DNA from: a virus
DNA: 24,430 bases
IMG/VR virus record: IMGVR_UViG_3300025151_000293
Span: 1-24,430 of that record
Reading direction: 5' to 3' (one strand)
A model generated the notes under the pieces. The model made no database searches, was not told the DNA's origin, and saw only the letters and a list, made by a program, of their open reading frames with translations. Shown here one piece after another: positions 1 to 24,430 of the stretch. Made by a program: the position numbers and the translations under genes. Each line of letters starts with the position of its first letter. Positions within the stretch are counted from its first letter, which is position 1.

Positions 1-270
1 AGTGTTGGCGGTCATGTCATCTACAACAAAGTCAATCGTACCGTCACTATCTTCATAAGTGACTGAGATGCGGGTCTCTGTATTGCCAGTAAGCATGGCC
101 CCCACAATATCTTGAACTTGTTCTGTGGTAAGCTGCGTGTCAGCGGTCATGTCATCAACCACCAGATCAATAGTGCCGTCAGAGTCCTCGTATGTAGCAG
201 ATATGCGTGTTTCTGTATTGCCAGTAAACATGGCACCCACGATATCCTGAACCTGCTCAGAGGTCAAGAC
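1..270 (-). repeat. Tandem 135-bp (45-aa) repeats inside the tail fibre gene
   Basis: Two consecutive units with a period of exactly 135 bp: GGTCATGTCATC occurs at 10 and again at 145. Each unit encodes QVQDIVGAM, TGNTETRIS and YEDSDGTID. The unit nearest the left edge is cut by the window, so the true copy number is unknown. In-frame repeats of this kind allow fibre length to change by recombination. Confidence 0.85.
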
Positions 271-660
271 TGTATCAGTATCTGTTACGGTATTGGTGAA
301 TGTGATCTTATCACCAGATCTAGCGATAGAAAGCCCAGTGCCTGCCTCAAGAACTACATCATCTGTTGTCCCATCATTGTCTGTAAGTCTAATCTTCTCC
401 TCATCACTGTTGTCACCGTCAACACATGATATAGTGTAAGACTTTCCATCAGCCCCAGCTGGACCTGTAGCACCTGTAGGACCCTGGGCGCCCGTGGCAC
501 CAGTATCCCCCTTTGGACCTTTCTCGTTAACAGTAACAGATATGGCCGCAGCCTCAGTTACAGATACGGAAGACTCTTGTGTCGTAAATGAAAGCTGCGT
601 AGTTCCATCTACGCTAACACTAACTTGGTTAGCCGCCGTTGTGCTTACAGATACAGACAT
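1..660 (-). CDS. Collagen-like tail fibre protein with 45-aa repeats, C-terminus cut by the window edge
   Basis: Open from ATG 660 to the window edge (220 codons, no stop). Residues about 1-50 are a Ser/Thr/Val-rich beta segment (MSVSVSTTAANQVSVSVDG). Then comes a short collagen-like Gly-X-Y run (GPKGDTGATGAQGP, continuing to GPAGADG), followed by a linker and tandem repeats of about 45 residues built around QDIVGAM, TGNTETRI and YEDSDGTID. Such Gly-X-Y plus QDIVGAM-type repeats are known from phage tail fibres, where they form trimeric shafts. Role by family: distal tail fibre for host recognition. The start overlaps the stop of the preceding gene as TAATG, so the two are translationally coupled. 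The tip domain lies outside the window. Confidence 0.85.
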   Translation of the reverse strand, partial: MSVSVSTTAANQVSVSVDGTTQLSFTTQESSVSVTEAAAISVTVNEKGPKGDTGATGAQGPTGATGPAGADGKSYTISCVDGDNSDEEKIRLTDNDGTTDDVVLEAGTGLSIARSGDKITFTNTVTDTDTVLTSEQVQDIVGAMFTGNTETRISATYEDSDGTIDLVVDDMTADTQLTTEQVQDIVGAMLTGNTETRISVTYEDSDGTIDFVVDDMTANT

Positions 661-1109
661 TAGAATACATCAGTTACCTGTGAATTGATTACAAAAGAAC
701 CTCTCAACACTCCTTTGTGAGTATCGAGCCCAGTAGAGCTTGGTTTAACGTACTTAAGATCATACACATATGATCCAGGTGCAATCAAGCTCATGGTTTC
801 TGCAGATGCCTCAATAGTTACGTTACCACTGTTATCTAAGGTTGGCGCTTCAAATGCTCTAACATCTGTATCTCGACCCTTTGTAATGCTTGGTGTTTGA
901 AGAACGACATTTTCTATTTGTCTGCCAGCTCTTTTATCTCCAACGCGAGTGATTGACTTGACCTGCATGTAAAAAACATACTCGTCAGTCACAAGAGTGA
1001 GGCCTGTGCCACTAGAATCCTTGAGATTCACTGTCATAGAAAAGGTGTCACCTTCTCTACAAACGATGTTCAGCTCCTCTGTTGTATCAAAATTTGCTGT
1101 TTCAGCCAT
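660..1109 (-). CDS. Small beta-rich putative virion or tail protein, 149 aa
   Basis: 149 aa, rich in alternating hydrophobic and polar residues with no strong helices (REGDTFSMTVNLKDSSG, YVYDLKYVKPSSTG). This suits an immunoglobulin-like beta-sandwich, as in many baseplate or fibre-attachment proteins, but no family can be named from sequence alone. It sits between the portal and the tail fibre. Its ATG overlaps the portal stop (TGATG) and its own stop overlaps the fibre start (TAATG), so it belongs to the structural operon. Role in tail or fibre attachment is inferred from position and composition only. Confidence 0.7.
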   Translation of the reverse strand: MAETANFDTTEELNIVCREGDTFSMTVNLKDSSGTGLTLVTDEYVFYMQVKSITRVGDKRAGRQIENVVLQTPSITKGRDTDVRAFEAPTLDNSGNVTIEASAETMSLIAPGSYVYDLKYVKPSSTGLDTHKGVLRGSFVINSQVTDVF

Positions 1110-3544
1110 CAGTCCTCAAATATTTTATCTACCAATCCTTTTGTCTCCTTTACAACTTCTTCCCTCTTGCCCTGCCTTTGAGATATAAGCTTGCTTTGAT
1201 CCGCCGTTTGAGCTTCCAAGCGCTCATCCTTTCTATCCTCTTTGAGAACTTCAAGCTTCTCTCTAAATGCCTGATCTTCTTCTCTAAATCCAAGAGTGGC
1301 TTTGGCTTTGATCATTTCAATCTCTCGCCTAAACTCATGTCTCATTGTCTCAAGCTGAGATTCCATCTCATTCTTCAGCTTCATCTTTTCCATATCAAGC
1401 TGAGCTTCCACTTGAGCTTCTTGAATCTTGAGCTGAGACGCTGCTTGAGCTGCCTGAAGAGCTTCTTGTTTTTGACGCTGAGAGTTTTGATCTGCCATGG
1501 CAGCCACGCGCTGCATTCTCTTCTTTCTTTTGACAATAAGAAGTCTTTCAGCTTGATTTACATCTTTCAGTCCTCGAACAGCAATCGCATCTTCCAGATC
1601 AAGTTCTTTTTGCTGAAGGGCCATCTGAATGTTCTGCTCTAGATAAGCCTTGTCTTTGTCCTCCATGTCTTTTGTGACAAGAACTCCAAAGTTGTACATA
1701 GGCAGTTCTGAGAATGATGACAAGGCATCCATGTTCTCATTGCCAAGGGCTCTTTTGTAGGCCCCATAAATCACAGACTCTTCTGGCAAGATCTGAATGC
1801 ACTTGATAATATCCTGACAAACTTTTTTGAAGAGAATCAAAGAAGCATTTGTGATGTCGTATGTGGCATTGTTGCTTGCCTGAATAGCTTGTTGCTGAAC
1901 ACCCACCAAAGCATCACCCTTAGGAGTAGAGGCGTCCACAGCCTCATTTACTCCAGTTGTATCGCGGATCATTCTTAGATAGTGATTGTACAAACCAATC
2001 AACTCATTGATGTTCCTAATGCTATTGCCAATCTCTCGAACAGGTGGGTTCTGGAATCCACCTTCTGGGTTCTTGCTCCTGTAGTAGAACACACCAGTCT
2101 GTTCGTAAATGTCGTGAAGGTCAAGAGGCTGAAGCTCTCCCCCCTTGCCAAGCTGTACATTCTCCAGCCCTTCAATATCAATCACCAATCCATCTGGCTT
2201 TGCCTTTGCAATCGCCTGTTGAATCTTGAGGTGAGTAAGTTGAAGCATGTCAGCAAACCCTGTGCAGCTGTCCACCATGGACTTAGGCATCATGTCTTTC
2301 AGATTGACTGCAGAAGCTGAGTAGGACAAGGTTGCTTGTGAGAGGTCGTGAATGTTCTTAGGGATATTTTTCTTTTTGCCATACCCAAACAACATTCCGC
2401 AATCAACAATGTAGCTCCCTTCGTAAACAACCTTAATGTCCATGCATTGTGGTCGTCTTTCATAGACAGAACCTTTGGGCTGCTTATAGCTAAATCCTTT
2501 GTAGAAGAAATTAAAATTGCCGTAGCGATTCTCTTTCTCTTCAAAGTGCATTGTCTCAACGGTCAGGAACTCAAAATCCAAAACATTTACAGTGTACTCG
2601 TCGTACCCATATGTCATGGTGTTAAGGTCCTGGTCGTATTTTTTTGTGCTGTACTTACTGGCATTGTTGCCGTTTGTACCCTTGACCTTGTTTGCAATTT
2701 TGCTAAGGTCCTCTTCAGAAAGCTCGTCCCCTGCAAGCCTACGCAATTCAGCAATAGAAATCTTCTTGATGTGACCCGCGTAAGTTAGATCATTAAAACC
2801 TGGGTCTTCTGTGTAGCTATGAATAAACAGAGACGGATCGACATACTCTGTTTTAATCCCAGTGTTTGGGTCATTTGACCTTTTAACAACTGCGATTCCT
2901 AAAGCCACCAGATCATTTACAGATCTTCTGAAGATAGAATCTTCAAATTGATTCCACTCCAAAGTAAGATTTGTTGCAATCTGAGCAGATATCTCTCCTC
3001 CTGTCTTGATGTTATCTCCATACAGGATATCAATTTCTTCAGCTGAATCAGGAAGGGATGCAGGGTCTTCGCCAAGTGATTGTCCTGTCTTCTCTTTGAA
3101 TTGCATCAACAACTCCTTGTTGGCAACTTGAGACTTCAGAAATCTTTTATTCTTGTTCTTTTGAGATGTAGACAGAGGGTCAACAGCCTCCAGGTTAGGG
3201 TACATCTTCTTTGCAAGAATCTTGTTTGCTACAATGCGAACAAACTTAGGCAGAACAGGTACTGGAGTATAATCAAGATTCATCAAGCTTCCATCACCCC
3301 CATTTGGATCGAGGCTGTTAAGGAGCTGCTTGTAAATGTTTGTGTCCTGAGTGCCAAGAGCATAGTCTCTGCTTCTGGCAAATATTCTATTTCTTTTCCC
3401 TACAAGACTCCCAACATCCGTCATCCTTCCCCACTGTGAATCAATAGCTTTTGCATATTGAATACCGTAAGCTTTTGATGCTTTTTCTTCTGGGGAGGCA
3501 AGAGGATTTGGGAACCCTTTACTCGTACCTTTTGTGTCCTGCAT
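1109..3544 (-). CDS. Portal protein (head-tail connector), 811 aa
   Basis: Immediately downstream of the large terminase, as portals usually are, and of portal size. The body has portal-like stretches: an Arg/Asn-rich N-terminal third, then a helical wing with YNHYLRMIRDTTGVNEAVDA followed by KGDALVGVQQQAI. The last 150 or so residues are a highly charged Gln/Glu/Lys coiled coil (QKQEALQAAQAASQLKIQEA), ending LVDKIFED. By family it forms the dodecameric channel at one capsid vertex through which DNA is packaged. I start it at ATG 3544 (MQDTKGTSKG). The longer TTG start at 3574 falls inside a promoter -7 box, so it is unlikely to be translated. The 3' end contains one copy of an exact 24-bp repeat also found at 19410. 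Confidence 0.85.
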   Translation of the reverse strand: MQDTKGTSKGFPNPLASPEEKASKAYGIQYAKAIDSQWGRMTDVGSLVGKRNRIFARSRDYALGTQDTNIYKQLLNSLDPNGGDGSLMNLDYTPVPVLPKFVRIVANKILAKKMYPNLEAVDPLSTSQKNKNKRFLKSQVANKELLMQFKEKTGQSLGEDPASLPDSAEEIDILYGDNIKTGGEISAQIATNLTLEWNQFEDSIFRRSVNDLVALGIAVVKRSNDPNTGIKTEYVDPSLFIHSYTEDPGFNDLTYAGHIKKISIAELRRLAGDELSEEDLSKIANKVKGTNGNNASKYSTKKYDQDLNTMTYGYDEYTVNVLDFEFLTVETMHFEEKENRYGNFNFFYKGFSYKQPKGSVYERRPQCMDIKVVYEGSYIVDCGMLFGYGKKKNIPKNIHDLSQATLSYSASAVNLKDMMPKSMVDSCTGFADMLQLTHLKIQQAIAKAKPDGLVIDIEGLENVQLGKGGELQPLDLHDIYEQTGVFYYRSKNPEGGFQNPPVREIGNSIRNINELIGLYNHYLRMIRDTTGVNEAVDASTPKGDALVGVQQQAIQASNNATYDITNASLILFKKVCQDIIKCIQILPEESVIYGAYKRALGNENMDALSSFSELPMYNFGVLVTKDMEDKDKAYLEQNIQMALQQKELDLEDAIAVRGLKDVNQAERLLIVKRKKRMQRVAAMADQNSQRQKQEALQAAQAASQLKIQEAQVEAQLDMEKMKLKNEMESQLETMRHEFRREIEMIKAKATLGFREEDQAFREKLEVLKEDRKDERLEAQTADQSKLISQRQGKREEVVKETKGLVDKIFED
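1117..1140. repeat. Copy 1 of an exact 24-bp repeat (portal 3' end)
   Basis: Identical over 24 bp to 19410-19433 and in the same orientation. It begins CAAATATTTTATC and ends CCAATCCTT. Here it encodes the portal tail LVDKIF on the minus strand. The minus-strand reading also ends ATATTTG, a near match to a promoter -7 box, 7 nt before the next start codon at 1109. Confidence 0.9.
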
Positions 3545-3571
3545 TAGATAGGGATTCCATTTTACCTTTTG

Positions 3572-3579
3572 CAAATATA
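3572..3579 (-). promoter_or_regulatory. Bacteroidetes-type -7 box (TATATTTG) before the portal gene
   Basis: The minus strand reads TATATTTGCA, matching TAnnTTTG exactly. It leaves a leader of about 20 nt to ATG 3544. No good TTG element is found 19-20 nt upstream, so the promoter is incomplete. The same 10-mer occurs before two other minus-strand genes (13461-13470, 15401-15410). Confidence 0.5.
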
Positions 3580-3584
3580 AGTAA

Positions 3585-5699
3585 TCAACGAGTTACGTTA
3601 TATCTGCGGAAAAATCTCTTCTCTTCGAAGTTAGATTTGGGTTTTGTTTTTTCTTTTTGGGCAGCCAACAAGCACAAACCAGAGCTTATACTAAGGTCGT
3701 ACTTGGTTCGATTGTCGATCTTAAATCCAATCCAATCTTCCAGGGTTCTATTGAAATACATTTTTCCATATTCACCACTATCGTGATTTATTCCTACATG
3801 ATCATGTATGTATGCCTCTATAGCCTGGGCATGGGCGTGAATAACATCCTGTGAGTTGGAGGGGATTCCTTTTGTCTTTACTCTTTGGGCGCCAGCACTG
3901 TTTGATAAATGCCTAGGCCTATCCAATAAGTATCCATCGTAACCCCTTGATTCAAAATATCTTGCGATGCCGTACTTATTGTTTTCAATTAACAGCGGGT
4001 ATCCGTAGAACACAGACGCCATGAGGCAGTCTTCATAGAAGATCTTGGCCAGGGGTGGGCGCGAAGCGTATTCTAAAACAAACATGTTTGATGGGTGATG
4101 CATGTTGAACTTGTTGAACATGTGCATTGCCCCCTTAGATCCTCTGCCGTCTACTGTTGCATCAAGGTCATAGGAGTCAACACCGCCAACACCTATGTTC
4201 GCGTTTGGTGCAACTCGTTTGTTTCTGTCAAACTTTTTTTGATTTCGCATCTCTGGAGGCGGCATCCATCCAATATGAAATCTACCATTGGGGTCAGGCT
4301 TGAATGCGACTTCTGTGTCTTGCTCTCCATTCTTCCAATAGAAGTTTCCTACCACCACTGGATTTGGAAACAGGTCATCATTGTATTGCACCTGCTCATA
4401 AATCTTGGTGATGTTAAACAGAGTGCTTTGAACGCTGTCTCTAAATGCTTCGTCTGTAGTAAATGGAAACTGTCTGATAACCTCATTCAGTTCTGAGGGA
4501 TCTTCCAAAAGCCCTTGCCTTTCGTTTTTTAGGTAAGACTTTGAACCAGTATAGATTTCTTCCCCATCAATCCCTTCAACAGAAGAATCAGGGTCGTTAA
4601 CTACAGGCTCCCCATACAAATCAAAAAATCCCTCTAGTGATTCAAAAGCTGGGATGAACAGCCTGTACAGTCCAGATCTAGTCCTCCCATTCTTGTTTCT
4701 CTCCGCTGGGTTTGAATCGTTCCACAAATCTTTGTACTCCTTCCCCCCTTTGTCCATTGGATTTACGGTGCTTCCTACCATGGCCTTTCCTACGATTTTC
4801 CGCCCTACGATCAAACAAGTTCTTTGAATCCTCCAGGCGTCCCTTATGTCCGTAGGCTTTTCCCATTTACCAGCCTCATCAAGATACAACAGGTGCAGCT
4901 TCTCACCATCATATGCATTGTTGGTGGTGTTTTTCCAATTGACTACTGTATTCAACGCCTCACCACTCTGTGATGTCTTGTTGTTTTTCGTAATTCTTTT
5001 TGATGGCTCTCGAAAGGCAAGTTCCATTCGAGGGTTTGTAGTACCGTCTTGAATGGGTTTAAAGAAGAAGGGGTAGCTCCTGAACATGTACACCACCTTC
5101 TTCATGAAGATGTTTTCTTGTGCGTCTTTACCTGTTTTTGATTGGATGCCAAGAAGCTTGTCTTTGATCTGAGTAGCTTCATCAACCAAAACTGAAGAAC
5201 AGATATTGGTATATCCAGAACGACGGCACTTAGTGTACAGCTGACCAATACAACGCGGATCAGACTCGCACGCAGCAAGGTGTAAAAATATATCACGTTG
5301 GAATGCAAGGTAAGATGGATAGCCTATGTCCATCTTGGTCCATTGCAGCATCATGTAGTGCCTGCCCGTAATATACGTAGCGACACCGTTGTTATAAAAC
5401 CAAAAGCCTTCACGCCTACGGCGAAACTCCTCCTCGATATATGGACGAAACTTCTCTCTAAATTCCCTTGGCATTTCTGCCCACTCATCCATAGACTTAA
5501 TCCTAGACAGCTCCTGAGGCATATCAATCCTTTCCCACAATTGCAAGCGCTTTGACTTTTCATGTCCTGCAATTTGTTTTTTGGGAGGCTGAGCGGGAAG
5601 AATAATGAGTAGCCCACCAAGTTCAATACTTTGACCTTGCGTGCCGTTGGGACAAATTGAGATAGCGTAGTCCTCATATTTATCGTCCTTGACCAGCAT
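3585..5699 (-). CDS. terL: Terminase large subunit (TerL), 704 aa
   Basis: Two-domain packaging motor. The ATPase domain has a deviant Walker A (CRRSGYTN, about residues 158-165, Arg-rich instead of GxGKT, as in many TerL proteins), a Walker B (LHLLYLDEA, 268-276, Asp274-Glu275) and a coupling-type motif GSTVNP near 309. The C-terminal RNase H-like nuclease starts at IGVGGVDSYD (Asp508), with LIENN (Glu572) and KYDLSISSG (Asp668) as the other likely metal ligands. It cuts concatemeric DNA and drives it through the portal encoded just downstream. Length is somewhat above the usual 450-650 aa. The first 20 nt overlap the small basic peptide gene in another frame. Confidence 0.93.
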   Translation of the reverse strand: MLVKDDKYEDYAISICPNGTQGQSIELGGLLIILPAQPPKKQIAGHEKSKRLQLWERIDMPQELSRIKSMDEWAEMPREFREKFRPYIEEEFRRRREGFWFYNNGVATYITGRHYMMLQWTKMDIGYPSYLAFQRDIFLHLAACESDPRCIGQLYTKCRRSGYTNICSSVLVDEATQIKDKLLGIQSKTGKDAQENIFMKKVVYMFRSYPFFFKPIQDGTTNPRMELAFREPSKRITKNNKTSQSGEALNTVVNWKNTTNNAYDGEKLHLLYLDEAGKWEKPTDIRDAWRIQRTCLIVGRKIVGKAMVGSTVNPMDKGGKEYKDLWNDSNPAERNKNGRTRSGLYRLFIPAFESLEGFFDLYGEPVVNDPDSSVEGIDGEEIYTGSKSYLKNERQGLLEDPSELNEVIRQFPFTTDEAFRDSVQSTLFNITKIYEQVQYNDDLFPNPVVVGNFYWKNGEQDTEVAFKPDPNGRFHIGWMPPPEMRNQKKFDRNKRVAPNANIGVGGVDSYDLDATVDGRGSKGAMHMFNKFNMHHPSNMFVLEYASRPPLAKIFYEDCLMASVFYGYPLLIENNKYGIARYFESRGYDGYLLDRPRHLSNSAGAQRVKTKGIPSNSQDVIHAHAQAIEAYIHDHVGINHDSGEYGKMYFNRTLEDWIGFKIDNRTKYDLSISSGLCLLAAQKEKTKPKSNFEEKRFFRRYNVTR

Positions 5700-5811
5700 A
5701 TCGCTTGCGATAGGTTTTTGAGCTTTTGTTTTTAGAGGTTTTCGTCTTTGCGTGAACGCCCTTGCGACGAACTCTTTTCTTCTGATAGGTTGAAACTTGA
5801 ATCTTAGCCAT
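5680..5811 (-). CDS. Tiny conserved basic peptide upstream of terL, 43 aa
   Basis: Begins MAKIQVSTYQKKRVRRKG and carries GVHAKTKTSKNKSS, ending YAGQGR. About 40% of residues are Lys or Arg. I recognise the GVHAKTKTSK...GQGR pattern as a short peptide often found next to terL in phages, function not established. It overlaps the terL start by 20 nt in a different frame, so the two are probably translationally coupled. Its charge suggests nucleic-acid binding, possibly in packaging (inference). The ATG at 5811 follows the A-rich context ACATCAA. Confidence 0.8.
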   Translation of the reverse strand: MAKIQVSTYQKKRVRRKGVHAKTKTSKNKSSKTYRKRYAGQGR

Positions 5812-5830
5812 TTGATGTAATTTAATTTAG

Positions 5831-5904
5831 TACACCTGTAGGGACTCGAACCCTAAACCTGCACATTAGAAGTGTGCTGCTCTATCCAGTTGAGCTACAG
5901 GTGC
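5831..5904 (-). tRNA. tRNA-Arg, anticodon TCT
   Basis: A full cloverleaf can be drawn on the minus strand: acceptor GCACCTG / CAGGTGT, T8 A9, D arm GCTC-AACTGGATA-GAGC, anticodon arm GCACA-CTTCTAA-TGTGC (anticodon TCT, reading AGA), variable AGGTT, T arm TAGGG-TTCGAGT-CCCTA and discriminator A. Length is 74 nt. No CCA is encoded. Phage tRNAs of this kind usually compensate for codons commoner in the phage than in the host; AGA is frequent in the minus-strand genes here. Confidence 0.93.
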
Positions 5905-5907
5905 GTG

Positions 5908-5984
5908 TCCGCGAAGTGGGACTTGAACCCACATGTGACCAGTTACCCTTTCTACAAGGTATAAGCTTGAGGGGATACTCGCGG
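5908..5984 (-). tRNA. Non-canonical or degenerate tRNA locus, isotype undetermined
   Basis: It lies 3 nt upstream of tRNA-Arg in transcription order. The 3' half is a good tRNA: T arm GTGGG-TTCAAGT-CCCAC, and 3' acceptor strand TTCGCGG pairing over 7 bp with CCGCGAG at the 5' end, total 77 nt. The middle is abnormal: no normal D arm is visible, and the GTA that could be a Tyr anticodon (TTGTAGA) sits in a loop of 8-10 nt closed by TACC / GGTA rather than a 7-nt loop on a 5-bp stem. It may be a decayed tRNA, a tRNA with an expanded anticodon loop or a tRNA mimic. The HNH gene stop codon abuts its 5' end. Confidence 0.4.
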
Positions 5985-6341
5985 TTATAAGCTTCTTCTT
6001 TCGTGTGTCTTAATCCTGTGACAGTTTGCACATCTAATCTCACACTTTCTCATCTCTTCTTTTATCGTTGATATAGACTTGGGGCGATGAACCATATCTG
6101 CTATGTTTTCAACCTTCTCGCCTTTGACATGATCGAAATCAAGAACAAGAGTGTTTGACTCCCCGCAATCTATACAACTAAAAATCTTTTTGACTCTATT
6201 TACAAACTCTCTATTCCATTTTCTTTGTTGCGCTTTGGTCTGTTTTGCTTTCGACTTATAATACTCTTTGTTCTTCGCGTAGTGTTTTTTCTGATAGGCT
6301 TTATTGTAAGCCCTTCTAACATCGCGGTCCTTGTAAGGCAT
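5985..6341 (-). CDS. HNH endonuclease, 118 aa
   Basis: The N-terminal 50 residues are Lys/Arg/Tyr-rich and helical. The HNH beta-beta-alpha-metal fold follows, with the zinc knuckle Cys56-xx-Cys59 (CIDCG), the LDFDH core (Asp70-His71) and CEIRCANCHRIKTHERR (Cys104-xx-Cys107-His108). Proteins of this size with two CxxC pairs are either free-standing homing endonucleases or packaging-associated HNH proteins next to terL. Its position three genes before terL fits the packaging role, while its insertion flush against a damaged tRNA fits homing. Its ATG overlaps the stop of the 47-aa gene (TGATG). Confidence 0.88.
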   Translation of the reverse strand: MPYKDRDVRRAYNKAYQKKHYAKNKEYYKSKAKQTKAQQRKWNREFVNRVKKIFSCIDCGESNTLVLDFDHVKGEKVENIADMVHRPKSISTIKEEMRKCEIRCANCHRIKTHERRSL

Positions 6342-6484
6342 CAGTCCTCAAACTCATCATTCCAAGATTCCTCCCAGAATTTGAAATCAGTTTTGTTCTT
6401 TTGCCAGACTATTGCCTGCCAGTCATTTAGAGTATCTTTCAGCGAAACCTCCGCTGTAGTCTTTTGCTTGCTCGATTGATCCAT
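6341..6484 (-). CDS. Small Trp-rich acidic protein, 47 aa
   Basis: The frame from ATG 6484 reads MDQSSKQKTTAEVSLKDTLN, then a Trp/Phe-rich C-terminal half (KFWEESWNDEFED). It overlaps the end of the preceding gene by 62 nt in another frame, and its stop overlaps the HNH start (TGATG). The last codons, TTTGAGGACTGATG, are identical to the portal 3' junction. No family recognised. The reading frame is supported by the junction and the composition, but it is short. Confidence 0.55.
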   Translation of the reverse strand: MDQSSKQKTTAEVSLKDTLNDWQAIVWQKNKTDFKFWEESWNDEFED

Positions 6485-6668
6485 TGTTCGTAAGGTCTTT
6501 GATCATTTGTTCTAAACGCTGTCTTTCTACAATTAACTCCTTGCAGTCTGTTGCCGTCTGTTTAATTGACTGAAGCTCCGCTTTGCGAGCGCTCCCATTG
6601 ATGTCTGGATCAACAGGCTTTTTGACTTCATCAATCATGTTGTTGATGGCTGTCTCCATGCTTCTCAT
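6423..6668 (-). CDS. Helical protein of TerS size, candidate small terminase subunit, 81 aa
   Basis: Predicted mostly alpha-helical with heptad-like spacing (SIKQTATDCKELIVERQRL, EQMIKDLTNNG) and a C-terminal GGFAERYSK. T7-like phages carry a TerS of about 85-100 aa just before TerL. This protein has that size, helical character and neighbourhood (packaging genes downstream), so TerS is a reasonable but unproven guess. Start chosen at ATG 6668, 16 nt after the previous stop. The frame is open further upstream to 6761, but that part overlaps the previous gene, and a non-ATG start a few codons earlier is possible. Confidence 0.6.
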   Translation of the reverse strand: MRSMETAINNMIDEVKKPVDPDINGSARKAELQSIKQTATDCKELIVERQRLEQMIKDLTNNGSIEQAKDYSGGFAERYSK

Positions 6669-6684
6669 CAAGCGCTGGGCAGCA

Positions 6685-6954
6685 TCAATCGTTGTAAACT
6701 TCTTGCGTGACAAAATTGATGTATTGAGGGGTTTTCTCTCCAACGTATGCACCAACAACATTGTAATCTAAATGCTCTACTGCATCTTCATATTCTATGC
6801 CCTCTTCAATCAGAATCTCAATCATCTTGTTGATGTCATACACAGCAACCACATTGGGGCCATAGGTGCAACCCACAAGGGCAGCATCAAATCCATCAGC
6901 AGTAAGACACTCTTCTTCTGCGAGCACCTCCATCAAGTGTTCTTTATCAATCAT
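6685..6954 (-). CDS. Acidic phage protein of unknown function, 89 aa
   Basis: Begins MIDKEHLMEVLAEEECLTAD and contains ALVGCTYGPNVVAVYDINKM, then GIEYEDAVEHLDYNVVGAYV followed by GEKTP. The pattern of a YEDAVE(Y/H)L-type helix followed by N(V/I)xGAxVGExTP is familiar from small proteins of many phages whose function is unknown. ATG 6954 overlaps the stop of the GroES-like gene by 4 nt (ATGA). No catalytic signature visible; strongly acidic. Confidence 0.75.
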   Translation of the reverse strand: MIDKEHLMEVLAEEECLTADGFDAALVGCTYGPNVVAVYDINKMIEILIEEGIEYEDAVEHLDYNVVGAYVGEKTPQYINFVTQEVYND

Positions 6955-7535
6955 TGCTCTACGTATAAAAGGTCTTCGATGCGAGTTCTATAGTATTCTT
7001 TCCCGTCAATCTTAATGCGATAGTCTCTGTTTTGTTTGAATCCAACAACATCGCCTTTCTTCACACCTATTGATTTCAATTCCTTTGAATCAAAAGCAAC
7101 GACGCCCTTAGTTGGGAGCTCTTCTTTTAAAGACACCACCTCGATAGTCCCATCTTCTTTTTCCTCCTCTTCAATAGCAGACAACAGGCTCCAGCCATCA
7201 AGCGGGTGTATCTTCCCTTTCTTGTCTTTGTATGCGATTGCCTGATTGTTTACAGCATGCTCTGGATCGTATTTGACAAAGTAACTATTCTCCACACCTG
7301 TAAGCTTTTGCCCACCCTGCATCACAACAAGATGATGGAAGTACAATCTATCCCCCTTTTTAACTGGGGTTTTATACTTGGCTGGGGTAGCTATGACTGG
7401 CCCGTCAGTAACTCTGTATTTGAACTCACCGCCCTCGAATCGAGTGTCGATGTATAACTCAACTCCGCTTTTGGTTGAGATCGTATCGTTGATTGGTCTA
7501 TCCAGCTCAACGATAAACATATTTAAAGATTTCAT
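6951..7535 (-). CDS. GroES-like co-chaperonin, apparently two GroES-type halves, 194 aa
   Basis: The N-terminal half resembles the 10-kDa co-chaperonin: MFIVELDRP, a mobile-loop-like TKSGVELYID (21-30) and VKKGDRLYFHH (58-68). About 100 residues later the GroES-like pattern recurs: GVVAFD, then VKKGDVVGFKQN (158-169) and a C-terminal TRIEDLLYVEQ, which matches the closing strand of GroES. Phage co-chaperonins such as T4 gp31 and RB49 CocO replace host GroES so that host GroEL can fold the major capsid protein. The same job is inferred here and fits its place in the virion module. It overlaps both neighbours by 4 nt (ATGA). An ordinary GroES has about 95 aa, so this is double length. Confidence 0.65.
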   Translation of the reverse strand: MKSLNMFIVELDRPINDTISTKSGVELYIDTRFEGGEFKYRVTDGPVIATPAKYKTPVKKGDRLYFHHLVVMQGGQKLTGVENSYFVKYDPEHAVNNQAIAYKDKKGKIHPLDGWSLLSAIEEEEKEDGTIEVVSLKEELPTKGVVAFDSKELKSIGVKKGDVVGFKQNRDYRIKIDGKEYYRTRIEDLLYVEQ

Positions 7536-7687
7536 TGATTTTTGTAGGGGAACATTTCATTTAATTTATCTCGTCTCTGACTGCACCCGCAGTCCTTTGA
7601 GACCTTTTCGACCAGGCGCTTTAGTCCTGTTCTTTGAGTGAATTTTTCTACAGTATCACCAACACCTCTAGATTTCTTAGTATCCAT
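7532..7687 (-). CDS. Small CxC-containing phage protein, 51 aa
   Basis: Reads MDTKKSRGVGDTVEKFTQRT, then GLKRLVEKVSKDCGCSQRRD and KLNEMFP near the end. The combination G(L/V)GD(T)xxKxTxxTGxxxxV..DCGCxxRRxxLN is a recognisable small protein in many phages, function unknown. The CGC pair might bind metal. The start at 7687 overlaps the end of the four-Cys protein gene by 11 nt, and the stop overlaps the GroES-like start by 4 nt. The frame is open further upstream, but only as a shadow of the neighbouring gene. Confidence 0.75.
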   Translation of the reverse strand: MDTKKSRGVGDTVEKFTQRTGLKRLVEKVSKDCGCSQRRDKLNEMFPYKNQ

Positions 7688-8009
7688 ATGACCGTCTTGA
7701 AGTTCTGCGTGCTGGAGCCTGACGGGGCTGAACAGGCGCTGACGGTGCAGGTGTAACAGTTGGGGCTGGAACAGGTGGTGGAGATACATCAACCTCAGGG
7801 GCCATAGATGGAGCAACAGACATGGCTTGTTTAGGTTGCCAAGAATTACACACATATCCCGCCTTTACCCTTGCCTCCCATCTTGTGCAGTAATTACCTA
7901 CCCAATACACACAGTTTCCGCAGTATTGACTCTTGTTATTTGCGCGTTTATACGCTGCAGGCAAAGAAGCTGGAATAATACTGCCGTCTGGGTAAGTTCT
8001 TGTGGCCAT
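7677..8009 (-). CDS. Four-cysteine (HiPIP-like or zinc) protein with Pro-rich tail, 110 aa
   Basis: Residues 28-57 hold Cys30-xx-Cys33, Cys41 and Cys54 with aromatics around them (YCGNCVYWVGNYCTRWEARV, then YVCNSW). The C-xx-C-x7-C-x12-C layout with a following Trp resembles high-potential iron-sulphur proteins and a common phage protein of unknown role, so an Fe-S cluster or zinc is likely. Residues 65-110 are a Pro/Ala-rich low-complexity tail ending in basic residues (RRTSRRSYGY). First residues MATRTYPDGSIIP. Function in the phage unknown. Confidence 0.7.
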   Translation of the reverse strand: MATRTYPDGSIIPASLPAAYKRANNKSQYCGNCVYWVGNYCTRWEARVKAGYVCNSWQPKQAMSVAPSMAPEVDVSPPPVPAPTVTPAPSAPVQPRQAPARRTSRRSYGY

Positions 8010-8010
8010 C

Positions 8011-8250
8011 TTAAAAGTTTAGATCGTATTCAATGATGCATGGCATGTCGTCTACAGACTTCCACAAAACATTGCTCCCATCTTCCTCCTCAAGATATAC
8101 AAGATACCTGTTCTTACCATGCCTGTATAGAAAAGCTTCATCATTGACAATGGCGCTAACCTTACTGCTGCCAGCTCGCATGCCAACATAGTAGGCCATG
8201 GCGTCCTTGGGATCACGACCTATGATGATTTTTCTGATTACACCTTCCAT
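8011..8250 (-). CDS. Hypothetical protein, 79 aa
   Basis: MEGVIRKIIIGRDPKDAMAY with a mixed beta pattern (AFLYRHGKNRYLVYLEEEDG) and C-terminal PCIIEYDLNF. No family recognised. It sits tightly between neighbours on the same strand (1 nt on each side), so it is a member of the leftward operon. The single Cys and lack of catalytic motifs give no hint of activity. Confidence 0.7.
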   Translation of the reverse strand: MEGVIRKIIIGRDPKDAMAYYVGMRAGSSKVSAIVNDEAFLYRHGKNRYLVYLEEEDGSNVLWKSVDDMPCIIEYDLNF

Positions 8251-8556
8251 TTAATTCAAACTTATGCCCAGTCCTTTAATTAGATCATCAATGTCTGGTT
8301 CGTCATCTCCTTTGTAGGAGTCTTGAGCAAATGTAACCAATTCTTCAAGCTCATCCCTATTTCTGAGATTATATCCATACACAGCCTTTAGTTGATGAGT
8401 GTCTTCAAATTCATCAATCAGACCTATAATCATCAAAGACATGACATCTTCTCTCACGTCATACTTGTCAATCAGCGATTCTATCTCCAGTGCAATCTGC
8501 TGAACTTCGAACAAAAATCCTTCTCTCTCCATATCTTTGTAGTTCTGTAAATCCAT
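8251..8556 (-). CDS. Acidic helical hypothetical protein, 101 aa
   Basis: Strongly acidic and helical (MDLQNYKDMEREGFLFEVQQ, then DKYDVREDVMSLMIIGLIDE) with a C-terminal DDEPDIDDLIKGLGISLN. No family recognised. First gene of the leftward block after the winged-helix gene: its ATG at 8556 lies back to back with the plus-strand ATG at 8561, only 4 nt between them, so its promoter must lie within the winged-helix gene or it is read through from further upstream. Confidence 0.7.
   Translation of the reverse strand: MDLQNYKDMEREGFLFEVQQIALEIESLIDKYDVREDVMSLMIIGLIDEFEDTHQLKAVYGYNLRNRDELEELVTFAQDSYKGDDEPDIDDLIKGLGISLN
8532..8539 (+). promoter_or_regulatory. -7 box TATCTTTG for the winged-helix gene
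   Basis: TATCTTTG matches TAnnTTTG and lies 21 nt before ATG 8561, giving a leader of about 15 nt. It is embedded in the coding sequence of the divergent gene. No TTG element at the right distance was found, so the call is partial. Confidence 0.4.
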
Positions 8557-8560
8557 TTGA

Positions 8561-8983
8561 ATGCCAAAAAGTAAAGTCTCTAAGAAAAAGCTCTTTAGAG
8601 AATTTTCGAAGCTTAATCAAAGGTACGTAAAACGTAACTACCTGAAATACCTGAGAAGAGAGCTCCTTAATGCAAAAGAAAAACACAGCATATTTCAAAA
8701 AGAAATCATGTTTATGCTGTGGGCTTACGACCTAGAGTTCTTTACTCTAAAGTATGCATCAGAAGACTTTGGCATCTCCTCAAATAAGATTGGTGTGGAG
8801 TATGTATACCCCTTGGTGAAAGAGGGGATATTGTACAAACACTTCGACAGAATGACCCCTTCTGACACCAGAGAAGATCACTTATTTAGAGAAGAAACAA
8901 AATACAACTATAGGGTTAGATACGCCCTTACACAAAGAGGCAGATTGCTGGTGCAAACTCTTTACAGGGATCTAGAATCTTAA
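8561..8983 (+). CDS. Winged-helix DNA-binding protein (MarR-like), lone plus-strand gene, 140 aa
   Basis: The only plus-strand gene inside the 15-kb minus-strand module. After a Lys/Arg-rich N-terminus (1-42) comes a winged-helix layout: helix KEIMFMLWAYDLEFFTLKYA, then the recognition region SEDFGISSNKIGVEYVYPLV, KEGILYKHFD, and a wing RVRYALTQRGRLLVQTLYRD, where ALTxxGRLLV is the usual beta-wing and last helix of MarR/PadR-type proteins. A transcription regulator is therefore likely, perhaps of the adjoining leftward genes. Its start is 4 nt from the divergent ATG 8556 and its stop overlaps the convergent stop of the next gene (8980-8983). Confidence 0.75.
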   Translation: MPKSKVSKKKLFREFSKLNQRYVKRNYLKYLRRELLNAKEKHSIFQKEIMFMLWAYDLEFFTLKYASEDFGISSNKIGVEYVYPLVKEGILYKHFDRMTPSDTREDHLFREETKYNYRVRYALTQRGRLLVQTLYRDLES

Positions 8984-9135
8984 ATAAGCTCCCTTAGATC
9001 CCTTTCAAGACTATTTGTGTCTTCTACTGTACCACCGTCAGCGACAACCCTAGACGTAAATGCTGCAGTAAGATCCTCTGATCTTAGTCTAGAAACATAA
9101 GATGATGATGCTATTGTTGTACTAATACCAAGCAT
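8980..9135 (-). CDS. Small virion-associated-type protein, 51 aa
   Basis: Frame from ATG 9135: MLGISTTIASSSYVSRLRSE, then DLTAAFTSRVVADGGTVEDT and RDLRELI. The motif R(V/I)xADGGxxE is common in short phage proteins and fibre-associated segments of unknown role. Its stop overlaps the winged-helix gene stop tail to tail (TTAA at 8980-8983), and its start is close to the upstream gene at 9138. Position among fibre genes suggests a structural role, which is inference. Confidence 0.65.
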   Translation of the reverse strand: MLGISTTIASSSYVSRLRSEDLTAAFTSRVVADGGTVEDTNSLERDLRELI

Positions 9136-9137
9136 AG

Positions 9138-9527
9138 TTAGTCTTCTTCAGGTTCTGGGAACCACTCTGGGTGCAGCTCCTTACATTTTGCAATATACTC
9201 TCTATTGGCGCTAGACGATCCAAAGGTATGCACACCCATAGGGCGGCACCACACCATCTGATTGTCCCAATCTGCTACAGCAATTTGATTACCGTTTTCG
9301 TCATACTCGCCTCTCCACAAAACATCAACGTGATACTTGTCTGAGCGCACAGGGGCCTTAGTTTCATTGCCTTCTGCATCATACTCCCCTGGCGTAGTGA
9401 CAATGTGACCAAGCCTTACAATAGAGTGACGGTGATTTGGATTGCCTTCTTCGTTAACACTCAAGGCATTGATCTTAGCGGTAGCAGCAGACTTGCTACC
9501 AAACTCGTATTTTCTAAAGATTGCCAT
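9138..9527 (-). CDS. Hypothetical virion-module protein, 129 aa
   Basis: MAIFRKYEFGSKSAATAKIN with a central KYHVDVLWRGEYDENGNQIA and a C-terminal PMGVHTFGSSSANREY, then CKELHPEWFPEPEED. Beta-rich, Trp-rich and acidic at the end. The pattern W...PxGVHTF is familiar in hypothetical proteins next to phage fibre genes, function unknown. It lies 6 nt downstream of the large fibre gene and probably assembles with it or acts in the same structure (inference). Confidence 0.7.
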   Translation of the reverse strand: MAIFRKYEFGSKSAATAKINALSVNEEGNPNHRHSIVRLGHIVTTPGEYDAEGNETKAPVRSDKYHVDVLWRGEYDENGNQIAVADWDNQMVWCRPMGVHTFGSSSANREYIAKCKELHPEWFPEPEED

Positions 9528-9533
9528 AGCGTA

Positions 9534-11810
9534 TCAGAGGGTTGTTAGGGATATGCACTGAGCATCAGAAAGAGCAGAGGGGTATCCGTGTATTGCGTGA
9601 AGGCGAGTTCTAGATCTTGTACCAGGTATAGTATGTTCTGCGCCTTGTATAGAGTCTACGCTTTCATACGTCGTGACCTCAGCGTAGTTTATGACTGGTG
9701 TGCTAGATCCGTTGTAGAAAGCTTTAATACCTGAGGCACTGTTAACAACAACAGCCAGCTTACATCTTGAACCTATTGCTATTGTGTCATGAGCGATGCT
9801 TACTACAGCGTTGGGGTCAGCCGTTTTATATACAAACCCTCTTAAGCTACTTGTTCCGCTATCTGTAAATGTTTCAAGTTTGAAGGCATACTTAGTACTT
9901 GCTGAACTAGAGTCTTTAAAAACAACAACATCTCTAAAATCAGTTTCTTCTTCAAGATCAGTTACTGTCAAATCCATGAATAGTGTGTAGGCACTAGCGC
10001 CATTTAAAGCTGTAGGTAGCTGAGCTTTAAATGTATCTACAGCTTCTCCTTCACCCGTCCTCGTAGCAGCAGCCCCGTGAGTGGGGATGTAAGAACTAGC
10101 ATAGGGGCCTTCTTCTAGCTGAAGTCCATAAAAGAGTATTCCGCTTGTTCCGTCTCCATCATAGGATGCGTTGCCTGAAGATTGCAAGAAAAAATTAGTT
10201 TTAGTTGTAGCAGTGGCATCCGCTTCAAATCCTTCAATTTTACATCTGTACCAATCATTGCCATAATACTCCATAGAGGCAGTTCCCTCATCATTGTTGG
10301 TGGGGGTAGTTGGACTTGATTCACCAGTAAGGTTGAATACCGCATTGTAAGGAGCTGTATCAGTAGTTCCAGCCTGCAGCTTAAACTGAGTCCTTCCTGC
10401 TGCTTTGGCAAAGACAGAAATAGAGTATGTAGTTCCTGAGGTGAATGAGTCTCCATTAGGGGGATGCATTTTATGAGTGCTATTCCCACTGTCCTCTACA
10501 AGCTTGGCGGCATTTTTAACGCCTTCTGGAGATATGTCAGCGTTTGCAGTTACAGAAGCATCATCAGTTCCGTAAGCTGAGAAATTTTCGCTGATAGGTT
10601 GAATGTTCCGTCTCTCTGGCTCCAACAACAACGACGGGGCACCACCAGCAAGAGGATAGTCAAAGCGTGGTTCATCTTCTTTGATGCCAGCTGTGGCTGC
10701 AGCAAATGTAGTGGTAATAACGTCAGTAGCGACAAGACCAGCTTCTAGCTGAGAGTCTTGGATAAGTATAGTTCCAACATCTGCCCCAACTGTTGATCCA
10801 TCTGTGCAAACAAAAATCCTTACCTGATTAACAGACGATGCATTAAAGGTTACAGAGCATCTATACCATCCATTTCCAACAAAACTTATATTAGAATCAA
10901 TCTCATTGGCGTCTGAACCCAATGTTCCATTTGACAAATCAAATTGAGCAGAATGAGTTGTACCACTACTACGGGCCTGAATATTGATGCCATTAAGAGT
11001 ACCTGCTTTAGCATGAACACTAAAAGTTGTAACACCACTAAAGGATGTAAAGTTTTGCCTTAGGGCAGAATTGGTAGATGCAGTCTTTGTAACCAACCAT
11101 GCATTTGTGCTACCATCATATCCTGTTTGACCAATGCTTTCAGAGACATCAGTAGAAGTCCACGTAGTATCAAAACCATTAGACTGTAAGATCAGGTTCT
11201 CCCTCCCCCTCTCGATCAACCCAGTAGGGCCTACACGAGTGGCGATGAGGTTGGCGTCTCTGCTGATGTCGAAGTCTGCAGGCAATACATCAACTTCAGA
11301 GACAGACACATCAGATACCTTAAATTCAAAAGGAGCATCTGCAGCGTCAGTTTCAGATTCACTATTTTTTCTAGCAATGCGTAGTCTCGAAAAAGCACCG
11401 CTTGAAGCTGAAGTAAAATAAAAAGCATATTTTCCTGACACAGTTGCTACACCAATCTTTTCATCAGTGTCCCCATCTTGAAACTTTACCCCCTGTCCAG
11501 CCTGTGTACCTGAAAGAATCTCTACCGTAGCAACTACTTTGTATTTTTTGTTTGCTTCAAATACTGACGCTTTATCGAGGTACGTAAACTCACTTCCATC
11601 CCCCGCAAAAGTTGCTACCCCTCCTGAAACTGAGATAGAGTTAGCTGCGTTTGATACGTTAGTTATAGTGAAGGTAGATAAATCCTGCGCGTTTGTACTG
11701 CTAGCAATAGGTGCTGGCTTTACATTGTAGACCTTACTAGCGTCTTTTCTTTCCTGCCCAGCAGATGCAGAGGCTAAGAAGATGAATGATGCGTCGTCGT
11801 ATAGAGCCAT
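9534..11810 (-). CDS. Large tail-fibre or adhesin with carbohydrate-binding-like domains, 758 aa
   Basis: A beta-rich protein with modules visible by repetition. Residues 80-170 form a first beta domain (FEANKKYKVVATVEI). About 205-370 is a CBM-like jelly roll opening RENLILQSNGFDTTW, with the hallmark GNGWYRCSVTF and closing QDSQLEAGLVATD. A second copy covers about 400-590 (RRNIQPISENFSAY, GNDWYRCKIEG, LQLEEGPYASSYIPT). A third, concanavalin/LamG-like domain runs about 600-745 (YTLFMDLTVTD, IKAFYNGS). The N-xx-xx-W...GWYR...QLE(E)G order is typical of phage tail proteins that bind sugars. Role inferred: receptor binding to host polysaccharide. No enzymatic motif seen. Confidence 0.8.
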   Translation of the reverse strand: MALYDDASFIFLASASAGQERKDASKVYNVKPAPIASSTNAQDLSTFTITNVSNAANSISVSGGVATFAGDGSEFTYLDKASVFEANKKYKVVATVEILSGTQAGQGVKFQDGDTDEKIGVATVSGKYAFYFTSASSGAFSRLRIARKNSESETDAADAPFEFKVSDVSVSEVDVLPADFDISRDANLIATRVGPTGLIERGRENLILQSNGFDTTWTSTDVSESIGQTGYDGSTNAWLVTKTASTNSALRQNFTSFSGVTTFSVHAKAGTLNGINIQARSSGTTHSAQFDLSNGTLGSDANEIDSNISFVGNGWYRCSVTFNASSVNQVRIFVCTDGSTVGADVGTILIQDSQLEAGLVATDVITTTFAAATAGIKEDEPRFDYPLAGGAPSLLLEPERRNIQPISENFSAYGTDDASVTANADISPEGVKNAAKLVEDSGNSTHKMHPPNGDSFTSGTTYSISVFAKAAGRTQFKLQAGTTDTAPYNAVFNLTGESSPTTPTNNDEGTASMEYYGNDWYRCKIEGFEADATATTKTNFFLQSSGNASYDGDGTSGILFYGLQLEEGPYASSYIPTHGAAATRTGEGEAVDTFKAQLPTALNGASAYTLFMDLTVTDLEEETDFRDVVVFKDSSSASTKYAFKLETFTDSGTSSLRGFVYKTADPNAVVSIAHDTIAIGSRCKLAVVVNSASGIKAFYNGSSTPVINYAEVTTYESVDSIQGAEHTIPGTRSRTRLHAIHGYPSALSDAQCISLTTL

Positions 11811-11813
11811 GCC

Positions 11814-12293
11814 TTAGAGTGATTTACCAAACATTACTTCGTAGTAGACTTTGCCTTCATCGTCTCGTAAAGCTTTGAGGCACCTACCACGATTAACGCC
11901 ATCATAAACATAAGAGACGTGCACCCAATCAGGATTATCTTCATCACCAAACTCCCAAATGAGCTGATCAAACTGTAGATTCTCTCGTATGTAGTTGAAT
12001 ATGCTACTGTTCGACACGCGCCCGTATACATCTCCGTCAAGATCAAGTGCTCTTCCTTCCACATGCTGACTGCGCTTTGACCCGCCAATCGCAACATTGA
12101 GATCAGGCGACCTATAGCCGCTCGACACGTATATAGGCCTTCCGAAATGCTCGCGCAGAGGCTGAAAAATATGCTCTGCAACTTTCTTAAGATTTTCTGT
12201 AACCCACTCATCTGGTGTATTGTCTATGCCTAGGCGTTTAGCCGTCAGGCTTTTGGTCACTTCTGACAGTGATAAGTTTTTTGACAGCTTCAC
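11814..12293 (-). CDS. Peptidase M15-type peptidoglycan hydrolase, 159 aa
   Basis: Zinc D,D-/L,D-peptidase family M15 (VanY / D-Ala-D-Ala carboxypeptidase fold). The signature SSGYRSPDLNVAIGGSKRSQ is followed directly by His77 of the metal site, with EGRALDLDG supplying Asp84. The third ligand is His125 in DWVHVSY, and the catalytic Glu/Asp is probably in LIWEFGDE (around 114-118). It cleaves stem-peptide cross-links. It has no signal peptide. Placement between fibre and internal-protein genes allows either a lysis endolysin or a virion-carried hydrolase. Length is normal for a single-domain M15 protein. Confidence 0.88.
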   Translation of the reverse strand: MKLSKNLSLSEVTKSLTAKRLGIDNTPDEWVTENLKKVAEHIFQPLREHFGRPIYVSSGYRSPDLNVAIGGSKRSQHVEGRALDLDGDVYGRVSNSSIFNYIRENLQFDQLIWEFGDEDNPDWVHVSYVYDGVNRGRCLKALRDDEGKVYYEVMFGKSL

Positions 12294-12297
12294 GTCT

Positions 12298-12609
12298 TCA
12301 ACGATTTATTCTACGCAGCTCTTTGATGTATTCCGCCATAGACATCCCAGTTGGATCAGATGGGTATCTCAGGTTGCTCAAGGCAACACCCCCCAACGCA
12401 ATGGCGCCAGCCCTAATCATCTGCTTTGCGATAGACCTTTTGTCTTTCATGTCATCGTACTGACTGAGATTTTTCATAAGACCCTTTGAATCTTTTGCAC
12501 CTCGCGTCACAATAGCTGCATCTCTAGCAGCTTTATTTTGAAACTTGGAGTTTTTTCTAATCTGACGATTAGTCAACCCCCCGTTTTCATCTTTCTTTTT
12601 AAGTTCCAT
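12298..12609 (-). CDS. Small basic helical hypothetical protein, 103 aa
   Basis: MELKKKDENGGLTNRQIRKN, a very basic first half, then a hydrophobic Ala/Gly-rich helix (MIRAGAIALGGVALSNLRYP) that could insert in or lie on a membrane, and a basic end EYIKELRRINR. A possible holin or internal virion protein, but one hydrophobic stretch is not enough to decide. It sits between the M15 peptidase and the very basic protein, with 4 nt to each. ATG 12609 is used; the frame is open upstream only as a shadow of the next gene. Confidence 0.6.
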   Translation of the reverse strand: MELKKKDENGGLTNRQIRKNSKFQNKAARDAAIVTRGAKDSKGLMKNLSQYDDMKDKRSIAKQMIRAGAIALGGVALSNLRYPSDPTGMSMAEYIKELRRINR

Positions 12610-12613
12610 GGTA

Positions 12614-13012
12614 TTATTCGTATGCGCCGCAACCAGCACCCTGGCAGCCAGCTTCTTTAGCAGATAATGAGTTGCCCAAACCAAGTGCCTTACCCACACG
12701 CCTAGCCATGAGTTGACGACCCAGTTGCCTAGCTGATTTTCTGTTTTGTCTTTTTTGTTTCCGCCCCTCTCTCTTTCGCTTTCTTTTTGCGCGACGTTGA
12801 AGTTGATCTTGAAATTTAGCCAGTCCTTCAGCCCCGCCGCCTTTTCTCTTAATAAGGCGTCCAGTTCTTTTTTCGTCCTTCTTGGCTTTCTTGAAAAACT
12901 TCTTGTCCCCCTTGAGCACATCGACTGTTGCCTTGTCCTCTTCTTCTTTGGTCATAGAGAAAGGGCCGCCTGGACCCTCACCCCCATCCTTATATTTTTT
13001 TACTGTAGGCAT
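12614..13012 (-). CDS. Highly basic virion-module protein, 132 aa
   Basis: About one third Lys/Arg (RRAKRKRKREGRKQKRQNRK), with a Gly/Lys-rich middle and a Cys pair at the end (GCQGAGCGAYE). It begins MPTVKKYKDGGEGPGG and contains RTGRLIKRKGGG. Both short motifs recur in the 640-aa protein of the same operon (IKRYEHGGP near its start, GGRLIKRVRS at its end). Such composition fits a DNA-binding internal head protein (inference). Its start overlaps the previous stop (TAATG). Confidence 0.7.
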   Translation of the reverse strand: MPTVKKYKDGGEGPGGPFSMTKEEEDKATVDVLKGDKKFFKKAKKDEKRTGRLIKRKGGGAEGLAKFQDQLQRRAKRKRKREGRKQKRQNRKSARQLGRQLMARRVGKALGLGNSLSAKEAGCQGAGCGAYE

Positions 13013-13458
13013 TAGGTTGCAACTGCAAATATTTCAATGTCAGCGGTCTCTCCGCCTGTTCCTGTGGCTTCAGCTGAGATCAACTCAATCTGAGTTAATG
13101 ATATACCAGTTCCAGCCGTAGCATCTGCATCAACAAGATCATTGAACAGCATGAAAGATTCAGAAGCTCCAATACGAACAAAGTATTCTTTTGTATTAGC
13201 GGTGTCCTGGATGCGAAGGTCAACAGTATTTGATGCGGCCAGGTTTGTGATCCGCAAGTACTGCATGGTGTTGTCAGTAAATGCACCACCTGCTGGCCTT
13301 GATGCCTGAAACTGCAGTATAGTCTGTTCTGTATTGTCTACAGTAAGAACCCTGCTGTAAACCTCACTCACAGAAGAAAGAGAGATCGTATTGGTGTTAC
13401 CCCTGTCTTTACCGTTGATGGTAAGTTCTTCTTGTATTGTAACTGTAAGTGTAGCCAT
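13012..13458 (-). CDS. Small beta-rich virion protein, 148 aa
   Basis: All-beta pattern throughout (MATLTVTIQEELTINGKDRG, MQYLRITNLAASNTVDLRIQ, EYFVRIGASESFMLFND) ending in ADIEIFAVAT. It resembles small decoration or fibre-base proteins from marine phages, though no family can be named with certainty. It is expressed from its own -7 box, just 4 nt before the ATG, so the message would be leaderless or nearly so. Its stop overlaps the next start as TAATG. Confidence 0.7.
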   Translation of the reverse strand: MATLTVTIQEELTINGKDRGNTNTISLSSVSEVYSRVLTVDNTEQTILQFQASRPAGGAFTDNTMQYLRITNLAASNTVDLRIQDTANTKEYFVRIGASESFMLFNDLVDADATAGTGISLTQIELISAEATGTGGETADIEIFAVAT

Positions 13459-13462
13459 ATTG

Positions 13463-13470
13463 CAAATATA
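13463..13470 (-). promoter_or_regulatory. -7 box TATATTTG directly before the 148-aa gene
   Basis: The minus strand reads TATATTTGCAATATG: the box ends 4 nt before ATG 13458, so transcription would begin at or just after the start codon region, giving little or no leader. No TTG at N19 was found. Confidence 0.45.
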
Positions 13471-13474
13471 CCTA

Positions 13475-15397
13475 TTACGATCTAACTCTTTTTATTAGCC
13501 TCCCGCCTTTAGAAAATTCATAGCTACCGCCATAAACTGGATTGCCAGGAGTTTGTTTTTGATTAAACAACTTTGTTGTCCCATATACTGCTCCACCCAA
13601 TCTCTCGCTATCAACCTGTCGTTCTCTGTATTGCCTTTTGACTGGGTCGTAATAGTACTCTCTATCCAGCCTCTGACCACCCTGCCTTGCTCCTCTCTGT
13701 GATTGAGCAAGCGCACCAATTTGAATAGGGGCTCTTCCTGTTGGAAGCTGAATAGGAGACATGGGCTTCAGGTCTCTATTCTTGACGACATTCATGCCAG
13801 CAGGCCTGGCCTTCAGGGGTTTTACATTTTGCGGTTTTCTGTGCTCTGGAGTCGTGACTGAAGCTGACGAACCTGGAGCCATGTAATTGAATTGACCTGT
13901 TGTGTCAAGCTCTTGCCGTGTTTTCTCTGGGGTTGGTGTATCCCCATACTTTGCAATATCATAAGCGCTTCTTTCAAGACCAGCCGCCTTAAGCATTTCT
14001 GGTGAGTCGTATGCAAAGATGGACACAACATCACCAAGCTCTTCATTGTAGAATTTTAATTTTCTAGCAGGAGTAACATCGTAATTGAATAGAGTCTTTA
14101 CCAAGTCGTCTCTTCGAACAGCTCCAGTGCCTTCAGCCTCCCTATCTAAGTAAAACCTACCTTCTACTGGCTCAAACTGATCTGTCACAGGGTTGAAAGT
14201 GACCTTTTGAATTCTTGTATCCCTAGCTTGGGTGGGGTAGATGTTGCTGAACTTACTCACTTTACCTTTAGGGACATCCACAAGGTTTACTTGCGTGCCT
14301 GGTATAACAGTTATATTCTTCCCAAGATCTCCCGCATCTTCCTCTATTATTTGATCTGGAGTGCCAAAAATCAAATTGTAGGCTTCCTTCCCCACATTGG
14401 TGATAGTGGCTCCAGCCTGGTCAAGAGTTGTCATTCCAGAACCAAAGAAAGCATCTCCTCGACCAGCAACAGCGGGTGGGCCATATCCTTGTGAAAGCAA
14501 ATCCTCTACTTCATCTAAATCAATTGCATCTGGATCAGCTGTATTTATAGCAGCATAAAATGGATTTGGATTTTTGGATCTGCTAATGTCTCTATAGAAT
14601 CGAGCACCTTCTTTAGATCTTGTGCCTCCAAATTTCGCAGGAGAGCTGTCAATAGGTCTCCCGTACTCTTCTTCTACAGTCCGTCTTCTTCTATTGCCCT
14701 CGTCGTCCAATGGGAAAACGGGGATCTCAGCAAAATCTTGAACTGCATTAAGTCGTTCTAGTTTTTGATCGTAAGATCTCAAATCACCAACAGCATCCTT
14801 TATGCTCTCTGTATAAAGCATATTGTCGTTTCTCCCAGGAAACTGCTTGGCTAGATCTACAAACCTGTTTAAATCTTGCGTCACTCTGTAGAAAGATCTC
14901 TGGTCTTTGTTTTCTAAAAGTTCTTCTAGACTTTCTTTAAGTTGACTAAATGGGCGATCTCTAAAGTATTTCCTCTGATTGTCTTCAACAAACTTCTCTA
15001 CCTTCCTAGCATACTTTGAAAAGAAGCCGCTGCTCCAGTCCAGATCATCTGCGACCAAGGCGGAATATCCAGGAGGATACATCTTGTACGCCAGCCATGG
15101 CTTTTCAAGCATGACATCTTCAATCTCACTGAGTTTTATGCTATCGTCTGCAAAGAATCCTCTGTCAGCCCTAATGAAGTCTGTTCTGGTGTCAGTGTCT
15201 TTAATGTCTGATTCACCAAAAGGAATATATCCTTGATCTAAAAGCTCCTGCATCTGAGCCTGACTCGCACTTACAAGCCTAGCTGTATCAGCCCTAGATG
15301 CTGGGGGGATAGGATTTCCAAGAATATCATGCGGACCCCCATGCTCATACCTCTTAATAGGCTGCATCCCAGGCTTTCTCTTCGATATAGATCTCAT
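13475..15397 (-). CDS. Large virion-module protein of unknown fold, 640 aa
   Basis: First gene of the leftward module. The start is taken at ATG 15397 (MRSISKRKPGMQPIKRYEHG), because the promoter -7 box lies at 15403-15410, which would be inside any longer reading frame starting at 15448. Residues 100-230 are charged and helical (RKVEKFVEDNQRKYFRD). The middle is mixed with several Gly/Pro loops. The last 130 residues are Arg/Gln/Tyr-rich, ending in KGGRLIKRVRS. Candidate internal head protein or ejected protein, judged by size, basic ends and shared N- and C-terminal motifs with the very basic protein at 12614. No enzyme motif seen. Confidence 0.7.
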   Translation of the reverse strand: MRSISKRKPGMQPIKRYEHGGPHDILGNPIPPASRADTARLVSASQAQMQELLDQGYIPFGESDIKDTDTRTDFIRADRGFFADDSIKLSEIEDVMLEKPWLAYKMYPPGYSALVADDLDWSSGFFSKYARKVEKFVEDNQRKYFRDRPFSQLKESLEELLENKDQRSFYRVTQDLNRFVDLAKQFPGRNDNMLYTESIKDAVGDLRSYDQKLERLNAVQDFAEIPVFPLDDEGNRRRRTVEEEYGRPIDSSPAKFGGTRSKEGARFYRDISRSKNPNPFYAAINTADPDAIDLDEVEDLLSQGYGPPAVAGRGDAFFGSGMTTLDQAGATITNVGKEAYNLIFGTPDQIIEEDAGDLGKNITVIPGTQVNLVDVPKGKVSKFSNIYPTQARDTRIQKVTFNPVTDQFEPVEGRFYLDREAEGTGAVRRDDLVKTLFNYDVTPARKLKFYNEELGDVVSIFAYDSPEMLKAAGLERSAYDIAKYGDTPTPEKTRQELDTTGQFNYMAPGSSASVTTPEHRKPQNVKPLKARPAGMNVVKNRDLKPMSPIQLPTGRAPIQIGALAQSQRGARQGGQRLDREYYYDPVKRQYRERQVDSERLGGAVYGTTKLFNQKQTPGNPVYGGSYEFSKGGRLIKRVRS

Positions 15398-15402
15398 ACC
15401 TG

Positions 15403-15432
15403 CAAATATAAACGTTCTGCAGAGGACTACAA
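15403..15432 (-). promoter_or_regulatory. Full Bacteroidetes promoter (TTG-N19-TATATTTG) for the leftward module
   Basis: On the minus strand TTG (15432-15430), 19 nt, then TATATTTG (15410-15403). Both elements and the spacing match the Bacteroidetes primary-sigma consensus. The box ends 5 nt before ATG 15397, so the transcript would be leaderless or nearly so. Confidence 0.75.
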
Positions 15433-15561
15433 CAGCCTGGTTACGCACAAAACACAGCTATCCCTGCGTTATATTCATAGTTGTTACCCACGAGAGTACG
15501 CGCATCAGCTTTGTGTGCACACACAACCATCTGTACAGTGACAACCTTCTGAATAGGTTAG

Positions 15562-15592
15562 CAAAGTTATACAAGAAAATCGTAAAAGTCAA
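15562..15592 (-). promoter_or_regulatory. Second leftward promoter (TTG-N20-TAACTTTG)
   Basis: On the minus strand TTG (15592-15590), 20 nt, TAACTTTG (15569-15562), matching TAnnTTTG. It lies about 160 nt upstream of the first promoter and would give a long leader including the TGTGTGCACACA palindrome at 15512-15523. It could be the regulated member of a tandem pair. Confidence 0.5.
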
Positions 15593-15778
15593 CCCTAAAC
15601 AGCCACTTGAAGCGACAGAGTGTAAGTGTCTGATCAGGCTGTGGTTAACGCTCCCACTCGAAGTCGATGCGCGAACGATCATTGGGGGAAAAGCTGAGAA
15701 ATACGCACCGTGGGGATTATATATACCTATACACGTCTACACCTGCAGACACAAATGCGCTGCGAGACCCCCCTCCCC

Positions 15779-15793
15779 TTGACCTTTGGTCAA
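15779..15793. repeat. Inverted repeat TTGACC-TTT-GGTCAA
   Basis: Perfect 6-bp arms with a 3-nt spacer in the divergent control region. The form suits a dimeric repressor operator or a weak hairpin. Confidence 0.6.
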
Positions 15794-15816
15794 CTTTGGC
15801 ACATCTTTTCAGCTTT

Positions 15817-15840
15817 GTTGGAACCCCAAGGGGTTCTAAC
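15817..15840. repeat. Inverted repeat with 11-bp arms (GTTGGAACCCC / GGGGTTCTAAC)
   Basis: The arms are separated by AA, with one G-T pair in the RNA form. It makes a strong hairpin, but no U-run follows on either strand, so it is not a standard terminator. It lies upstream of the rightward promoter. Confidence 0.65.
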
Positions 15841-16068
15841 AACGGAGGAGAAACGCCAAGGCCCTGCCAAATCCGTGGAAAGTATTGACAATTCCATCAG
15901 GGGGACAAAACCCCTACGCCTTACCACGCGCAGTCCAAAGGACCACATATAGTAACGTGCAGGGTTTGCTGTTGACTATTCCAACCAACTAAAACTAACA
16001 ACGTCGAATCTCGCACATACGCCGCATATGCTTGGGCGCGAGGCCGCTTCTTCGCCTGTTTTCGCAGG

Positions 16069-16083
16069 GGTTACTTCGTAACC
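16069..16083. repeat. Inverted repeat GGTTAC-TTC-GTAACC
   Basis: Perfect 6-bp arms, 3-nt spacer, about 35 nt upstream of the TTG of the rightward promoter at 16118. This is a plausible operator position. Confidence 0.6.
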
Positions 16084-16085
16084 TT

Positions 16086-16109
16086 CACGCGGGAAAAATC
16101 ACGCGGGAA
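16086..16109. repeat. Direct repeat CACGCGGGAA x2
   Basis: Two exact 10-bp copies with starts 14 bp apart, between the inverted repeat at 16069 and the promoter at 16118. It may be an activator or repressor site. Confidence 0.6.
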
Positions 16110-16117
16110 GAAGAGGG

Positions 16118-16149
16118 TTGGATTTTGCCAGTTCTGCCCTTTACCTTTG
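16118..16149 (+). promoter_or_regulatory. Rightward promoter (TTG-N21-TACCTTTG) for the early module
   Basis: TTG at 16118-16120, 21 nt, TACCTTTG at 16142-16149. This matches the Bacteroidetes consensus with slightly long spacing. Predicted start near 16156, giving a leader of about 35 nt that contains the TCAAACTTCACAATTCAT motif. Confidence 0.55.
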
Positions 16150-16167
16150 TGGCGGCAATGTTGCCAG

Positions 16168-16190
16168 TCAAACTTCACAATTCATCTACG
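16168..16190 (+). promoter_or_regulatory. Conserved leader motif, copy 1
   Basis: TCAAACTTCACAATTCATC followed by TACG and the ATG of the first early gene. It is nearly identical to the sequence before ATG 16687 (21 of 23 or better). It fixes the start codon and is the reference copy of a leader seen six times in this module. Confidence 0.7.
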
Positions 16191-16619
16191 ATGAACACAT
16201 CAATTCAACCTACTGCGAAGCAGTACTCTTACAACGAAGTTGTAGCCCTGTTCAACAACGACTACGTCGTTGAAGGAATCATCAAGGTTCTCGAATGTCC
16301 GAAGGACATCAAGCTGCCGAAGGCAGTATTCGACGAAGTCGAGTGTCAACTCGAAGAGTTGGAAGAGCAGCAATTTGAACTTGTTCAATTTGCTCAGTAC
16401 CAAACTGACAAGGGAACCTTGTTTGAAGTCGATGTCGAAGATGGCGAAGTTTACTTCGCTGCTTCTGACAGAGTCAACAACACAGTTGTTGAGTTCAGAA
16501 ATATTGTAGCTCTGCTACAACCCTTTGGAATGAAATTCCAAGATGTCCTCGAAGAGGAATGGAAGTGGGCTCGCTCTCTTCCCTTGGAAGAGAAAATCAA
16601 GTTCTTCCACCACTGCTGA
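16191..16619 (+). CDS. First early gene, acidic hypothetical protein, 142 aa
   Basis: MNTSIQPTAKQYSYNEVVAL, then an acidic helical body (CQLEELEEQQFELVQFAQYQ, FEVDVEDGEVYFAASD) and C-terminal SLPLEEKIKFFHHC. No family recognised. The start is chosen at 16191 rather than an upstream ATG at 16032, because the conserved leader ends exactly here and the promoter at 16118-16149 lies inside any longer frame. As first gene of the rightward module, host takeover or anti-defence is a reasonable guess, nothing more. Its NEVVALF helix loosely resembles ERVQALL of the next gene, so the two may be distant paralogues. Confidence 0.75.
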   Translation: MNTSIQPTAKQYSYNEVVALFNNDYVVEGIIKVLECPKDIKLPKAVFDEVECQLEELEEQQFELVQFAQYQTDKGTLFEVDVEDGEVYFAASDRVNNTVVEFRNIVALLQPFGMKFQDVLEEEWKWARSLPLEEKIKFFHHC

Positions 16620-16630
16620 AAGCAGTATCT

Positions 16631-16660
16631 CAGACCCCCTTTGGGGGGTCTGTTTCTCCC
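16631..16660 (+). terminator. Hairpin with GC stem and T-rich tail after the first early gene
   Basis: CAGACCCCC (16631-16639) pairs with GGGGGTCTG (16644-16652) over 9 bp with a 4-nt loop, followed by TTTCTCCC. This is typical of an intrinsic terminator, although the T run is short, so partial termination or RNA processing is also possible. Confidence 0.65.
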
Positions 16661-16663
16661 TTG

Positions 16664-16686
16664 TCAAACTTCACAATTCATCTTCG
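16664..16686 (+). promoter_or_regulatory. Conserved leader motif, copy 2
   Basis: TCAAACTTCACAATTCATC then TTCG and ATG 16687. It differs from copy 1 by one base. It follows the terminator-like hairpin directly and has no promoter of its own, which argues for a role in translation or transcript processing. Confidence 0.7.
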
Positions 16687-16875
16687 ATGACCTACTTCAA
16701 TTCAACCCTTGATTCTTCGAATCACTCTAACAGCAAAGCTGTTACCAAGGAACGTGTTCAAGCTTTGCTTGAATTGTTCTGGACTCCAAACCTTGAAATC
16801 CTCTTCCTTGATGCGGAGTTCTGTGAACTCTCCTGCGAGGAACAGCAAGCCATCATCAACGAGTTGATGGACTGA
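16687..16875 (+). CDS. Early hypothetical protein, 62 aa
   Basis: MTYFNSTLDSSNHSNSKAVT with a helical, acidic C-terminal half (LEILFLDAEFCELSCEEQQA). No family recognised. The ATG is fixed by the conserved leader ending at 16686; the same frame continues upstream only through the hairpin and the end of the previous gene. Flanked on both sides by hairpins, so it may form its own processed transcript. Confidence 0.7.
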   Translation: MTYFNSTLDSSNHSNSKAVTKERVQALLELFWTPNLEILFLDAEFCELSCEEQQAIINELMD

Positions 16876-16885
16876 CCAACCAACA

Positions 16886-16941
16886 GAGGGGGAGTTACAG
16901 ACACTGTGAGTTCTTACGAACAGTGTCAGTAACGACCCCTC
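16886..16941 (+). promoter_or_regulatory. Long compound hairpin between early genes
   Basis: Three stacked stems: GAGGGG / CCCCTC, GTTAC / GTAAC and GACACTGT / ACAGTGTC, with a 12-nt loop and a single A-A mismatch. No T run follows, so an RNase III-type processing site or an RNA stability element is more likely than a terminator. Confidence 0.7.
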
Positions 16942-16951
16942 CCTTTCAAAT

Positions 16952-16981
16952 TCAAACTTCACAATTTCAAATTCATTTTCA
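16952..16981 (+). promoter_or_regulatory. Conserved leader motif, copy 3 (extended)
   Basis: TCAAACTTCACAATTTCAAA continues with TTCATTTTCA to ATG 16982. The core TCAAACTTCACAATT is identical to copies 1 and 2, and the rest looks like an internal duplication of TTCAAATTCA. Confidence 0.65.
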
Positions 16982-17611
16982 ATGAAAAAGTCAACCAATC
17001 GTGTTTCACTGCTGAAGGCAGTGTCAGTTTCAGTCAATGAGTTCTACTTCTCACCTTCCAAGGTGAGGAAGGGCAAGGCTCGAAAGGCAATCAATGAACT
17101 CCTTGAGTTCGTTGAAGCAGTTGAACTCCCCACCCCCAAGGCATCCAAGCCCAAAGCATCGAAGCCACAGCCCCAAGGGGCTGATGAGATGATGGAGTTG
17201 TTCAAGCAGTTCCTCGTATCACAGGGTATGACGCAAGAGCCACCAAAGGTGACCAAGCCCAAAGCCCAGGCCAAGCCAAAGCGTCGTAAGACGACGACCA
17301 AGAAAGCCACCCCTACCCAGAGGGTTGCTGACCGCCAAGAAAAGGCTTTCCATGGCCGCCCTGATACACCTATCACACCAAGCAAGGCAGGCAAGCCCAG
17401 GGCTTCCGTCAAGGAAGCACAGAAAGCTGTGGCTGAAGTCAGCAAGGCCAACGGAAGCACGGAACGTATCACACAAAGGGCCAAAGCCCAAAAGGAGCAA
17501 GTGTTGCAAGCCTTTCAAGCGAAGCTTGATTTGGAGTTTCCGTTGGATGGAACGGCCAACGAAGTCAGCTTCAGTGACCTGTCCCTCCGTCAGCTTGCTG
17601 AATTGATGTGA
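16982..17611 (+). CDS. Lys/Pro/Ala-rich basic protein (histone H1-like composition), 209 aa
   Basis: An N-terminal folded segment (RVSLLKAVSVSVNEFYFSPS, KARKAINELLEFVEAV) is followed by low-complexity basic linkers (PKASKPKASKPQPQ, then KAQAKPKRRKTTTKKATPTQ) and a helical C-terminus (ERITQRAKAQKEQVLQAFQA, ending SDLSLRQLAELM). The PKASKPKASK repeat and basic stretches resemble histone H1 or bacterial nucleoid proteins, so DNA binding or chromatin-like silencing of the host is plausible. Expressed behind the conserved leader. The repeated PKA/KPK codons make composition unlike its neighbours. Confidence 0.7.
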   Translation: MKKSTNRVSLLKAVSVSVNEFYFSPSKVRKGKARKAINELLEFVEAVELPTPKASKPKASKPQPQGADEMMELFKQFLVSQGMTQEPPKVTKPKAQAKPKRRKTTTKKATPTQRVADRQEKAFHGRPDTPITPSKAGKPRASVKEAQKAVAEVSKANGSTERITQRAKAQKEQVLQAFQAKLDLEFPLDGTANEVSFSDLSLRQLAELM

Positions 17612-17618
17612 TGTGATG

Positions 17619-17654
17619 GGGGTGCATATCATACGATCGTGTGATATGTGCCCC
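17619..17654 (+). promoter_or_regulatory. 36-nt nearly perfect palindromic hairpin
   Basis: GGGGTGCATATCA pairs with TGATATGTGCCCC (two G-U pairs), and the centre TACGATCGTG continues the palindrome, so virtually every base is paired. It lies 8 nt after the stop of the basic protein and has no T run. Its core resembles the perfect palindrome at 18749-18764. Confidence 0.7.
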
Positions 17655-17655
17655 T

Positions 17656-17693
17656 GACAATCAAGTCTAAGATAATGAGGGCCGTCCTCACCA
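17656..17693 (+). repeat. Intergenic element GACAATCAAGTC..., copy A
   Basis: 38 nt, 34 of which match copy B at 20736-20772. It begins GACAATCAAGTC, contains AAGAT-A-ATGAGGG and closes with CCTCACCA. A TGAGG / CCTCA stem is kept in both copies while its loop differs (GCCGT against GGCGA). It directly follows a hairpin. Confidence 0.8.
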
Positions 17694-17820
17694 AAATTTT
17701 TGTACCCCATGCTTTCATCCATCATCTCCACTTGCGTCATCATCATATCCACGTTGATTCTGTGGAATCTGTTGAACGATTGGCTCAACATGAACAACGG
17801 CTCAGGCCTCTAATACACAT
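17694..17820 (+). other. Gap without a convincing gene
   Basis: The rest of the gap between the basic protein gene and ATG 17824. An open frame runs from ATG 17675 within element A (MRAVLTK, then His-rich, to 17842), but its composition is odd and it overlaps the next gene. A His-codon-rich stretch (CATCATCTCCACTTG) is visible. I would not call a gene. Confidence 0.4.
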
Positions 17821-17823
17821 ATC

Positions 17824-18036
17824 ATGTCAGATACACACATGACCTTTGACCCAGCAGAGCTGGACTTCATGGACTCTTTGGACAAACAGGAAGAAATTTG
17901 GCAAGCCACCAAGCGTGCCATCCGTACCCAACGTGACATCATGGAGCGGGCACAATGGACAATCGAACGTCTCGAAAGACAACTCGACGCCCTTGGCGAA
18001 GCCAGAATCGCATTCAAAGAATTTCGCATCAAGTAA
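17824..18036 (+). CDS. Small helical hypothetical protein, 70 aa
   Basis: MSDTHMTFDPAELDFMDSLD then a long amphipathic helix (TKRAIRTQRDIMERAQWTIE, RLERQLDALGEARIAFKEFR). Coiled coil likely, no family recognised. The start context ATCATGTCAGATACAC (17821-17836) is repeated exactly at 18046-18061 before and in the next gene, which shares the N-terminal MSDT. Confidence 0.7.
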   Translation: MSDTHMTFDPAELDFMDSLDKQEEIWQATKRAIRTQRDIMERAQWTIERLERQLDALGEARIAFKEFRIK

Positions 18037-18048
18037 ACTTCACACATC

Positions 18049-18330
18049 ATGTCAGATACACCTAACTACCGCCTCCTTGAAGTGGCCTTCCTTGGCCCCA
18101 CCAACACCAAAGGTGCAAGGGTCGCAATCATTGAACCTGCCGCAAAGGAGTTCAGCCACACGGACACAGTAGTCATGTCATATGATTACGCCATTGGTGA
18201 CCCCTTAAAGCAAGCCCTTCAACACCTCGAAAGCACAGGCTTCAACCCCGTATGTACAGGGTATGATGGAAGCAGACACACCATCATGTGTGACAACTGG
18301 GGTGACAACTTCGTCGAACTTACAAAGTAA
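18049..18330 (+). CDS. Hypothetical protein, 93 aa
   Basis: MSDTPNYRLLEVAFLGPTNT, KGARVAIIEPAAKEF, then CTGYDGSRHTIMCDNWGDNF. Mixed alpha/beta. No family recognised. Expressed behind an AAACTTCACACATC leader (18035-18048), a shortened form of the conserved one. The start region is a 16-bp duplicate of that of the preceding gene. Confidence 0.75.
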   Translation: MSDTPNYRLLEVAFLGPTNTKGARVAIIEPAAKEFSHTDTVVMSYDYAIGDPLKQALQHLESTGFNPVCTGYDGSRHTIMCDNWGDNFVELTK

Positions 18331-18335
18331 ACAGC

Positions 18336-18488
18336 GTGAAGAGAATCCACCCTATCCTTGGGCTTGAGCGACATGCATATGCCCCAGAACTCAACAAGTT
18401 GCACTTCACTGACGGCACAACGGAGAATGTGCCACAATGTACCACCATCAAGGATGCTTTGGCATACTTGAACAATCAACAGACATGA
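18336..18488 (+). CDS. Small hypothetical protein with GTG start, 50 aa
   Basis: The frame begins GTG 18336 (VKRIHPILGLERHAYAPELN) and ends DALAYLNNQQT. The GTG is supported by the short spacing after the previous stop (5 nt) and by the stop overlapping the next ATG as ATGA (18485-18488), the typical junction in this module. No family recognised. Confidence 0.6.
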   Translation: MKRIHPILGLERHAYAPELNKLHFTDGTTENVPQCTTIKDALAYLNNQQT

Positions 18489-19087
18489 ACCCACAAACAT
18501 TTGAAAAGACGCTGTCCAAGATGCGTCGCAACGTATCACACTGGCATGACATGGCATCACATGACATGAAGCAAGACGGCCTTGTGTGGTACGACGAAGC
18601 CCAAGAGTTCGCTTTGGGTATGGCAAATGAGTTTGGCATCTCCCCTGTTATGGCAGGGGGTGTCATCTCAGCCCTCTCCCCAAGGAACAAGTGGGAGAGA
18701 AACAAGATTGACGCATGGAACGTATGTCAAGCCATCCGTGACGACGTATCACACGATCGTGTGAAGTGTTGCACCTTTGACATGAACAAGGTGAAGGCAT
18801 TTGAAATTGCCAAGGGCATCAGGTCAATCCAAGATACGAGCCGCAAGACCCATCGCTTCGCTCTGAATGTGGGGGCAAAGGACATGGATGCTGTTACTAT
18901 TGATTCGTGGATGTTATTGGCATTCCAAAGTGTATCACACAAGCGCAAGCCCCTTGAAACGTCAGTGACCCCCAAACAATATGACATCATGGAGCGCAGG
19001 TTCCAACGTATGTCGCATGACATGGGGTATACACCTGCACATTTGCAGTCCATCGTATGGCTTATGATTCGTGAGTTATGGACTTGA
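18485..19087 (+). CDS. Possible helix-hairpin-helix DNA-glycosylase-fold protein, 200 aa
   Basis: An all-helical protein with GISPVMAGGVISALSPRNKW (51-70), then ERNKIDAWNVCQAI, and later KTHRFALNVGAKDMDAVTID followed by SW (121-142). The layout (V-I-A/S-A-L-S-P near a helical repeat, K..F..N, then VTIDSW) recalls phage proteins related to the HhH-GPD glycosylase superfamily, where an Asp in the T-(I/V)-D stretch is catalytic. That assignment is from memory of the pattern and not certain; base excision or a base-modification step would be its likely field. ATG 18485 is chosen for the 4-nt overlap with the previous stop. It contains a perfect 16-bp palindrome at 18749. Confidence 0.6.
   Translation: MNPQTFEKTLSKMRRNVSHWHDMASHDMKQDGLVWYDEAQEFALGMANEFGISPVMAGGVISALSPRNKWERNKIDAWNVCQAIRDDVSHDRVKCCTFDMNKVKAFEIAKGIRSIQDTSRKTHRFALNVGAKDMDAVTIDSWMLLAFQSVSHKRKPLETSVTPKQYDIMERRFQRMSHDMGYTPAHLQSIVWLMIRELWT
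18749..18764. repeat. Perfect 16-bp palindrome TCACACGATCGTGTGA
   Basis: Located inside the HhH-like gene. Its ACGATCGTGTGA half is also present at the centre of the 17619-17654 hairpin, so it may be a shared protein-binding site. Confidence 0.65.
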
Positions 19088-19239
19088 AAATTCAATTCAT
19101 CATGCCCTTTGGGAGGAAGTTTACTATTAGTAAAACATTCCGTGACAAGAACCACTATGATAACTTCATACGATATATGGAACGCAAGCACAGATATCAC
19201 CTCGACGAAGTGTGGGAAGTCAACCCCACCAACCACTAA
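19078..19239 (+). CDS. Small basic hypothetical protein, 53 aa
   Basis: The frame from ATG 19078 reads MDLKIQFIMPFGRKFTISKT, FRDKNHYDNFIRYMERKHRY and VWEVNPTNH. It overlaps the end of the previous gene by 10 nt. The F(R/K)DxxHYxNFxxYMExKHxYxxDEVWEV pattern looks like a real small phage protein; function unknown. Confidence 0.65.
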   Translation: MDLKIQFIMPFGRKFTISKTFRDKNHYDNFIRYMERKHRYHLDEVWEVNPTNH

Positions 19240-19241
19240 TG

Positions 19242-19299
19242 TAGTGTGAGTGTGTTACAACTCTGAACGTAGTGAAGAGTGTAACACACGAACACACTA
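19242..19299 (+). promoter_or_regulatory. Long compound hairpin
   Basis: Stems TAGTGTG / CACACTA, GTGTGTTACA / TGTAACACAC (10 bp) and CTCT / AGAG, loop GAACGTAGTGA. A very stable structure of 58 nt filling nearly the whole gap between two early genes, with no T run after it, and followed at 19306 by the conserved leader. Confidence 0.75.
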
Positions 19300-19320
19300 A
19301 ACAACTCAAACTTTACAATC

Positions 19321-19494
19321 ATGGATGATACATACAAACTCGTGCTATGGCCTGAAGTGCAGGTATACATGGACGAAGATTGGTTTCAATCAGAAGCCTG
19401 TCCTGCACCCAAATATTTTATCTACCAATCCTTATACGACTACATAAAAGAAGCGCAAGCATACTTCATTCCAATCAATTACATCACAAGCTGA
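19321..19494 (+). CDS. Small Tyr-rich hypothetical protein, 57 aa
   Basis: MDDTYKLVLWPEVQVYMDED, then a Tyr-rich C-terminus (YDYIKEAQAYFIPINYITS). Starts behind the leader TCAAACTTTACAATC. Codons for KYFIYQSL lie in the exact 24-bp repeat shared with the portal gene. Similar short acidic proteins with WPE(V/S)Q are common in phages, without known function. Confidence 0.7.
   Translation: MDDTYKLVLWPEVQVYMDEDWFQSEACPAPKYFIYQSLYDYIKEAQAYFIPINYITS
19410..19433. repeat. Copy 2 of the exact 24-bp repeat
   Basis: Identical to 1117-1140 and in the same orientation. Because the portal gene is on the other strand, an early transcript carrying this copy is perfectly complementary to the 3' end of the portal message. 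Confidence 0.9.
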
Positions 19495-19495
19495 C

Positions 19496-19843
19496 ATGAA
19501 ATACGCAAGACAATGTGACGTCACAGGAGAGGGCATGAATGCAGGATGGGTCTTTGGAGACGGCGTATTCTACGCCAAGTACGAGAAGGATGCCTTGGCT
19601 GAATGCCGCAAGGACAGGGATGCTATCCTGCAAGATATTGAGGACGTTGATGCCTCGATGATTCAAGACCAGTTCTGCGAGGAGGATGCAGGGTGGGAGG
19701 CATTTGATGATGCTGTTCAACGCGCCTTGCAAGGCAAGGAAACGGACGAAGACCTCATGACTATCGCGTTCCAGACGGACTACTGCTACTACACGGAGTG
19801 GGAGGATGAGGACGACTACCAATTTGAAACTCAAGACACATGA
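19496..19843 (+). CDS. Acidic phage protein of unknown function, 115 aa
   Basis: MKYARQCDVTGEGMNAGWVF, GDGVFYAKYEKD, and near the end YCYYTEWEDEDDYQFETQDT. The C(D)xTGxGMNxGWVFGDG opening with a YTEWEDEDD ending is a recurrent pattern of small phage proteins of unknown role. Cys7 and other Cys residues could bind metal. Strongly acidic. Overlaps the next gene by 4 nt (ATGA). Confidence 0.75.
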   Translation: MKYARQCDVTGEGMNAGWVFGDGVFYAKYEKDALAECRKDRDAILQDIEDVDASMIQDQFCEEDAGWEAFDDAVQRALQGKETDEDLMTIAFQTDYCYYTEWEDEDDYQFETQDT

Positions 19844-20025
19844 ACAAATCCACACTACAAGACTGCCTTGCGTGCTTCGAGCGATTCGACATCGACGCTG
19901 AACTCTACAGCGACGACACCATCCTCGTCATGACATCCAACCCAGATGTGTACGTCCAAATCTCCAAGCAGGAGGTCCTTTGGAGGGCTGACCAACACCT
20001 CGAACTTTTAAAACAAGAATTATGA
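19840..20025 (+). CDS. Small hypothetical protein, 61 aa
   Basis: MNKSTLQDCLACFERFDIDA, ELYSDDTILVMTSNPDVYVQ, ISKQEVLWRADQHLELLKQEL. Alpha/beta, with a helix at each end around a strand pair. No family recognised. Overlaps its neighbours by 4 nt on both sides. Confidence 0.7.
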   Translation: MNKSTLQDCLACFERFDIDAELYSDDTILVMTSNPDVYVQISKQEVLWRADQHLELLKQEL

Positions 20026-20144
20026 ACTGCGAAACCTGTAACGGCAAGGGGTACATCCACACTGCGGTGTACTCACACCCCACCATACCTGACGGCACAG
20101 AGCGTGTCGAAGTATGCGACGAATGCAAAAACAACGAATCATGA
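20022..20144 (+). CDS. DnaJ-like zinc-knuckle peptide, 40 aa
   Basis: Opens MNCETCNGKGYIHTAVYSHP and ends VEVCDECKNNES. The CxxCxGxG plus a second CxxC is the DnaJ-type zinc motif in its shortest form; the two pairs would hold a single zinc. Protein or RNA contact is likely, target unknown. ATGA junctions on both sides. Confidence 0.75.
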   Translation: MNCETCNGKGYIHTAVYSHPTIPDGTERVEVCDECKNNES

Positions 20145-20287
20145 CACAGCACGAAAAACTTGAGCAACGACAGAAGACCTGCGGTGGCTTCATGTATCGA
20201 CTCATTGACACATGGTACCACGCAGACGGAAACAACAAACGCATCCTCGAAAACGCCTTCAAAGGCACAGCATTTGACTTGACATGA
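20141..20287 (+). CDS. Small hypothetical protein, 48 aa
   Basis: MTQHEKLEQRQKTCGGFMYR, LIDTWYHADGNNKRILENAF, then KGTAFDLT. The FxxxLIxxWxxADxxNxxxLxxAFxxxF pattern is common in short phage proteins without known role. ATGA overlaps with both neighbours. Confidence 0.7.
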   Translation: MTQHEKLEQRQKTCGGFMYRLIDTWYHADGNNKRILENAFKGTAFDLT

Positions 20288-20433
20288 GCAAAGACAACAC
20301 ACAATTCAACCTCGTGAAAGAGCTTGCATCTATGCAAGAAGCAGCACTGAAAAAGCACAACATTCACTTCGTGACAATCCCACCACTGAAGAAGAAGAAT
20401 GACACATCGAGAGAAGATAAAGCTGACAAATGA
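20284..20433 (+). CDS. Small basic hypothetical protein, 49 aa
   Basis: MSKDNTQFNLVKELASMQEA, ALKKHNIHFVTIPPLKKKND, then a charged tail. Overlaps the previous stop by 4 nt and the next gene by 35 nt. No family recognised; supported by the ATGA junction. Confidence 0.6.
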   Translation: MSKDNTQFNLVKELASMQEAALKKHNIHFVTIPPLKKKNDTSREDKADK

Positions 20434-20611
20434 CATCGCACAGGCGATCATGATGGGCAGTGCCACGATGGGTCACATTTGTGAGGAGGGCTGTTTTAAG
20501 TTTACCTTGCCCAAGCCACAAGTGGCAGGAACCATCGAGCAACAGAAGACATACGCCATGATTCAAGCGATTGACATGGTGGTGCAGTACAAAAAGTATT
20601 TGGTTGAGTGA
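20399..20611 (+). CDS. Small hypothetical protein, 70 aa
   Basis: MTHREKIKLTNDIAQAIMMG, SATMGHICEEGCFKFTLPKP, QVAGTIEQQKTYAMIQAIDM and a final helix. Overlaps the preceding gene by 35 nt in another frame, more than usual here, so the true start may be later. Composition is protein-like; last gene before a structured non-coding gap. Confidence 0.65.
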   Translation: MTHREKIKLTNDIAQAIMMGSATMGHICEEGCFKFTLPKPQVAGTIEQQKTYAMIQAIDMVVQYKKYLVE

Positions 20612-20622
20612 AGTTTGACCAA

Positions 20623-20661
20623 GGGGGTGTGTATGAAACGTCATGCCACCCCCACCTTTTT
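20623..20661 (+). terminator. Hairpin with T-run
   Basis: GGGGGTG (20623-20629) pairs with CACCCCC (20647-20653), with an inner ATGA / TCAT stem, followed by ACC and TTTTT (20657-20661). It has the parts of an intrinsic terminator and stands just before the tRNA-like locus. Confidence 0.65.
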
Positions 20662-20662
20662 C

Positions 20663-20726
20663 AAGGGAGCGCAGATGGTGCGTACATCATACGATGGCAG
20701 TTGTGTTCGAATCCCAACCTCCCTTC
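20663..20726 (+). ncRNA. tRNA-like fold lacking a normal anticodon loop
   Basis: Acceptor AAGGGAG (20663-20669) pairs perfectly with CTCCCTT (20719-20725). D arm GCGC-AGATGGT-GCGT (669-683) contains the GG of a D loop. The T arm TTGTG-TTCGAAT-CCCAA contains the canonical TTCGAAT. The central arm is CATC-ATAC-GATG, a 4-nt loop in place of a 7-nt anticodon loop, so no decoding is possible. Total length is 63-64 nt. The order of arms resembles tRNA-Pro with the anticodon deleted. It may be a decayed tRNA or a mimic. Confidence 0.5.
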
Positions 20727-20735
20727 TACACGCAC

Positions 20736-20772
20736 GACAATCAAGTCAAGATTATGAGGGGCGACCTCACCA
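20736..20772 (+). repeat. Intergenic element GACAATCAAGTC..., copy B
   Basis: 37 nt, matching copy A at 17656-17693 at 34 positions. It contains ATGAGGGGCGACCTCACCA, which could encode a leader peptide MRGDLTTFKL ending at 20787. It leads into the TCAAACTTTAATTC leader and the next ATG. Confidence 0.8.
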
Positions 20773-20789
20773 CATTCAAACTTTAATTC

Positions 20790-20885
20790 ATGACCACGTT
20801 CGACATCTATTGTCTGTCAGGACTATGCTTGTACCTGACGGCACTGGGAATCCTATGCATAATCAGACACATCCAAGACAAATGA
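20790..20885 (+). CDS. Single-span membrane peptide, 31 aa
   Basis: The frame from ATG 20790 reads MTTFDIYCLSGLCLYLTALG, then ILCIIRHIQDK. Residues 5-25 form one hydrophobic membrane helix, with a basic end that would stay in the cytoplasm. Stop overlaps the next ATG (ATGA). Starts behind the conserved leader TCAAACTTTAATTC. Function unknown. Confidence 0.6.
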   Translation: MTTFDIYCLSGLCLYLTALGILCIIRHIQDK

Positions 20886-21058
20886 GCAAATCACTATACA
20901 TCCAGGTCGAGTACGACGAATACTACGATGGCGCAGTCATTGAAAACATGGACGAGTACCTCCGCGAATGGAACGACATGATGGACACAGATTACAAGTC
21001 CATGGAGGACTTCAACAAAGGCGAAGAATGGAGAGCCATTTACAAAATCAACCTATGA
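20882..21058 (+). CDS. Acidic hypothetical protein, 58 aa
   Basis: MSKSLYIQVEYDEYYDGAVI, then EYLREWNDMMDTDYKSMEDF and a short tail. Acidic and Tyr/Trp-rich. ATGA junctions on both sides place it in the operon and rule out the longer frame starting at 20615, which would run through the terminator and tRNA-like locus. Confidence 0.7.
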   Translation: MSKSLYIQVEYDEYYDGAVIENMDEYLREWNDMMDTDYKSMEDFNKGEEWRAIYKINL

Positions 21059-21219
21059 CTAAAAAGCAAAACCCCGTGCTACAGCCCGTAAGCGTAGCAA
21101 CCACCAAGAAAGAAATCATCGAAGACCTCTGCCACAGGGTGGCGGACATCAAGTACGACTTGCAAGTGGTACTCGACACCCTTTACCAACTCGAAAACGA
21201 ATACCATGACGAAAGCTGA
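21055..21219 (+). CDS. Small helical hypothetical protein, 54 aa
   Basis: MTKKQNPVLQPVSVATTKKE, then a helix IIEDLCHRVADIKYDLQVVL continuing to YQLENEY. No family recognised. Starts in a 4-nt overlap and overlaps the next gene by 14 nt. Confidence 0.65.
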   Translation: MTKKQNPVLQPVSVATTKKEIIEDLCHRVADIKYDLQVVLDTLYQLENEYHDES

Positions 21220-21385
21220 ACTCATCGACGCCTTGTACGAATACCCAGACGACGCGCTAGTCACATTAGATGTGCGTGGCGTGATCGTGACAGACGACAC
21301 CTACGACTTCTTTGTGCAGAGCCTCCCGTTCTCCAACGAAGTACACCTCACAACAATCAATCATAACGCAGAAATCGACTGGTAA
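21206..21385 (+). CDS. Acidic hypothetical protein, 59 aa
   Basis: MTKAELIDALYEYPDDALVT, LDVRGVIVTDDTYDFF, then SNEVHLTTINHNAEIDW. The (L/I)xALxxYPDDAxV pattern is widespread in small phage and bacterial proteins of unknown function. The stop overlaps the next start by 1 nt (TAATG). Confidence 0.7.
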   Translation: MTKAELIDALYEYPDDALVTLDVRGVIVTDDTYDFFVQSLPFSNEVHLTTINHNAEIDW

Positions 21386-21801
21386 TGCACACATACAAAG
21401 TAAACACAGGACATGAGGCCGCACTTGAACGTGAGGTCAGTGAACTCAAGATTCAACTCGTCGAAGAGAGAGACAGGAGCATGGGGTACACCAATGAAGT
21501 TGAGAAACTCAAGAGTGAAGTCGATGAGCTTGAACACGCATACAACAACATGAAGCAATACGCTGACAAGCTACTCGACGAGAACGTAGAGGTGGGCGAG
21601 CGCAACGAGGAACTCAAGACCAACATGGCCCTGATGTCAGACGAGATTGCAGAGCTTGAGAAATCGTACAAGAACGAGTGCCACGAGACGCAGAGGTACA
21701 AAAAAGCGTGGCGTGAGCAGCGTGAACTCGTAGCCCTGCGTGACGACCAGATTGCCATGCTTGAACGCAAGCTCACTAAGCGTGAAGAAGACAAAAACTA
21801 A
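21385..21801 (+). CDS. Coiled-coil protein, 138 aa
   Basis: Nearly one continuous coiled coil (EAALEREVSELKIQLVEERD, VEKLKSEVDELEHAYNNMKQ, ALMSDEIAELEKSYKNECHE, LVALRDDQIAMLERKLTKRE). No enzymatic motif and no membrane segment. It could be a scaffold, oligomerisation or spacer protein; the sequence alone does not say which. Confidence 0.75.
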   Translation: MHTYKVNTGHEAALEREVSELKIQLVEERDRSMGYTNEVEKLKSEVDELEHAYNNMKQYADKLLDENVEVGERNEELKTNMALMSDEIAELEKSYKNECHETQRYKKAWREQRELVALRDDQIAMLERKLTKREEDKN

Positions 21802-21815
21802 TTAAACCCACGATT

Positions 21816-22067
21816 ATGCAACCAGTAAATACAAAGAGCCTGTTTCACAGGCTGACATCAACCCTAGAGAAGTTAGACAACGATGAGATTGACGTCTTCA
21901 AAGCGACAGCTACAGCGAAGCTTGTGGGAGAGTGCGGCAAGCTGTTGAACTATGAGCTGAAGAGGGCGGCACTGCTCAGCAACCCAGACATAAAAGCAGA
22001 ACATCGACGACTTGAAAGCAAGAACTTTGATAGCATCCCACAGGAATCCCCCAAGCGATTGACATGA
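21816..22067 (+). CDS. Helical phage protein of unknown function, 83 aa
   Basis: MQPVNTKSLFHRLTSTLEKL, DNDEIDVFKATATAKLVGEC, GKLLNYELKRAALL. The LF..L...L.KLD..EID..KA.A.AKL...  ..LLNYELKRA pattern recurs in short phage proteins that lie in replication or transcription modules, role unknown. The stop overlaps the next ATG by 4 nt. Confidence 0.7.
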   Translation: MQPVNTKSLFHRLTSTLEKLDNDEIDVFKATATAKLVGECGKLLNYELKRAALLSNPDIKAEHRRLESKNFDSIPQESPKRLT

Positions 22068-22702
22068 CAGAACTGCAAGGACATGAGCTTCAGATTCTGA
22101 GCGCGGCGATCACGTCTACAGAGTCGAAGCAAGAGATGGCAAGAGCTTTATGGAACCCAGAAATCATGGTGTCCATGGGCATTCCAACAGAGACCATCAG
22201 GGAGGTTGACACTGACACATTAAAGAAAGATTTACATCATTTCATGGAGGCTCATGGCATCGAAGAAGACGAGTACGATGATGTGCTTGCTTTCTACAGC
22301 AAGATATATGCCGTCATGAGATCACATGTGGAGTCTGAAAACAGGGACAAAATAGTTCAAAGGCACGCGCCAGGCATCTGGGAGCGACGTATGAAATTCA
22401 TAAAGGATTCAGGCATCAAAAAAGGCAGGACTCGCAAGAGTCTTGCCTCGATGATGGTCCCCCACCTGACAAGCGAATACGACTACAATTTTTTAGAGCT
22501 TAACAACCATGACCTGCCTGAGAATGCACTATGCTATCTGGTCAGCACAATGGCACTGAACGTAACACACAAAGAGGCATCAGCCAGAACTATTGACTTC
22601 CTTTGGGATGAGATGGAAGACAGGACGTGGTATGACATGTACACAGGGGTCAGGAAGTTCGAGAAGCTTGCGAAGCAACAACAAGAACAAATAGATTCAT
22701 GA
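22064..22702 (+). CDS. Hypothetical protein, 212 aa
   Basis: Helical throughout: MTELQGHELQILSAAITSTE, GIEEDEYDDVLAFYSKIYAV, EYDYNFLELNNHDLPENALC, DFLWDEMEDRTWYDMYTGVR. No known domain recognised. ATGA overlaps on both sides. The largest uncharacterised gene of the right-hand block. Confidence 0.75.
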   Translation: MTELQGHELQILSAAITSTESKQEMARALWNPEIMVSMGIPTETIREVDTDTLKKDLHHFMEAHGIEEDEYDDVLAFYSKIYAVMRSHVESENRDKIVQRHAPGIWERRMKFIKDSGIKKGRTRKSLASMMVPHLTSEYDYNFLELNNHDLPENALCYLVSTMALNVTHKEASARTIDFLWDEMEDRTWYDMYTGVRKFEKLAKQQQEQIDS

Positions 22703-22884
22703 CAGACGAACACATGCGGTACCTCGAAGACGCGATCGACCGCAAGATGCAGGCATACGAGTTATATCGTAGACCTCGTGACAAGATGATGCTTGAGTGC
22801 ATGATGCGCGACTACGAAGCAAAACAGAAATTGATTTTACAAGATGAAAAGATACAGGGTGCGATTCCACCTCGCCAAAGGTGA
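22699..22884 (+). CDS. Small helical hypothetical protein, 61 aa
   Basis: MTDEHMRYLEDAIDRKMQAY, ELYRRPRDKMMLECMMRDYE, AKQKLILQDEKIQGAIPPRQR. Charged, helical. Overlaps the next gene by 41 nt, which is long for this module, so one of the two starts may be misplaced. No family recognised. Confidence 0.65.
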   Translation: MTDEHMRYLEDAIDRKMQAYELYRRPRDKMMLECMMRDYEAKQKLILQDEKIQGAIPPRQR

Positions 22885-23230
22885 CAACTACATGAAGTGG
22901 CAGGTGTTCGACAAGAAGCGAGGCACCAAGAAATACTACGAGCCTGATGCGTACAGCATCCAGATGCTTGACTGCAAGCTTGGCAATCAACCCGCGACGG
23001 CGAAGAGAATCTTCAACGGAGAAAACAAGACTGTCTGTGCGTGGATAGAGTGCGAGAACATCGCCGTCTGGGATGCGGACTACAGCATGAAGTCATACAA
23101 CATTGATGATATGACACACTACAAGTACAACCCGCGCAAGAATCCGCACTGGTTTACAGACACACATGACAACAGAGATGGACTGCAACTGGGCGTCATG
23201 TTCACATACAAAAGAGGAGTCTATGCCTAA
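22844..23230 (+). CDS. Hypothetical protein, 128 aa
   Basis: MKRYRVRFHLAKGDNYMKWQ, VFDKKRGTKKYYEPDAYSIQ, then KRIFNGENKTVCAWIECENI and KYNPRKNPHWFTD. Mixed beta, rich in Tyr/Trp/Lys. The NG(E/A)xKTVCAW(I/V)xC core is familiar from phage hypothetical proteins; no function known. The 8-nt overlap with the next ATG suggests coupling. Confidence 0.7.
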   Translation: MKRYRVRFHLAKGDNYMKWQVFDKKRGTKKYYEPDAYSIQMLDCKLGNQPATAKRIFNGENKTVCAWIECENIAVWDADYSMKSYNIDDMTHYKYNPRKNPHWFTDTHDNRDGLQLGVMFTYKRGVYA

Positions 23231-23435
23231 GAAAGAAACACGCCCATCTGTCCCACAATTTGACGTAGGCAGGAACGATCACACGCCGCGAGCCAGGCGA
23301 CGTAAGATGCAGAGATTCTTGAAGGATAACCCGCAAGTCCTAGAGGAGTACACGAGGAGGAAGCTGTTAAGTGGTTGGAGACCAGAGGGATATGATGATT
23401 CGAATGAATCAAAGGATGAACCACCTGCTTCTTAA
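23223..23435 (+). CDS. Basic hypothetical protein, 70 aa
   Basis: MPKKETRPSVPQFDVGRNDH, TPRARRRKMQRFLKDNPQVL, then an acidic tail (YDDSNESKDEPPAS). Basic N-terminal half with a possible nucleic-acid-binding RARRRK stretch. ATG 23223 overlaps the stop of the previous gene by 8 nt. Last gene before an AT-rich gap. Confidence 0.65.
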   Translation: MPKKETRPSVPQFDVGRNDHTPRARRRKMQRFLKDNPQVLEEYTRRKLLSGWRPEGYDDSNESKDEPPAS

Positions 23436-23437
23436 CA

Positions 23438-23455
23438 GTATATAAGCTTATATAC
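23438..23455. repeat. Perfect 18-bp palindrome GTATATAAGCTTATATAC
   Basis: Sits 35 nt before ATG 23491, in the only real gap of this stretch. It is followed by CTATATAC, a direct repeat of its last bases. TATATACCTATA is also present in the divergent control region (15720-15731). A DNA-binding site for a dimeric regulator is likely; promoter elements of the TAnnTTTG type are absent here. Confidence 0.65.
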
Positions 23456-23490
23456 CTATATACAAACTAACATCTAAACAGATACAAAGC

Positions 23491-23874
23491 ATGACGCAAA
23501 AACAAATACACAAGATTGTAGACAAACAAGAACAGGATGGAAAGCACTCTACCATCATCGCGGGGAAGCTTGTACGTCTTGATGTTTTCAAGATGGGGAC
23601 TCACGAATGGCTCAGTCAAAGCGGTTCAGATGTGGCGGATGGCTTCGTAGATGTGGCTGCCATCACCATTGGTGTGGTGGTGGACGAACTCAAGTCCCGC
23701 CTAGCAGGAGAAGAACTGCTTGACGACCTGGGCTTGCCGCAATCAGACCGCATCAGCTTCGATGAAATCGAAAAATTTCATACGTCTGTCCTTGACACGT
23801 TCGAGGTGTTGGCTACATATTTGCGAATCCTAGAGATTGCAAAAGCCCAACACAATGAGAGGAATAATGAGTGA
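23491..23874 (+). CDS. Hypothetical protein, 127 aa
   Basis: MTQKQIHKIVDKQEQDGKHS, IIAGKLVRLDVFKMGTHEWL, then a helical second half (DELKSRLAGEELLDDLGLPQ, FEVLATYLRILEIAKAQ). No family recognised. First gene after the palindrome gap; overlaps the DnaA-like gene by 8 nt, so the two are probably one unit. Confidence 0.7.
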   Translation: MTQKQIHKIVDKQEQDGKHSTIIAGKLVRLDVFKMGTHEWLSQSGSDVADGFVDVAAITIGVVVDELKSRLAGEELLDDLGLPQSDRISFDEIEKFHTSVLDTFEVLATYLRILEIAKAQHNERNNE

Positions 23875-24298
23875 GTTAGCCGTTCAAGTAAGGGCGGAAT
23901 ATGAAAGACAGATTGGGGAAAAGATTGACAACGTCAGAAGACACAGGCCCATGGTGGAGCATCGCGCTGCTGTGTCAAATGCCCTTCGTCCCTACCTGTC
24001 ATACGCCTCGATTGGTGCCCTGTTTGAGAAAGACCACAGCTCTGTGGTTCACTACAACAAAGAGCACGAACCCATGATCAGGTTCTCACCAGCCTACCGC
24101 AACAAGTATGCAACAGCAGTCGAAGTGGTGAACAATGTGACCAGAGGGATGGACATCGCACCCATTTTTCATGAGTCATACAACGTGGACATCAGCCCAC
24201 GCAGAGCCCTTGAAGACATAGACAGAGTCATCATAGGTTTGATGGACATGAAGTGCAGGATTCTGGCCAAACAGAACAAGGGACTTGCACAGGAATAA
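23867..24298 (+). CDS. DnaA domain IV-like DNA-binding protein, 143 aa
   Basis: Residues 20-70 match the C-terminal DNA-binding domain of the initiator DnaA: RRHRPMVEHRAAVSNALRPY, then the helix-turn-helix LSYASIGALFEKDHSSVVHY, in which F-x-x-(R/K)-DH-(S/T)-(S/T)-V-x-H (Asp56-His57 and Val60/His62) is the DnaA-box signature. There is no AAA+ domain, so it cannot act as an ATPase initiator. It could mark an origin, capture host DnaA boxes or regulate transcription. The rest (70-143) is helical and unknown. Start at ATG 23867 is preferred; in-frame ATGs exist 12 and 30 nt upstream. Confidence 0.8.
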   Translation: MSELAVQVRAEYERQIGEKIDNVRRHRPMVEHRAAVSNALRPYLSYASIGALFEKDHSSVVHYNKEHEPMIRFSPAYRNKYATAVEVVNNVTRGMDIAPIFHESYNVDISPRRALEDIDRVIIGLMDMKCRILAKQNKGLAQE

Positions 24299-24315
24299 CT
24301 TTCAACATAGATTTG
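24285..24315 (+). promoter_or_regulatory. Promoter TTG-N20-TAGATTTG before the last gene
   Basis: TTG 24285-24287, 20 nt, TAGATTTG 24308-24315, both matching the Bacteroidetes consensus. The predicted start is near 24322 with a leader of about 16 nt to ATG 24338. The TTG lies in the end of the DnaA-like gene. Confidence 0.65.
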
Positions 24316-24337
24316 CACAACAATTCAATTCAACTCA

Positions 24338-24430
24338 ATGTCAAACTACAAATTCAAGACCACGAACATCCGTGGTAAGCAGTATGTCGAAGTGAACGAA
24401 CGCATCAAGTTCTTTCGACAGGAGCAGCAG
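24338..24430 (+). CDS. Start of a gene cut by the window edge, 31 codons visible
   Basis: Reads MSNYKFKTTNIRGKQYVEVN, then ERIKFFRQEQQ and runs off the window. The (R/K)GKxYVxVNERxKxFR opening is typical of phage proteins near recombination or replication genes, some related to single-strand annealing proteins, but too little is visible to name it. It has its own promoter, so it begins a new transcription unit. Confidence 0.6.
   Translation, partial: MSNYKFKTTNIRGKQYVEVNERIKFFRQEQQ

Follow-up and report, generated by a model that had tools for sequence, protein, structure and literature searches.

The window analysed here corresponds to an entire virus record (24,430 bases), which may be a genome fragment, and encodes on its minus strand (6951..7535) a protein of 194 residues with two GroES-like halves. 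This protein is best explained as a tandem (double-domain) GroES-type co-chaperonin, which would act as the lid of the GroEL chamber, or as a part of that lid, in the folding of late phage proteins; we put the probability of this reading at roughly 0.7. The protein is identified by its open reading frame, its match to the phrog_13932 family, the Cpn10 match (PF00166) of its C-terminal half and the match of its full-length model to the PDB chain 7ekq_R, and for the phage tandem we infer that it binds GroEL, as well as its clients, its late timing and the stoichiometry of the ring. The novelty lies in the presence of an architecture like that of the plastid co-chaperonin Cpn20 in a phage family already labelled GroES.

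Gene context and linkage to the terminase

The reading frame of the tandem gene extends from an ATG over 194 residues without an internal stop. At either end it overlaps a neighbour, its ATG sharing bases with the stop of the preceding small reading frame and its stop with the ATG of the ORF that follows (6954), which gives the gene the appearance of belonging to a tightly packed operon. On its 3' side, and on the same strand, are found two small ORFs, an HNH endonuclease gene, the gene encoding the terminase large subunit (TerL; 3585..5699; phrog_6681, E 2.9e-198) and the portal gene (1109..3574; phrog_6547, E 1.2e-186). The sequence-only reading had placed the gene in a structural operon, which its location upstream of the genes for TerL and portal bears out. 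One of the small ORFs (6423..6761, minus strand, 112 aa) encodes a possible small terminase: it gave no convincing family match in PHROG and Pfam searches, but its C-terminal GFAERYSK is reminiscent of the GFAERRSK that ends an ORF located between the double gene and TerL in the Podoviridae isolate ctfjg026, and it may thus be a small terminase shared by both. The HNH endonuclease gene (5985-6341, minus strand; phrog_2255, E 3.3e-25), between the small genes and TerL, looks like an insertion into the packaging cluster. A small gene upstream of the tandem gene (8011..8250, minus strand, 79 aa) has look-alikes, when translations are compared by eye, just 5' of the tandem gene in phi38:1 (gp088) and in ctfjg026, and its product is possibly a conserved, putative small partner.

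Among the relatives, 142 of 147 contexts have a TerL start within 2.5 kb downstream of the double gene and the remaining five have one at 2.6-4.0 kb, the distance varying from about 0 to 4 kb; this count is drawn from 178 distinct contexts, of which the 31 with less than 2.5 kb of downstream sequence were set aside, it takes plus-strand matches only, with TerL starts extrapolated from tblastn, and its contexts, in which repeat-fetched contigs were reduced by identical context, are not fully independent. In the records of two relatives, MS/MS notes of the depositors mark the portal protein (phi18:3) or a tail protein and a structural protein in the portal position (phi40:1); the double bears no such note in either record, the absence of a note being weak evidence against a virion role. 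The location of the tandem gene beside terminase and portal genes suggests that its clients are late proteins.

A known family whose label hides two domains

The window protein matches phrog_13932 with an E value of 6.1e-46, from residue 1 to 192 and from position 2 to 199 of a 200-position profile. The family is already known: phrog_13932 is labelled "co-chaperonin GroES", the RefSeq doubles that were opened bear the same name, and the excerpt available from PMC8776804 names a "chaperonin cpn10" among Pervagoviridae core proteins. Its two-domain nature is unstated in the phage records opened, and the existing label therefore hides a two-domain protein. The view that phage co-chaperonins are single-unit, from which the sequence-only reading started, is not general, since this family profile has 200 positions and double-length members occur in named phage records. 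Among the matches listed from the open-licence literature, as titles and starts of abstracts, no phage tandem GroES is described.

By tblastn, the double is found in 16 of 50,697 phage records, which are those of 15 Cellulophaga phages, belonging to Pervagoviridae and Pachyviridae where opened, and of ctfjg026. The relatives found in IMG/VR number 193 with the window protein as the query, at least 533 with the alignment and 540 with the ctfjg026 protein, in sets that may overlap, and the family is frequent among contigs that are related to phages of Bacteroidota. Flavobacterium records with a related TerL number 68, and the ones listed belong to elemo phages; in the one record opened, that of elemoA, a 180-aa member lies directly before TerL. 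This member was missed both by tblastn of the phage records and by PF00166, indicating that divergent doubles can be overlooked. A pattern scan of cellular genome contigs, based on the alignment and of limited sensitivity, gave 66 pattern matches and no relative, and a nucleotide-level search of the window against phage records gave no match. The named members of phrog_13932, i.e. phi18:3 gp096, phi38:1 gp089, Calle_1 gp013 and elemoA gp33, occupy the same place before TerL and portal, and the window protein is 25-29% identical to the proteins of phi18:3, phi38:1, Calle_1 and ctfjg026.

Relation of the two halves

A repeat with a spacing of 100 residues had been noticed, and this is confirmed: VKKGDRLYFHH (from residue 58) and VKKGDVVGFKQN (from residue 158) are spaced by exactly 100, the VKKGD copies themselves being encoded at 7350..7364 (residues 58-62) and 7050..7064 (residues 158-162), both on the minus strand. 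G61, D62, G161 and D162 are invariant in an alignment of 43 members, composed of the window protein and 42 of 49 distinct relatives; these 49 proteins come from 79 of the 80 relatives kept out of 193, the one left out (L009) having its start missing. When the N and C halves are compared by hhalign, they score 24.6 over 20 columns with a probability of 28-35%, for a maximum of 21.7 in 200 column shuffles. The likeness of the two halves is weak, yet more than chance. A recent internal duplication was considered and rejected, as the halves are closer to single Cpn10s (36.5 for the N half and 56.1 for the C half) than to each other (24.6), which points to an old duplication or to the fusion of two diverged Cpn10s.

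Both halves are predicted to be GroES-type, with unequal clarity

As far as the sequence goes, the C half (residues 108-194; 6954..7214, minus strand) is clearly a Cpn10/GroES domain. A GroES-like C-terminal part had been noticed from its last strand, and it is established here by a significant PF00166 match (E 6.8e-8, residues 108-190, 32.9 bits for a curated cut-off of 21.1). Such a match is obtained for the C half in 18 of 19 members (E up to 1). Against a profile of single Cpn10s, built from E. coli GroES and 10 of 18 phage single Cpn10s, its hhalign score of 56.1 corresponds to a probability of 97% (null maximum 18.2). Its predicted model reaches a Z of 8.4 in VIA, with the Thermus thermophilus Cpn10 4v4o_P (84 residues aligned, rmsd 2.8).

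The N half (residues 1-103; 7227..7535, minus strand) is matched by PF00166 in none of the 19 members, and a search of PDB sequences with the N-half profile retrieved no co-chaperonin, the best match being trigger factor with an E value of 0.014, which was treated as chance. Its assignment as a GroES-like domain comes from hhalign, from VIA and, in relatives, from the single-domain phage GroES family phrog_3188. The hhalign score of 36.5 against the single-Cpn10 profile corresponds to a probability of 89% and exceeds the maximum of 17.9 in 200 shuffles, with TISTKSGVEL aligned to the GroES mobile loop and VKKGDRLYF to VKVGDIVIF. phrog_3188 matches 7 of 42 N halves of the family, with a best E of 0.0037, and the other 35, to which the window N half belongs, are without a match. 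In the elemoA homologue, phrog_3188 gives an E of 0.029 for the N half alone and of 0.0003 for the whole protein, with a best stretch at 14-64, no stretch passing alone; the C half alone matches neither phrog_3188 nor PF00166. For the window protein and for those of phi38:1, phi18:3 and one contig (L195), it is the C half that phrog_3188 matches best, and the ctfjg026 double, which matches phrog_13932, gives no phrog_3188 match.

When modelled alone from a 42-row alignment (pLDDT 72.6), the N half gives nothing at E <= 0.001 in Foldseek, where Cpn10s take the first three places with E values of 0.018-0.071. In VIA, its first 11 entries are co-chaperonins, with Z values of 4.6-5.8, and medium-chain dehydrogenase domains, which share the GroES-like fold, come next, from Z 4.3; as Z gaps under 1 count as ties, the co-chaperonin entries at 4.6 cannot be separated from these dehydrogenases. 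The modest VIA and Foldseek scores agree with the hhalign alignment to Cpn10s, and we consider with moderate confidence that the N half is of the GroES type.

The AlphaFold2 model of the full-length protein, made from the 43-row alignment, has a mean pLDDT of 79 and a pTM of 0.77. Its only PDB match at E <= 0.001 is 7ekq_R (E 2.6e-4, TM 0.54), and in VIA the two are superimposed with a Z of 10.1 and an rmsd of 4.1 over 169 residues, model residues 1-194 lying on chain residues 12-194. The other VIA entries listed align nearly all to the C half, and the 95-residue chain 7ekq_P also matches the model. The title of 7EKQ is CrClpP-S2c. According to an excerpt from PMC8889267, the Chlamydomonas Clp core has been solved by cryo-EM with one end occupied by a heterotetramer (CPN11, CPN20 and CPN23). 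The title, the chain length of 194 residues and the structural match lead us to infer that 7EKQ is this complex and that chain R is one tandem subunit. In BFVD, four matches of 183-304 residues were obtained at E <= 0.001, headed by the phi18:3 double (E 3.3e-12). The expectation that structure prediction would reveal GroES in each half is thus upheld for the type of fold, predicted for both halves, and for the full-length match to 7ekq_R, and less firmly for the N half, whose scores are modest.

T4 gp31 is a single-domain, heptameric protein. The window protein resembles it in being a phage-coded protein of GroES fold and differs from it by its 194 residues with two GroES-like halves; VIA relates gp31 structures to the C half with Z values of 7.0 (2cgt_O) and 6.1 (1g31_A) and to the N half with a Z of 4.6 (1g31_A). 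According to an excerpt from PMC6318259, gp31 replaces GroES in the folding of phage proteins. Likeness to bacterial GroES/Cpn10 (PF00166) is found above the curated cut-off in the C half and, by profile, in the loop and core pattern of the N half, whereas the window protein departs from it by its two units per chain, by an N half that is below Pfam detection and by a C loop mostly devoid of the Gly.

The predicted mobile loops

A mobile loop is predicted in each domain. That of the N domain, located by hhalign to the GroES loop, covers residues 17-31 (DTISTKSGVELYIDT; 7443..7487, minus strand); D17, G24 and L27 are kept in 43 of 43 members and the mean entropy is 0.65 bits. That of the C domain, placed by pLDDT and conservation, covers residues 121-139 (7119..7175, minus strand); its [I/V]E[V/L/I] core is kept, the Gly is mostly replaced by D or E and the mean entropy is 1.35 bits. 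The model has pLDDT values of 59-69 in blocks over residues 11-40 and under 50 at residues 124-136, low values to which shallow alignments may contribute. The phi38:1 N loop is without the Gly. The conservation of an N loop with the GroES pattern suggests that the N half may bind a partner.

Single Cpn10 and GroEL partners across lineages

In the four lineages other than that of the window, double-carrying records with a length of at least 50 kb also encode a separate single Cpn10 in 15 cases out of 15 and GroEL in 10 out of 15. The single Cpn10 and GroEL are present in 4/4 and 0/4 Pachyviridae, 3/3 and 2/3 Pervagoviridae-like records (phi38:1, Calle_1 and contig G025) and 7/7 and 7/7 ctfjg026-like records, all of this length, and in the single elemoA record (1/1 and 1/1). 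Shorter relatives outside the window lineage either have a single Cpn10 (G039, G040 and G042, the first two also with GroEL) or have neither gene (G031 and G041). As a control, a Cpn10 is present in 2 of 12 Cellulophaga phages (10 tailed and 2 Microviridae) for which tblastn gave no double; both are 145-kb Lightbulbvirus. The association of the double with a single Cpn10 is suggestive, the lineages being few and the records not independent. In the Pachyviridae member Tenacibaculum phage Gundel_1 (L314), the TerL-portal block is present and neither a double, nor a single Cpn10, nor GroEL was found; a joint loss of all three is possible.

The window lineage differs from these relatives: a single Cpn10 is encoded by phi18:3, phi38:1, Calle_1 and ctfjg026, with GroEL in three of these, and in window-like records of at least 50 kb, which may be incomplete, PF00166 and PF00118 detected neither a single Cpn10 (0/9) nor GroEL (0/9). 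In window-like contigs of any length, these profiles found only the double, in 26 out of 26. A divergent single Cpn10 was considered as well, and a profile of phage singles added nothing in the 9 long contigs. In one of these contigs (G033), both halves of the double match this phage-singles profile separately. A single Cpn10 of the host is presumably available to the window lineage. In phi38:1, methylation sites are reported on the phage GroEL in infected cells (excerpt from PMC13288928), which implies that the phage chaperonin is made.

Proposed role and alternatives

In an excerpt from PMC3542282, GroES proteins of the tandem type are presented as a feature of plastids and apicoplasts. Like the phage tandem, the Cpn20 proteins of plastids and apicoplasts (Chlamydomonas CPN20 and CPN23, and those of Arabidopsis and P. 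falciparum) have two head-to-tail GroES domains in about 200 aa, and in related phages a single Cpn10 is likewise co-encoded; the tandem is here phage-coded, and the Cpn20-type likeness of its N half rests on profile comparison and prediction. Two PDB sequence searches listed no Cpn20 chain, an absence that does not prove convergence. The sequence-only reading held that a fused pair would bar a heptamer-compatible ring unless one half were structural, and the plastid precedent refutes this. The fit of an even number of Cpn20 domains to a seven-fold Cpn60 is a discussed puzzle (excerpt from PMC5780408). In excerpts from PMC5780408, PMC4242682 and PMC3542282, plastid Cpn20, with its two head-to-tail Cpn10 domains, works with seven-fold chaperonins; Cpn20 and Cpn10 form functional seven-domain hetero-oligomers, suggested in Arabidopsis to contain three Cpn20 and one Cpn10; Cpn20 can alternatively function as a tetramer from which one domain is excluded; and GroES domains linked into concatemers of six to eight are functional with GroEL. 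A single Cpn10 partner is not universal, as the P. falciparum apicoplast has only the Cpn20 type (excerpt from PMC5780408).

By analogy, the tandem protein, with its Cpn20-like architecture, would probably be made with the late genes and would close the GroEL chamber, alone or as a part of the lid, so that head and packaging proteins of the phage could fold, in the manner of T4 gp31. Each chain would occupy two of the seven seats of the ring, which would most likely comprise three tandem chains and one single Cpn10, or alternatively four tandem chains with one domain left out. The seventh seat could be filled in the related lineages by the phage-coded single Cpn10. In the window lineage, where neither a phage single Cpn10 nor a phage GroEL was found, a 3+1 ring would need host GroES, and host GroES and host GroEL would serve. 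A bolder version, which we hold only tentatively and think doubtful, is that Flavobacteriia phages independently evolved a plastid-style kit with an obligate, asymmetric 3+1 lid of seven domains for late proteins, the window lineage, without a single Cpn10 and GroEL of its own, taking host GroES as the seventh unit; if true, this kit would be composed of Cpn60, a single Cpn10 and a tandem Cpn20-like lid. The cultured phages phi38:1, phi18:3 and elemo, which combine the double with a single Cpn10 and sometimes GroEL, offer a small, genetically tractable system, in which obligatory 3+1 rings and client specificity from an asymmetric lid could be tested.

The unevenness of the two halves could mean that only one of them is a working co-chaperonin, the other, a degenerate GroES domain, conferring specificity for clients or a partner in a ring with active and inactive seats. 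This would be a sub-version of the tandem co-chaperonin rather than its exclusive rival, and we consider it unlikely, if worth keeping in mind: the loop entropies (N 0.65 vs C 1.35 bits), the C-loop Gly mostly lost, the invisibility of the N half to Pfam and the phi38:1 N loop without Gly are in its favour, whereas both halves retain the GD motif in the core and a hydrophobic-Glu-hydrophobic motif in the loop, and both give GroES-type matches in prediction. The degenerate C loop would also suit a head or packaging assembly factor, for instance a terminase or portal adaptor, in which a duplicated GroES fold is used as an oligomerisation scaffold and no longer works with GroEL. The near-obligate linkage to TerL (142/147 contexts within 2.5 kb) and the retention of the double by phages owning both GroEL and a single Cpn10 point in the same direction. 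This alternative is nonetheless improbable in our view, as the N loop is well conserved with its GroES Gly and hydrophobic pattern, as the full-length model matches a presumed tandem co-chaperonin and as MS/MS notes exist on other structural genes and none on the double, the latter absence being weak.

The remaining alternatives concern the nature of the N half and the partner of the ring. That the N half is only a generic GroES-like beta-barrel, as found in medium-chain dehydrogenases, so that the protein would be a Cpn10 with an unrelated N-terminal domain, could be argued from the dehydrogenases close behind in VIA (Z 4.3 vs 4.6-5.8, partly a tie) and in Foldseek, and from the lack of any Pfam match to an N half; since hhalign aligns the mobile loop itself and phrog_3188 matches 7 of 42 N halves, we judge it highly improbable. 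There is even less of a case for a seven-domain tandem ring that caps a ClpP-like protease instead of, or besides, GroEL, like the Chlamydomonas CPN11/20/23 complex. The best structural match does come from a Chlamydomonas ClpP complex, and the excerpt from PMC8889267 describes a complex of this kind, with CPN11, CPN20 and CPN23 at one end, but 7ekq_R probably ranks at the top because it is a solved tandem co-chaperonin, and no phage gene was seen that points to Clp.

Other genes of the window

Three further reading frames may be mentioned. A protein encoded on the plus strand at 18437-19087 belongs to DUF7178 / phrog_3842 (E 8.6e-34 and 2.4e-37), without known function, and another at 23837-24298, also on the plus strand, gives a weak match to the DnaA C-terminal helix-turn-helix (PF08299, E 0.00046), under the curated cut-off. 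On the minus strand, a 110-aa ORF at 7677-8009, with no PHROG match (E up to 1) and no Pfam match (E up to 0.01), displays a four-Cys/Trp pattern, CGNCVYW...YCTRWEA...GYVCNSW, which we take to recall high-potential iron-sulfur proteins.
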